Shown here in pieces: positions 1 through 53,013 of a stretch of DNA of 53,013 nt. A model generated the notes under the pieces. It was not told the origin of the DNA, searched no databases, and saw only the letters and a program-made list of their open reading frames with translations. Source of the stretch: Clostridia bacterium. Its GTDB lineage: Bacteria; Bacillota; Clostridia; UBA1212. Each line of letters opens with the position of its first letter. Positions within the stretch are counted from its first letter, which is position 1. Where the stretch lies: assembly GCA_017444825.1 (NCBI GenBank), contig JAFSVU010000039.1:1-53013 (forward strand), given 5' to 3'. A program made the translations under genes and the position numbers.

Positions 1-2
1 GC

Positions 3-1859
3 GTCAATATAATCGATGTTAAATCTACTTCTTCGTATCATGAGTTCGGAACTGTTCCGTTCATTCAGATCAAGTCCGGCCGTCTCGTGCTCGAGAAGAC
101 AGCCGATGTTAACGGTATTCATCTTGTTGTTACAGGAGAAGATCAGAGTATTTCCTTTGACAATATTGTCCTCAATTTCGGTGGCAAGACCGTCAAACTG
201 ACAAGAGATAAAATAGGTACAACTTTAGGTAAAGATTTGATGCTTGTTTGCAAGGTTGAGGGCGAGAATGGTGATGATGAATACATTTGGCTGAAGGGAG
301 ATGGCACATTTGATGGTAGTAATGTAAGTGTATCCACAAAAGCCGATGGCTTAGATGCTGAGGTGATTTCCGAAGCAACTGCAAGCTATGCTGCAAAGGC
401 TGTTGCCAACTATTTAGATGGAAGTGTTGCAAAAGATAGTGGTAAAAAAGCAGAAGAAGCAGAGGCTGCAAGCGCTCTAAAGGGTTCAGGAACAGCAGAT
501 GACCCGTTCTTGATTTATGACTATGCAACAATGCAAAAGATTAGTGATTTCTATGATTTAGGATATTACTATTTTGCTGTTGATATGAGCAAAACTGATA
601 ACGGTAAGATTGATTGCACAAATTGGATTTCGATTTATTTAAATGGTGCATTTGATGGAAAAGGTGTAAACCTAACAAATCTTGATAACACACTGTTTAG
701 ATATGTTGATGGTGTTGGAGTCAATGACGAAACAACTATTAAGAATTTTGACATCTATCAATGTAGAATTGTTAAAACTGGAAGTAATGCAGCTGTTGCT
801 GTTTATGGCAGTAAGAATTTAACAATTGAAAATGTTAACATTAGTGGATATATCGAAGGACAAGGACAAGTAGGAACATATATTTTCTATCCAGGAAGTG
901 GCGTTCTTACTTTTAAAGATTGTACTTCAACAACAACTAATGTTGCAATAGGTTCACCTGCCGCAGGTTTTGTTGTTAATCCATATTCGATGATGACTGA
1001 TTTTGGGGGAACAGCTGAATCTAAGATTGTATTGAATAATTCATATTTTGAAGGAAAGTTAAAAACTACATCTGGTAATTCTACGACACCTAATGGTGCA
1101 TATGTATATGCTCACAATGTAAATATACCAGTAGAATTTGTAAACAATACAAAAACCGGATTATATTCAGAATTGGCAAGGAGTGGATTTAATTCAAAAT
1201 ATTGGTACACAAGCGAAAAGACTTATTTTATTCCCGCAGTGAAATACGATTCTGCCATAACTAATCCAGATGCTAATTTTGGTTCGACATTAACAATCAA
1301 CAGATATAATGAATCGATTGTCAAAGCGACTGTAAGTCTGTTTATTTCTCCAAATGCTGCTAACAATGAATCTGGTTCATACACAGGGACTTATTTTACA
1401 GAGACATTGGATGTTTCTAATTCAACATTTACTACAAGTGTAGTCAAGAAAATTAATGTAGCAATAAATGGATCTATTGATGGCTACACTTTAAATCAAA
1501 TTTCAACAGACAAGACAGAGGTAAGTAATAACACTTTGAACATTGTGAATTCATATTATGGACATACTCACAATGGAGTAACAATTTATATCGTACAATA
1601 TGATTCGGACAATGAAGCTGTTGCGTATACAAGTTGGACATATATTCCTGCCACAACTGGAAGCGGTAATTATAGAGTTTTTGTAAGTTACATGCGTAAC
1701 GAGGAATCTTATACAGCTTATTATTACGGAAATAGTAAAGAGTCGGTTGAAACAATTGGCACATATATACAGAACAATTATGCTAGCGGTTACAATGCAG
1801 AAAATATCACAATAGTATATCAGCAAAAGTCTGGAAATAAGTGGAATGATATTGGATAA
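3..1859 (+). CDS. Surface/adhesin-like protein, 5' end outside window
   Basis: The reading frame is open from base 3, so only the C-terminal ~619 residues are present and the signal peptide is unseen. The visible part starts with a beta-rich stretch, then GSGTADDPFLIYD, a motif typical of exported repeat proteins of the GLUG/adhesin type, followed by turn-rich segments (residues ~170-330 of the visible part) that resemble a right-handed beta-helix. The C-terminus is rich in Tyr, Asn and Thr with only one Cys and shows no sorting motif or membrane helix, so any cell-wall anchor must be upstream. The gene is clearly more AT-rich than the genes to its right, which suggests recent acquisition. 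The ligand is unknown. Surface location is inferred from composition only. Confidence 0.55.
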   Translation, partial: VNIIDVKSTSSYHEFGTVPFIQIKSGRLVLEKTADVNGIHLVVTGEDQSISFDNIVLNFGGKTVKLTRDKIGTTLGKDLMLVCKVEGENGDDEYIWLKGDGTFDGSNVSVSTKADGLDAEVISEATASYAAKAVANYLDGSVAKDSGKKAEEAEAASALKGSGTADDPFLIYDYATMQKISDFYDLGYYYFAVDMSKTDNGKIDCTNWISIYLNGAFDGKGVNLTNLDNTLFRYVDGVGVNDETTIKNFDIYQCRIVKTGSNAAVAVYGSKNLTIENVNISGYIEGQGQVGTYIFYPGSGVLTFKDCTSTTTNVAIGSPAAGFVVNPYSMMTDFGGTAESKIVLNNSYFEGKLKTTSGNSTTPNGAYVYAHNVNIPVEFVNNTKTGLYSELARSGFNSKYWYTSEKTYFIPAVKYDSAITNPDANFGSTLTINRYNESIVKATVSLFISPNAANNESGSYTGTYFTETLDVSNSTFTTSVVKKINVAINGSIDGYTLNQISTDKTEVSNNTLNIVNSYYGHTHNGVTIYIVQYDSDNEAVAYTSWTYIPATTGSGNYRVFVSYMRNEESYTAYYYGNSKESVETIGTYIQNNYASGYNAENITIVYQQKSGNKWNDIG

Positions 1860-1990
1860 AGAGAATTATAATTGTCTACAAAGCAAAACTAGATAGAAAC
1901 ATTTAGATAAAACAAAACCCGTTTGTCAGGGGTAAAAAATAAAAGCGCGCTCATCCGTTAATTGGTGAGCAAAATTTGTAAAATAAATGA

Positions 1991-2023
1991 GGGTTATCAG
2001 GCCACGCTTGGTAGCCCTTTTTT
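1991..2023 (+). terminator. Rho-independent terminator
   Basis: A 9-bp stem (GGGTTATCA at 1991-1999 with TGGTAGCCC at 2009-2017, two G-U pairs) with a 9-nt loop is followed by six T. It lies about 130 bases past the stop of the surface-protein gene and before the next promoter. Confidence 0.75.
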
Positions 2024-2079
2024 CATCGGCAGAGTTGGTCGACCATTGAAGAGTTAGATAAGCCACAGAAATGCTAAAT

Positions 2080-2145
2080 CTTCGTTTTGTGTAAAAAATC
2101 ACATTTTACGACTTCGTTTTGTGTAAAAATTTACAAAAAACGAAG
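2080..2145. repeat. Direct repeat plus 16-bp inverted repeat
   Basis: CTTCGTTTTGTGTAAAAA occurs at 2080-2097 and again at 2112-2129. The second copy is followed at once by its near-exact inverse (2130-2145), giving a 15-of-16-pair stem with a 2-base loop. There is no T-run after it, so it looks like a protein-binding or recombination site more than a terminator. No coding explanation is visible. Confidence 0.6.
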
Positions 2146-2160
2146 AAATGACCCGCGCTG

Positions 2161-2246
2161 CACGAAAGTGTTAAATAAAATATCACGAATCTGTTAAATA
2201 AAATGCCACGAATCTGTTAAATAATATTGCACGAATCTGTTAAATG
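2161..2246 (+). repeat. Four tandem 23-bp repeats in a promoter region
   Basis: CACGAA starts at 2161, 2184, 2207 and 2230, an exact 23-base period. The unit is CACGAATCTGTTAAAT plus a short AT-rich tail; the first copy differs slightly. The last copy overlaps the -35 box and spacer of the promoter for the ATPase gene. The array could be an iteron-like operator. There are no unique spacers, so it is not a CRISPR array. Confidence 0.75.
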
Positions 2247-2255
2247 GGTTATAAT
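2227..2255 (+). promoter_or_regulatory. Sigma-A promoter of the AAA/DUF4143 gene
   Basis: TTGCAC (2227-2232), a 17-base spacer and TATAAT (2250-2255) lie 21 bases before the start codon. The -35 box overlaps the last 23-bp repeat, so a protein bound to the repeats would affect RNA polymerase. Confidence 0.75.
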
Positions 2256-2276
2256 CAGCCTTGAGGTGATTAAGTT

Positions 2277-3569
2277 ATGGATGACGAGAAAAGGCCATAC
2301 CGGAATCGAATAACTGATTCGGCGTTAAGACTTAAACTGGAAGCCTTTGGCGCTACACTGATAGTTGGGCCCAAAGGGTGCGGAAAGACCACCACCGGGA
2401 AACACTTTGCGAAAAGTTTTATAGAGTTTCAGGATGAAGACAAGAGGGCAGGGTATCTGTCCGTGGCTGAGAATATGCCCTCCAAGCTGCTTATAGGTGA
2501 AAAACCGAGGCTGTTTGACGAGTGGCAGGATGCTCCGAAGATGTGGGGCGCCATTAGGAAAGACGTTGATGATACAGGGCTTAAGGGACAGTATATCCTT
2601 ACGGGGTCATCTTCTCAGAGAGTGGAAACGCCGCATACGGGGACACTCAGGATCTCAACGCTCAGAATGTTTCCTATGAGCCTTTATGAAAGCGGTGAAT
2701 CATTGGGTACTGTTTCTCTGATGGATCTTTTTAACGGGAAGCCCGTTGAATGGGAGAAGTCCCCGTTAAGCATTGATGACGTTATATATGCCATTTGCAG
2801 GGGAGGGTGGCCGCAGAGCATTGGCGTTGAGAACAGGGAGGCGGCTCTTTCAATAGCGCCTGACTTGTTTTATCAGACATGCCACATTGATATTTCGAAT
2901 ATAAGCAAAGTAAAAAGAAACCCGCTTTGGGCAGAGCGCTTGCTCAGGTCATATTCACGTAACATCTGTACATTGGCGGAAACAGGGACTATATATTCGG
3001 ATGTTTCATCTACCACGGAAATGTCAAAGCCCACTTTTTATGAGTATTTTCACGATCTTGAGGACCTGTATATCATAGATGAACTTCCTGCCTGGAGCCC
3101 TGCAGTAAGATCAAGGGATGCGATAAGGACAGGAAACAAACGGAATCTTGCGGATCCGTCTATAGCGGTTGCGGCCCTGGGACTGAATCCGGCTTACTTT
3201 AACACTGATTTTAAAACACTTGGATTTTTGTTTGAGTCCCTTTGCATTCGGGATCTGAAGATATACTCATCGGGTATTAACGGAGAATTATCATATTATC
3301 ATGACCGCTACGGTCTCGAGGCGGATGCGGTACTTCATCTTAAAGACGGCCGCTATGCTCTGATCGAATTCAAACTTGGGAGCAAGGATATCGACAACGG
3401 CGCAAAGCACCTTTGCGAAATAGAACGACTGATATCTGAGTACAACAAAAAAGAGAAACAGGTCCCGCTAAGACTTCCTGACCTTAAACTGGTCATTACC
3501 GCGACGGAGTACGGCTACAGGCGGGACGATGGAGTCTATGTAATTCCTATCGGCTGCCTGAAGGATTGA
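2277..3569 (+). CDS. AAA+ ATPase with DUF4143 domain
   Basis: A 430-residue protein with the layout of the AAA_14/DUF4143 family: Walker A GPKGCGKTTT at residues 31-40, Walker B RLFDEWQDAP at 79-88 and a sensor-like ILTGSS near 108. The C-terminal half (about 200-430) matches DUF4143 and ends in a PD-(D/E)xK-like pattern, EADAVLHL then IEFKLG near residues 346-364, so a nuclease-like fold is likely. The ATG is preceded by GAGGTG at suitable spacing. These ATPases are widespread in anaerobes, often as single mobile genes. The cellular role is unknown; links to defence or DNA handling are speculation. It has its own promoter and faces the DUF3990 pair convergently. Confidence 0.85.
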   Translation: MDDEKRPYRNRITDSALRLKLEAFGATLIVGPKGCGKTTTGKHFAKSFIEFQDEDKRAGYLSVAENMPSKLLIGEKPRLFDEWQDAPKMWGAIRKDVDDTGLKGQYILTGSSSQRVETPHTGTLRISTLRMFPMSLYESGESLGTVSLMDLFNGKPVEWEKSPLSIDDVIYAICRGGWPQSIGVENREAALSIAPDLFYQTCHIDISNISKVKRNPLWAERLLRSYSRNICTLAETGTIYSDVSSTTEMSKPTFYEYFHDLEDLYIIDELPAWSPAVRSRDAIRTGNKRNLADPSIAVAALGLNPAYFNTDFKTLGFLFESLCIRDLKIYSSGINGELSYYHDRYGLEADAVLHLKDGRYALIEFKLGSKDIDNGAKHLCEIERLISEYNKKEKQVPLRLPDLKLVITATEYGYRRDDGVYVIPIGCLKD

Positions 3570-3608
3570 GAACAAACTTGCTGAAACGCCGCATGTGGAG
3601 CCCGCATA

Positions 3609-4079
3609 TCATCTCATCATCTGCCTCAGAATATCCATTTTGTATTCGGGGTCGCCCAGGTATTTGATGTTGTGGGCTTCATTGATCCGCTGGATCGCTG
3701 CCTCCACGTCCAGGCTGTGGTACGCCTCGTACAGCCTGCAAAGCTCATCGAATTTGACGTACTTGTAGATAACCCTCGTGCTTATCTCGTAGGTGTATGA
3801 CCAATATCTTGTGAGGTAGCCGATCCAGGCCATCACGGCCGGGGGTGCCTTGACGTGTCCGACAGTGTAATTCCCTTCCTTTTGCAGCTCCTCGATTGCC
3901 CCGGGAACGTCCAGCGCCTCCATGATGAACCTTCTCCTGTCCATTCTCACCGCCAGCTTGGAAAAAGCAAATCTCTTGTAGAAATAGGCAGATGAGCAGG
4001 GCAGGGCGCTGACCGTGTATTCAAAAAGGTCCGCCTGATATTTGGCCAGCAGCAAACCTGTGTCGTCGATGGGTCTCAT
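3609..4079 (-). CDS. Partner of DUF3990 gene, candidate antitoxin
   Basis: A 156-residue cytoplasmic-looking protein with many aromatic residues and no signal or membrane segment. I do not recognise a named domain. Its ATG follows the TAA stop of the upstream DUF3990 gene with no gap, so the two are translationally coupled. The motif WIGYLTRYWSYTYEIS and a central YKYVKFDELCRLYEAYHSLD look like a helical bundle. I recall similar small proteins next to DUF3990 genes in other anaerobes, but cannot verify it here. By analogy with two-gene toxin-antitoxin units it may neutralise or modify the activity of the upstream protein. That role is inferred from context only. Confidence 0.5.
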   Translation of the reverse strand: MRPIDDTGLLLAKYQADLFEYTVSALPCSSAYFYKRFAFSKLAVRMDRRRFIMEALDVPGAIEELQKEGNYTVGHVKAPPAVMAWIGYLTRYWSYTYEISTRVIYKYVKFDELCRLYEAYHSLDVEAAIQRINEAHNIKYLGDPEYKMDILRQMMR

Positions 4080-4697
4080 TTATACCAAAATCTCCTCAAT
4101 GTATTTGCCGATCCCGGCGTACTGCCTCTTGGCAAGAATCATCTTCGCCTTTCCCACATTCCGGTCGGCTTCTTTCTCCAGTTCGTAATGGTTCTTTTCT
4201 TCGTCGCATAAAAAGGACTCTTTGACTATTCTGACGTTATTGGTCAGGACGTTGTCGTTCAGGACCACAAACTGTCTGCCGAGGCGATTGGCGGAAAGCG
4301 CATTGACACACTGCTCGTCGGTTATGCCGCCGTCTATAAAGTCGTTTATGATCTCGTACATGGAATTGTCGGCAATGGGCGCAACGATAATATCAACGTC
4401 CTTGATCGACGCCAAAAGATTCTTCAGGTAGGAGGACTCGCTGTACGTGCCTATCCTGCCCCTGAAGTACGCTACCAGGATCATCCATTCTTTGGAAACG
4501 TTAAATTCCCTGACGTTCAGCTGCTGATAATTGTTGATCTCCATGATATAGAGCCGCGGATCGGGGTAATTGGAGACAAAGCTCACGGCCTGATTTACCG
4601 ACTCGCACATGTAGAAGCCCTTGCCGAAATCCTTCTTATCGTTGCTTTTTTCGATCGTGAGAGCTCCTTCGATGCCGCTTTTGGATCCGTGAAACAA
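4080..4697 (-). CDS. DUF3990 protein, ADP-ribosyltransferase-like fold
   Basis: About 205 residues starting at TTG. The family hallmarks are present: FHGSKSGI at the very N-terminus, DFGKGFYM near residues 23-30, LYIMEINNY near 48-56 and ITDEQCVNAL near 130. Together they resemble the H-Y-E strand pattern of ADP-ribosyltransferases; DUF3990 is, to my knowledge, grouped with that clan. A toxin role, modifying a cell target using NAD, is therefore plausible but not shown. The frame upstream of TTG is open to a TAA but offers no ATG or GTG. AAGGAT sits about 9 bases before TTG and could be its ribosome site. The start lies right at the first catalytic strand, so an N-terminal part (many relatives carry one) may have been lost. 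Palindromic operators lie at 4751-4790. Confidence 0.65.
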   Translation of the reverse strand: MFHGSKSGIEGALTIEKSNDKKDFGKGFYMCESVNQAVSFVSNYPDPRLYIMEINNYQQLNVREFNVSKEWMILVAYFRGRIGTYSESSYLKNLLASIKDVDIIVAPIADNSMYEIINDFIDGGITDEQCVNALSANRLGRQFVVLNDNVLTNNVRIVKESFLCDEEKNHYELEKEADRNVGKAKMILAKRQYAGIGKYIEEILV

Positions 4698-4750
4698 AAC
4701 CGGGTTATCCTTCGAGGCCTTTGATTTATAAAGCTCCTCGTCAACAACAC

Positions 4751-4790
4751 TGTTGCATTTGCGACATTATTTTTGTTGCATTTGCAACAA
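4751..4790 (-). promoter_or_regulatory. Two palindromic operator-like sites
   Basis: TTGTTGCA-TT-TGCAACAA at 4773-4790 is a perfect inverted repeat. A second, near-perfect copy, TGTTGCA-TT-TGCGACA, is at 4751-4766, 22 bases centre to centre (two helical turns). They lie 55-95 bases before the DUF3990 start, where an autorepressor of a toxin-antitoxin operon would bind. No DNA-binding protein is encoded next to them, so the regulator is missing or elsewhere. Confidence 0.6.
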
Positions 4791-4801
4791 TGTTGTTTTA
4801 G

Positions 4802-5051
4802 AAGTACCTATTACTTATTACCTTAGCGGCACTCCCTTAAGCTATTACCTATTACCTTAGCGGCACTCCCTTAAGCTATTACCTATTACCTTAGCGGCAC
4901 TCCCTTAAACTATTACCTATTACCTTAGCGGCACTCCCTTAAACTATTACTTATTACCTTGAGCGGCACCCCTTCTCGCAGAGCACCTCTTACTTCTTAC
5001 CTCTTACTTATTACTTTGTCCGGCACTCGCTTTAACTCAAGCGGCACCCCT
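4802..5051 (-). repeat. Compound intergenic repeat, copy R1
   Basis: Read on the minus strand, this begins right after the stop of the gene at 5052-6737. It holds two boxes of the type GRGTGCCGSWCAARG, then runs of 7-base units TAAGAGG/TAATAAG/TAATAGG. It contains the short module AGAGGTGCTCTGCGAGAAGG, also found in R3. The part 4823-4958 is an exact 34-bp tandem repeat. No coding sequence is seen. Confidence 0.8.
4823..4958 (-). repeat. 34-bp tandem repeat, four copies
   Basis: TTAGCGGCACTCCCTTAA starts at 4823, 4857, 4891 and 4925, each unit exactly 34 bases, and a diverged fifth start is at 4959. Units differ only by G/A and C/T changes. The unit is one box plus two or three heptamers of the family described for R1, so the array arose by local amplification of that element. 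Confidence 0.85.
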
Positions 5052-6737
5052 TTAACTTTTAAACCGTCTAATTTCTTCCCTCATCAGATCCAGATAAAAC
5101 GACCCCAGCTTCTCGCTCGGCTCGATATCCTTCGAGTTCTCAAACGAGATCTGCTCCCCGAGGGTCCATTCGTTGAAGGAGACCACCAGCACGATCTTCG
5201 GGCCGATGAGGCGGGCGCGGGCCCAGGCCCTGCGGAAAGTGTCGCCGTTTTCCCGGAGGGCGGGGGCAATGTAGCCTTTTGTGCCGGGGTTCTTGCCCTG
5301 GCCGCGGTAGGCTGCGTTTACGGTCATGCACTCGGGCCGGCCGTTCAGCACCGTGAACGTCTGGGCACCGCGCTCCTCCCAGCTCCAGAAAATCTTTGAG
5401 ACCAATGTGTCACGGTCAAACAGGTTCCCCTGCTGGCCTACAAAGCCGGTGATCCAGCGGACCGTGAAGCGGTCGTCTTCGTAGGGGGACACGTTGTCCT
5501 GGAAAAAGGCCGGGGTGGCGGCGTAGCAGAGGAGGAGGGGCTTGCCCTCGTACTCGAAATACATATTGCGGTAGCGCTCATTGGCGATGTAGGTGTCGTA
5601 GATCTGCTGGGTCTTGGCTGCCATGCGGCCGTTTGCCAATGTGTCCTTTTCCCCGGATCCCTGCTCGTGGCCGGGGCCCGTGAAAATGCAGATCTTCGGC
5701 GCGCCGGGGATGTCAGCCCACACGTCGAACAGCGCTTCGGTGGCGTCCTCAATGGTGCGAAAATCAGCCCGTTTTGTGCGCATGGTGGCGGGGTCGTAGT
5801 TTACGTTGTTTGACCAGTCGACGAACACGAAATCAACGCCTGCGTCCCGAAGCCAGATGCCGTGCTGTTTTATGACGTTGCGGTCGGTGGAGGTGTAGAC
5901 GCCGAGCCATGGAAGGTCCCAGGTGTGCCCCTCGCCCCATTTCCAGTCTGACCTGAACCAGGTGGTGTAGGCGATGCCCACAAGCCTTTCGGATGGGTCG
6001 GTGGGGGGATAGAGTCCCGCGCCGGTTTTGTCGCATTCGATCTTCTTGTCGGTATAGATGCTTTGGTCGTAGGTGTCAAACAGCGCCTTTGCGTCCTCAA
6101 GGCTGTCTTTTTCGTTTTTCTCGATTGGGACCATGTGAAGTATATCCTCCGTTTTTTCGGTGAAATAGTTAAAAAGCAAGGCGACGTTCGATGCGTCCCC
6201 GTAGTATATGCCCCCGATCTGCTCGGGCTTTCTGAAGGGGTGGGTTGCGCCGTCGTATGTGACGGTGCAGTCGTTTAGAGATATCCGGGCATCGATGCCG
6301 ATATAAGTCAGCACGATAAAGCCGCTCTCTTCCCGGTAGTCTGCGCCGAAGGCCTTGGCGAGTCCCGAAAGGGGTGCGTAGACGATGCCGCCGATCTCCA
6401 CGGGAACGTAAGCGGGGCTGCCTCCGACGTATTCAAAGGAGACGTTGCCGCAGAAGCCGTAACACCTGTCAAGCTTTATAAAAACGTTCTTCCGAAGGTT
6501 GTTGAAATATTTGGCGGCCTTTGATTTTTTTGTGGCGATGGCGACGTCGTAATAGTCGTAGGAGTCGGGAAGGTCCACGGAGGCCGGGGTGATATCCGGT
6601 ATTTCAATGGTCACCTCAGGGACATCAGAGGGTTCTGAACCGGTGCTCCCCGGGTCCTTCGGAACACACGAGGAAAGGCCCAAAACAAGGGCCGAAAGAA
6701 TGACAAATATGATGAGCTTTGTGAGGTTTCTTTTCAT
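5052..6737 (-). CDS. Lipoprotein with glycosidase-like barrel (GH71/GH99/WbsX type)
   Basis: A 561-residue exported lipoprotein: hydrophobic signal with lipobox LSSC, Cys at 24, then an acidic Pro/Ser linker. Residues ~90-180 look like a copper-amine-oxidase N-terminal stalk domain (VPVEIGGIVYAPLSGLAKAF). From ~245 the protein resembles glycoside hydrolases of the GH71/GH99/WbsX kind: GIAYTTWFRSDWKW, then DAGVDFVFVDWSNN, and near the end SFNEWTLGEQ (NEW at 522-524), matching the NEW-x-E-type ending of that group. Substrate unknown; host or microbial glycans are likely. The ATG overlaps the end of the CotH gene upstream by 4 bases, so it is the last gene of a three-gene operon. Family assignment is by motif memory. 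Confidence 0.6.
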   Translation of the reverse strand: MKRNLTKLIIFVILSALVLGLSSCVPKDPGSTGSEPSDVPEVTIEIPDITPASVDLPDSYDYYDVAIATKKSKAAKYFNNLRKNVFIKLDRCYGFCGNVSFEYVGGSPAYVPVEIGGIVYAPLSGLAKAFGADYREESGFIVLTYIGIDARISLNDCTVTYDGATHPFRKPEQIGGIYYGDASNVALLFNYFTEKTEDILHMVPIEKNEKDSLEDAKALFDTYDQSIYTDKKIECDKTGAGLYPPTDPSERLVGIAYTTWFRSDWKWGEGHTWDLPWLGVYTSTDRNVIKQHGIWLRDAGVDFVFVDWSNNVNYDPATMRTKRADFRTIEDATEALFDVWADIPGAPKICIFTGPGHEQGSGEKDTLANGRMAAKTQQIYDTYIANERYRNMYFEYEGKPLLLCYAATPAFFQDNVSPYEDDRFTVRWITGFVGQQGNLFDRDTLVSKIFWSWEERGAQTFTVLNGRPECMTVNAAYRGQGKNPGTKGYIAPALRENGDTFRRAWARARLIGPKIVLVVSFNEWTLGEQISFENSKDIEPSEKLGSFYLDLMREEIRRFKS

Positions 6738-9382
6738 TTTTTTCTACATTCCACAATGATCTTGACAGCCTTGTCAATGTAAAGCTTTACGGTGCCCGAC
6801 TCGATCTCCTGGGGAGACAGCGACTTTAAAACGTTTCCGTCGTAGTCCTGATAGATCACGGAGCTTATCTGATAGTTTTTGCGGACCTTAAACTCCACCA
6901 CGATGTCCACCGGCCCGTCATTCAGCGGGATATAGTACGTGGCAGGGATGGAATTTCCGTCGATATAGGCTTTTTCGATGTGGGCGTACTTGAAGGTCAG
7001 GCAGGCTTCGTTGTTAAATTTGCTCCTGATAGCCGCGGCGTCCACTTTCATTTCGCTGAGGAAGGAGGAGAGAACGATGCCTTGGCGTTTCCTGACAAAC
7101 TCCCTGATGACTTCAATGCCATTGGCGTATTCCTGATCGCTCACTCCCCAGCGTTTTGCCTGAAGATAGTTGAATGGCTCCCTTTCGGCGACGATCTTAT
7201 CTAGCTCCGACTCCAGGTATTCAGGGGTCAGTATGTTTGAGCCCACCTCGTAAAACCGGTAGATGAACTTCTCACGGAACGCGTCGTTACCGAGCAGCTG
7301 GGCCATTATGGTGCCCACTACGCAGTGACGGCCGTACATGGCGCCCCAGATAGTCTTGTCGTAGGCGGTGAGATCGTCGTAGAAACCGACGCCAAAATCC
7401 ATGTCGAGAAGGGTGAAGTGCCACTTTGTGTCGTAATTTGAGGGGTCACCTTCGCCTGCTCTGTTGCGCCAGATCTTGATATTGTTTTCCGGCCAGTCCA
7501 CCGCGTTAAAGTACATACGGGAGACGTACATGTCGATGAAGGAGTCGAGATCCAGCTTTCCTGCCACGTAGTCAAAGTTTTTCTGCACGGAAAGGTCACG
7601 GGACCTGATGTATTCCATGAGGGTGTTGAAGGCGTCGGCGTCGCTGTCGAGCCCTGATGTGACCACAAATGGAGCGTTTTGGTTAGTGTGGACCTGGGAA
7701 TAGTCGCTTTCGATGAGGGCCACGTTGTCCTTGTCAATGCCGTGATGGGATTCCACGTAGTCCCCGGAGTAACGTTCGCGCACGTTGTACACGCCCCAGA
7801 AGCATCCGTTGAAGAATACGAGGGCGGGAGCGTATGCCATGGTGTCAAGCTTGAGCGTCCTCGAAACCCTCTGCATATAGGCGTCGCGGATGTAGGTGCG
7901 GCCGTAGTCGTTTCCGGAATTCCTGAGAAGAAGCCTGGCAAAATCAGTGATGCGCTGGCCTTTTTCGTTCACGGAATAACCCTCGAAAAGGTCGTAGTAG
8001 AGCTTGTCCTCCATGCCGCCGGACTCATTCTCGGATTTCTTGTAGAAGACCTTGAGGGACTTCATTGGCGCGCCTGAGGAACCGTGACCGCTGACAGAAA
8101 GCTCAACGTTTGCGCAGCCTGTTCTGGTGCCGGCTTTGTCGAACACTTCCATGACGCCAATGCCCCTGGGATTCGATATGTTCTCGGACCCGTAGTAGTG
8201 GTTGTAAAAACCGTTCTCGCCAATGACCTCCTCCGTGTCGATAGAGACCGACATGACGGTCACGTTGAACTCTTTGTAGAGCGGAGAAACAAAGTAGGAT
8301 GCGGAGAACACCTCCGAGTACTCGCCGTTCTTCTCGGAGCAGGCCTTGAATGCGTAGCAGCCCGGAAGCCTTGTGACGCCGTTCGGGGGATAGTAAGAGC
8401 GCCCCATCTCCTTGTACACGGCCCTGGTAAACTGGCCGATCTTCATGTTCGAAGTGTCCTCAAGGAGCAGGGGGGCCTTGTAAATCTTTCTTGTATCTGA
8501 AGTTTTGGGATCGGTGCCGTCCTCAGTGTAGTAAATGGAGGCGCCTTCCGCGGCTTTCATGGTGAGGTAGAACTGCTCACCGTACATGCCGGGAGCGTGG
8601 TCAAAATCCACCTCGTTCAAGGCGCACCTTTTTACGGCGCCCGCGGTCCCCTTGGAGTATTGGGGCAGTATGAGGCGGAGCTTTGCGGAAGTGGACTTAG
8701 TAAGGTCCACCGTCTCCCATCCGCTGTCGGAAGTGAGAGTGACCCTCACCGCGTACTTGTTTTTTGATAAAGCGCGGATGCAACCTGTGTCGAAGGTGTA
8801 CGAGTCCGTGGCTCTGAAATATGATACCGCGTTGCTGAATTCCTCTGGGAGGTCATCCGGGGCAGGGGGCACGGACGCGGGGCCGAGGATAAGATCTATC
8901 TCGCCTGCGTTTATCTCAACGTTCCAGAAATCGTCGCTGCTGTCTATGGAAATGATCTCGGAAGAGGAGTCGAAGCTGTCACTGTGGGCACATTTGATGA
9001 GATAAAAGCTGCCTGCGCCAATGACCGTATCTTTAAAAACGTAAGGCTTGTAACTGTTTATCGAGGGGCTTTTGTAATAAACGGCAAGGCCTGTGCAGTC
9101 CACCGGCTTTTCGCCCGAATTGTAAAGCTCTATGAAGCCGGAGGAAGTGGCCGCCTCTTTTTTTGCGCTGTTCCCGTAGATACGTGAAAAGACAAGACCC
9201 TCGTAGGGAGTCTTGTCAAAATCCCCGTCGTTATAGGACGCCGGCGTCTCCTCCGCAGGCTTTGCGGGGGTGGAGTCCCCGTTGTTTCCGGGATCCGCCC
9301 CGCAGCCTGAGGCCGCGATCAGAAGGACCGCAGCCATTATCAGGCAGAGAAGCTTTATAAAGAATTTGCCCCTGTTTGTCAT
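6734..9382 (-). CDS. CotH-kinase family lipoprotein with lamin-tail and chitobiase-type domains
   Basis: An 882-residue lipoprotein (lipobox AASGC, Cys 27). Domains in order: lamin-tail domain (~60-170), a chitobiase/hexosaminidase C-terminal-type Ig domain containing YYTEDGTDPKTS (~275-300), and a CotH kinase domain (~370-790). The CotH part shows LLLRNSGNDYGRTYIRDA near 485, the hallmark FFNGCFWGVYNVRERYSGDY, and the metal-binding-like LLDMDFG near 660. CotH of Bacillus is an atypical kinase that phosphorylates spore-coat proteins; here the signal peptide puts the domain outside the membrane, so the phosphate donor and target are open questions. The C-terminus is a short beta domain. It starts 8 bases after the stop of the larger paralog, with no clear Shine-Dalgarno, so it probably depends on translational coupling. 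Confidence 0.8.
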   Translation of the reverse strand: MTNRGKFFIKLLCLIMAAVLLIAASGCGADPGNNGDSTPAKPAEETPASYNDGDFDKTPYEGLVFSRIYGNSAKKEAATSSGFIELYNSGEKPVDCTGLAVYYKSPSINSYKPYVFKDTVIGAGSFYLIKCAHSDSFDSSSEIISIDSSDDFWNVEINAGEIDLILGPASVPPAPDDLPEEFSNAVSYFRATDSYTFDTGCIRALSKNKYAVRVTLTSDSGWETVDLTKSTSAKLRLILPQYSKGTAGAVKRCALNEVDFDHAPGMYGEQFYLTMKAAEGASIYYTEDGTDPKTSDTRKIYKAPLLLEDTSNMKIGQFTRAVYKEMGRSYYPPNGVTRLPGCYAFKACSEKNGEYSEVFSASYFVSPLYKEFNVTVMSVSIDTEEVIGENGFYNHYYGSENISNPRGIGVMEVFDKAGTRTGCANVELSVSGHGSSGAPMKSLKVFYKKSENESGGMEDKLYYDLFEGYSVNEKGQRITDFARLLLRNSGNDYGRTYIRDAYMQRVSRTLKLDTMAYAPALVFFNGCFWGVYNVRERYSGDYVESHHGIDKDNVALIESDYSQVHTNQNAPFVVTSGLDSDADAFNTLMEYIRSRDLSVQKNFDYVAGKLDLDSFIDMYVSRMYFNAVDWPENNIKIWRNRAGEGDPSNYDTKWHFTLLDMDFGVGFYDDLTAYDKTIWGAMYGRHCVVGTIMAQLLGNDAFREKFIYRFYEVGSNILTPEYLESELDKIVAEREPFNYLQAKRWGVSDQEYANGIEVIREFVRKRQGIVLSSFLSEMKVDAAAIRSKFNNEACLTFKYAHIEKAYIDGNSIPATYYIPLNDGPVDIVVEFKVRKNYQISSVIYQDYDGNVLKSLSPQEIESGTVKLYIDKAVKIIVECRKK

Positions 9383-9390
9383 ACAAAGAA

Positions 9391-12300
9391 TCAGTTGATC
9401 GTCACAGTGGAGAAGCCTGTCACTGCGCTTGTGTTGTTCTGGCCGTGCTGACCGTTGCTGTTATCGCCCAATATCTTGACCGAACCGTTGTTCATGAGGA
9501 ACGCGGAGAAGTTGTATCCCGCTGCCACCTGCTTCACGCCTGTGAGGCTGAGAGTGGAAGGGGTGCCGCCCGTCACAGCGCCGCCTATAGCGCCGCCCTG
9601 GTCAAGGCCGTACACGTATACCTGGCCGCTTTCCGTCACCATGAGCAGGTTCGAGAACATGATGGAGGCCTGCTTCACGCCCTTGTTCTTGAGTACTGGC
9701 GATGCGCCGTGGCTTCCTCCGCCCTGGGTGAAGCTTCCCACCTCACGCCAGCCTGCGTAGTAGACGTCTCCGCCCTCGGTGACCAGCACCAGATTGTGCT
9801 CGCCGCTCTCGATGTAGCTCACGCCGGAGAGGATCTTGTAGGGAGTGGTGAAGTTGTCCGCGGAGTCGTTGAACTTGTTCCACCTGCCGTCGCCCAGCAC
9901 GTAGCAGTTGCCATTGGCGTCAAGGTAAGCCGTGTTCCTGCGGCCCGCGGATATCATGGTGACTCCGGAGGCGATCTTCTGGAAGCTGTCAGTGGAGCCC
10001 TGGTAGTTGGCCGCGCCAAGCTGTCCGTAGGAGTTGTTTCCGATGCCGTACATGTCGCCGTTCTTGTCGAGCACCAGCAGATGGTCGTAACCGACGCTGA
10101 TGTCCACGGGATTTCCGTTATACTCCACGATTCCCCAGGATGAAAGATTGCCGCTTCTGCCCGCTGACTGTGCGGAGCCGCCAATGGAATATATCTCGCC
10201 GTCAAGGGTGAGTACCGCCGCAGCAATGTAGCTTGTGTTGCTGTTTTCGTAGTCGTTGCTGCTGCAGACAGAGATTATGGCCACGTTGTCCATGATGAGC
10301 CTGGGCTTTGTGACGTTGGCGGTGCCTGTGCCTGCTCCGAGTATGTTGTTTACGTTGCTGCCCCAGCCGTAGAGCTTTCCGTTTGCGTCAAGGTAGTAGA
10401 GCGTGCAGCCTGCCGCCGTGATGCCGGGATGTACCTTAAGGGAGGTGCTGCCGGAGGAATTCTTCTTTGTTTCCAGTGTCACGGTACCGGATTTCGTGGT
10501 AGTGAAGCTGGCGGAGGTTCCTGCCTTCCTGGTCTCGTTGCCGTTGTAGTCGGTGAATACGATGGCGGTCACAGTAAAGCCTTCCTTGGCTGTGGCGGTC
10601 ACTGTGAATGTGGTGGACTTGTCGAACTTGAAGTTCCAGCCGCTGCTTACGTTCTGGTTGTTCACCTTTACGGTGGCTCTCGTCTCAAGGTAGTCTACTG
10701 TGACGTAGTTTCCCGAGATGCTCATGAGGTATGCCTCGGTGACGCCAAAGTAACTGCAGAGGTATGAAATAACGTAGTTGTTGCGCTTCTGCAGGAAGTT
10801 TCTGATGGAGGCGACGCCGTTCCTGTAGGAGGTCCAGCTGGCTCCGTCCTTCGACCATCTGTCCACCTGAAGCTGGAAGATCTGATCTCTTCCCGCCACT
10901 ACGGTGTTGAGTTCCGCTTCCATAGTCGAGGGGACGTATATCTCGTTTACGACCTGGTAGAATCTGGCCATGAACATGTTCTTGAAGTCTGTGTTCTTGA
11001 TCAGCTTGTTCATGATCTTTGCCACAGCGCAGAACGTGCCGTTGATCCAGCCGAACCAGTTGCTGGAGGGACCCGTGTCGATGTTCGGGTAGTCAAGACC
11101 GAAGTCCGTGTCAAGGAGGGAGAAGCGCCACTTGGTGTAGCCCTTCGTCCTGTCTGCGGAGCCTGCTCTGTTCCTCCAGATCTTTATATTGTTCTCAGGC
11201 CAGTCACGGGCGCTGAAATAGATCCTGGCGATGTACATATCCACGAAGGAATCAATGTCGATCCTGTCTGCCACGTATTTGTAGTTTGCGGCGGATGTGA
11301 GCTCGTGGGAGTCGATCCAGTTTACGAGGGCGTTGAAGTCGTCCGCGTCATTGTCAAGACCGGAGGTCACCACGTAGGGGGCATTGGTGTTTGTGTGCAC
11401 CTGGGAGTAGTCGCTCTCAATGAGGGCCACGTTGTCCTTTTCGACGCCAAAGTGAGACTCCACGTAGTCGCCGCTGTAACGCTCGCGCACGTTGTAAACG
11501 CCCCAGAACTCGCCGTTGAAGAATACGAGGGCGGGAGCATAGGCCTGGGTGTCGAGCCTCAGGTTTCTGCTGAGACGCTGGATCATAACGTCTCTGATGT
11601 AGGTCATGGCACAGTCGTTTCCGGAGTTCCGTATGAGAAGACGGGAGAAATCGGTGATGGTCTGACCCTTGCTGTTTCTGGAATAGCCTCCGAAGAGGTT
11701 GTAGTACAGTTTACCGTCCATTCCGGCGGTCTCGTTGTTGGAGCCCTTGTAGTAGATCTTGAGGGACTTCATGTGCCAGCCGGATGAGCCGTGGCCGCTG
11801 ACGGAAAGCTCAACGTTCGAGATGCCTTTTCTGATGCCCTGGGGATCAAATACCTCCATGACGGCCATTCCTCTGGGGTTCGGGTCGTTGGTGGAGGGGT
11901 AATAATGGGTGTAGAAGCCGCCGCCTGTGCCGCCGTTCGTGGTGCCGGGATCGTCGCAGAGGACGCCCTTGTTGAGAGAAACGGACATAACGGTGGTCTT
12001 GTAGTTCTTGATCGCGGAAGAAACAATGTACGTGGAGGTGAATACCTCGGTGTTGGTGCTTCCGTTGGTGGCGTAAGCTTTTACGACCGTGCCGCCAATG
12101 ATATTGCTGACATTGGGGATGTAGGCCGAGTCGTTCGTTTTATTGGCAAGGTATTTTGTGGTCTCTCCGTAGCCCTTCTTCGTGGTGTCTGCCATGGTGA
12201 TGGCTGTGGAATAGAGCTTCCTCGTGGTGGAGGTCTTGGGATCCGAGCCGTCGGTGGTGTAGTAGATCTTATATCCGCCGGCCGCGGTCAGTTTGAGTGA

Positions 12301-13359
12301 GAATGCACTGTCGTAGAAGCCGGGGTCGTGGTCGAACTTGACCTCGTTCAGCATGCACTTTGTGATCTTGTTTTCGCCTTTGGAGGAGCGGGGCCCGATC
12401 TGGGAAAGGGTATATGAGTTCTGCTTTCCGAGATTCAAGGTGCGGTAGCCGCTGTCGGGCTGCATGGCGACTCTCACTGCCACCTTGGCTTTTGACATGT
12501 CAGTCACGTAGCCCGTGTCGAAGAACCAGGTGTCGGATGCGACAAAATACGAGACCTTATCGCTCACGAAGGCCGGCTCGGTGGAGGCGCCGGGCGCTTT
12601 GCTTGTGGGGGCGAGGATGAGGGCGATCTCCTTATTACTGATCGTCACGTCCCAGGTCCTGTCATAGCTTGTGATCTTCAGCATCTCGCTGGAGGTCTGG
12701 TAGTTTGCGCCGGCGTTGCAGCGGATAAGATAATAGCCGCCCGGGGCAAGGGTCACTGCGCCGAAATCAAGGGACTTATATGAGGTGTCGCCCTTGGTTT
12801 TGTAGTAGATGGAGAGCCCGTTCAGATTGATGCTGTTTATGGTGCTCGTATTGCATATCTCGATGAAGCTGTGTTCGCAGATGCCGTCCTTGTTTCCGCC
12901 GTTGCCGTACACCTTCGAGATTACGATGCCGTAAAAGGCGCTGGCAGAGACCTGAGGCGGAGGCGTGGGAGTGGGAGTCGCAACAGGCGTGGGAGTGGGA
13001 GTCACCTCAGGGGTTGCGGTGGCGTTCGGGTCCTCAGTGGCACCCGGATCCGGAGTTTCATCGGGATCGAGAGTATTCTCAGGGTCTATGGTGGCGCTTG
13101 GGTCCGGAGTCGCTGTGGGCGTTTCCGAAGGCTCTTCCGTAGCCGTTTCCTCCGGCACGTTTGTGGGTGTAACGGAAGGTTCTTCGGTCTCCTGACCTTC
13201 GGTCGGGGAAGCGGTATCTTCCGGGATATCTGTCACAGCGGGCTCCTCCGTGGGAAGAGAGGGCAGCTCTGTCGTACATGCCGCGGTGCCCGCCACCATG
13301 ATGATTATCAACATTATCGCCAATGCTTTTTTCAGGCTTGATGAGAAAACAGTTTTCAT
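9391..13359 (-). CDS. CotH-kinase lipoprotein with C-terminal RCC1 repeats
   Basis: A 1322-residue lipoprotein (lipobox GTAAC, Cys 28). A long Thr/Pro/Glu spacer (~29-140) suggests a cell-wall-spanning stalk. Then follow a lamin-tail domain (~145-240), a chitobiase-type domain with YYTTDGSDPKTS, a CotH kinase domain (~450-870; FFNGEFWGVYNVRERYSG, LLDTDFG near 749), a small beta domain resembling surface B-repeats (~900-975), and from ~988 a set of RCC1-like blades: YGWGSN, YGIGNNSYGQLGA, YVLGDG, VYGLDQGGAIGG, ILGDNSNGQHG. The RCC1 propeller is a protein-binding fold, plausible for substrate choice. The CotH part is closely similar to the next gene. It has a TATAAT box 75 bases upstream and a GGAGG ribosome site, and heads the operon 13359-5052. 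Confidence 0.8.
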   Translation of the reverse strand: MKTVFSSSLKKALAIMLIIIMVAGTAACTTELPSLPTEEPAVTDIPEDTASPTEGQETEEPSVTPTNVPEETATEEPSETPTATPDPSATIDPENTLDPDETPDPGATEDPNATATPEVTPTPTPVATPTPTPPPQVSASAFYGIVISKVYGNGGNKDGICEHSFIEICNTSTINSINLNGLSIYYKTKGDTSYKSLDFGAVTLAPGGYYLIRCNAGANYQTSSEMLKITSYDRTWDVTISNKEIALILAPTSKAPGASTEPAFVSDKVSYFVASDTWFFDTGYVTDMSKAKVAVRVAMQPDSGYRTLNLGKQNSYTLSQIGPRSSKGENKITKCMLNEVKFDHDPGFYDSAFSLKLTAAGGYKIYYTTDGSDPKTSTTRKLYSTAITMADTTKKGYGETTKYLANKTNDSAYIPNVSNIIGGTVVKAYATNGSTNTEVFTSTYIVSSAIKNYKTTVMSVSLNKGVLCDDPGTTNGGTGGGFYTHYYPSTNDPNPRGMAVMEVFDPQGIRKGISNVELSVSGHGSSGWHMKSLKIYYKGSNNETAGMDGKLYYNLFGGYSRNSKGQTITDFSRLLIRNSGNDCAMTYIRDVMIQRLSRNLRLDTQAYAPALVFFNGEFWGVYNVRERYSGDYVESHFGVEKDNVALIESDYSQVHTNTNAPYVVTSGLDNDADDFNALVNWIDSHELTSAANYKYVADRIDIDSFVDMYIARIYFSARDWPENNIKIWRNRAGSADRTKGYTKWRFSLLDTDFGLDYPNIDTGPSSNWFGWINGTFCAVAKIMNKLIKNTDFKNMFMARFYQVVNEIYVPSTMEAELNTVVAGRDQIFQLQVDRWSKDGASWTSYRNGVASIRNFLQKRNNYVISYLCSYFGVTEAYLMSISGNYVTVDYLETRATVKVNNQNVSSGWNFKFDKSTTFTVTATAKEGFTVTAIVFTDYNGNETRKAGTSASFTTTKSGTVTLETKKNSSGSTSLKVHPGITAAGCTLYYLDANGKLYGWGSNVNNILGAGTGTANVTKPRLIMDNVAIISVCSSNDYENSNTSYIAAAVLTLDGEIYSIGGSAQSAGRSGNLSSWGIVEYNGNPVDISVGYDHLLVLDKNGDMYGIGNNSYGQLGAANYQGSTDSFQKIASGVTMISAGRRNTAYLDANGNCYVLGDGRWNKFNDSADNFTTPYKILSGVSYIESGEHNLVLVTEGGDVYYAGWREVGSFTQGGGSHGASPVLKNKGVKQASIMFSNLLMVTESGQVYVYGLDQGGAIGGAVTGGTPSTLSLTGVKQVAAGYNFSAFLMNNGSVKILGDNSNGQHGQNNTSAVTGFSTVTIN

Positions 13360-13433
13360 CTGATTAATTTCCTCCGGACTGCGAGAGTCTTCAAAATATA
13401 ATTTTTTTGAATTTCGCCGAATAAACGCATTTT

Positions 13434-13462
13434 ATTATACCACCGCGAAAAATCGATTTCTA
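13434..13462 (-). promoter_or_regulatory. Promoter of the CotH operon
   Basis: Minus-strand TATAAT (13434-13439) with a weak -35 TAGAAA (13457-13462) at 17 bases. The leader is about 70 bases long and ends with GGAGG. The perfect -10 and lone position after a terminator support it; the poor -35 may mean an activator is needed. Confidence 0.55.
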
Positions 13463-13531
13463 TCGTTTTTTATTTTTTATAAGATCGGGGTCATTTTTGA
13501 ACGCTTTTTTCAAGGTTTGTATAAAGAATAT

Positions 13532-13567
13532 AAAAAAATGGCGGGAACGCAGTCAAGCGTCCCCGCC
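13532..13567 (-). terminator. Rho-independent terminator after the Cys-rich gene
   Basis: Minus-strand stem GGCGGGGACGC / GCGTTCCCGCC (13557-13567 and 13540-13550, one G-U pair), 6-base loop, then a run of seven T (13532-13538). It separates the sensor/Cys-rich operon from the CotH operon. Confidence 0.85.
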
Positions 13568-13595
13568 CGGGAAAGAGTTTTGACTCTTTACGTTA

Positions 13596-16500
13596 TTACT
13601 TGTTTTCTGCCTGCTGCTTTTTCTTCCTTGTCACCACAATGACGACTATCACAACGGCGCCTCCGCAGACCAGCACTGCGGCAATGACAATGACCAATAT
13701 CCACCAGGGGAAGGCATTGGCGTTGTTCGGCTTAATGGAGTTGTTCACGTATCCGCATACGGTGCAGACGTTGCCGTCGGCGTATCTGTGGTCCGCTGTC
13801 TTGATCTTCGCTCCGCACTTGCAGTCCACCCAGTGCTGGGTATCGTTGTGGTTCCACTCGCCTCCCACGTGGTAGTCCGGATCGATCGGAAGGACCAGAT
13901 CCTCTGCGGTGACTTCGATGAGACCCTCCTTGCTGAGGTAGAACTTGCCGTTTTCGTCGGTGTAGTACTTCTTCATACCGGGCTCCATACATGTCGGGAT
14001 CACCATCGGGTGCTCGGTAAGCTTCTTTCCGCCGGCCTTAACGGCAGAGCCTTTCTTGTAGTGGCAGACTGTGCAGCGGTCGTCCTCGTCAAAGGTGTGG
14101 GGCCCGTTGTTTATGTGCTCTCCGCAGGCGCAGATGGTGAAGTGCTCGTTCTCATTGTAACCAATGAGGTCGCCTCCGATATGATTTGTCGGATCTATAG
14201 GCGTTTTCACCTTGCTCAGGCCGAAGGTCTCCGTGCCTTTATCGTCGCTTGATCTGGTGCCGCATTTTTCGCAGATATAGTGCTCTATGCAGCCTTCGCT
14301 CATACAGGTGGCGGCGACTGCGTCAACGTGAACAAAGCTGTGCTCACCCGCAGGTACGGTCTCCTCAACACTGAAGCCGCATATGTCGCACTTCTTGAGC
14401 TGCAGTCCTTCTTTGTCGCAGAAATAGCCGTGTTTTATTATCTCGTATGACAGGCTGTGCTCTGCCGGATCCGTCTGTTCTCCGCACACCGTGCAGTATT
14501 TGTAGTGGCCTTCTTCGATGTAATTCCAGTTTTCAGACCAGGTATGCTTCGCTTCACGCTCAAGACCGCACGTGTTGCAGAATCTGTCGCAGTCATTGTC
14601 GTAGACGTGGTCCGTCATGGGTATCGTCAGGTCGGTGACCTCCTTGCCGTCAATGAAAGTTCCTCCACAGCCAAGGCATATCTGATGGGCTTTAAGCCCC
14701 TCTGCGGTACAGGTGGCCGCATAGCCTTCCACGTTCTTGTACAGGGTGGTGACCGTTACGTCCTCCAGGTAGGCGGTCATGTCTTTTTCCCACCAATCCC
14801 AGCCTTCGGTGTCTCTGAATTCTATTTCGGCTCTGAAACGGCGGCCCTCATCCTCGGGTCCGAGTTTGTACGTTTTCTCATATCCGATGGAGAGGCTGGT
14901 GTCGTCGTCCACCCACATCACGTCGTACTCTCCCGCATCGAACCGGGCTATCTGTCCGGCTGTAAGCTCGTCGGAACGCTCGATATGAAGGGTGCCGTGC
15001 TGGCAATAACTTCCGACGATTACCAATTGGTGACTGCCGATTCCGCAGGTGGTGCAGTGTCCGTCGTTAAAGGTGTGCTTTTCTCTGTGTACTTTGCCGC
15101 ACCTGGTACAGGTCTCCCAGTGGTACCGGCCGTCTGCGTACCAGCCGTTATACGGCCCGTCGTTTGCGGATGCGTGTCCGATGCCGGAATCGCGTTCCAT
15201 AACTGTATACCCGCAGGTCTTGCAGCGGTAGACGATGACCGTCTTGTCACAGAGTTTGTTTATCGAAACCTGCTCGAATTCATGCTTTCCTTTGGTGTTG
15301 GGAGCCGGGAGGTCTTTCTCTTCCCTGTATGAGCAGCCTTCGGTGGTACAGTGCTTCCAGTGATAGGTTTTGTCGTAATAGTAGTCATCGCTTAAAGAGT
15401 GCGGCATCCAGCCGGAACTGTAAGGTATGTCTCTTGTATGGCCGCAGTCCATACAGACCAGATTTTCGTAGCATTTAACACAATTTCCGCTCCACCCTGA
15501 GAGCGCGTATCTGTGATTTCCGGGCGGGTTATATCTGGCATGACAGACCGTGCATTCTCTCCAATGGTATGTGCCGTCATACAATTTCAGTCCGTATGCG
15601 GAATAGTCGTGTGTAATTGCGTAATCATACCTCATCAATTCATATTTACTCAGTTTTCCGCAGACCCAGACCCATGTGTGCTCATTGTGTTTTGCTTTCC
15701 AGTCAATGGTAAAAGGCTCGGAATAGACGATCTTGCCGCCGCGTCTGTCATAGACCGCAAAGCGCCACGTAAGCTTCTTGCCCTGTGCCACGTAATCTTT
15801 AAATTTTCCGTCATATGCGCGTGACTCTTTATATAGCAGGCAAGGAAATACGTCAGAGCCTTTCTCGTAGCTCATGTCGTATTCTTTGTATCTGGTTGTT
15901 TTGAGATCGTTATGGTAAAAATATTTGAAAGTATTGTGCAGTTCAGCAACAGTCTCCGGAAGTTTTTCGTCGTCGAGAATCGGAAGTGCCGCTATCTGGA
16001 GATATCCCCATTTCGGAGACTCATCGGTACCTTCCTGGCCCACTTCCACATAGAAGGTTAAATATTTGTTATTGGGAAGAGACTCCATATCCGTGGGCTG
16101 TTTAATGAAATAGTATTCCGGCGGATCGACCTTCGGAATCGTTCTTACTTCCTGATATCCGCACTGGATGCAGGTGTTTTCTTTCCGCCCTGTCTTTTCT
16201 ATTGTTGCCTCCTCAAGGGTTCTCGTGACGAAATTGTGAGGCTGCTCTGTCACTGTGTAGTCGCATCCGGGGAAAATGCAATGGCCGTCGTGGGTTCCGT
16301 CGTCAACACACTCGTAAACAATGATGTGATGATCTTTGCCGTGGTTTGACATGTCAAGATCCTCGGGATCCGTTTCGTCGTCGAGAATGCAGTTCGGCAC
16401 TCCGTAGTATTCGCTGTTCTTCGCACAGCACTCCTCGCAAAGTCCGCAGTATTCACAGAAAGACAGGCCGAGTGCTTCTGTGCACCGTTCGCACTGATCG

Positions 16501-17375
16501 CAGAGCCAGTCCTCGGTAGCACAGCATTCAACACAATGGTCTCCGCCTGACTCGCATTGCCCAACCTCTTCCATACACTCGCCGCACACTTCGCAGTGTT
16601 CCCAGCACTCTTCACACCGCTCGCATGTTTCGCAGTATTCGATATCCAAAGCCCAGGTACAGTCGCCGCAGTTTTCGCATACATTTTCGCAGCAGTTTAC
16701 GCAGTGATCGCCTCCATCGTAGCACTGACCGACTTCGCCGTAGCACTCTCCGCAGTATTGGCAATGATAGCCGTTGTCGTAAGCGCACTGGAGGCAAATA
16801 CCGCAGGTTTCGCAAAGATCTTCTCCGGTGCAAAGCGTACACTCGTCGCACTCGGAGCAATAAAACTCTTCGTAGCATTCTATGCAGTGCACGCCGCAGG
16901 GAGCGCAGTCGTCGTCTTCGCCTTCTTCGTCGTTAAATATAACGTTGATCCCGCAGTGCTCACACATCGTGTTTGCGTCGTTATCGGCGTTTTCCCGGAT
17001 ACATTCTTCACACATCAGACCGTCTGAAGTCTCTTTGAGTTCCACGCAGGACTCGCATCTCATACACATGACGCAGTGCGGCACGTTGCCATATGCTTCG
17101 TCCACGCACGATTCATTGCATTCTTCACAATGAAATCCCAACTCGGTAGCACAAAGGTAGCACGCCATGCACTCTTCGCAGATGTTCGCGCAGCTTTCGC
17201 AGACAAAGCAATTGAAACATATCAGAACATCCTCGTCTTCCGGGTAATAAGTATCACACCAACTGCACTTAAATCCGTCAGCGTGGACGTGTCCCGGTCC
17301 CTCCGGAAGGATAGGCGCTAACAGCGTGAACACCATCGCCAATGCCAGCAGCGCGGCAAACACTCTCTTTCTCAT
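13596..17375 (-). CDS. Giant Cys-rich exported protein with CxxC repeats, membrane-anchored
   Basis: A 1259-residue protein with a signal peptide (~1-32) and a C-terminal membrane helix (~1222-1248) followed by a basic tail RKKKQQ, so nearly all of it is outside the cell. Residues ~36-335 hold about 63 Cys, mostly as CxxC pairs spaced like back-to-back zinc ribbons (e.g. CENCGDC, CEVCGECMEEVGQC), very acidic between them. Residues ~390-560 are Cys-poor and globular. From ~560 come looser repeats of the form HW-x-CTxCG with a following HTF/H, as seen in Firmicute surface proteins. It could bind zinc or other thiophilic metals, or be a disulfide-rich scaffold. No enzyme domain is recognised. 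ATG has AAAGGGA upstream, only 30 bases after the response-regulator stop, so it is probably co-transcribed with it. Confidence 0.75.
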   Translation of the reverse strand: MRKRVFAALLALAMVFTLLAPILPEGPGHVHADGFKCSWCDTYYPEDEDVLICFNCFVCESCANICEECMACYLCATELGFHCEECNESCVDEAYGNVPHCVMCMRCESCVELKETSDGLMCEECIRENADNDANTMCEHCGINVIFNDEEGEDDDCAPCGVHCIECYEEFYCSECDECTLCTGEDLCETCGICLQCAYDNGYHCQYCGECYGEVGQCYDGGDHCVNCCENVCENCGDCTWALDIEYCETCERCEECWEHCEVCGECMEEVGQCESGGDHCVECCATEDWLCDQCERCTEALGLSFCEYCGLCEECCAKNSEYYGVPNCILDDETDPEDLDMSNHGKDHHIIVYECVDDGTHDGHCIFPGCDYTVTEQPHNFVTRTLEEATIEKTGRKENTCIQCGYQEVRTIPKVDPPEYYFIKQPTDMESLPNNKYLTFYVEVGQEGTDESPKWGYLQIAALPILDDEKLPETVAELHNTFKYFYHNDLKTTRYKEYDMSYEKGSDVFPCLLYKESRAYDGKFKDYVAQGKKLTWRFAVYDRRGGKIVYSEPFTIDWKAKHNEHTWVWVCGKLSKYELMRYDYAITHDYSAYGLKLYDGTYHWRECTVCHARYNPPGNHRYALSGWSGNCVKCYENLVCMDCGHTRDIPYSSGWMPHSLSDDYYYDKTYHWKHCTTEGCSYREEKDLPAPNTKGKHEFEQVSINKLCDKTVIVYRCKTCGYTVMERDSGIGHASANDGPYNGWYADGRYHWETCTRCGKVHREKHTFNDGHCTTCGIGSHQLVIVGSYCQHGTLHIERSDELTAGQIARFDAGEYDVMWVDDDTSLSIGYEKTYKLGPEDEGRRFRAEIEFRDTEGWDWWEKDMTAYLEDVTVTTLYKNVEGYAATCTAEGLKAHQICLGCGGTFIDGKEVTDLTIPMTDHVYDNDCDRFCNTCGLEREAKHTWSENWNYIEEGHYKYCTVCGEQTDPAEHSLSYEIIKHGYFCDKEGLQLKKCDICGFSVEETVPAGEHSFVHVDAVAATCMSEGCIEHYICEKCGTRSSDDKGTETFGLSKVKTPIDPTNHIGGDLIGYNENEHFTICACGEHINNGPHTFDEDDRCTVCHYKKGSAVKAGGKKLTEHPMVIPTCMEPGMKKYYTDENGKFYLSKEGLIEVTAEDLVLPIDPDYHVGGEWNHNDTQHWVDCKCGAKIKTADHRYADGNVCTVCGYVNNSIKPNNANAFPWWILVIVIAAVLVCGGAVVIVVIVVTRKKKQQAENK

Positions 17376-17405
17376 AGCAATTTCCCTTTCATCAATTATA
17401 ATTTT

Positions 17406-18035
17406 TCAGTGTTTGTCTTTTATTACTATTCCAAGGCCTCTCGCCTCGGAGACCAGCTCCGTGCGTGTCTTGAAACCTGTTTTTTCCATAAGATGCTGGA
17501 TGTGGCTCTTGACGGTGGCCACCGAAATGAAGAGCCTTTCGGCGATCTCGGCATTGGTGTCGCCCGTCGTAAGCTCCTTGAGCACGTCCAGCTCACGGTC
17601 CGTGAACTCGTGGTTGGTTGCATTGCCAATGCGGATCAGGGGCGTTTCGTCGGGATAGATATGTTCCCCCGCCATGGTCCGCTCCATCACGTCCAGGATA
17701 CTGTCCTTCTGACCGTCCTTGTACCAGAAGGAATCGACCCCGATCTGCCTTGCGCGGGAAAGCCACGAATACTCCGGCATGGAGGTCACGATAATGACCT
17801 TGATATCGGGAAAATCCCGCTTGATCTCTTCTGCCGCGTCAAGCCCGCTGGAGTCCAGCTCCGTCATGACGTCCATCAGTACCAGGTCCACCTCGCCGCC
17901 TTTGCAGACTGCGGGTGCGGCCTTGGCGTTTGACACCGAAAGGAGATGTGTGAAGCGGTCGCTGGAACGGATATATATCTCAAACAGTTCACGCGGAATA
18001 TCCTGGTCTTCCACGATCAAGACTTTGTAAGCCAT
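17406..18035 (-). CDS. LuxR/NarL-type response regulator
   Basis: About 209 residues from the ATG at 18035, chosen because GGAGG lies 8 bases before it and the protein then starts at the receiver strand MAYKVLIVEDQ; longer frames would add an unrelated N-terminus. The receiver has the acidic pair (ED), phospho-Asp in DLVLMDVMTE, the TS switch in IIVTSM and Lys in WYKDGQ. The C-terminal HTH (TDRELDVLKELTTGDTNAEI, then SVATVKSHIQHLM) is a NarL/LuxR type. It is the third gene of the sensor operon and the likely output arm for the kinase encoded just upstream. Its targets may include the surface-protein genes that follow, but no binding site is identified. Confidence 0.9.
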   Translation of the reverse strand: MAYKVLIVEDQDIPRELFEIYIRSSDRFTHLLSVSNAKAAPAVCKGGEVDLVLMDVMTELDSSGLDAAEEIKRDFPDIKVIIVTSMPEYSWLSRARQIGVDSFWYKDGQKDSILDVMERTMAGEHIYPDETPLIRIGNATNHEFTDRELDVLKELTTGDTNAEIAERLFISVATVKSHIQHLMEKTGFKTRTELVSEARGLGIVIKDKH

Positions 18036-18113
18036 TTGAATTCCTCCACGGATAAATACAGATTTATTATAAATGATGAGGGGTGACTTCGGCATCAGCC
18101 GAAAGAATGATTT

Positions 18114-19352
18114 TTATCCGGTCTTTGGGATACTAAGAGACAAAACAAAGGTTTTGTCGGAAGAAACGGAAACGGATGCTCCCTGTTTTTCCGCGAGGCG
18201 TGCAAGGTTCGCAAGGCCTCCGGAAAAGCGAACGTCTCCTTCGGGCAGCCTGCCGTTGTTTGAAAAACGGCAGTAACAGTAAAGGTCGTCTTCTTCGAAA
18301 TTAACGGACATATCCGTCGCGCCGGCGTGCTTCACCGCGTTTATGACGGCCTCTCCCGCAGCGGAGAAGATGAGCTTTCGCTGCTCCCCGGACAGTGCCT
18401 CGGGGACCGGCTCCTGCCATGAAACGTTCAGCTTTAAAGCGGATGCGAGGTCCCTGATATCCGGGATGTCCCTGACGCCGGACACTTCGGCCGCCTCCCT
18501 GCAGAGGAGAAGGGCGTTCCGGGCCCAAAGGGAGAATATGCGGTCGATCTCCTCAGTGTCTGTGCTTTTTGCGGCCGAAGTGAGGAGCATAAGGCCGTTC
18601 ATTTCGTCGTGGATATTGATCTTCGCCTGCAGGATCTCTCGGTGGCGTACGCTCTCGTCAATGCTGAGATAATACTCGCGGAGCTCATTGTTGAGCTGTG
18701 CCAGCTCCGCCCGGTCCTTTTCCAATTGGCGTGTATGGGCATACTCATCGGTGATGTCGGTGGCGGTAATTTCGTGAAGAGTCTCGCCTTGAAGGACGAT
18801 GTCCCTGAAAGAGAAGCGCCAGACTTTGCCGGATACGTTTTTGATACCGCCTGATGCCGCCTCCCGGAAATGGTTTCCGTTTAGAAGGGGAGCGCCGGTC
18901 AGCGAAAGACAGATATCGTTGATGCAGATGTTTGAGAAAAGCACTCTCCCGTTGTCCCGGTAACAGCAGACTCCGCAGGGTATCTTGTCGAGGAACAATT
19001 TGATGGCGCCGGGTGTGACGGCGGTCCTGCCGAAATGGATATTGTAACCAATGAGAACGCCCGAAGCGGCGGTGAGGGCCGAGAAGACAACAAGCCACAC
19101 CCACAGGTCAAGCTCTCCCGCAAAGCGGCTGACCTCCGTCAGACTTTCGGTTCCGGAAAAGAGGGAAATATCGAATATCATCTGCCAAATGAGGTAGACG
19201 GGGATGAAGAGAACGGCCGCGGGGAGCATGAGAGCGTACCTCTTTTTGGAGGCGGCGTGCACTCCGCAGGCGATATTGGCGATGCAAAGGGCCAGTGCCC
19301 AAAGGGCGAAAACGGATCTTGTGAGAGAAGGAAGAGCCTGGAAAGAAATCAT
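18114..19352 (-). CDS. Membrane sensor histidine kinase, NarX/DesK type
   Basis: A 412-residue kinase. Three membrane helices lie in ~10-110, then a PAS-like sensor (~120-205), a helical dimerisation part with a candidate phospho-acceptor in KINIHDEMNGLML, and an ATPase domain with the N-box EAVINAVKHAGA and a G-box FSGGLANLARLAEKQGA. This pattern fits kinases that pair with NarL-type regulators, as encoded next. The ATG overlaps the stop of the upstream 7TM gene by 4 bases. The PAS region has a cluster of Cys (IPCGVCCYRD, SNICINDICL), which could make it redox or metal sensitive; that idea is an inference. Confidence 0.85.
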   Translation of the reverse strand: MISFQALPSLTRSVFALWALALCIANIACGVHAASKKRYALMLPAAVLFIPVYLIWQMIFDISLFSGTESLTEVSRFAGELDLWVWLVVFSALTAASGVLIGYNIHFGRTAVTPGAIKLFLDKIPCGVCCYRDNGRVLFSNICINDICLSLTGAPLLNGNHFREAASGGIKNVSGKVWRFSFRDIVLQGETLHEITATDITDEYAHTRQLEKDRAELAQLNNELREYYLSIDESVRHREILQAKINIHDEMNGLMLLTSAAKSTDTEEIDRIFSLWARNALLLCREAAEVSGVRDIPDIRDLASALKLNVSWQEPVPEALSGEQRKLIFSAAGEAVINAVKHAGATDMSVNFEEDDLYCYCRFSNNGRLPEGDVRFSGGLANLARLAEKQGASVSVSSDKTFVLSLSIPKTG

Positions 19353-21013
19353 TGGTTCACCTCCCCCGGGATCGTAAAACAGACGTACGTGTCGCTGTCC
19401 TCGGTCTGGGTCTCGACGTCCACCGACACCAGTGCCAGCTGAGCCTCAAGGTCCTCCGGCATACCCTCGGAAAGTTCCTCGAACGTGAGCTTAAGGGTCA
19501 CTTCGGAACCTGAGGAGAGGTTTGCAAAAACCCCTTTAAATAGAGGATAATTGAGCTCGATGATCGTCTCGAAAGCCTCGAAAACGGCAATGGCCGCGTC
19601 CGCTCTGACAGAGCAGTCCGCATTGATTATAGACTCGCCGGGAATGCCGCAATAGTTTAGACAGCGCAGCACCTCCGACACCGAAAGGCCCAGTTCCCCC
19701 GCCTCAATAAGCTCGCTCTCCTGGGAGAGAAGGGTGAGGTTTGCGTAACGTTTTATGTATGCCCCGAAGAGCATGATGCGTCTCTGATAGTCCTGCTTGA
19801 GCGCCGGATCATTGGAGGCCTTTGCGGTCTCTGCCAGCTGCTGGATAAGCTGGGACTGCCTCTGGGTGCGCCTGGCGATCTCGTCATACACCAATGTTCT
19901 CTGGATGACCTTGGTCTGTTCCTCCTTAAGCTCGTTGCGGAGCCTTACCAGCTCCACCTCCTGCGCCAGACCCTCCTTCGCCTCCGCCAGTTCCCCGTTC
20001 AGCCTGTCGATCTCCGTCATGTCATCCAGCCAGAAACCAAAGCCCCCCGGCACCTCCATTTTATTCAGCACCGTGTGATCGTCAATGCGGGAGCCGCTTT
20101 CGGCCTTAAACTGTTCCTCCGTGAGTGGCGATGAGAAATGGGAGGCGTAGACCGTGGTACCTTTTTTGTCGGTGATCTGGGCAGAAATCGAGAAATGTGC
20201 GAACAGCTTGCCGTAGTCCGTATTTGTCGGAATAAGTCCAAGCTGCATGCAGCACTCCAGCACCGCCGCAGCCGTAAACATAAGGGTCTCCGGGAATTCG
20301 ATTATGTAGGAGCCGTTCAGCTTCGGCATTTTATCCGTCACCAGAAGTACGCTGAGAACCGCGCCGGTGAGGTAAGGGATCAGAATGACCCAGGAGCTCT
20401 TTTTTGAGCTGGTGACACGGCACTTTTGCACCAGGATCACTATCGCGGCAAGGGAGAGTGCATAGTGCCAGATGTTTACCACGTAAAACAGCCAGCCGTG
20501 GCTGTAGTCGTTGTCCCAGTTCACGAAATTTTCACTGAATCCGAAAGCCTGTCTGTGGAGGTCGTTTGTCATAACCAATACCACAAGCACCAATGTGACC
20601 GCCGTCGTTATGATCCAGGCCGTTTTTGTCCGCACGTTGGGTTTATAAGAGATGAGCGTCGCCACGTAGAAAAGGAGCAAAGGTATCAGAAGGATGGGCA
20701 CGTAATACATGTACCAGGTGTGCCTTGCAAGCACACCGATCTCCGACACTGCGCTGTACTTGATGCCCCTAAGCAGTATCAGCAGCAGGCACATAAACGA
20801 AAGGGCTTTCATGGCCTTCGGCAGAGCCCCGACAGGTGTAAGTCTGTAGGAATAGTAAAAAACGAGGCAGACCGAGAGGACCAGAAGGTAGATCGTGGAG
20901 AGGTTCCGCATCGGAAACGCGTCGGGAATTATGCTGGCGCAGGGGATTATGTTAAGCAGCAGGAGCAGCCCGTAGACCGCAAGCCGTTTAAGGGTCGTCT
21001 TAACTTCATTCAT
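19349..21013 (-). CDS. 7TM sensor protein with degenerate kinase-like C-terminus
   Basis: About 554 residues from the ATG at 21013, chosen for the AAAGGAGG 7 bases upstream. The N-terminal ~270 residues form about seven to eight membrane helices, like the 7TM input region of some histidine kinases. A PAS-like stretch (~285-355) and a coiled coil with EVELVRLRNELKEEQ follow. The C-terminal ~150 residues have the layout of a kinase core but I cannot find a clear phospho-His motif, N-box or G-box. It may be a pseudokinase that regulates the true kinase encoded next with a 4-base overlap. First gene of the operon, with an extended -10 promoter upstream. Confidence 0.7.
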   Translation of the reverse strand: MNEVKTTLKRLAVYGLLLLLNIIPCASIIPDAFPMRNLSTIYLLVLSVCLVFYYSYRLTPVGALPKAMKALSFMCLLLILLRGIKYSAVSEIGVLARHTWYMYYVPILLIPLLLFYVATLISYKPNVRTKTAWIITTAVTLVLVVLVMTNDLHRQAFGFSENFVNWDNDYSHGWLFYVVNIWHYALSLAAIVILVQKCRVTSSKKSSWVILIPYLTGAVLSVLLVTDKMPKLNGSYIIEFPETLMFTAAAVLECCMQLGLIPTNTDYGKLFAHFSISAQITDKKGTTVYASHFSSPLTEEQFKAESGSRIDDHTVLNKMEVPGGFGFWLDDMTEIDRLNGELAEAKEGLAQEVELVRLRNELKEEQTKVIQRTLVYDEIARRTQRQSQLIQQLAETAKASNDPALKQDYQRRIMLFGAYIKRYANLTLLSQESELIEAGELGLSVSEVLRCLNYCGIPGESIINADCSVRADAAIAVFEAFETIIELNYPLFKGVFANLSSGSEVTLKLTFEELSEGMPEDLEAQLALVSVDVETQTEDSDTYVCFTIPGEVNQ

Positions 21014-21049
21014 CCCGGCGCCTCCTTTCCCGCACATTGGTTTTTCTTC

Positions 21050-21058
21050 AGTATATCA
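21050..21058 (-). promoter_or_regulatory. Extended -10 promoter of the sensor operon
   Basis: On the minus strand TGATATACT gives an extended -10 (TG-n-TATACT) 37 bases before the ATG. No good -35 is seen, as is usual for extended -10 promoters. It is divergent from the DUF1292 promoter. Confidence 0.5.
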
Positions 21059-21128
21059 CAAAAGGCCGCTCCGCGATACGCTCCCGCCCGCATTTTGCAA
21101 AAAAGTTTCTTTTTTTCGCTGTTTTTGG

Positions 21129-21134
21129 TATAAT
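21129..21134 (+). promoter_or_regulatory. -10 box of the DUF1292 gene
   Basis: A perfect TATAAT 73 bases before the ATG, after a T-rich stretch. The matching -35 position reads TTTCTT, a poor match. Confidence 0.45.
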
Positions 21135-21207
21135 ACGTCCGCCGACACGGCAATGGCTCCGCAAACCGCCGCAGAGCACGGCATTGAAATGTAAAAGGAG
21201 AAATAAT

Positions 21208-21531
21208 ATGGAATTTGAAGAAAAACTGTTCGGCTTCGAAGGAACGGAGGATGATCCGGACGGCGAATACGACGACGTGCTGACACTTGTTGATGAAAAC
21301 GGTGAGGAAGTTAATTTTATCGAGATCGCAGGGATCGCATACAAGGGATCGTTTTACATGATCCTTCAGCCTGAGGAATTGGTCGAGGATATGGAGGAGG
21401 ACGACGCCTTCTGCTTTAAGGTCACGAGGGATAAGGACGGCGGCGATCATTACGAGATGGTCACGGATGACGAGATCATTGACGCGGTGTTTGGCGAGTA
21501 TAACAAATTATACGAAGAAGCGACGAGCTAA
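21208..21531 (+). CDS. DUF1292 family small acidic protein
   Basis: A 107-residue acidic protein of the DUF1292 family, widespread in Firmicutes and often near cell-wall or RNA genes. The core LTLVDENGEEVNFIEIAGI followed by YKGSFYMILQP is typical. The ATG at 21208 has AAAAGGAG at good spacing, so the longer open frame upstream is not used. Function is unknown. Its stop is followed directly by a compound repeat element. Confidence 0.85.
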   Translation: MEFEEKLFGFEGTEDDPDGEYDDVLTLVDENGEEVNFIEIAGIAYKGSFYMILQPEELVEDMEEDDAFCFKVTRDKDGGDHYEMVTDDEIIDAVFGEYNKLYEEATS

Positions 21532-21767
21532 GTAATAAGTACCGGGTAAAAGGTAAGAGGTAAAAATCAACAAGGGGCCCACGTCGACCACGTTTCATCG
21601 AGGAGCGATTCTGCACGAAGTGCAGCCAAGTGACGAGATGCAAGGTGCGAGACGTGAGCGAGTGCCGGACAAAGTAATAAGTAACAGGTAAGAGGTAAGA
21701 GGTCACTGCGCGAGCGAGTGCCGGACAAAGTAATAAGTAAGAGGTAATAGGTACCAGGTAAAAGGTA
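21532..21767 (+). repeat. Compound intergenic repeat, copy R2
   Basis: It fills the gap between DUF1292 and the TfoX-like gene. Order: heptamer run; structured core (21580-21656); box GAGTGCCGGACAAAG (21659-21673); heptamers; module TCACTGCGCGAGC; a second box (21716-21730); and a last heptamer run. The final AAAGG unit sits just before the ATG of the next gene and may serve as its ribosome site. Confidence 0.85.
21580..21656 (+). other. 77-nt structured core inside R2
   Basis: The same core occurs reversed at 44970-45046 with 73 of 77 bases identical. Possible fold: closing stem CACGTC/GACGTG (21580-21585, 21651-21656), hairpin ATCG-AGGAG-CGAT (21597-21609) and hairpin CTGCAC-GAA-GTGCAG (21611-21625). 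In the other copy the third pair of the last hairpin changes from G-C to T-A, keeping the pairing. It could act as RNA or as single-stranded DNA. Confidence 0.6.
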
Positions 21768-22085
21768 ATGGCATCGGGTAAGGAGTATCTTGATTTCGTG
21801 CTGGACCGTCTTTCGGGCGCGCCGGAGATCACGTACCGTCCCATGATGGGCGAGTATATAATCTATTGCCGCGGGAAGGTCGTGGGAGGCATATATGACG
21901 ACCGTTTTCTGGTGAAACCTACAAAGTCGGCTCTGGAGATGATGCCGGATGCGGCGCAGGAGCTGCCTTACGATGGCGGGAAACCGATGCTCCTCGTGGA
22001 GGAGATAGATAACAGCAACTTCGTCTGCAGGCTCGTCGGAAGCATTGCGGATGAGCTTCCCGCCCCAAAAGCAAGACGCAAATAA
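21768..22085 (+). CDS. TfoX/Sxy N-terminal-domain protein
   Basis: A 105-residue protein matching the TfoX N-terminal domain: an MASGKEYLDFVLDRL helix, YRPMMGEYIIYCRGKVVGGI, then DRFLVKPT and the C-terminal RLVGSIADELPAPK. In gamma-proteobacteria Sxy/TfoX controls competence; stand-alone short forms in Firmicutes have no proven role. The ATG is embedded in the end of repeat R2, whose AAAGG unit gives the only Shine-Dalgarno. It ends at a strong bidirectional terminator facing the glycosyltransferase. Confidence 0.8.
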   Translation: MASGKEYLDFVLDRLSGAPEITYRPMMGEYIIYCRGKVVGGIYDDRFLVKPTKSALEMMPDAAQELPYDGGKPMLLVEEIDNSNFVCRLVGSIADELPAPKARRK

Positions 22086-22113
22086 TCTGAAGCCCGGCGG
22101 ACCATCAAACCAA

Positions 22114-22158
22114 ACGCGCGGCGGGTCCGTAAAATGCTCCGGACCCGCCGCGCGTTTT
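22114..22158. terminator. Bidirectional terminator
   Basis: A perfect 16-bp GC-rich stem (22114-22129 with 22140-22155), 10-base loop, T-run on the plus side and an A-run before the stem for the minus side. It lies between convergent genes. Confidence 0.85.
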
Positions 22159-22191
22159 ATCGCCAAAATAGATAATACTTAAAAGTTGATG

Positions 22192-23124
22192 TCAGTCTTT
22201 GTCGCTGTCAAAATTGTACATCCTTCTGATCAGATAAAGCGGCCTGTTCCTGACCTCGTCGCAGATGCGGGCGATGTACTCACCTGCAATGCCCAGGCAT
22301 ATGAACAGGAGCCCGGCGATGAATATGCCGAGTATCATGAGAGAAGTGACGGGGTTCAGCTGTCCGAAGATCCCGTAGAACAGGAGCAGGAACAGCGAAA
22401 CGACGACGGTGATGCCGCCCAGCAGTGTGGCGAGCTTGAGAGGCTTATAGGAGAAGGACATGATCGCGTCGGTGGCGAAGCGGATCATCTTCTTGAGAGG
22501 GTACTTGGTGGTGCCCGCAAACCTCTTCTGACGTTCGAATTCCACGGGGCAGCTCTTGTAGCCCAGCCAGCTGACGATGCCGCGGACGTAGCGGTTGTGC
22601 TCGGGGACCAGCTTCAGGGCCTCGCAGACCTTGCGGTCGATGAGGCGGAAGTCGCCGGTGTCAACGGGGATGTCTACGTCGGTCATCTTGTCCAGGAAGC
22701 GGTAGAAGACCTTGGCGGTGAACTTCTTGAAAGCGGACTCGCCTTCTCTCTTGAGGCGCTTGCCGTAGACTATCTCGTAGCCTTCACGCCATTTTTTTAC
22801 CATGCGGGGAATGACCTCGGGGGGATCCTGAAGGTCTGCGTCGATCACCACTATAGCCTTACCGGTGCTTGCGTCCATGCCTGCCGTTATAGCCAGCTGA
22901 TGTCCGAAATTTCTGGCAAAATCAATGAGCTTCACTCTCTTGTCATTGGCGCATATGTCGAGAGCAAGTTTGAGCGTTTTATCGCGGCTGCCGTCGTTGA
23001 CGAATATCAGTTCGTAGGTCTCGCCTATCCCCTCCAGGACTTTGGTAAGACGCTTGTAGCTTTCATTGATCACTTCTTCTTCATTATAGACCGGCACAAC
23101 TACCGAGAGTGTTGGTTTTGACAT
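22192..23124 (-). CDS. Family 2 glycosyltransferase, GtrB/undecaprenyl-phosphate type
   Basis: About 310 residues from the ATG at 23124 (AAGGAG 9 bases upstream). A GT-A catalytic domain with VVVPVYNEEEV, FVNDGSRD and the metal/nucleotide motif DADLQDPPE, then two membrane helices (~235-260 and ~268-290). Such proteins attach a sugar to undecaprenyl phosphate at the inner face of the membrane for later use in wall or envelope glycosylation. The late motif FAGTTKYPLKKM is typical of the group. A single gene with a TTGAAC-17-TATAAT promoter. The sugar is unknown. Confidence 0.85.
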   Translation of the reverse strand: MSKPTLSVVVPVYNEEEVINESYKRLTKVLEGIGETYELIFVNDGSRDKTLKLALDICANDKRVKLIDFARNFGHQLAITAGMDASTGKAIVVIDADLQDPPEVIPRMVKKWREGYEIVYGKRLKREGESAFKKFTAKVFYRFLDKMTDVDIPVDTGDFRLIDRKVCEALKLVPEHNRYVRGIVSWLGYKSCPVEFERQKRFAGTTKYPLKKMIRFATDAIMSFSYKPLKLATLLGGITVVVSLFLLLFYGIFGQLNPVTSLMILGIFIAGLLFICLGIAGEYIARICDEVRNRPLYLIRRMYNFDSDKD

Positions 23125-23172
23125 TATTATCGTCTCCTTGGTGCGCGGAAACCGCCGCGATGATATAGCTTG

Positions 23173-23201
23173 ATTATACAACGGAAAAGGGCCGAGTTCA
23201 A
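23173..23201 (-). promoter_or_regulatory. Promoter of the glycosyltransferase gene
   Basis: Minus strand: TTGAAC (23196-23201), 17-base spacer, TATAAT (23173-23178), 48 bases before the ATG. Confidence 0.7.
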
Positions 23202-23277
23202 GGGAGCAGCGCCAATGCCGCCCTGCAAAACCTCTGCAAAACCAATGGGAACCACGGCCTTGAGACCGTTTTTTGTG

Positions 23278-23306
23278 TTGTATTTAAAGGCTCGCGGTAG
23301 TATACT
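23278..23306 (+). promoter_or_regulatory. Promoter of the MATE gene
   Basis: TTGTAT (23278-23283), 17-base spacer, TATACT (23301-23306). It is divergent from the glycosyltransferase promoter and about 100 bases before the MATE start. Confidence 0.65.
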
Positions 23307-23410
23307 TTACCCCGGTATTTCGGCCTGCGGTTTTGTTATGCCGGATGCGATATTTTGTGATTTTTTGAGATTTTTCGGAGAACCGGCACGTGAAGCTTAA
23401 AGGCGCTGAA

Positions 23411-24751
23411 ATGAATATGACGGAGGGCTCGATATCGAAAAATATCGTGCTTTTTGCGATACCTCTGTTTCTCGGGAATCTGTTCCAGCAGCTTTACAAC
23501 ACTGCGGACGCTTTCGTTGTGGGAAATCTTCTGGGCGACAATGCTCTCGCCGGCGTCAGCTCCACGGGGTCCCTGATATTCCTGCTGGTGGGCTTTTTCA
23601 GCGGCCTCGCCATGGGTGCGGGGGTGGTCATCTCCCGGTTTTTCGGGGCGGGGGACGTTCCGGGCATGCGCAAGGCCATCCACACAAGCTTCGTTTTCTT
23701 CGCAATATGCGGAGCTGCCTTCAGCGTCATTGGCGCGCTCGGCGCCGAACCGGTACTGAGGCTTATGCAGACCCCCGATGACGTTATGGCCAATGCATTG
23801 GCGTACGTGAGGACCTATTTTGCGGGGCTTTTCACGATGGTGATGTACAACGTCTGTATGGGCATCATGCAGGCGGTAGGCGACTCGAAGCACCCGCTTT
23901 ATTACCTGATCCTCTCCTCGGTCCTCAACGTGGGCCTGGATTATTTCTTTATGGGGGTCCTGAAGCTGGGCGTTTTTTCGGCGGCTCTTGCGACTGTCAT
24001 CTCTCAGATGGTCAGTGTGGTCCTCTGTCTCGTGAGGCTTTTCCGGGTCAAGGCGGACTACAGGCTGAGCGTGAAGGAACTCAAGGTCGATTTTAAAATT
24101 CTCGGACTTATAGTGAAAAACGGTCTGCCGTCCGGCTTCCAGAACTCCGTGATCTCCATCGCCAATGTGGTCGTCCAGGGCCACATCAACCACTTCGGTG
24201 AGGCGGCAATGGCGGGCTGCGGTGCGTTCAGCAAAATCGAAGGTTTTGCGTTCCTTCCGGTCACCTGCTTCTCGGCCGCCATGACGACTTTTATCAGCCA
24301 GAACCTGGGCGCAGACAGACCGGACAGGGCGAGAAAGGGAGCAAGATTCGGTGTTATAACGGCGGTGCTCATTGCCGAGGCCATAGGGGGACTTATGATC
24401 CTGTTCTCCAGGCCTCTCATCGATGCCTTCACCGAAAGCGAGAAGGCCCTTCAGTTCGGCATCGACAAGTCCCGCATATGCTGCGGCTTCTTCTTCCTGT
24501 GCGCTCTTTGCCATTGCTTTGCGGCGGTGCTGCGGGGTGCGGGCAAGGCCGTGGTTCCCATGGGCGCCATGCTGGCCTGCTGGTGCGTGATCCGCGTCAG
24601 CATACTCTTCGTCGTGGTGCCGATAACGGAGACAATCGACATTGTCAACTGGGTCTATCCAATAACCTGGTTCCTGTGCTCGCTGGTGCTGGGAGGGTAT
24701 TACTTCTTTGCGGATTGGGCCGGTGTTAAAGGGAGTGCCGCTCAAGGTTAA
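23411..24751 (+). CDS. MATE-family multidrug/toxin exporter
   Basis: About 446 residues and 12 predicted membrane helices; strong family signature at the start, VLFAIPLFLGNLFQQLYNTADAF split by the usual N-terminal pattern, and GAGVVISRFFGAGD. MATE proteins export drugs, toxins or metabolites in exchange for Na+ or H+. I chose ATG 23411 (AAAGG 7 bases upstream); a GTG at 23390 would add seven residues. The last codons (GVKGSAAQG) are encoded by the start of repeat R3, so the repeat supplies the stop codon. The substrate is unknown. Confidence 0.9.
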   Translation: MNMTEGSISKNIVLFAIPLFLGNLFQQLYNTADAFVVGNLLGDNALAGVSSTGSLIFLLVGFFSGLAMGAGVVISRFFGAGDVPGMRKAIHTSFVFFAICGAAFSVIGALGAEPVLRLMQTPDDVMANALAYVRTYFAGLFTMVMYNVCMGIMQAVGDSKHPLYYLILSSVLNVGLDYFFMGVLKLGVFSAALATVISQMVSVVLCLVRLFRVKADYRLSVKELKVDFKILGLIVKNGLPSGFQNSVISIANVVVQGHINHFGEAAMAGCGAFSKIEGFAFLPVTCFSAAMTTFISQNLGADRPDRARKGARFGVITAVLIAEAIGGLMILFSRPLIDAFTESEKALQFGIDKSRICCGFFFLCALCHCFAAVLRGAGKAVVPMGAMLACWCVIRVSILFVVVPITETIDIVNWVYPITWFLCSLVLGGYYFFADWAGVKGSAAQG

Positions 24752-24873
24752 AGCGAGTGCCGGTCAAGGTAATAAGTAAAAGGTAAGAAGTAAGAGGTGC
24801 TCTGCGAGAAGGAGTGCCGCTCAAAGTAATAAGTAACAGGTAAAAAGTATGAAATTATAGGTAAAAAGGTCAA
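24731..24873 (+). repeat. Compound intergenic repeat, copy R3
   Basis: It starts inside the last codons of the MATE gene: box GGAGTGCCGCTCAAGG, box GCGAGTGCCGGTCAAGG, heptamers, the module AGAGGTGCTCTGCGAGAAGG, another box and heptamers. It lacks the 77-nt core. Orientation matches the flanking genes. Confidence 0.8.
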
Positions 24874-24884
24874 GTGAGGAAGGT

Positions 24885-26735
24885 ATGAAGTACACGTATC
24901 GGGGGAGAAATGCATCGGAGGCCTGCGCGGACAGGTTTGAGAAGCTTGAGAACGGCAGCTGCCGCTTCAGCGGGCCCATTGTCGAGGCTCTCGACTTCGT
25001 TGAGAACAGGTCACTCCTCGACCCGAAGCTTTGGTCCGTGTTCGTGACCCAGTTCAGGCTTGGCGACGTTGACGATTTTGACTACGGCTGGCGGGGCGAG
25101 TACTGGGGCAAGATGATGCGGGGCGCATGCATTACCTATGAATACAACCGGGACTGCGAGCTCTACAGGGTGTTGGAGTTTTCCGTGCGGGACCTCCTTA
25201 CCACAGCGGACCGGTTCGGGCGCATTGCCACCTATTCCGTAACCAATGAATTCCACGGCTGGGACGTCTGGAACCGCAAATACGTAATGCTGGGCCTTGA
25301 ATATTTTCTGGAAATTTGCGAGGATGACGGCCTTTCGGACAGGATCGTGACAGCGCTTAAGGCCCAGACGGATTACCTGATCGCAAAAACCGGCTGTAAT
25401 GAGGTGGGAAAGCTTAACGTAACCAATACCTCGGAAGCCTGGGAGGGCCTCAACGCCTCCTCGGTCCTTGAGCCCGTGGTGAGGCTGTATGGTATAACAG
25501 GGGACGAGAAGTACCTTGGTTACGCTTTTAAGATAGTGGAGTGCGGCGGTATGCGGTCCTTCAACCTTTTTGAAGCTGCGCTCCGGGGCGACGTTGATCC
25601 ATACGAGATGCCCGTGACCAAGGCATACGAGATGATGTCGAACTTTGAGGGCATTCTTGAGCTCTACCGGGTGACGGGAAACGAGAGCTTAAGACGGATG
25701 GCCGTGAATTTTGCGGACGCAGTGATGAGGACCGATATCACCGTCATCGGAAGCGCCGGCACGACCCATGAACTCTTTGACCATTCCGCCGTGAGACAGT
25801 TTGACCCGGCGTTTACGGGCATCATGCAGGAGACCTGCGTGACTGTGACCTGGATGAAGTTCTGCCTGCAGCTCCTCCGGCTTACGGGGGACGGAAAATA
25901 CGGTGACGCCATCGAGGTCTCGGGGTATAACGCTCTTCTCGGAGCAGTCAACTTCAGGGGCAATAAATACGAAGGCGAGGAGTTCGCCTTTGACAGCTAC
26001 AGCCCGCTGCTGAACTCGGTGAGAGGGCAGGCTGTAGGAGGGTACAAGACTCTCTGCGGCGGGCTCATGCACTGGGGATGCTGCGTGGCAATTGGCGCTG
26101 CGGGCACGGGCCTCTTCCCGGGAGCGGCCGTTATGAAAACGGACAGGGGCATTGGCATCAATTTCTACATGAGCGGGAAGGCTGTGACGGAGTTTTGCGA
26201 CATTGGTTTTGAGACCTCTTACCCCTATGGCGATACGGTGGAGATGACGGTGGAGCCGAAAAAGAGCGCTTTTGAGTTGCTTCTCAGGGTGCCCGGGTGG
26301 AGCAAGAGGACGGAGATATCCGTAAACGGCAATGCGATTGATTTTACGATCAAAAACGGCTATGCGAGGCTTGAACGGGAGTGGAAGAAGGGGGACAGAG
26401 TGACATTGAAGCTCGACCTCAGGATAAGGGTGGTGCATGAGAAAGATATCGATCCGGATGCGGGCGACGACGCAGCAAGGCACCTGGCACTTCTCCGTGG
26501 CCCTGTTGTGTTGGCGAGGGATGAGGCCCTTGGCCACGATCTGGAAAAAACCGTAAAGATACTTGAAAAAGAAGGCTTCGCAACGGAAGCTCCTCTTCCG
26601 CAGAAGGATGGCGTGAGGTTCACCGCGGGAGTCGAAACCGGAGAGGGAACCCTCGAGGTGTGCGATTATGCGTCCCTTGGCCAGGACTGGCGGAACGGGA
26701 AGCGGATGACGGCCTGGATAGCTTCCGAAATATAG
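24885..26735 (+). CDS. GH127 (DUF1680) beta-L-arabinofuranosidase-like enzyme
   Basis: A 616-residue cytoplasmic glycosidase: an (alpha/alpha)6 barrel (~60-420) and C-terminal beta-sandwich domains with LLLRVPGWSK and LLRGPVVLARD, the standard DUF1680 landmarks. GH127 uses a zinc-bound Cys nucleophile; here ETC at ~316-318 and the CC pair at ~399-400 (HWGCC) match the Glu-Cys and Cys-Cys zinc ligands, so it should be active. Members cleave beta-L-arabinofuranosides from plant glycans; other family activities are possible. There is no signal peptide, so substrates must enter first. ATG is preceded by GAGGAAGG. No transporter is adjacent. Confidence 0.85.
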   Translation: MKYTYRGRNASEACADRFEKLENGSCRFSGPIVEALDFVENRSLLDPKLWSVFVTQFRLGDVDDFDYGWRGEYWGKMMRGACITYEYNRDCELYRVLEFSVRDLLTTADRFGRIATYSVTNEFHGWDVWNRKYVMLGLEYFLEICEDDGLSDRIVTALKAQTDYLIAKTGCNEVGKLNVTNTSEAWEGLNASSVLEPVVRLYGITGDEKYLGYAFKIVECGGMRSFNLFEAALRGDVDPYEMPVTKAYEMMSNFEGILELYRVTGNESLRRMAVNFADAVMRTDITVIGSAGTTHELFDHSAVRQFDPAFTGIMQETCVTVTWMKFCLQLLRLTGDGKYGDAIEVSGYNALLGAVNFRGNKYEGEEFAFDSYSPLLNSVRGQAVGGYKTLCGGLMHWGCCVAIGAAGTGLFPGAAVMKTDRGIGINFYMSGKAVTEFCDIGFETSYPYGDTVEMTVEPKKSAFELLLRVPGWSKRTEISVNGNAIDFTIKNGYARLEREWKKGDRVTLKLDLRIRVVHEKDIDPDAGDDAARHLALLRGPVVLARDEALGHDLEKTVKILEKEGFATEAPLPQKDGVRFTAGVETGEGTLEVCDYASLGQDWRNGKRMTAWIASEI

Positions 26736-26746
26736 CTTTAAACTGC

Positions 26747-26790
26747 GCGGCGGACGTTCAATCGGTTTGCGAACGGCGCCGCCTTTTGTT
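26747..26790 (+). terminator. Terminator after the GH127 gene
   Basis: Stem GCGGCG/CGCCGC plus CGTTC/GAACG with a small internal loop, then CTTTTGTT. It overlaps the promoter of the next gene, so the pairing may be a compact terminator-promoter junction. Confidence 0.55.
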
Positions 26791-26795
26791 ATAAT
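26767..26795 (+). promoter_or_regulatory. Promoter of the DUF2284 gene and following run
   Basis: TTGCGA (26767-26772), 17-base spacer, TATAAT (26790-26795), 35 bases before the GTG start. It may drive the long plus-strand run to mfd, with internal promoters possible. Confidence 0.65.
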
Positions 26796-26830
26796 AAGAC
26801 GGCGGTGAAAACACCGTAAAGAGGCGTGCT

Positions 26831-27373
26831 GTGGAAGAAAAAAATTTCATTTTTTTGAATATCAGTGCGGAGACGCTGGAAGAGCTTGGCTTCGACCGTT
26901 TTGCGGTGATCCCGACGGAGGACGTGGTCTTTTCACCCGAGGTCAGAAAGATGTGCGAGGTCAACCGCTGCGGGATGTACGACAAAAGCTGGGCGTGCCC
27001 TCCGGGAGTCGGGACTCTTGATGAGTGCATCGCAAGGTGCAAAAAATACGGGCACTGCGCGGTGTTTTCAAGGGCCTATGACCTTGAGGACAGCTTTGAT
27101 TTCGAGGGGATGATGGAAGGCCACGCGGACTTTGCGGAGGCCTCCGAAAAGCTCCGGGAGATGCTGAAGGGCGATTTTCTCATGCTCTCCGTGGAAGGCT
27201 GCAAAAAATGCGGAAAGTGCACCTACCCTGACGCTCCCTGCAGGTTCCCGGACACGCTTTCGGGATCGCTTGAGGGGTATGGGATATTCGTGAACAGGCT
27301 GGCGTCCTCGGCAGGCATTCCGTACAACAGGGGACCGAACACCGTGAGCTACTTCGGGGCGGTCTTCTTCTGA
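26831..27373 (+). CDS. DUF2284 metal-binding protein
   Basis: A 180-residue protein starting at GTG with GAGG upstream. Cys motifs define the family: CEVNRCGMYDKSWACPP near 37-53, CIARC near 61-65, and a ferredoxin-like CKKCGKCTYPDAPCRFPD near 122-139. It probably binds an iron-sulfur cluster. DUF2284 proteins are common in anaerobes and have no established function. No membrane segment is present. Confidence 0.85.
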   Translation: MEEKNFIFLNISAETLEELGFDRFAVIPTEDVVFSPEVRKMCEVNRCGMYDKSWACPPGVGTLDECIARCKKYGHCAVFSRAYDLEDSFDFEGMMEGHADFAEASEKLREMLKGDFLMLSVEGCKKCGKCTYPDAPCRFPDTLSGSLEGYGIFVNRLASSAGIPYNRGPNTVSYFGAVFF

Positions 27374-27434
27374 ACGCGTTTTGCAAATATTCTTTTACGC
27401 AAAGCCTAAAAAGAAAGCAAAGAGGTGACTTTTT

Positions 27435-28352
27435 ATGAAAGTCCCGGAAGAACGGAATAACGTTAACGACACAGCAGGTAAGTTTGGCGAGCTTGAACTT
27501 GCCCGTTTCGTATGCCATCTGGCCTCCCATCTGCCGGACGATGTGGAAGAAAGGGTCAGGGCTATGGCGAAAAAAGAAACCAATGAAGCCGCCCTCAAAA
27601 CCTACGGCTGCATGATCGAGAACATGGAGCTGGCGGACAGCCTGAAAAGGCCCCTCTGCCAGGACACCGGCATACCCTGCTTTTACGTCAAAGCGGGTTC
27701 GGACTGGCCCCTTCTCGGTTCCCTCGATGAGATCATAAAAAGTGCCGCGGCGAAAGCCTTCAGAGACGCACCTTTAAGGCCCAATGCCGTTGACCCGTTT
27801 ACGGGAAAGAACAGCGGAAACAACGAGGGCCCACGCACGCCCTATATCGACTGGGAGATCGTGCCGGGCGATGAGCTTGAGATGACTGTTTACCTGTCGG
27901 GAGGCGGCTGCAGCCTGCCGGGATTTGCGGTGGTGCTGACTCCGGGAGAGGGCATTGAAAAGGCAAAAAAGCTCATACTTGACAGGCTCCTTGAAAGAGG
28001 CGTCAATGCCTGCCCGCCCCTCATAGCCGGCGTAGGCATCGGTTCCTCGGCGGACATTGCAGGAAAGCTCTCCAAAAAGGCCCTCCTGAGGCCCGTGGGC
28101 AGCGTGAACGAATGTGAAAATGCGGCCGCTCTCGAAAGAGAACTGTTTAAAAAAGCCAATGACCTCGGCATAGGACCCGGAGGCCTCGGCGGCGTGGAAA
28201 GCGTGCTGGCTGTGAACGTGGAGTTTGCCGCAAGACACCCTGCCACCTTCGCGGTGGCGCTTTCCACTGGCTGCTGGGCCACAAGGCGGGGAACGCTCAA
28301 GGTGGACTGGGATCTTAACGTGACCTGCCTCTCCCACAGGGATTTTCGGTGA
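27435..28352 (+). CDS. ttdA: L(+)-tartrate dehydratase alpha subunit
   Basis: A 305-residue subunit of an oxygen-labile 4Fe-4S class I hydro-lyase that dehydrates L-tartrate to oxaloacetate. It aligns from memory with E. coli TtdA through SHLPDDVEER, the cluster Cys region CMIENMELADS...LCQDTG, APLRPNAVDPF, GGGCSLPG, VNACPP and STGCWATRRGTL. This favours tartrate dehydratase over class I fumarase, but a fumarase activity cannot be excluded by reading alone. The beta subunit follows 13 bases later. AAAGAGGTG lies before the ATG. It fits sugar-acid catabolism. Confidence 0.8.
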   Translation: MKVPEERNNVNDTAGKFGELELARFVCHLASHLPDDVEERVRAMAKKETNEAALKTYGCMIENMELADSLKRPLCQDTGIPCFYVKAGSDWPLLGSLDEIIKSAAAKAFRDAPLRPNAVDPFTGKNSGNNEGPRTPYIDWEIVPGDELEMTVYLSGGGCSLPGFAVVLTPGEGIEKAKKLILDRLLERGVNACPPLIAGVGIGSSADIAGKLSKKALLRPVGSVNECENAAALERELFKKANDLGIGPGGLGGVESVLAVNVEFAARHPATFAVALSTGCWATRRGTLKVDWDLNVTCLSHRDFR

Positions 28353-28365
28353 AGGAGGCGGGCTC

Positions 28366-28923
28366 ATGGAATACCATCTTAAAACACCCATGACCAATGA
28401 CACCGTAAGAAAGCTCCGGGCAGGAGATATTGTCTACATCACGGGCAGAATGATCACCCTGAGAGATGAAGGTCACGCCAGATTCCTGGAGGAGGGCGCG
28501 CCGGAGGGGCTTGACCTCAAAGGTGCGGTTCTTTACCACTGCGGGCCCATCGTGGCGAAAAAAGAAAGCGGATTCGAGCTTGTTTCGGCGGGGCCCACAA
28601 CGAGCATGAGGCTTGAAAAATACGAGGCAGATTTCATCGAAAAGACCGGGATCTCGCTGATCGTGGGAAAAGGCGGCATGGGAGACAAAACCGAGGCAGC
28701 GTGCCGGGAATACGGCTCTGTTCACGGAATATTTCCCGGAGGCTGCGCGGTGGCCGCCGCCACGCATATCACAAAGGTGGCTGGCGTCATCTGGGAGGAC
28801 CTGGGGATGCCTGAGGCCATGTGGATATTCGATGCCGAGGAGTTCGGCCCCGTGACCGTAAACATCGACGCCGCGGGCGGAAATCTCATGAAGAGGCGGC
28901 ATAGCAAAGGAGACGTGTTATGA
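28366..28923 (+). CDS. ttdB: L(+)-tartrate dehydratase beta subunit
   Basis: 185 residues, the fumarase C-terminal (beta) domain: RAGDIVYITGRMITLRD, AVLYHCGPIV, VSAGPTTSMRLEKY, VGKGGMG, FPGGCAVAAAT and LGMPEAMWIFDAEEFGP, all close to E. coli TtdB. It forms a heterotetramer with the alpha subunit and shapes the active site. Its stop overlaps the rbgA start by 4 bases, an unusual link between metabolism and ribosome assembly that is probably operon packing only. Confidence 0.8.
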   Translation: MEYHLKTPMTNDTVRKLRAGDIVYITGRMITLRDEGHARFLEEGAPEGLDLKGAVLYHCGPIVAKKESGFELVSAGPTTSMRLEKYEADFIEKTGISLIVGKGGMGDKTEAACREYGSVHGIFPGGCAVAAATHITKVAGVIWEDLGMPEAMWIFDAEEFGPVTVNIDAAGGNLMKRRHSKGDVL

Positions 28924-29939
28924 CAGTACAATGGTACCCGGGCCACATGGCAAAGGCCAAGAGGACCCTTGAGGATAACCTGAAGCTTGTGAATATAGTT
29001 ATTGAGCTGTGCGACGCGAGGCTCCCCTACAGCAGCAGGAACCCCGCCATTGACCGTATTATAGGTAAAAAACCAAGGGTACTCGTTTTCAACAAGGCGG
29101 ACCTGGCGGACCCCGCGCAGAGCGAATACTGGATGGAGTACTACAAAAAGCAGGGCTTCACCGTGGTGTTCACGGACGCCAGAGCCGGCGACGGTGTGAA
29201 AAAAGTCATTGCCGCGGTCAAAAAAGCGATGGAGGAGAAGGTGAGCCGCTCCCTTGAGAGGGGAAGGATCGCCACCACGCTTTACGCAATGGTGGTGGGC
29301 ATCCCCAACGTGGGCAAGTCCTCCTTCGTAAACAAGGTCTCCGGCAAGGCGGCGGCCAAGACGGGAGACAAGCCTGGCGTCACAAGGGAAAAACAGTGGC
29401 TCAATATGGGTGACGACATATATCTCCTCGACACTCCGGGACTTCTGTGGCCCAGAATTGACAACCAGATGGCGGCGTTAAGACTTGCCGCCAGCGGCGC
29501 CATCAAGGATGAGGTGGTGGATTCGGGAGAGCTCTGCGCGTTCCTGCTGACGTTCATCGACAGCCACTACCCGGGCCTCATTGAGGGGAGATACAACATA
29601 AAGATACCGGAGCTTAGCGGCGATGAGGAGCGGGACTACGTGACCGAGACGGTCATTGGCGCTGAGAGGCTTGAAAAGGGCCTGGCGATACTGGAGGCCT
29701 GCGGAAGAGCCAGAGGCTGCCTCGTAAAAGGCGGCGAAGTGGATCTCGGAAGGGCCGCGGCGCTGGTGCTTGACGATTTCAGAGCGGGGAAGACAGGCAA
29801 GATAAGCCTTGATTTCCCGGAGGTCTTAGGCGAGGAGGCGGACATGGCCGTGATGAACGAGGAGCGAATGAAGCAGAAGGAAGAGAAGCGGGCGGCCAGA
29901 AAAGCGAACTACAGGAGCAGAAAAAATGGCAAAAGGTGA
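28920..29939 (+). CDS. rbgA: Ribosome biogenesis GTPase RbgA (YlqF)
   Basis: A 339-residue, circularly permuted GTPase: G4 (FNKADLAD) comes before G1 (GIPNVGKSSF) and G3 (DTPGLLWPR). The opening WYPGHMAKAKR is diagnostic. It acts in late assembly of the 50S subunit. The C-terminus is basic. It overlaps rnhB by 14 bases, the usual ylqF-rnhB order of Firmicutes, with ttdB upstream instead of the common lepB/rplS. Confidence 0.93.
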   Translation: MTVQWYPGHMAKAKRTLEDNLKLVNIVIELCDARLPYSSRNPAIDRIIGKKPRVLVFNKADLADPAQSEYWMEYYKKQGFTVVFTDARAGDGVKKVIAAVKKAMEEKVSRSLERGRIATTLYAMVVGIPNVGKSSFVNKVSGKAAAKTGDKPGVTREKQWLNMGDDIYLLDTPGLLWPRIDNQMAALRLAASGAIKDEVVDSGELCAFLLTFIDSHYPGLIEGRYNIKIPELSGDEERDYVTETVIGAERLEKGLAILEACGRARGCLVKGGEVDLGRAAALVLDDFRAGKTGKISLDFPEVLGEEADMAVMNEERMKQKEEKRAARKANYRSRKNGKR

Positions 29940-30558
29940 GGAAACGGATCTCCTGCAATTTGAAAAAATGCTTAAGGAGCGGGGCGCGACGGTGGTCGCG
30001 GGCGTGGATGAAGCGGGGAGAGGCCCTCTTGCGGGACCCGTGGTCGCTGCCTGCGCCGTTTTTGACATGAACAGCCCCTTTCCGGAAGCCAATGACTCAA
30101 AGAAACTCACCGAAAAACAGCGGGAAAAGCTTTTTGACGGCATCATAGAAAGCTGCCTTTCCTACGGTGTGGGCATCATTGACAATGACCGCATCGACGA
30201 GATAAATATCCTCAGGGCCACCTACGAGGCGATGCGCATGGCCGTAAAGCAGGCCTCCGAAAAGCTGGGAGGCGTTCCGAAGCACATACTCGTGGACCAC
30301 GTTCACATACCCGACCTTCCGACCGGCGTCGAGCAGATATCGATAACCCACGGCGATGCGCTGTCCCTTTCCATCGGTGCCGCATCGATCATCGCCAAGG
30401 TCACCAGGGACCGCATGATGGTGGAACTTGATTCGGTGTACCCGGGCTACGGCTTTGCAAAGCACAAGGGCTACGGCACCGCGGCCCACTATGCCGCGAT
30501 AAAGGAGCTTGGCGTTTCTCCGATCCACAGAAAATCGTTCCTGAAAACATTGCACTGA
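29926..30558 (+). CDS. rnhB: Ribonuclease HII
   Basis: A 210-residue type 2 RNase H. Catalytic acids: GVDEAGRGPLAGPV (Asp-Glu), ILVDH, and KVTRDRMM. It removes RNA from RNA-DNA hybrids and single ribonucleotides. The ATG lies inside the end of rbgA with AGGAG upstream. Confidence 0.95.
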   Translation: MAKGEETDLLQFEKMLKERGATVVAGVDEAGRGPLAGPVVAACAVFDMNSPFPEANDSKKLTEKQREKLFDGIIESCLSYGVGIIDNDRIDEINILRATYEAMRMAVKQASEKLGGVPKHILVDHVHIPDLPTGVEQISITHGDALSLSIGAASIIAKVTRDRMMVELDSVYPGYGFAKHKGYGTAAHYAAIKELGVSPIHRKSFLKTLH

Positions 30559-30568
30559 GAGGTACACG

Positions 30569-30958
30569 GTGGAATCAAAAAGTACTAAAAGTGCGAACAA
30601 GGCGAAAGGGCGGCTGGGCGAAGAGGCCTGCGCGGCGGAATACGAAAAGAGAGGCTACCTCATCGAGGCGAGGAACTGGCGAAAGGGCAACCGGGGCGAG
30701 ATCGATATCGTGGCGGTGAAGCCAAGTGAGCAGCTTATATGCTTCTGCGAGGTCAAGACCAGGAGCGGCAGCAGTTTTGCCAGGGCCAGCGAAGCCGTTG
30801 GTTACGAAAAGAGGATGAAATACAGGCGCCTTGCGGAGATGTTCTTCTGGGAAAGACCTGAATTCTCGAATTATTACGTTAGATTTGACGTTGCGGAGGT
30901 CTACCTGGGAAGCGACGGGAGGCCCCGTGAAATTGAAATGATCGAGGCGGCGTTTTAG
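30569..30958 (+). CDS. YraN family (UPF0102) nuclease-like protein
   Basis: 129 residues from a GTG with GAGGT upstream. The fold is PD-(D/E)xK-like: GRLGEEACAAEY, then GNRGEIDIVAV and FCEVKTRSG, with RFDVAEV at the end. It commonly follows rnhB. The role is unknown, perhaps DNA repair or processing. Confidence 0.9.
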   Translation: MESKSTKSANKAKGRLGEEACAAEYEKRGYLIEARNWRKGNRGEIDIVAVKPSEQLICFCEVKTRSGSSFARASEAVGYEKRMKYRRLAEMFFWERPEFSNYYVRFDVAEVYLGSDGRPREIEMIEAAF

Positions 30959-30994
30959 ACCGCGGAAATAATAAATATCACCACCGGAGGAAAA

Positions 30995-32296
30995 ATGAAA
31001 CTTAATTACAAACGGACGATACTCATTGGTTTTGCCTTTATGTCGATACTTGCCTTCTGGCAGCTTTACGACCAGGTCATTCCGTACCTCCTCGAGAACG
31101 ATTTCAAGCTCGACACATTCCAAACCAATGCGATCATGGCAATCGACAACGTGCTGGCGCTGTTCATGCTGCCGCTTTTCGGCTCCATTTCGGACAAGAC
31201 CCGCACAAAGCTTGGCAAGAGGACTCCCTACGTGCTCTTCGGTACGATCGCGGCCTCGGGACTTATGGTGGTGCTCGCTTTTGCGCACAAGGCGCTGTCG
31301 TTCCCGGTGTTCATGGTGACGCTGATCCTCCTGCTGGTGGTGATGTCCATCTACCGCGCCCCCGCTGTCGCGTACATGCCTGACGTCACGGAAAAGCCTC
31401 TCCGCAGCAAAGCCAATGCGGTCATCAATCTCGTGGGCTACGTCGGCGGGATCTTCTCCACGGTGCTCATGATGTTCCTTCTCAAGAGCGAGACCAACGA
31501 CGAGGGCGTAAAGGTCTACAAAGAGGGCACGTCCTTCCTGCCGGTGTTCATTATCGTGGCTGCGTTCATGCTCGTGTCCGTAATTATAATGACGGTCACA
31601 ATGAGGGAGAACAAGCTTCCCCACTACACCGACGAGCCGGATGAAGAGACGGAGGCGGGAAAAGGCAAAAAGGTGGACAAAAAAGTGGGCCTCAGCCTTT
31701 TCATGATACTTCTCTCGGTGTTCTTCTGGTTCATGGCCTACAATGCGGTCTCCACGGCGTTCTCGAGATACTGCGTTGAGATCTGGGGCGCCGATCTTTC
31801 GGCATCTTCCGGCTATCTCCTGGTGGGAACTGTGGCGGCCATTGCGGCCTTCGTGCCTCTCGGCTTCCTCTCCAGCCATCTGGGGCGCAAAAAAACGATC
31901 ATGGGCGGCATAGTTCTTATGACTGCGTGCTATATCGTCGGTTTCTTCCTGAGGGAAGCCACACCCATAATGTACGTGCTCTTCGGCCTTGTGGGCATAG
32001 GCTGGGCGGCCATCAACGTAAACTCCTTCCCGATGGTGGTGGAGATGTGCAAGGGCGGAGACGTGGGAAAATACACCGGTATCTACTACACCTTCTCAAT
32101 GGCGGCCCAGATCGCCACTCCTCTCCTTTCGGGACTTTTGATAAACAACATCAAATCTGCGGGCTACCTGCTGCTTTTCCCCTACGCGGCTGTGTTCTCC
32201 GCATTGGCGTTTGTGACCATGATATTCGTAAAGCACGGCGACAACAAACCGCCAAAGAAGAATTCACTCATCGAAAACTTCGACGTGGAAGACTGA
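30995..32296 (+). CDS. MFS/GPH-type sugar transporter
   Basis: A 433-residue membrane protein with 12 helices. The DRxxxxxGRR-like loop appears as SDKTRTKLGKRTPYV between helices 2 and 3, matching glycoside-cation symporters and SLC45-like sucrose carriers. Long hydrophilic central loop with DEPDEETEAG. It probably imports an oligosaccharide or glycoside with H+ or Na+. The genes that follow (diesterase, beta-rich protein, ADP-ribosylglycohydrolase-like) may act on the cargo. Confidence 0.8.
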   Translation: MKLNYKRTILIGFAFMSILAFWQLYDQVIPYLLENDFKLDTFQTNAIMAIDNVLALFMLPLFGSISDKTRTKLGKRTPYVLFGTIAASGLMVVLAFAHKALSFPVFMVTLILLLVVMSIYRAPAVAYMPDVTEKPLRSKANAVINLVGYVGGIFSTVLMMFLLKSETNDEGVKVYKEGTSFLPVFIIVAAFMLVSVIIMTVTMRENKLPHYTDEPDEETEAGKGKKVDKKVGLSLFMILLSVFFWFMAYNAVSTAFSRYCVEIWGADLSASSGYLLVGTVAAIAAFVPLGFLSSHLGRKKTIMGGIVLMTACYIVGFFLREATPIMYVLFGLVGIGWAAINVNSFPMVVEMCKGGDVGKYTGIYYTFSMAAQIATPLLSGLLINNIKSAGYLLLFPYAAVFSALAFVTMIFVKHGDNKPPKKNSLIENFDVED

Positions 32297-32302
32297 GGCA
32301 AA

Positions 32303-33145
32303 ATGGAAGCACTCTGGATCGCTGCCGCGGCGGCTTTGGGACTAATTCTGATAATACTTTTTCTGATCTTTCCGGGGCTTAGGCGCCACAGGGACAGGGC
32401 CATTATGAAGGGCAGGGCCATCGCCCACCGGGGTCTTCATGACATTGGCCAGGGTGTGCCGGAGAACTCTCTTCCCGCATTCAGACGGGCGGCTGAGGCA
32501 GGCTTTATGATCGAAAACGACGTCCACCTGACCAATGACGGCCGCGTCGTGGTTTTTCACGACGACACCCTGGACCGGATGTGCGGAGTGCCGGGGAAGC
32601 CCGAGGATAAGACCCTTGAGGAACTAAAAACTCTGCGCCTCGGCGGAACGGACGAGACCATCCCGACTCTTGAGGAGTGCCTTGAGGCTGTCGGGGGACG
32701 GGTGCCGCTTCTCATAGAGTACAAGCTCTGCGGAAACAACGCGACTGCTCTTTGCGAAGCCGCGGAAAAGATACTCGAGGGATATAAGGGGGACTACGTC
32801 ATCCAGTCGTTTTACCCGGGCGTCCTCATGTGGTACAAAAAGAACCGCCCTGAAAGGATGAGGGGACAGCTGGCCACCGTCATCAAAGGCGAGGGCATTG
32901 CCATGAGGCTCCTCGGCACATTGGTTTCCAACGTGGTCACAAGGCCCGACTTCATATCCTACGACCACACCCACGCAAGGTACGTTTTCAGGCGGCTGAC
33001 AAAGGTCTTCGGGGCTTTCCAGTCCGGCTGGACCTTCAGGAGCGTGGAGGAACTTGAAAAAAACGCCAAATATTTCGCCGCGTGGATATTCGAAAATATC
33101 CCCCCGGAGGATATGAAAGCATTCGTTAAGGAGATGCAGAAATAA
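32303..33145 (+). CDS. Glycerophosphodiester phosphodiesterase
   Basis: A 280-residue protein with one N-terminal membrane helix (~4-24) and a GDPD TIM-barrel: AHRGLHD, PENSLPAF, ENDVHLTNDG and FHDDTLDRM carry the catalytic His and metal acids. It splits glycerophosphodiesters to glycerol-3-phosphate and an alcohol, here at the membrane. It begins 6 bases after the transporter. Confidence 0.88.
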   Translation: MEALWIAAAAALGLILIILFLIFPGLRRHRDRAIMKGRAIAHRGLHDIGQGVPENSLPAFRRAAEAGFMIENDVHLTNDGRVVVFHDDTLDRMCGVPGKPEDKTLEELKTLRLGGTDETIPTLEECLEAVGGRVPLLIEYKLCGNNATALCEAAEKILEGYKGDYVIQSFYPGVLMWYKKNRPERMRGQLATVIKGEGIAMRLLGTLVSNVVTRPDFISYDHTHARYVFRRLTKVFGAFQSGWTFRSVEELEKNAKYFAAWIFENIPPEDMKAFVKEMQK

Positions 33146-33159
33146 GGAGATGCAGAAAT
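33128..33159 (+). repeat. 16-bp perfect tandem duplication at a gene junction
   Basis: AAGGAGATGCAGAAAT occurs at 33128-33143 and again at 33144-33159. The first copy encodes the last codons of the diesterase; the second supplies AAGGAG and the first two bases of the next ATG. The duplication therefore created or moved a translation start. Confidence 0.85.
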
Positions 33160-34405
33160 GAAGGATATTCGTGAGATCGACGGAAAAATAGACCTTTTCA
33201 GACGGCCGGAAAAGCCTTTCACGCGCTTCGTGCTGAAATACTGCTCGAAGGCGGCTTTAAGGGCGATCGTAAAGTACACCGACGGGGATGACGACGTAAT
33301 TTATCTCGACAAGGGACCCGGTGAGTTCCGTTGCTTCGTTCCGGGGTACGTGGACGGCGCGGAAAGAAAGGGCATCGAGACGGTTGAGTACGTGACCCTG
33401 GAGGATAAACCCGCGGAGCTTGTCATAGAGGACGTGGCTTTCGAGAATGTCCCGGCCCCTTCCGGCGACACCGGCTTCATCGAGAACGAATTCCTGAAGG
33501 TGGGCGTCAGGCTCATCTGGGGCGGCGGTGTGAACTATATCGAGGACAAGAACTGCCCCGTTCCCGGCATCGCTAATCTCATTAACCAATACGACACGGG
33601 CCGCCTCGTCCAGCAGTCCTACTACGGCACCGGGGAGTGCCCCGAGAACCCGGATTTTAAGTTCGGCACTTTTATGGGACACAACTGGTGCTACAATCCC
33701 GTACAGGGCGGCGACAGGGGAAACATGCGGTCGAGGCTCATTGATTTCAAAAAAACGCCAAGCAGCATATACGTCAAGGCTCAGCCCAAGGACTGGGGCA
33801 AGGTGGGCTGGGACACGCCAAGCTACATGGAAAACACGTACACGCTGGAGGGCGACATCATCAGGGTGGACAACAGGTTCACGGACTATTCCTGCTGGAC
33901 CCACGGCTGCAACACCCAGGAGCTGCCCGCGTTTTACACGGTGAGCTACTTAAGCCGCTTCGTATGGTACGACGGCATCGAGTCCTGGCAGGACAAGCCT
34001 CTTACGGTAAGGGACGATCTTAACTTCTGGGGCCTTCCGGAATACTCGGAGGCCTGCACCTTCAGACTGAGGAAGTCTGCGAAGGAGACCTGGAGCGCCT
34101 TTCTGAACCCTGAGGACGATTACGGCATTGGTTTGTACGTGCCGAACATAGACGTCTTTAAGGCCGGCAGGTTCTGCTACGACGGGTCGAAGGATCCCGG
34201 AAGCAACCCCACAAACTACATCGCGCCGCTTTCCAGGGTGCGCATCATTTCGATGAAACCGATAGAATACAGCTACCTCATGACCACCGGCTCCGTTGCG
34301 AAAATACGGGAAAAATTCCGGCAAAACAGGGACTTTGCGGACAACGGCAGGCTCAGCGAGGATCACATAGACATGAGAATAAGCGACGACGCTCCGGCGT
34401 ACTGA
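33158..34405 (+). CDS. Unknown beta-rich protein in sugar locus
   Basis: A 415-residue soluble protein that I cannot place in a named family. It is rich in Trp, Tyr and Gly in a beta-sandwich-like pattern. Notable motifs: GVNYIEDKNCPVPGIANLIN, DTGRLVQQSYYG, GHNWCYNPVQGGDRGN and ENTYTLEGDIIRVDNRF. The QQSYYG and NPVQGG pair recalls uncharacterised carbohydrate-related proteins, so sugar binding or cleavage is possible. There is no signal peptide. It starts within the 16-bp duplication, and its stop comes 73 bases before the ADP-ribosylglycohydrolase-like gene. Confidence 0.55.
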   Translation: MKDIREIDGKIDLFRRPEKPFTRFVLKYCSKAALRAIVKYTDGDDDVIYLDKGPGEFRCFVPGYVDGAERKGIETVEYVTLEDKPAELVIEDVAFENVPAPSGDTGFIENEFLKVGVRLIWGGGVNYIEDKNCPVPGIANLINQYDTGRLVQQSYYGTGECPENPDFKFGTFMGHNWCYNPVQGGDRGNMRSRLIDFKKTPSSIYVKAQPKDWGKVGWDTPSYMENTYTLEGDIIRVDNRFTDYSCWTHGCNTQELPAFYTVSYLSRFVWYDGIESWQDKPLTVRDDLNFWGLPEYSEACTFRLRKSAKETWSAFLNPEDDYGIGLYVPNIDVFKAGRFCYDGSKDPGSNPTNYIAPLSRVRIISMKPIEYSYLMTTGSVAKIREKFRQNRDFADNGRLSEDHIDMRISDDAPAY

Positions 34406-34413
34406 TAATTGCG

Positions 34414-34427
34414 CTTAAGTACTTAAG
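34414..34427. promoter_or_regulatory. 14-bp perfect palindrome between genes
   Basis: CTTAAGTACTTAAG is fully self-complementary and lies 51 bases before the next start codon. It could be an operator. No promoter is clear around it. Confidence 0.35.
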
Positions 34428-34477
34428 AACCGAAAGCATAGAAGCTTCGTTTTGCAAAAGAAGGAGAAAACAACAAA

Positions 34478-36484
34478 ATGAGGATCAATTACAAGGATTA
34501 TATCGACAGAGTCAAAGGCTGCTTCATCGGCAAGACCGTCATCGGCACTCTCGGGGCGCCTTACGAGGGCGTGAAGATGCCTATGGAGCTTGAGTTTAAG
34601 CCCGAAATGATCGACACCATGCTGCCCAACGACGACCTGGATCTGCAGGTGCTCTGGCTTGAGGTGGTGGAGAAGAAGGGCCTTGGTTTTACGTCAAAGG
34701 ACCTTCTTGACTCATTCTGCGAAAATTGCGATTACTCCCCCGGCGAATATGCGATCATGAGAAAAAATCATGAGAAGGGCATAATGCCGCCTTATTCCGG
34801 GCGCTTCTGCAACGACTTTTACCGCTACGGAAACGGCTGTCCCATAAGGTCGGAGATATGGGCCTGCCTCAGCCCCGGAAACCCCATCCAGGCGGCGGGA
34901 CTTGCCGGCAGGGACGGGATCATTGACCACGACGGTATCAGCATTGACGCGGAGCTTTTCTTTGCGGCTGTGGAGGCCCTGGCGTTTACCGGCAAGGGGC
35001 TTGACGGCAGCTTCGGCCCTATGTACGAGCTTATGATGCACGGCATTGGTTTTGTGCCTAAAAATTCGGTGGTAAGAGACGTGGTGACCTTCGTCTGCGA
35101 GCTCTGCAGGACCCACAGGGATATGGGCGAGGTCCTTTGCGAGCTGCTTTCGGCCTACGGGCATCTTGACTGCACCAATATGCTCCAGAATCTGGGCATC
35201 ACAGTGGCGGCGCTGCTTAAGGGCGAGGGCGACATGATAAAGACCGGAATGCTGGCCCTAAACTGCGGATTTGATACCGACTGTACCTGTGCCACTGCGG
35301 GGGCAATTCTTGGTATCGTCCACGGCGCGGAAAAGCTGGAGAAGCTCTACGGCTGGAATGACGTGAAGTACGTCCTTGGCGTCAGGGCAAACAGAAGCAG
35401 TGACAGTGTTGCGGACCTTGCATCGGACGTGGCGAGACTGGCTCTCTCCCTTGCGAGAAGCGGCGGCAGCGAGGTGGAGTTCGTGGAAGCTCCTCTTGCG
35501 GGCGTGAGAAGGTTTGAAGAGCTCGCGCCGATCAGCTTTGCGGTGGAGTACGAGAACGGCGACCCTACATTCGGATTGACGAAGGACGCGGCGGTGAAGC
35601 TCTCCTTCAGAAACAACTCCCAGAAGGCTATGTACATCGAATATGCCCTGACACTTCCGGAAAACACCGAGATCAAGAAGAGAGACGAGCTGCTGAAAAG
35701 CTACGGCCGCACCATCCTCCCCGGCGACAAAGCTGAAGAGGTGCTTGTGATAGGCGCGAAGGACCCCGACGGCGTGATCTACGAAAAGAACATCGTAAAG
35801 GTCAAAGTTACCGGCGACTATGAAAACGAGTACAGCTTCGGCATATCGGGAAACAAGGTCTGGCGTCTCACGGGCCCCATCTGGAGCACCGTTCCCGCCA
35901 CAGACACGGAGATACTTTCAAAGGGCAAGGGCTACTGGCACGTATTTCCACAGGCTTCGAGCGAGGCGGAAAATATCGACAACGTGCGGGAATTCCACCT
36001 GAATTTCGCCAGGGATGCAGAGACGGACGTATTCTGCGAGGAGGAGCTTTTTGAGGAGCTTCCCAGGGGCATAAACTACGGAAGAGGCGGAAGAGGCGTC
36101 ATCGCAAGACCTTACAGGATCGCCGACGTGGAGATACCCGAGGATTCCTTCAAATTCCGGGATCTGTTCGGATTTACGGGGCCCTGCGTCATCTATCTGT
36201 CACAGATACTTGTCGCGCCGGAGGAAATGACTGTGTTTGCCCAGCTGGGCTGCTCGGGACCATTCAAGTTTTTTGTGAACGGGAAGCTCATTGGCGAGAG
36301 GTTTGAGGCGACCACCTTCGATGCGGAGAACGCTCATTTTGAGGGAATTAAGCTGAGAAAGGGCGAGAACAGGATCGTTCTCAGGCTCACAAGGCTCAGC
36401 AATGACGCCAAATACTCCCTCGTTTTCTCAAAGGGACTCACCTGTGCGACACACTACACCTGCTTCGGCACAAGAAGGATATGA
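34478..36484 (+). CDS. ADP-ribosylglycohydrolase fold fused to carbohydrate-binding-like domain
   Basis: 668 residues. The N-terminal ~320 residues match the ARH/DraG family: GCFIGKTVIGTLGAPYEG, the metal acids in LPNDDLDLQ, and CGFDTDCTCATAGAILG. An Ig-like part follows (~345-450), and the C-terminal ~170 residues (LSQILVAPEEMTVFAQLG, FFVNGKLIGE, LRKGENRIVLRLTR) look like the sugar-binding jelly roll of GH2-type enzymes. Known ARH enzymes remove ADP-ribose from proteins; the added domain and the transporter context suggest a glycoside substrate. There is no signal peptide. AAGGAG lies before the ATG. Confidence 0.75.
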   Translation: MRINYKDYIDRVKGCFIGKTVIGTLGAPYEGVKMPMELEFKPEMIDTMLPNDDLDLQVLWLEVVEKKGLGFTSKDLLDSFCENCDYSPGEYAIMRKNHEKGIMPPYSGRFCNDFYRYGNGCPIRSEIWACLSPGNPIQAAGLAGRDGIIDHDGISIDAELFFAAVEALAFTGKGLDGSFGPMYELMMHGIGFVPKNSVVRDVVTFVCELCRTHRDMGEVLCELLSAYGHLDCTNMLQNLGITVAALLKGEGDMIKTGMLALNCGFDTDCTCATAGAILGIVHGAEKLEKLYGWNDVKYVLGVRANRSSDSVADLASDVARLALSLARSGGSEVEFVEAPLAGVRRFEELAPISFAVEYENGDPTFGLTKDAAVKLSFRNNSQKAMYIEYALTLPENTEIKKRDELLKSYGRTILPGDKAEEVLVIGAKDPDGVIYEKNIVKVKVTGDYENEYSFGISGNKVWRLTGPIWSTVPATDTEILSKGKGYWHVFPQASSEAENIDNVREFHLNFARDAETDVFCEEELFEELPRGINYGRGGRGVIARPYRIADVEIPEDSFKFRDLFGFTGPCVIYLSQILVAPEEMTVFAQLGCSGPFKFFVNGKLIGERFEATTFDAENAHFEGIKLRKGENRIVLRLTRLSNDAKYSLVFSKGLTCATHYTCFGTRRI

Positions 36485-36523
36485 CGGCCGGGAGGCAGTG
36501 ACTTTTCTTAGTGGAGAATGAAT

Positions 36524-37162
36524 ATGTCTTTTTTCAACAGGCTTTTCCGCAGAGACGGCGGAACCGAAACGTATATCATAGCGGGGCTCGGAAACCCGGG
36601 GCCTGAATATGCCATGACGAAGCACAACTGCGGCTTCAGGGCAGTGGACATTCTGGCGGAAAAACTGGGCGTCAGCTTTTCCAAAAAGAAGTTCAATGCT
36701 TCCTACTGCGACACTAAGATCAAAAAAGGCGGGGACGAGGTCAGAGTCATTCTGATGAAGCCCGAGACCTATATGAACAACAGCGGCGCCGCGATAGAGG
36801 AGACCGCATCCTTTTACAAGGTGGCTCCCGAAAACATAATCGTGATATACGACGACTGCGACGTGGAGCCGGGGCGCGTGAGAGTGAGAGCTTCCGGCAG
36901 CGGGGGCAGCCACAACGGCATGACGTCAGTCATCTCGCATCTCGGCACGGAGCAGTTCCCCAGGGTACGGGTCGGAATAGGCCGCCGCATGCCGGGCGAG
37001 GACATGGTGAAGTTCGTGCTCTCCCCGTTTTCTCCGGAAAAAGAGGGGTACGTCCGGGAGGCTCTGGTGTTTGCGGCCGACGCGGCACTTTCCATAATAA
37101 CCAAAGGCATCGACAAGGCCATGTCCGAAGCCAACGTCAAAAAGGCCGGGGGACTTAACTGA
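36524..37162 (+). CDS. pth: Peptidyl-tRNA hydrolase
   Basis: About 212 residues. AGLGNPGPEY, the catalytic His in MTKHNCGFRAVD, MKPETYMNNSG, and IYDDCDVEPGRVRVR with GSGGSHNGM are the Pth signature. It releases peptides from peptidyl-tRNA. ATG 36524 is chosen because GGAG lies 7 bases before it; ATG 36518 is too close to that site. mfd follows 13 bases later, the normal Firmicute order. Confidence 0.95.
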   Translation: MSFFNRLFRRDGGTETYIIAGLGNPGPEYAMTKHNCGFRAVDILAEKLGVSFSKKKFNASYCDTKIKKGGDEVRVILMKPETYMNNSGAAIEETASFYKVAPENIIVIYDDCDVEPGRVRVRASGSGGSHNGMTSVISHLGTEQFPRVRVGIGRRMPGEDMVKFVLSPFSPEKEGYVREALVFAADAALSIITKGIDKAMSEANVKKAGGLN

Positions 37163-37175
37163 TAAGCTTTACTAA

Positions 37176-40100
37176 ATGACTGAACAAAAAGATCTTTTAA
37201 ACCTCATAAACAGCTGGGATCAGTATCCAATGCTCGCCGCAAGTATCGACAGAGGCGAGCATTGCTCTGTACGCATCGGCTCCGGAACGGCGGCCAGATT
37301 TTTCGCCGCCGCTTTTGCCGCGCATTACGCAAAAGGAAAGCTGGTGTACATAGCGCCGAACGACTTTGCCGCAAAAAGAGCCGCGGAGGACCTTGAGTCA
37401 TTCGTCTCGGGGAGCGTGCTTCTTCTCGAGCCCTCGGACTACATGTTCTTTAACGCCTTTGCAAGGAACCGGGACCGTGAATACAGACGGGTTCAGATAC
37501 TTAAAAAGCTTGCAGAGGGCGACTACGGCGCATTGGTGCTCTCCCCGGCTTCCCTCATGCAGTTTACGGTGGATCCAAGGAGGTTTAAGGACTGTGATTT
37601 TCTCGTAAAAGAAGGGGAAGATTACGACCTTTCAAGCCTTGCGGACAGACTGGCGTCAATGGGCTACGTCCGGGTGGGCATGGTGGACGGCCCCAGGCAG
37701 TTCTCCATCCGCGGCGATATTTTTGACGTATTCCCCACCTCCTCGGAGATGCCCTACAGGGTGTTTTTCTTCGGCGATACCGTGGACGTGATCAACGTGT
37801 TCGACCCCGTGTCCCAGAGGAGCGTTTCAAAGGTAGAAGAGGTGGCGGTTTCCCCGGAGAGCGAGGTAAGGATCGCAGCCAGGGACCCTGAAAAGCTCCG
37901 GAAGATGATACTGGAGTCAGTGGAGAGGACGATCTCAAGGACCGGTGACGACCCATTGGTTTCGTCGAGGCTCAGGAGCGAAGCCGAGAATGCGATCTCG
38001 ATGCTTGCAGCGGGAAACGAGTTTCCGGGCATGGACAGGTACGTTCCGTTCATCATAGGCCGCGACCGAAATATACTTGATTACTGCAGGGGCGTCCCGG
38101 TTTTCTGCGAGGACAGGGAGCCTGTTCTTGAGACCGCGGCGGTGTTCCTTGACGAGCACAGAAGGATATGCGACACGGTTTCCCGCACAAATTTCACCCC
38201 TGACGAGCTCTGCGATTTCTTCATGTCTTTGGAGGAGCTTTCGGAGATCATCGATAAAAGATCCATCGAGCTTTCTCTTACGGACAATGCACTGCCGAAG
38301 CTCCCCTGGGAGGATCCGACTCTCACGCCAAAGGAAAAGGGCGGCTTTTCAAAGCACATAGTACCGAAGGGCCTGCTCCCTGGAAGCGCGCCGTCAAGGT
38401 ACGATTCGGCTTCGGGAACAGTTCTGTCCTTTGCGCTGAGATCAAAAAGGGTGTCCCCCGCTTCGGGAAACGAAGTGATCTTAAGGGAGATGCTCCTTGA
38501 CTGGTTCGACAGGGGTCTTCACGTGTACGTCGCCTCCGAGAGAGGTGACCGGGTGGAGAACCTTGCGGAGGAACTGAAAAAATATGCCTCAGACGTTCCG
38601 GAGATGCGCTGGCTCAAGACTTCCCCGGTGGAGGAAGGCTTCGAACTGGAGGACATGGGCTTTGTACTGGTGACCGAACGATCGTTCTTTGCGTCGGGGG
38701 AGAGCCGGGGAGCAGGCCGCAAAAAGAAAAACATAAACGACGAGGATCTCTTTAACGACATCCGTCCCGGGGACTATATAGTTCACGACATTCACGGCAT
38801 TGGCGTGTTCCGGGGCATCGAGGCGAGAGATATCCACGGTGTGACCAAGGACTACGTGGTCATCGAATATGCGGGTGGCGGAAAGCTTTTCCTTCCGTCG
38901 CTGGAGCTGGGTACGGTCCACAGGTACGTTGGAAAAGACGATACGATGCCGAAGATCAGCACCCTCGGAAGCCGGGAATGGCAGCGGGAAAAGGAGAGAG
39001 TCAGGCAGACTCTGCGGGCATACGTGGAGGAACTGGTGGACCTTTACGCGAAACGCCGCAATATGAAGGGCTTTGCGTTCCCGAAGGATGACGAGCTCCA
39101 GGCAGAGTTTGAGCGGGGCTTCGAATTTGAGGCCACATCAGATCAGCTTGTCTGCGCAGATGAGATCAAGACCGACATGGAGATGACAAAACCAATGGAC
39201 CGCCTTCTCTGCGGAGACGTTGGTTTCGGAAAGACCGAGGTGGCGTTCAGGGCCGCTTTTAAGGCCATTGCCGCGGGAAAGCAGGTGGCGATACTCGTCC
39301 CCACCACAGTATTATGCCAGCAGCACTACTACACCGCCCTGGACAGGTTCGCAGATTTTCCCGTAAAAATAGATTATCTCTGCAGGTTCAGAAGCTACTC
39401 CGAGGCCAAAAAGATCAAGGAGGACCTGAAAAACGGCAATATCGACATGATCATCGCCACCCACGCCCTTATTAAGTCGAAGGACGTGGAGTTTAAGGAT
39501 CTTGGGCTGATCGTCATTGACGAGGAGCAGCGCTTCGGCGTCATGCAGAAGGAGCAGCTGAACCTCAAATACCCCGCGGCGGACACGCTTTACATGAGCG
39601 CAACGCCCATCCCCCGCACCCTTAACATGTCCCTCTCGAAGATCCGGGACATCAGCGTCATCACCGAGGCCCCGAGAAACCGCAATCCTGTGCAGACCTA
39701 CGTCATAAAGCTCAGCGACGAGGTGGTGAGAAACGCGATCCTCCGTGAGATGGCCCGGGGCGGCCAGGTATTTTACCTTTACAACAGGGTGATGACGATA
39801 AACGACAGGCTGGAGTGGCTTGGAAGGCTGGTTCCGGAGGCGAGGATATGCGTTGCCCACGGACAGATGCCAGAGAAGGATCTTGAGCGAATAATGCGTG
39901 ACTTCATCGCCCGCAAATACGACGTCATGATCTGCTCCACCATCATCGAGTCCGGTCTTGACATCGCCAATGCAAACACCATCATAGTCGAGCACGGCGA
40001 GCGCCTGGGCCTTGCCCAGATGTACCAGATAAGGGGCAGGGTGGGCCGTTCCGACGTGAGGGCCTACGCATACATCACCTACCCCGACGAGGAGCACCTC

Positions 40101-40793
40101 ACCGAGGACGCCTGGCGCCGTCTCATGACCATAAAGGAGTTTACCGAGTTTGGTTCCGGCATCAAGGTCGCCATGAGGGATCTGGAGATCAGGGGCGCAG
40201 GCTCCGTTTTCGGGGAGATGCAGTCAGGAGACGTGGTGACCATTGGCTACGATCTTTACAACCGCATGCTTGGCCGTATGATAACGGAGATCACGGGGGG
40301 CGAAGTGGAGCAGGACGTCACCGTCACTGTGGATTTCACCATCAGCTCGTACATCCCGGGCGACTACATCACCCACCCGGACGCCAGAATGGAGATACAC
40401 CGGAAGATCGCGGCTGTTTCGTCGGAAAAGGATATTTTCGAGCTCACGGACGAGCTCCTCGAGAGGTTCCCGGGGGACATTCCCCAGAACATAACCAATC
40501 TCATGCACTTATCATACATCAAGGCCCTGGCCGCCCGCTGCGGAATAAAAAGCGTGGTCCAGTCCCGGGACAAGGTGGAGATGGACATTGGCGACGAGCA
40601 TCTTTTCGACCTGAAGATCAAGGAAAACTTCATGAAACTGGCGGAACTCTACCGGGGACGCTTCAACGTCATGGCCTCCGAGGCCCGCATTTACGCGGAG
40701 TACACACTCGCCAAGGGCATCTCTCTCTACAACCACGCAGGCATAATCAAGGATGTGGAGGACTTCCTGAAGGTGCTGGGCGGCGTGAAATAG
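37176..40793 (+). CDS. mfd: Transcription-repair coupling factor Mfd
   Basis: 1205 residues with full Mfd layout: UvrB-like N-terminal part (~1-330), CarD-like RNA polymerase-binding domain with IRPGDYIVHDIHGIGVF near 525, helicase motor with GDVGFGKTEV near 680 and DEEQRFGV near 780, YMSATPIPRTL, GRVGRSDVRAYAY, and a C-terminal TRCF domain. It removes stalled RNA polymerase at DNA damage and recruits UvrA. No damage to any motif is seen. Confidence 0.96.
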   Translation: MTEQKDLLNLINSWDQYPMLAASIDRGEHCSVRIGSGTAARFFAAAFAAHYAKGKLVYIAPNDFAAKRAAEDLESFVSGSVLLLEPSDYMFFNAFARNRDREYRRVQILKKLAEGDYGALVLSPASLMQFTVDPRRFKDCDFLVKEGEDYDLSSLADRLASMGYVRVGMVDGPRQFSIRGDIFDVFPTSSEMPYRVFFFGDTVDVINVFDPVSQRSVSKVEEVAVSPESEVRIAARDPEKLRKMILESVERTISRTGDDPLVSSRLRSEAENAISMLAAGNEFPGMDRYVPFIIGRDRNILDYCRGVPVFCEDREPVLETAAVFLDEHRRICDTVSRTNFTPDELCDFFMSLEELSEIIDKRSIELSLTDNALPKLPWEDPTLTPKEKGGFSKHIVPKGLLPGSAPSRYDSASGTVLSFALRSKRVSPASGNEVILREMLLDWFDRGLHVYVASERGDRVENLAEELKKYASDVPEMRWLKTSPVEEGFELEDMGFVLVTERSFFASGESRGAGRKKKNINDEDLFNDIRPGDYIVHDIHGIGVFRGIEARDIHGVTKDYVVIEYAGGGKLFLPSLELGTVHRYVGKDDTMPKISTLGSREWQREKERVRQTLRAYVEELVDLYAKRRNMKGFAFPKDDELQAEFERGFEFEATSDQLVCADEIKTDMEMTKPMDRLLCGDVGFGKTEVAFRAAFKAIAAGKQVAILVPTTVLCQQHYYTALDRFADFPVKIDYLCRFRSYSEAKKIKEDLKNGNIDMIIATHALIKSKDVEFKDLGLIVIDEEQRFGVMQKEQLNLKYPAADTLYMSATPIPRTLNMSLSKIRDISVITEAPRNRNPVQTYVIKLSDEVVRNAILREMARGGQVFYLYNRVMTINDRLEWLGRLVPEARICVAHGQMPEKDLERIMRDFIARKYDVMICSTIIESGLDIANANTIIVEHGERLGLAQMYQIRGRVGRSDVRAYAYITYPDEEHLTEDAWRRLMTIKEFTEFGSGIKVAMRDLEIRGAGSVFGEMQSGDVVTIGYDLYNRMLGRMITEITGGEVEQDVTVTVDFTISSYIPGDYITHPDARMEIHRKIAAVSSEKDIFELTDELLERFPGDIPQNITNLMHLSYIKALAARCGIKSVVQSRDKVEMDIGDEHLFDLKIKENFMKLAELYRGRFNVMASEARIYAEYTLAKGISLYNHAGIIKDVEDFLKVLGGVK

Positions 40794-40796
40794 TTG

Positions 40797-40825
40797 TTGA
40801 CAGAGCTTTAATGAAGTGGTATACT
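40797..40825 (+). promoter_or_regulatory. Strong sigma-A promoter before ylxM-ffh
   Basis: TTGACA (40797-40802), 17-base spacer, TATACT (40820-40825), only 4 bases after the mfd stop. The start of the transcript overlaps a hairpin CTGTCAA/TTGACAG (40824-40830, 40840-40846). The leader to ylxM is about 90 bases. Confidence 0.85.
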
Positions 40826-40918
40826 GTCAACCGCTTCGCTTGACAGAGCCCTGCGAATGGGGCTTCTTCGAGGCGGAGACGATCGGACTTATGTGCCTGG
40901 GGCCTAAGGAGTGAGACG

Positions 40919-41275
40919 GTGGAAGGAAAGCTCGATATAAATCTGCTGCTGGATTTTTACGGTCCTTTGCTCGACGAGAGGCACAGGCAGACCACTGAGA
41001 TGTATTTTGGCGACGATATGACTCTCAGCGAGATAGCGGCGGAGCTGGGAATATCCAGACAGGCGGTCCAGCAGAGCGTTGCAAGAGCCAGAGCGGAGCT
41101 TGAGAGCTTTGAAAAGAAGCTGGGTCTTTGCGGCAGGTTTATGGAGGCCGAAAAAAAGATCGGCGAAGTGAAGAGGCTTGCCGGAGAAATAAAAAAGGCT
41201 GCGGGAGAGGGCCCGGTCGCGGAAATGTGCGAAAGGCTTGAGGCTGCGGCGGACGATCTCGGAGAGACGGTCTGA
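40919..41275 (+). CDS. ylxM: YlxM, SRP-associated HTH protein
   Basis: 118 residues from a GTG with AAGGAG upstream. A sigma-factor-like HTH: DERHRQTTEMYF then TLSEIAAELGISRQAVQQSV, as in UPF0122/YlxM. In Firmicutes it stands before ffh and has been linked to SRP function. The tail is helical and longer than the minimum. Confidence 0.88.
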   Translation: MEGKLDINLLLDFYGPLLDERHRQTTEMYFGDDMTLSEIAAELGISRQAVQQSVARARAELESFEKKLGLCGRFMEAEKKIGEVKRLAGEIKKAAGEGPVAEMCERLEAAADDLGETV

Positions 41276-41302
41276 GGCGTCGGAAATTATCGGAGATAAG
41301 GT

Positions 41303-42664
41303 ATGATTTTTGGAAATCTTGCGTCGAAATTATCGGAAGCGATGCGAAAATTCCGCGGTAAGACAAAGGTCACGGAGAGTGACGTAAAAGAGCTTATGCG
41401 GGAGGTCAGACTGGCGCTTCTCGAAGCTGACGTTAACTATAAAGTGGTCAAGGATTTCACCAAGACTGTTTCGGAGAAGGCTGTGGGCGCTTCGGTGCTT
41501 GAGGGACTGAACCCGGGACAGCAGGTGGTGAAGGTCGTAAACGATGAGCTGAAGGAACTCCTTGGCGGAAAGGAAGCGAAGCTGGATCTCGGCAGGACTC
41601 CGCCGAACGTCATCATGATGGTGGGTCTTCAGGGTGCCGGTAAAACCACCGCCTCCGCAAAGCTTGCGCTGATGCTGAAAAAGCAGGGCAAGAGCCCGCT
41701 CCTCGTGGCGGCCGACATATACAGGCCTGCGGCTATCAAACAGCTGGAGGTTCTGGGTGGACAGATCCAGGTGCCGGTGTTCTCAATGCCCGAGGGCACG
41801 AAGCCGGTGCAGATCGCAAAGACCGCGAAAGAGAAAGCTCTCCGCCAGCTCAACGACGTCGTGATCGTGGATACCGCGGGACGTCTCGAGATCGATGACG
41901 CCCTCATGGAGGAGCTGGAGAATATCAAAAAAGCGGTGGACCCCTCGGAGATACTCTTAGTGGTGGACTCGATGACAGGCCAGAATGCCGCAAACGTGGC
42001 CGTGGCGTTCAACGACAGGCTGAATATCAGCGGCGTTATACTTTCAAAGCTTGACTCGGACACCAGGGGCGGCGCGGCGCTCTCAGTGGCGCAGATGACC
42101 GGAAAGCCCATCAAGTTCGCCTCCGTTGGCGAGAAGATGAACGAGTTCGAGACCTTCAAGCCAGACCGCATGGCTGGCCGTATCCTCGGCATGGGCGACG
42201 TGCTGGGCCTCATTGAACAGGCCGAACAGATGTACACCGAGAAGGAGGCCCGGGAGCTTGAGAAAAAGATCAGGCGGCAGACCTTCACTCTGGAAGACTT
42301 CCTCACGCAGCTCAGACAGATAAAGAAAATGGGCGGCATAGGAAAGCTCCTTGGCATGATGCCGGGCGCGGCTCAGATCCGGGAAGAGGACATTGACGAG
42401 AAGGGCATGGTGAGGACAGAGGCCATCATCTGCTCCATGACCGCAAAAGAGCGCAAAAAACCGGAGATCCTGAACGCCGGCAGAAGAAAGAGGATCGCCG
42501 CGGGCAGCGGCACCACGGTCCAGGACGTAAACCGCCTCATGCGCCAGTTCGAGATGATGCGCGACATGATGAAAAAAATGTCAAACGGAAAGGGCCCGAA
42601 GGGGTTGAGAGGCTTCGGCGGTGGAAGAGGAGGCTTCGGCGGCGGTGGCGCGTTCCCGTTTTGA
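41303..42664 (+). CDS. ffh: Signal recognition particle protein Ffh
   Basis: 453 residues. NG domain with GLQGAGKTTASAKLA near 106, VDTAGR near 188 and LSKLDSDTRGGAAL near 250; methionine-rich M domain (~300-430). It binds signal sequences on the ribosome and targets them to FtsY. The C-terminal tail is rich in Gly and Phe. Confidence 0.96.
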   Translation: MIFGNLASKLSEAMRKFRGKTKVTESDVKELMREVRLALLEADVNYKVVKDFTKTVSEKAVGASVLEGLNPGQQVVKVVNDELKELLGGKEAKLDLGRTPPNVIMMVGLQGAGKTTASAKLALMLKKQGKSPLLVAADIYRPAAIKQLEVLGGQIQVPVFSMPEGTKPVQIAKTAKEKALRQLNDVVIVDTAGRLEIDDALMEELENIKKAVDPSEILLVVDSMTGQNAANVAVAFNDRLNISGVILSKLDSDTRGGAALSVAQMTGKPIKFASVGEKMNEFETFKPDRMAGRILGMGDVLGLIEQAEQMYTEKEARELEKKIRRQTFTLEDFLTQLRQIKKMGGIGKLLGMMPGAAQIREEDIDEKGMVRTEAIICSMTAKERKKPEILNAGRRKRIAAGSGTTVQDVNRLMRQFEMMRDMMKKMSNGKGPKGLRGFGGGRGGFGGGGAFPF

Positions 42665-42669
42665 GGGAG

Positions 42670-42729
42670 GCCATCGGTCACAGAGCCATCGGTCATAAAG
42701 CCATTGGTTATGACGCCATTGGTTATAAA
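42670..42729 (+). repeat. Four tandem 15-bp repeats after ffh
   Basis: Units start at 42670, 42685, 42700 and 42715 with consensus GCCATYGGTYAYRAM. The period is a multiple of three and one frame would read Ala-Ile-Gly-(His/Tyr)-x, but there is no start codon for it, so I take it as non-coding. The last two copies contain CATTGGT, the motif over-represented in the whole window. Confidence 0.8.
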
Positions 42730-42811
42730 CAAGTTGAAAAGAGCGGAGCGATGATCGTTCAGGCTTTATCAAAAATATATTATTGTATTTAATTTTCGGA
42801 GGTAAAAACAA

Positions 42812-43051
42812 ATGCTTAAGATCAGATTGAGAAGAATGGGCGCTAAGAAGGCACCTTTTTACAGAATAGTTGTCGCAGAGTCGAGATTTGCAAGAGACGG
42901 CCGTTTTGTCGAGGAAATAGGAACATACAACCCGCTTAAGGACCCTGCTGAGTACACCATCGACCTGGCAAAGGCTGAGGACTGGATGAAGAAGGGCGCA
43001 CAGCCGACCGACAAAGCAAAAGCTCTCATCGAGAAGGCTAAGAAGGCGTAA
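42812..43051 (+). CDS. rpsP: Ribosomal protein S16
   Basis: 79 residues. [20 protein letters not shown] and [14 protein letters not shown] are the S16 signature. GGAGG precedes the ATG. Codon use is biased, as for ribosomal genes. The AT-rich stretch before it probably holds its own promoter. Confidence 0.97.
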
Positions 43052-43119
43052 TTCAGGGGCTACAAATTATCGTTCCTCCCCGAATTATATAAGCGTCAGC
43101 ATTTTGAAAGGATCATATC

Positions 43120-43347
43120 ATGAAAGAATTTCTTGAAACCATTGCCAAGATGCTTGTTGATAACAAGGACGCTGTCGTAGTCACAGAAGAAGAAACTGAG
43201 GACGGCATCTATCTGAAGCTTTCCGTAGCTGAGGAAGAGACCGGCAGAGTTATCGGCAAGGACGGCAGAATAGCCAAGGCGATCCGCACCATCATCAGAT
43301 CCGGCGCCAAGAGCCGCGGCAAGCAGATCTTCATCGACATCGAATAA
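43120..43347 (+). CDS. khpA: KH-domain RNA-binding protein KhpA
   Basis: 75 residues with a single KH domain: VAEEETGRVIGKDGRIAKAI holds the GxxG loop (GKDG). KhpA pairs with KhpB and acts on cell-division and small RNA control in Firmicutes. Its place after rpsP is standard. Confidence 0.9.
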   Translation: MKEFLETIAKMLVDNKDAVVVTEEETEDGIYLKLSVAEEETGRVIGKDGRIAKAIRTIIRSGAKSRGKQIFIDIE

Positions 43348-43451
43348 GATCAGTCACATAGAGTTATAACGGAAACGGCGTTTCACCTCTTAGGACCTGG
43401 AGCGCTTTTTTCTCGTACAGAGGTTCATTTCCATCTGCGGAGGTCCGGAAC

Positions 43452-44012
43452 ATGCATTCGATACGAACCAAGATAACCGCAATAACGGTGTGCATCATGG
43501 CGATAGCTATGGTGATCGTCGCTCTTTTGGGAGTAGTATCTCTAAGGGACGTGGGCAACCGCAATGCGTCTCAGACTCTCCTCCTGCTCTGCGAAACGGG
43601 GCAGAAAAATCTGAATAACTATTTTGAGAACGTGGAGCAGTCCGTCGAGATGGTTTCCGACTTCGTGGGATCAGACCTCACAAGCCTTGATGACGAAGAG
43701 CTTCAGGCACATCTTGACCGGACCAATGAAGTGTTCGAAATGCTGACGAACAAAACCAATGGCATTCTGACGTATTATTACCGCATCGATCCCTCTGTCT
43801 CCGCTACAGTTGACGGATTCTGGTATGTAAATCTGGACGGGAAAGAGTCCCTTAACCAAAACGCTCCGACTTTCAGAGACTCGTCTTTGGCAAGCTTTTC
43901 CGTCGGATATGCGCGGGCATTCCTTGACAGCGCCGACACTCTTCGTGCGCTCATCAAAAAGGCGGATGTCAAAATGTACGAGGTGAAGCGAAGCTCGAAA
44001 GGAGAATCCTGA
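43452..44012 (+). pseudogene. Remnant of a membrane diguanylate cyclase, GGDEF core deleted
   Basis: 186 residues. Residues 1-~147 are an N-terminal membrane helix (~8-30) and an extracellular sensor part with LNNYFENVEQSVEMVSDFV and YYYRIDPSVSATVDGFWYV, typical of Cache-type sensors. From ~148, SFSVGYARAFLDSADTLRAL and then KKADVKMYEVKRSSKG match only the last ~40 residues of a GGDEF domain. The second membrane helix and the catalytic motif are missing, so the gene looks like an in-frame internal deletion joining near base 43893. A good GGAGG and ATG remain, so a sensor-only peptide may still be made. The 3' end contains the AAAGGAG for rimM and overlaps its ATG by one base. Confidence 0.75.
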
Positions 44013-44530
44013 TGCTTGATTATCTGACTATAGGAACAATTGTCAACGTCCACGGTGTCCACGGCGAGGTGAAGGTCATTCCTCAGACGGATGACGTGAC
44101 CCGTTTCAAAAAGCTTAAGAGCGTCCTGCTGTTTGGGAGTGGTGCAAGGCGCAAGATCGACGTCAAGGGCGTGAAATTTTCGAACAAATTTGTGATATTA
44201 AAGCTGGACGGCATCGATGACCGCGACGCTGCAGACCGCCTCCGGGGTATTGAACTCCAGGTGGAGCGGGGTGACGCCATAAAACTGCCTGAGGGCAGGT
44301 ATTTTGTGGGCGACCTTATCGGCTGCACCGTTTTTGAGGATGACGGCAACGAGCTGGGGCGCATAAAGGACGTTATCTTCGGCGCGGGCAGCGACATATA
44401 TGACGTGGACTGCGGCAACGGGAAAAACATCCTGATCCCGGTACTTGAGGACGTGGTGCTCTCGGTGGATATCGAGGGCGGCATCGTTAAGGTAAAGCTT
44501 CCTCAGGGCCTCAGAGAGATATACCTCTGA
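44012..44530 (+). CDS. rimM: Ribosome maturation factor RimM
   Basis: 172 residues. GTIVNVHGVHGEVKVIPQTD opens the RimM N-terminal barrel; the C-terminal PRC barrel includes GRYFVGDLIGCTV and ILIPVLEDVV. It assists 30S assembly with S19. The usual next genes, trmD and rplS, are absent here: a terminator and the reversed acpP follow. Confidence 0.94.
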   Translation: MLDYLTIGTIVNVHGVHGEVKVIPQTDDVTRFKKLKSVLLFGSGARRKIDVKGVKFSNKFVILKLDGIDDRDAADRLRGIELQVERGDAIKLPEGRYFVGDLIGCTVFEDDGNELGRIKDVIFGAGSDIYDVDCGNGKNILIPVLEDVVLSVDIEGGIVKVKLPQGLREIYL

Positions 44531-44566
44531 CCAATGAGTTAAACAAACTGTTTTTAAAACACAAAA

Positions 44567-44604
44567 CGGCTCCGGTGTACCTTTTCAAAAGCCTCCCGGA
44601 GCCG
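44567..44604 (-). terminator. Terminator between rimM and acpP
   Basis: 9-bp stem CGGCTCCGG/CCGGAGCCG (44567-44575, 44596-44604). On the minus strand TTTTGTGTTTT follows, ending the acpP transcript. On the plus side the T-run is poor, so it may be weaker for rimM. Confidence 0.75.
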
Positions 44605-44625
44605 CTCTAATTTAACAGCGCGTTA

Positions 44626-44850
44626 TTATTTCAGCCCCTCAAGGAACTTCACAACGTCGCCGACTGTGTTGAACTTCATCAGCTCCTCGTCGGGTATCTG
44701 AATGTTGTACTCTTCCTCAATGGTCATGATGAGCGTAAGCACAGAAAGGGAGTCTGCGTGCAGATCCTCTTTGATCCTCGACTCGGGAGTCACTTCAACG
44801 TCCTTAAGACGAAGCTCTTTGATAAGCAGTTTTTTTACTTCTTCAAACAT
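44626..44850 (-). CDS. acpP: Acyl carrier protein
   Basis: 74 residues, acidic. HADSLSVLTLIMTIEEEY has the phosphopantetheine Ser in DSL. It carries acyl chains for lipid synthesis. It follows plsX but is separated by repeat R4 and has its own promoter-like boxes. The sequence is fairly divergent from a housekeeping ACP, so it may serve the neighbouring acyl-phosphate enzymes. Confidence 0.93.
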   Translation of the reverse strand: MFEEVKKLLIKELRLKDVEVTPESRIKEDLHADSLSVLTLIMTIEEEYNIQIPDEELMKFNTVGDVVKFLEGLK

Positions 44851-44865
44851 AACTATTTCCTCTCA

Positions 44866-44894
44866 TATATATTATCATCGCATTTTTGCGGCAA
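44866..44894 (-). promoter_or_regulatory. Possible acpP promoter
   Basis: Minus strand TTGCCG (44889-44894), 17 bases, TATATA (44866-44871), 15 bases before the ATG. The short distance leaves a leader of a few bases only, so it is uncertain. Confidence 0.35.
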
Positions 44895-44924
44895 ATCATT
44901 GTACTTTGCACCTATGCTTTTTTA

Positions 44925-45167
44925 CCTTTTACCTCTTACCTCTTACTTATTACTTTGTCCGGCACCGCTCACGTCTCGCACCTTGCATCTCGTCACTTGG
45001 CTTCACTTCGTGAAGAATCGTTCCTCGATGAAATGTGGTCGACGTGGGCCCGCCTCTTACTTCTTACTTATTACTTTGTCCGGCACTCGCTCGAGCAGTG
45101 ACCTCTTACCTCTTACTTATTACCTGAGCGGCACCCCTTGAACTATTACCTTGTCCGGCACTCCCTC
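44925..45167 (-). repeat. Compound intergenic repeat, copy R4
   Basis: Minus-strand order, directly after the plsX stop: two boxes with heptamers, module TCACTGCTCGAGC, box GAGTGCCGGACAAAG, heptamers, the 77-nt core (44970-45046), a further box and a last heptamer run. It is the mirror-placed twin of R2 and explains the whole 317-base gap between plsX and acpP. Confidence 0.85.
44970..45046 (-). other. 77-nt structured core inside R4
   Basis: Same length as the core at 21580-21656, with four differences. Two of them change the third pair of the hairpin CTTCAC-GAA-GTGAAG (45001-45015) together, keeping the stem; one is in the loop of the ATCG/CGAT hairpin and one is unpaired. The closing stem CACGTC/GACGTG is unchanged. 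Confidence 0.6.
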
Positions 45168-46166
45168 TTAAGCTTTGACTTTTTCTGCAATGATCCCATT
45201 TAGGTTGCTGCCCGCCATGCTGACCGCCTGCTCGATGCACTTTGCCACTGCGACCTTGTCGCTGGCCCCGTGGCCCTTGACGATTATCTTCTCGGTCCCG
45301 AGAAGGACGCTGCCGCCGTACCTCTGGTAGTTCATGAACTCCTTCATGTCGCTGAACATTTTTTTCATGAAAAGGGCGCCGATCTTGTACACGGTTCTTG
45401 AGTATATATCCTTTTTGATTTTTTTCATGAGCTGGAGGGCGGTGCCTTCGGTGGTCTTGATCAATACGTTTCCGGAGAAACCGTCGCAGACCACCACGTC
45501 GTATTTGCCTGAGAGCAGATCTCGGCTCTCCATATTGCCCACAAAGTTTATACCCTCGAGTGTGGAGAGGGCGGCATACACCTCTTTCCGGAGATCGTCG
45601 CCTTTTTCGGATTCGGTGCCGATATTAAGGAGGGCGACCCTCGGGTTTTCAATGCCGAATGTGTGTTCCATGTAGGCGCTGGCCATGATCGCGAACTGGA
45701 TCAGCTGGAGGGGCTGGCAGTCGACGTTGGCGCCGCTGTCGCATACGCCAACGATTCCGCCGTTCATTGTGGGCAGAATAGGGCAAAAGGCGGGTCTGAA
45801 CACCCCTTCGATGCGGCCTATCCTCAGCGTGGCTGCGGCAACGAGAGAGCCTGTGGCGCCTGTTGACACGATGCCCTCTATGTCGGGGCTCTCCCTGAGG
45901 AGTTTGATGCCCTTCATCATGGAGCTTTCGCGCTTAAGCCTTATGGCGTCCGTGGGCTTGTCCTCACCGGTGATGACGTCCGGCGCGTGGAGTATCTCAA
46001 AACGGCCCTCCGTGACGCCGCACCTCTTAAGCTCTTCCTTGATGAGGCTCTCGTCGCCGCTGAATATAAGGTGAAGCTCCGGATATTTTTTCAGGGCCAT
46101 GAGGCCGCCTTCCACGTTTGCGCCGGGGCTGTTGTCGCCGCCCATGCAGTCTATGATAAGTTTCAT
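45168..46166 (-). CDS. plsX: Phosphate acyltransferase PlsX
   Basis: 332 residues. IDCMGGDNSPGANVEGGL and GATGSLVAAATLRIGRIEG are diagnostic. PlsX interconverts acyl-ACP and acyl-phosphate. With FakA/FakB upstream and AcpP downstream it forms a route from imported fatty acids to acyl-phosphate and acyl-ACP. GGAG precedes the ATG. Confidence 0.96.
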   Translation of the reverse strand: MKLIIDCMGGDNSPGANVEGGLMALKKYPELHLIFSGDESLIKEELKRCGVTEGRFEILHAPDVITGEDKPTDAIRLKRESSMMKGIKLLRESPDIEGIVSTGATGSLVAAATLRIGRIEGVFRPAFCPILPTMNGGIVGVCDSGANVDCQPLQLIQFAIMASAYMEHTFGIENPRVALLNIGTESEKGDDLRKEVYAALSTLEGINFVGNMESRDLLSGKYDVVVCDGFSGNVLIKTTEGTALQLMKKIKKDIYSRTVYKIGALFMKKMFSDMKEFMNYQRYGGSVLLGTEKIIVKGHGASDKVAVAKCIEQAVSMAGSNLNGIIAEKVKA

Positions 46167-46184
46167 AACAGTTCTCCTGCCCGG

Positions 46185-47309
46185 TCAGACCAGTTTTTTT
46201 ACGTAGCAGCGGCGGCGCTTGTGCTCCTCGCTGTCAAAATACTTCCACAATGCGCGGATCGCTTCATTGGTTTCAAGGTTGAGATTGGTCTCCGCGTGGT
46301 CAATGTTGTTCTCTTTAAGCATCCTGGCTATGCCCCCGACCATCATGCCGCCTATGCCATGGTTTATGTAGTCCGGGTCGACGCCCACAAGACCGAAATC
46401 GATCACTCTGGGCTTTTTGACCGCCTTGAGGATCCTTGTGATGGCTCCGGGTGTGAGCCTTCCGCCCGATTTCTGAATTGCCTCGCCGATAGACGGGAAG
46501 CAGATGCCGAGAGCCACCACCTTTTCGTCCTCAGTCAGCACGACAGCCACGTACCGCAGATCGATGATGAGCTTAAAGTTATCGATCATCATTTTTTTCA
46601 TTGCGTCGGTGAAGGGAACCGTGCCGTATATCTTATCGTAGGACTTGTCCAGAAGCTCAAAAAAGCCGTCGGCGTATTTGTCCAGAAATTCGTTCACGTT
46701 GCGGGCGGTGCCGTAGTGGAGTTTGTGGCGCTTAAGGAGCAGTTCCTCGAGCTTAAAGACCTTGGGGTCCATGCCGCCCTCGGGGATCTTAACGATGCTT
46801 TCCACCCAGTCGACTTCCTTGGCGTATCCCCGTCCTTCAATGAGCGCCCCGTAGTATTCCGCGTTGTACTGTTCCTCGAAGGTGGATATCCTGTCAAAAC
46901 CGTCCACCAAAAGGCCTTCCCGCTCAAGATCGGAATAACCAAGGGGCCCAACCACGGTGTCCATGCCCTTTGAAAGCGCCCATTTTTCCACAGCTCCGAA
47001 AAGAGCCTCCGCCACCTCATCGTCGTCAATTGCGTCAAATCTGGTGAACCGGACCCGCTTCTCGTTGTTCTTTTCGTTGGAGGCCCGCTGAATTATCCCC
47101 TGGATCCTGCCGCATATCCTGCCTTCCCTGTAGGCGTTGAAAAATACCGAATCACAGGTGTCGGAATACACAAAATTCCTGCGGAACATCTTCTTCTCGT
47201 CGCCGTAAAGGGGCGGCACGAAATACGGGTTGCCCTTATACAGCCCGAGAGGAAAATTGATGAAATCCCTGATCTCCCGGGCTTTTTTTACTTCTTTTAC
47301 TTCTATCAT
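46185..47309 (-). CDS. Uncharacterised GNAT-type acyltransferase in the fatty-acid operon
   Basis: 374 residues, soluble. N-terminal FINFPLGLYKGNPYFVPPL and FVYSDTCDSVFFNAYREGRICGRI match a large, poorly studied GNAT group in anaerobes. The C-terminal GNAT core has FGLVGVDPDYINHGIGGMM (acyl-CoA loop) and HAETNLNLETNEAIRALW. It starts 6 bases after fakB and ends 18 bases before plsX, so it is part of the operon. It may transfer an acyl group from acyl-ACP, acyl-CoA or acyl-phosphate; substrate and product are unknown. Confidence 0.75.
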   Translation of the reverse strand: MIEVKEVKKAREIRDFINFPLGLYKGNPYFVPPLYGDEKKMFRRNFVYSDTCDSVFFNAYREGRICGRIQGIIQRASNEKNNEKRVRFTRFDAIDDDEVAEALFGAVEKWALSKGMDTVVGPLGYSDLEREGLLVDGFDRISTFEEQYNAEYYGALIEGRGYAKEVDWVESIVKIPEGGMDPKVFKLEELLLKRHKLHYGTARNVNEFLDKYADGFFELLDKSYDKIYGTVPFTDAMKKMMIDNFKLIIDLRYVAVVLTEDEKVVALGICFPSIGEAIQKSGGRLTPGAITRILKAVKKPRVIDFGLVGVDPDYINHGIGGMMVGGIARMLKENNIDHAETNLNLETNEAIRALWKYFDSEEHKRRRCYVKKLV

Positions 47310-47315
47310 TTCCGG

Positions 47316-48185
47316 TTATCTGCGAGTGGAATGGAAGCACAAACCAATGCCGTTAGGTCCGCAATGACTTCCGGCCGTGGGGTTTACGATCACGACTTCG
47401 TATTTAACGTCATCGCCCAGCTTTGCTTTAAGTGCCTGTGCAAGTTCTTCAACAAGACCTTCCGCATCGGTGTGGCCGATGTAGATCGGGTGGTTTTTGA
47501 CGTCGTCGCCCAGCTCGTCCATGTAGGCGAGGAGGCGGGCGATGGCTTTGGCGCGTCCCTTTTCCTTACCGATGGAGACCATTTTGCCTTCCTGACTCAT
47601 GTAAATGATCGGCCTTATGCCGAGAAGATTTCCCATGGTGCCGGCAATGCCGCTGACGCGTCCGCTGTGCTTGAAGAATTTGAGGTCGTCCGCGAAGAAA
47701 TACATGGTGTATTTATCGACTTCCGTTTTGGCCCACTCCAGGACCTCCTCCGCGGTCTTGCCTTCCTTGAAAAGCTTGCCCACCTCCACGACAATTGCGT
47801 AGCTGAGGGTGGTTATGGCCTTGGTGTCGACCTCGTAGAACTTGCGCTCCGGGTATTTGGCCTTAAGCTGCTCCACTGCGGCGTCCATATTGTCGAAGGT
47901 GGCGGTCATGGCCCTTGAAAAGTGAACGTAGAAAATGTCGTTTCCCGCCGCAAAGTGGGGCTCGAAATACTCCACGTATCTCTCCACCGGTATTGCGCTG
48001 GTGTTGGGCAGATTGCCGTTCCTCAGGCCGTCGTAAAACAGCTTCCCGTTGAAAACGTCAAAGTCCTGATAGGGGTAGGTCGTCTTACTGTCGATACTGT
48101 AAGGCATGCTGATGAGCTGGTAGTTGTACTTTTTCGCAACTTCCGGGGTCACATCAGTATCAGTGTCGGTGAATAATACTAACAT
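47316..48185 (-). CDS. fakB: DegV-family fatty-acid-binding protein FakB
   Basis: 289 residues. FTDTDTDVTPEVAKKY, PNTSAIPVERY (the TS-x-P lipid-binding segment) and GSHCGPNGIGLCF are DegV/FakB marks. FakB holds a free fatty acid and presents it to FakA for phosphorylation. The C-terminal motif GSHCGP differs slightly from the common GTHxGP. Ribosome site GGAGGA lies 5-6 bases before the ATG. Confidence 0.9.
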   Translation of the reverse strand: MLVLFTDTDTDVTPEVAKKYNYQLISMPYSIDSKTTYPYQDFDVFNGKLFYDGLRNGNLPNTSAIPVERYVEYFEPHFAAGNDIFYVHFSRAMTATFDNMDAAVEQLKAKYPERKFYEVDTKAITTLSYAIVVEVGKLFKEGKTAEEVLEWAKTEVDKYTMYFFADDLKFFKHSGRVSGIAGTMGNLLGIRPIIYMSQEGKMVSIGKEKGRAKAIARLLAYMDELGDDVKNHPIYIGHTDAEGLVEELAQALKAKLGDDVKYEVVIVNPTAGSHCGPNGIGLCFHSTRR

Positions 48186-48251
48186 AGGTCTCCTCCATTT
48201 TGTTGTTTTGCTTTTATTTCTTTCGGCGCAGGCGCCGCCTTAACGTCATAT

Positions 48252-49922
48252 TTACATCTGGATGAAGATGTAGTCGAATACCGGCTGTCCGCCGTCCGCG
48301 GATATCACCTCGTGATCCCTGTACTTCTTCTCGAAGGACCTCGCAAGCGCATCGGCCTCCTCCCGGGACGTGTCGGCGCCACGTATTATCATGAGAATGC
48401 CGTACTCGTCCGTTGCGATCTTCTCCGCCAGGCCCTCGGCCGCGCCGTTTTTATCAGCCGCTGCGGAATATATGGTGCTGCCAACAAAACCAATGTAATT
48501 ATCCTTCACAACGCTGACCCCGTCCTTGTCGGTATCCCGGACAGCCTTTGAGACCATACCGGTGAGTGAGGCGTCGGCTGATTCCTCGAGAAGCGCTTTT
48601 ACCTCGTCAGGCTCGCCTGTCGGGTCAAACATCGATATCGCGGCATAACCGGATCCGATGTTTTTGGTGGGGATGACTACTACGTCCGCTTTTTCGTAAA
48701 GGTCAGCCGCCTGGTTTGCGGTCATGATGATGTTTCCGTTGTTCGGGAACACAAAGATGGTATCCGCATTGATCTCCTCGAATGCCTTCAGAAAATCGCC
48801 AACGGAAGGGTTCATGCTCTGACCGCCGTCCACCACGTAATCGGTGCCGATGTCAAGGAACATGCTCTTAAGGCCCTCGCCCGCGGCGCAGCAAACAAGG
48901 CCGTAGCGCTTGTGGGGCTTTACCTTCATTTCGAAATCGTTTTTGATCTCGAAGCTGTTCTTAATAGTTGTCTCATTGTGCTGGAGGGTCATGTTTTCGA
49001 TCTTGAGGGTCAAAAACTCGCCGAACTGCTGACAGTAATTGAGTACGTCTCCGGGCTTGAAGGTGTGCACGTGGGCCTTTACGACGGATCCGTCCATAAA
49101 CGCCACCACCGAATCGCCGGCTGACTCGAGATAATCCGATATGACCTTAAGGTCGAAATTCGCCACGTCCGTCTTTTTGTTCTGAAGTCTCAGCAGGAAC
49201 TCTGTGCAGTAGCCGAACTTGAGCTCGCTGTCCTCAGTGAATGTGGTGATGTCGACCTTGTGGGCAGAAGAAGCGTCACTGTGCTCCGAAACGAGCTCCG
49301 GAGCGTCGCCCGAAAGAGCTTTTTTCATACCTTCGGCGATGTAGACAAATCCCGCGCCGCCGCTGTCCACGACTCCCGCCTCCTTCAGAACCGCCAGAAG
49401 GTCCGGCGTCCTCTTAAGGGAAGCGTAGAGCTCTTTTATAAAATTATCGAGAAAAGCCTCAAGAGAGGTGCTTTCGTCAGCATTGGTTTTTGCATAGTCG
49501 ACTGCCTCCCTGAATACGGTGAGGATCGTACCTTCGACAGGCTCCTTGACCGCCTTGTAGGCCTGGGAAACGCCGCACTCAAACGCAGCGCATACAGCAG
49601 CAATGTCCGCGTCACTCATCCCCTCAAAGCCTTTTGAGATCCCCGCAAATATCTGGGACAGGATGGCCCCGGAGTTTCCTCTCGCACCGCTCAGCATACC
49701 CGCGGCAATGGCCTTGGCGGTCTGCCCAAGGTCGTCATCCGCCTTCTCACCCAGATTGTTCACTCCCGACTCGATGGTCATGAACATATTGTCCCCGGTG
49801 TCTCCGTCCGGTATCGGGAATACGTTCAGATCGTTTACGACAGACCTGTTAAGGCCGAGCATCGCCGCCCCGCCTCTTACCATTTCAGCATAGATGGTTC
49901 CGTTAAGTGTGGCTGTTGCCAT
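48252..49922 (-). CDS. fakA: Fatty acid kinase FakA (DAK2/YloV family)
   Basis: 556 residues. The N-terminal DhaL-like ATP domain has VFPIPDGDTGDNMFMTIESG with the metal Asp residues and GARGNSGAILSQIF. Then come a middle domain with VVDSGGAGFVYIAEGM and a C-terminal DegV-like part with VFPNNGNIIMTANQAADL. FakA phosphorylates FakB-bound fatty acids to acyl-phosphate. TAAGGAG precedes the ATG. Confidence 0.93.
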   Translation of the reverse strand: MATATLNGTIYAEMVRGGAAMLGLNRSVVNDLNVFPIPDGDTGDNMFMTIESGVNNLGEKADDDLGQTAKAIAAGMLSGARGNSGAILSQIFAGISKGFEGMSDADIAAVCAAFECGVSQAYKAVKEPVEGTILTVFREAVDYAKTNADESTSLEAFLDNFIKELYASLKRTPDLLAVLKEAGVVDSGGAGFVYIAEGMKKALSGDAPELVSEHSDASSAHKVDITTFTEDSELKFGYCTEFLLRLQNKKTDVANFDLKVISDYLESAGDSVVAFMDGSVVKAHVHTFKPGDVLNYCQQFGEFLTLKIENMTLQHNETTIKNSFEIKNDFEMKVKPHKRYGLVCCAAGEGLKSMFLDIGTDYVVDGGQSMNPSVGDFLKAFEEINADTIFVFPNNGNIIMTANQAADLYEKADVVVIPTKNIGSGYAAISMFDPTGEPDEVKALLEESADASLTGMVSKAVRDTDKDGVSVVKDNYIGFVGSTIYSAAADKNGAAEGLAEKIATDEYGILMIIRGADTSREEADALARSFEKKYRDHEVISADGGQPVFDYIFIQM

Positions 49923-49965
49923 ATCGAAGAATCTCTCCTTACCTGCTCGTTATTTTAAAGCCCTA

Positions 49966-50523
49966 TCAGCGCCCGGTCTGCGAATTTAAATATCTTTTTG
50001 CAGCTGTGATCGCCGTGCCTGCGCTTCTGTAGGCCTTGCTGAAAGCAATTTTAAGTGCCCCGAGGCGCCTTATCCCTGACGGTTCCCCGCCATCGCCAAA
50101 GAGGCTGAATTTCGAAAAGACCACGTCTGCGGCCTTAAGATACATCTCGACTCTGTTCCCCACGACCACGGTCTTGACCGGCGAATCGTCCCCGAACACC
50201 TCACGGACCCTGTCCCCGATCCCGCTCTCGCGGCTGCAGAAAACATAGATAACGTAGTCGCCCGCCTCATTAGTAACGATATTGTCGCACAGTGAAACGA
50301 CCGACCTGGGACCTGCCCCCTCAGTCATCACGATATACACTTTTTTCGACAACGGAATAAGAAGGTATTCCCGGGCATTCGCTCGCTCAGGATTACCTTC
50401 GACGGCCATACAGTTCAGGAAAACAACATTTCCGTTCATTCCAAAAAATCCGGCAACGGATCTAACCAATGCCGCCTCCGCATGTTTAAGAGAAAGCGTT
50501 CCGCACTTTCTCAAAGGGTGCAT
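49966..50523 (-). CDS. Small protein like the C-terminal half of a glycolipid glycosyltransferase
   Basis: 185 residues. The stretch KVYIVMTEGAGPRS, then YVIYVFCSRESGIGDRV and VVVGNRVEMYLKAADVVFSK resembles the nucleotide-binding half of MGDG-synthase/GT28-type enzymes, but the N-terminal acceptor half is absent and the usual PGG after ADVVxSK reads FSLFGDG. It is either a truncated, inactive gene or a new single-domain regulator. The start is uncertain: no Shine-Dalgarno is seen before the ATG at 50523; Met at 50439 is an alternative. It lies 43 bases before fakA on the same strand and probably heads that operon. Confidence 0.4.
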   Translation of the reverse strand: MHPLRKCGTLSLKHAEAALVRSVAGFFGMNGNVVFLNCMAVEGNPERANAREYLLIPLSKKVYIVMTEGAGPRSVVSLCDNIVTNEAGDYVIYVFCSRESGIGDRVREVFGDDSPVKTVVVGNRVEMYLKAADVVFSKFSLFGDGGEPSGIRRLGALKIAFSKAYRSAGTAITAAKRYLNSQTGR

Positions 50524-50567
50524 TAATTTTACAATATATGCGTGTGTTTTAAAACCTAAATTTGCCC

Positions 50568-50596
50568 TTGACAGCCTTCCGTCGTTCTAATATAAT
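50568..50596 (+). promoter_or_regulatory. Sigma-A promoter of the TetR gene
   Basis: Consensus TTGACA (50568-50573), 17-base spacer and TATAAT (50591-50596), 68 bases before the ATG. Confidence 0.85.
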
Positions 50597-50613
50597 CCAC
50601 AAATGAGGATTAT
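50592..50613. promoter_or_regulatory. Palindromic operator candidate for TetR
   Basis: ATAATCC (50592-50598) and GGATTAT (50607-50613) form a 7-bp inverted repeat with 8 bases between, overlapping the -10 box. TCCACAAAT is also repeated here (50596-50604, 50614-50622). This is where a self-repressing TetR protein would bind, and it lies about 70 bases from the fak-operon start. Confidence 0.6.
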
Positions 50614-50664
50614 TCCACAAATTTCAAAAAAATGTAGAACAATTTCCGGGGGGAGAACACGCCA

Positions 50665-51324
50665 ATGGCAAGCAAAAAAAGACAGCAGATAAACTCGAAA
50701 CTGACCGCCATCACCGCGGAGGGCCGCAAACCGGACAAGCGCACAAGGGACTCACTGAAACGCATCCGCAATGCCTACGCGGACATGCTGGGGGAGGGCG
50801 CGGACCCCGGCTCCATCAGCGTCACGGAGCTGGCCGCCCGGGCCAACGTAGACCGCAAGACTTTCTATAACTACTACAGCGGCATCTACGAGCTGGACAG
50901 AGCCATTGCCGCCGAGATAGGGGACGCCTTCAGGCACGCCATCGAATCAAGTCCCGTGGATGCGGCGGAGCAGGTGCCCCATCTTTTCTTCAAAGCTCTT
51001 GCGGACATTTTGAATCGCGACATGGATTTCTACGGACGTCTTTTCCGCATTGGCGAGAGTTCCACCCTCAGCCGCTCCATCATGGCCGCCGTCCGCAGCG
51101 AAGCCGTCCGTGTCATTCGGGAAAAGTATTCCCTGGAGGGCCGCAGGCTGGAGCTTTCCGCAGATTTCATTATAGCAGGCTGCATCGAGGTATACCGCCG
51201 CTGGTACACCCAGGATCCAAGGCCGAGAGTGGAGGAGTATTCCGACATAGTGTCGATCCTTTGCTTCGGCGGCATGAACATGCTGGCAAAAAATACAGCC
51301 CCGGAGGAACTGCCTGGTCGTTAG
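50665..51324 (+). CDS. TetR-family transcriptional regulator
   Basis: 219 residues. HTH near 45-80: SISVTELAARANVDRKTFYN and YYSGIYELDRAI. The ligand domain contains a short Cys/aromatic pattern (IAGCIEVYRRWY) as in TetR_C_8-type Firmicute regulators. A GGGGGGAG ribosome site precedes the ATG. It is divergent from the fatty-acid operon and may control it; the ligand could be an acyl compound, but this is inference from position. Confidence 0.85.
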   Translation: MASKKRQQINSKLTAITAEGRKPDKRTRDSLKRIRNAYADMLGEGADPGSISVTELAARANVDRKTFYNYYSGIYELDRAIAAEIGDAFRHAIESSPVDAAEQVPHLFFKALADILNRDMDFYGRLFRIGESSTLSRSIMAAVRSEAVRVIREKYSLEGRRLELSADFIIAGCIEVYRRWYTQDPRPRVEEYSDIVSILCFGGMNMLAKNTAPEELPGR

Positions 51325-51338
51325 GCGGTTTCCGGGGC
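51298..51338 (+). terminator. Long hairpin over the tetR stop codon
   Basis: Arms GCCCCGGA + AACTGCCT and AGGCGGTT + TCCGGGGC pair over 16 positions (one G-U, a GG bulge), with the stop codon spanning the loop and 3' arm. There is no T-run directly after it. A smaller hairpin CCGAA/TTCGG (51378-51393) followed by TTTATTTT may be the real terminator. Confidence 0.45.
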
Positions 51339-51394
51339 ATCTCTGGCGCGGCGCAATAATGATCGTTTAGTTTACAGCCGAATTTGTTTTCGGT

Positions 51395-52552
51395 TTATTT
51401 TGCCTTAATTGCTTTGAAAATATCCTGCTCGAACTCCCAGGCCGTGTATGCGCCGGAGCCGCCGGCATTGGTCAGGTTGGTGCAGTAGACCGCGGAAAGA
51501 TTGTAGCGCGGACACACGATGAAGTGGGTGCCGTAAGCGCCGCTCCAGCCGAAGGTACCTGCAGGCGGGATCCCCTCCGGATCCGGATTGTTGATGACCC
51601 GCATTGAGAGGCCCCAGACCTGTCCTATATTATAACCAACGGTATCAGGACGGTTCAGCGGTGTGCTCATGAAGCGGACCATATTGGCGCCAAGGATCCT
51701 GGTGCCTTTGTAAGTGCCGAAGCCGAGAAGCATTTCCGCAAAGATCTGGTAGTCGCGCACTGTTCCAAAGAGTCCGCAGGAGCCTGCCTCGTAAGACTGG
51801 GGTATGCCCAGCATGCCGTCGGTGGTCCGGGGAGTGAGATTCCAGGCCTCGCCCGTGGCTTCGTAGATGTCAACAACCCGGCTCCATTGCTCCTCGGTGG
51901 GATGGAAAGTTGTGTCGACCATCCCCAGCGGATCAAATATGTTCTTTTTGAGGTACTCGCCGTAGGGCATCCCCGAGACTATCTCAACTATATAACCAAG
52001 GAGATCAAAGGCCATGATAGCGCCGTAGCCCATTGTCGAACCCGGCTGGCTGTCGAGGAGCATTTCGCTGAATTTCGGAACGATCTCGGAGAGGGTGGAG
52101 CCCTGCTTCAGGTACTTGTCAAAAACTGCCTTGTTTGACATCTGGAAGCCGAAATCCGCCTGGGCAAGCCCGCTGGTGTGGGTGAGAAGGTCGAAAATGG
52201 TTATGTCGCGCTCCGCGTCGGCAACTCTGATGAACTCCCCGTTCTCGCCAAGCTTTCCGATGCCGAAGCCTGTAAGCGTTGGAACGTACTTGGCAACGCT
52301 GTCAAACAGATCAAGCTTGTGCTGCTCGTAAAGCTGCATTATCGCGACGCCTGTGATGGGCTTGGACATAGATGCAAGTCTGTACATCGAGTCGGGCGTG
52401 ATGGGCTTCTTCGATTCCGCCGACGAAAAGCCGTCATAGTCCTCCCAAACGGTCTCCCCGTTTATCTTAACGCTGTTGCCGCACCCGACAAGCAGCTTCG
52501 CCGCGATCCTGTTCTCGCTGTGCTTCCTGATTTCCGAAAAGTCATATTTCAT
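51395..52552 (-). CDS. Serine hydrolase of the beta-lactamase class C/esterase family
   Basis: 385 residues, no signal peptide. The catalytic SxxK is SMSK in YRLASMSKPITG (~residues 60-66). The family Tyr motif, usually YSN, reads GYGAIMAFDLLGY, and the third motif is FGWSGAYGTHF. Landmarks LLTHTSGLAQ and PLGMVDTTFHP are typical of EstB-like esterases and D-aminopeptidases. An esterase or peptidase acting inside the cell is more likely than a beta-lactamase. AAGGAG lies 12 bases before the ATG. The gene converges on tetR. Confidence 0.85.
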   Translation of the reverse strand: MKYDFSEIRKHSENRIAAKLLVGCGNSVKINGETVWEDYDGFSSAESKKPITPDSMYRLASMSKPITGVAIMQLYEQHKLDLFDSVAKYVPTLTGFGIGKLGENGEFIRVADAERDITIFDLLTHTSGLAQADFGFQMSNKAVFDKYLKQGSTLSEIVPKFSEMLLDSQPGSTMGYGAIMAFDLLGYIVEIVSGMPYGEYLKKNIFDPLGMVDTTFHPTEEQWSRVVDIYEATGEAWNLTPRTTDGMLGIPQSYEAGSCGLFGTVRDYQIFAEMLLGFGTYKGTRILGANMVRFMSTPLNRPDTVGYNIGQVWGLSMRVINNPDPEGIPPAGTFGWSGAYGTHFIVCPRYNLSAVYCTNLTNAGGSGAYTAWEFEQDIFKAIKAK

Positions 52553-52882
52553 AGCCGCAATATTCTCCTTAATAAAACCAATATGCTAAACCGGCATCCC
52601 GGGCGGCCCGAAACCGGCACCGCAGACGCCAACCGAATTAAACCACATAAGCTTTCTTTTTTCAATAGACAAGGCCTCCCGCCCCTCAACACACGCCGGG
52701 CAAAGCCTTTGCAGCAGCGCTCCCTTTCTCCGAAAATCCGGTATTTTTAAGATTATTTAAGTCTCTTTTGTGCGACCTGGGATCTATAGCCAATGCCATT
52801 TCCCTAAATAAAGGCAAAAATCGGATGTGCCGAAAACGCTTCGAAAATGTGAAAAAATTTTTCGAAAAACGCAAAAAAGCGC
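52553..52882. other. Intergenic, no gene seen
   Basis: This stretch separates the hydrolase from the rRNA promoter. The last ~60 bases are A/T-tract rich (GAAAAAATTTTTCG), like an UP element. I see no coding sequence or RNA gene in the rest. Confidence 0.5.
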
Positions 52883-52911
52883 TTGACAGAGGGATTCAAT
52901 GGTGGTATTAT
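52883..52911 (+). promoter_or_regulatory. Strong rRNA-type promoter
   Basis: TTGACA (52883-52888), 17-base spacer, TATTAT (52906-52911), A-tracts upstream and a GC-rich discriminator GTCGGGCG downstream, a pattern typical of stringently controlled rrn promoters. Confidence 0.85.
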
Positions 52912-53013
52912 TGTCGGGCGCCTCAAAAACGGGGGCGTTACGGACATTGAAAACTGAACAGCAAACAAACATGAAACTCGTTAATAATTTGAGTTTAAAA
53001 GACAAGCCAGATA
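52912..53013 (+). ncRNA. Leader of an rRNA operon (16S gene outside window)
   Basis: The transcript start region contains GACATTGAAAACTGAACAGC, a sequence typical of rRNA leaders and spacers in Clostridia. The 16S start is expected just past the right edge; no 16S bases are certain in the window. Confidence 0.65.

Follow-up and report, generated by a model that had tools for sequence, protein, structure and literature searches.

Two surface proteins of gut anaerobes come closest to the protein described here. The IgAse of Thomasclavelia ramosa (9qa6) is a large, surface-anchored enzyme with 24 Cys, none of them in disulfides, and zinc sites were predicted in its domains ZBD1 and ZBD2 (PMC12237041); these ZBD sites (sites 4-8) are thus themselves predictions. 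The VSPs of Giardia, which inhabits the gut lumen, are exported and Cys-rich with frequent CXXC motifs and a C-terminal transmembrane anchor, and zinc binding has been reported for them (PMC2996952). Exported proteins of Gram-positive bacteria are generally Cys-poor, a tendency termed 'cysteine exclusion', and the CxxC motifs of two Gram-positive membrane proteins, Llmg_0524 and Llmg_0526 of Lactococcus lactis, were shown to bind zinc (PMC4628341). A further point of comparison is provided by LIM and other treble-clef zinc domains, in which CxxC knuckles occur with interleaved His.

The window, meaning the whole stretch of 53,013 nucleotides analysed here, comes from a bacterium of the ruminant gut and encodes a protein that, by analogy, may work most like the Giardia VSPs and IgAse-type surface proteins, yet it is neither a VSP nor an M64 enzyme. 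Its features, all on the minus strand, are as follows.

13596..17375 (-): Cys-rich surface protein, 1,259-aa ORF, with homologues in ~15 other genomes
17280..17375 (-): predicted signal peptide covering aa 1-32, with MRKR, a hydrophobic stretch and VHA|DGF; hydropathy peak at aa 5-23
16380..17279 (-): Cys-rich N-terminal domain (aa 33-332) with 63 Cys, matching no known family
16122..16340 (-): first of the H..CxxCG modules (aa 346-418), predicted to be zinc-ribbon-like from an AF2 model with fold neighbours NrdR/eL42 (Z 2.4-2.9)
15693..16124 (-): putative Ig-like stretch, aa 418-561; from a QPxD...YQWY-type stretch that homologues have at this position, no Pfam match
13731..15683 (-): H..CxxC(G) module array, aa 565-1215; from a motif list and similarity to the zinc-binding domains of the T. 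ramosa IgAse
13632..13712 (-): predicted C-terminal transmembrane helix, aa 1222-1248; hydropathy maximum 3.29, followed by the tail RKKKQQAENK

Like the IgAse, the window protein is large, Cys-rich and (by prediction) surface-anchored in a gut anaerobe, and both carry H..C..CG modules: a phmmer search with aa 667-1259 against the PDB retrieved 9qa6 (E 3e-7) in two stretches, 9qa6 855-935 and 1074-1139. His2Cys2- or HisCys3-type ligand motifs are present in the C-terminal modules. Unlike the IgAse, the window protein has no Pfam match to the M64 IgA peptidase catalytic domain, and the enzyme in turn lacks the 63-Cys N-terminal domain. The sequence-only reading had described zinc-ribbon-like repeats. 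This description suits the C-terminal modules, given their IgAse-like sequence and the NrdR/eL42 neighbours of one of them; the N-terminal domain looks more like chained LIM/treble-clef units than like ribbons (at non-significant scores). The accompanying statement that zinc ribbons are normally intracellular was too strong, as a secreted protein of a gut bacterium is already known to carry such modules, where they are predicted zinc sites (PMC12237041). The likeness to Giardia VSPs is one of kind only: the window protein lacks the CRGKA end and the CxxCHxxCxxC motif, and it is the product of one gene without a switching repertoire. The Lactococcus proteins have a single CX2CX10CX2C site each, as opposed to the long chain in the window protein, and no homology to them was seen.

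Layout and composition of the Cys-rich protein

Hydropathy analysis gave two peaks, one at the signal-like N terminus (aa 5-23) and a strong one near the C terminus (aa 1229-1247) before the basic tail, and homologues with an intact 5' end have signal-like N termini as well. A motif scan found no LPxTG at the C terminus. Thus, the window protein is predicted to be exported and anchored by its C-terminal transmembrane helix, in line with the earlier description of a membrane-anchored exported protein in an anaerobe, a host assignment that is also supported.

Of the 111 Cys in the protein, exactly 63 lie within aa 33-332, matching the previously estimated number for the first 300 mature residues. 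Most are arranged in CxxC pairs, as had been noted: aa 33-340 contain 37 CxxC motifs, compared to 12.6 +/- 2.9 (maximum 27) in 10,000 shuffled sequences of equal composition, indicating that the order of the Cys, and not their amount alone, is special in this domain. The N-terminal domain consists of 20.5% Cys and is acidic (78 D/E vs 7 K/R, pI 4.05), whereas the neighbouring exported proteins contain 0.9-1.5% Cys. All eight His directly precede a Cys, forming HC pairs beside CxxC knuckles, and CxxCxxCxxC runs are present. With 20% Cys, nearly all of them retained, this exported domain is a clear exception to 'cysteine exclusion' in Gram-positive bacteria (PMC4628341).

Distribution and relationships of the family

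A homologue search recovered a rare but real family with the same layout in ~15 other genomes, showing that the window gene is no artefact of a single assembly. One relative within the genus has the protein at 60% identity; its contig is that of L010, Mageeibacillus sp. UBA1243. The core was found in 5/31 genomes of the order, in 4/391 genomes of the sample of the class Clostridia (~1%), and in 3/301 genomes of the Bacteroidaceae sample (~1%); the named carriers are mostly MAGs from the gut of sheep, goat, deer and yak. A search of Lachnospiraceae with the core profile gave no match, an uninformative result as the profile also misses the known member L019. Proteins from the two phyla can be aligned over their whole length (L015 vs L083, 26% over 1,290 aa, E 6e-86), indicating a single protein family rather than compositional chance. 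In the maximum-likelihood tree, the window protein and L010-L013 form a clade (support 100/100) and the three Bacteroidaceae proteins group together (100/100), with an uncertain branching order at deeper nodes. The family has likely moved between Bacillota and Bacteroidota, as far as sequence comparison can tell. IMG/VR viral contigs and phage and plasmid records contained no match to the family and thus no sign of a mobile-element origin.

Members share a common plan of a signal peptide, a Cys domain with 60-110 Cys, an Ig-like stretch, and H..CxxCG modules, the latter part being much shorter in L019 than in other members. Variability is found at the C-terminal end, which is a transmembrane helix with a basic tail in the window protein, L010, L011, L029 and L030, dockerin-like in L015, L017 and L018 (Dockerin_1 E 0.002 in L018, below the cut-off), PNTG-like in L031, and a Bacteroidales-type tail in L081-L083. 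Modular surface proteins commonly combine one body with different anchors. Through their dockerin-like repeats, the clostridial L015, L017 and L018 would be attached to partners that bear cohesins and not to the membrane. A second repeat type, CxxCGLCxxC...C-x-HGxC...[SD][WY]xxHxCxxC, occurs in L014-L016, L018, L019 and L029-L031 and is absent from the clade of the window protein. The genome of the window also encodes a second surface protein (L009 285-2633 (-), G000:C21), which has H..CxxCG modules and a transmembrane tail and lacks the Cys-rich N-terminal domain.

At one Bacteroidaceae locus, an M64 IgA-peptidase-like gene (L014 12802-15102 = L083 824-3124) is located two genes after the Cys-rich gene. 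A link to M64 IgA peptidases was considered and dropped because this gene is absent at the two other Bacteroidaceae loci.

Metal or disulfides in the N-terminal domain

The N-terminal domain matched nothing in Pfam, NCBIfam (curated cut-offs) or PHROGs (E up to 0.1), and when PDB sequences were searched with a profile of the core alignment, the best E was 0.096, from ferredoxin-type and zinc-finger rows that we rejected as pattern matches. The literature, within limited coverage, yielded no bacterial protein of this kind. This agrees with the initial impression that no characterised protein has such a layout. Judged by sequence comparison, the N-terminal domain represents a family not described before and common to two unrelated groups of gut bacteria, and the C-terminal half adds a new member to an already known module type. 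Pfam and NCBIfam lack a model for the domain, leaving its carriers currently unannotated.

Conservation is concentrated in the Cys and His residues. Within the five-member clade, the domain has kept 62/63 Cys and 7/8 His unchanged, compared to 19/78 acidic and 46/159 other residues. Across 11 complete or nearly complete N-terminal domains from both phyla, 43/63 Cys positions but only 6/245 others are conserved to at least 90%, figures that may be slightly inflated since the aligner favours Cys. A scaffold with a variable surface is expected to show this pattern of kept Cys/His and drifting remaining residues, and an enzyme is not. The window protein has no recognised catalytic domain. It also shows no recognisable signature of ligand or carbohydrate binding, which counts against a binding role.

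Two AF2 models of the domain (mean pLDDT 77.8 and 75.5; pTM 0.40 and 0.45) place short bridges and helices where the CxxC runs lie, although they were built from 11-14 sequences and their zinc-finger-like turns may come from the CxxC pattern alone. The nearest structural neighbours are zinc treble-clef domains at non-significant scores. For the second model, the top Foldseek rows are nearly all zinc domains (E 0.05 or worse), with tandem LIM first (E 0.05-0.4, best 0.054), followed by PHD, RING and FYVE; no significant match to the models was found in the viral and PDB libraries. The best VIA-align Z scores of 3.5 and 4.0 (the latter to the ClpX zinc-binding domain) do not imply a novel fold. 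LIM domains differ from the domain described here in being intracellular, eukaryotic and recognised by Pfam, and their spacing CX2CX16-23HX2CX2CX2CX16-21CX2[CHD] has 0 matches in it, nor is there a Pfam LIM match. The loose RING C3HC4 spacing matches three times in this Cys-dense domain; Pfam gives no RING match, and fold Z scores are <=3.5. The fold neighbours therefore support zinc-finger-like local geometry only, within the reach of the models.

Cys-dense exported domains elsewhere are usually disulfide-bonded. The Cys of the window protein might accordingly pair after export as in eukaryotic EGF-type proteins, with no involvement of metal, and the conservation of the Cys fits disulfides equally well. 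We nevertheless consider this unlikely. DsbA (PF01323) and VKOR (PF07884) were detected in 0/6 carrier genomes, which belong to gut anaerobes, whereas the controls were positive (8/14 for DsbA and 3/14 for VKOR), an absence that leaves room for disulfides formed spontaneously or by other enzymes. The CxxCxxCxxC runs and the HC pairs at CxxC knuckles resemble metal-ligand geometry, and the IgAse with its related modules shows no disulfides. Thus, metal, most likely zinc, probably holds the Cys-rich domain instead of disulfides.

Metal binding could also be the purpose of the protein. As an extracellular buffer or scavenger, it would take up zinc, iron, copper or cadmium in a metallothionein-like manner for storage or protection; so acidic a domain, with 20% Cys, would be able to take up a large amount of soft metal, and its conserved residues are almost exclusively Cys and His. 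However, metallothionein CxC clusters number 0 in the domain, the distribution of the family is rare, the long stalk of Ig-like and H..CxxCG parts would be left unexplained, and no metal transporter or metal-resistance gene was recognised beside any homologue when the neighbourhoods were read by eye, making a buffer quite improbable. An electron-transfer or redox scaffold carrying iron-sulfur clusters or haem is less probable still, although Fer4_6 matches 2/14 N-terminal domains weakly (best E 0.022). The window domain contains 0 multihaem cytochrome c motifs (CxxCH) and 0 bacterial ferredoxin motifs (CxxCxxCxxxC[PG]). Folded Fe-S proteins are normally exported by Tat, and the signal peptide of the window protein has no evident Tat motif.

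The regulator cassette and the role of the protein

Upstream of the Cys-rich gene, the window encodes a set of putative regulatory proteins, and a terminator-like structure follows the gene.

17406..18095 (-): LuxR/NarL-type response regulator; Pfam Response_reg and GerE, ~31 bp ahead of the Cys-rich gene
18114..19352 (-): histidine kinase-like protein with a weak HATPase_c match
19349..21037 (-): protein resembling a 7TM sensor kinase, with a HisKA_7TM match
13540..13567 (-): intrinsic terminator-like hairpin; 11-bp stem and T run directly after the Cys-rich gene, separating it from CotH genes

The 7TM kinase, the second kinase, the regulator and the Cys-rich gene look like one transcription unit. 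Rfam found nothing in the window, and alignment of the spacer between regulator and gene gave no conserved element. The whole cassette order is kept at L010, where a regulator orthologue (84%) lies upstream, and a regulator orthologue (57%) adjoins the Cys-rich gene alone, without kinases, at L019; the latter was rejected as a complete kinase-regulator cassette because its upstream 722-aa ORF lacks a kinase domain. Within the genus, the regulator is present in 2/6 genomes, the only two that encode the Cys-rich protein. This restriction, together with a unit that runs from the 7TM kinase through the Cys-rich gene to the terminator, would suit a sensor arm that relays the redox or metal state of its Cys domain to the adjacent 7TM kinase. 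Against this, at seven homologous loci whose upstream region is intact no such cassette lies nearby, and the cassette is itself found without the Cys domain, so neither needs the other, and we regard a sensor arm as quite doubtful. The link between cassette and protein is probably regulatory; it is local, and neither obligate nor general.

Cassette relatives also occur in G038 and some Lachnospiraceae. A large exported protein is encoded at most two genes after the cassette at L052, L072, L073, L075 and L077, and at 8/13 loci in all (raw count). The exported proteins that follow cassette relatives carry LRR, InlB-B, Big or SH3 domains, often with H..CxxCG modules, which suggests that the Cys domain occupies the place taken elsewhere by likely binding domains. 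At L074, L076 and L078, cassette relatives are followed not by surface proteins but by predicted proteins with four CxxC and no evident signal peptide.

The differing anchors of the family and the occurrence of the same regulator family before other large exported proteins point to an adhesin or receptor. Among the roles initially proposed, this is the best fit, and metal store, redox scaffold and sensor found no specific support. We give about an even chance to the window protein being a receptor or adhesin of the cell surface, made under regulation, in which metal (probably zinc) staples the distal module into a scaffold with a variable surface. Following export, it would be held by its C-terminal transmembrane helix, with the H..CxxCG modules and the Ig-like stretch serving as a stalk. 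Along the distal 300-aa tip, short Cys/His sites would follow one another as a chain and hold metal, most likely zinc, with up to ~17 four-ligand sites if all conserved Cys and His were used. These sites could act as fold staples in place of disulfides in an anaerobic, DsbA-less bacterium, and the variable surface between them may carry the binding function, directed at something in the ruminant gut, while the upstream sensor-kinase/LuxR cassette would set the timing of production.

A bolder proposal, which we put forward tentatively and rate somewhat below an even chance, is that the family represents a new class of extracellular metal-stapled scaffold. It would be a bacterial counterpart of the VSPs, in which a receptor tip owes its rigidity to a chain of ~15 to 30 zinc sites and not to disulfides, letting anaerobes build Cys-rich surface proteins despite 'cysteine exclusion', and it would have passed between Bacillota and Bacteroidota in the guts of ruminants. 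If the domain is metal-held, it shows a route by which anaerobes may obtain rigid, variable surface proteins without disulfides, and it offers a defined, expressible domain for testing the metal-stapling idea.

Beyond the Cys-rich gene and its terminator, the window encodes two consecutive exported CotH-kinase proteins (9391-13359 and 6734-9382, both (-)), the first with C-terminal RCC1-type repeats and the second with a lamin-tail-like domain. The pair is adjoined by a lipoprotein gene (5052-6737 (-)) with a weak glycosyl hydrolase 99 match.
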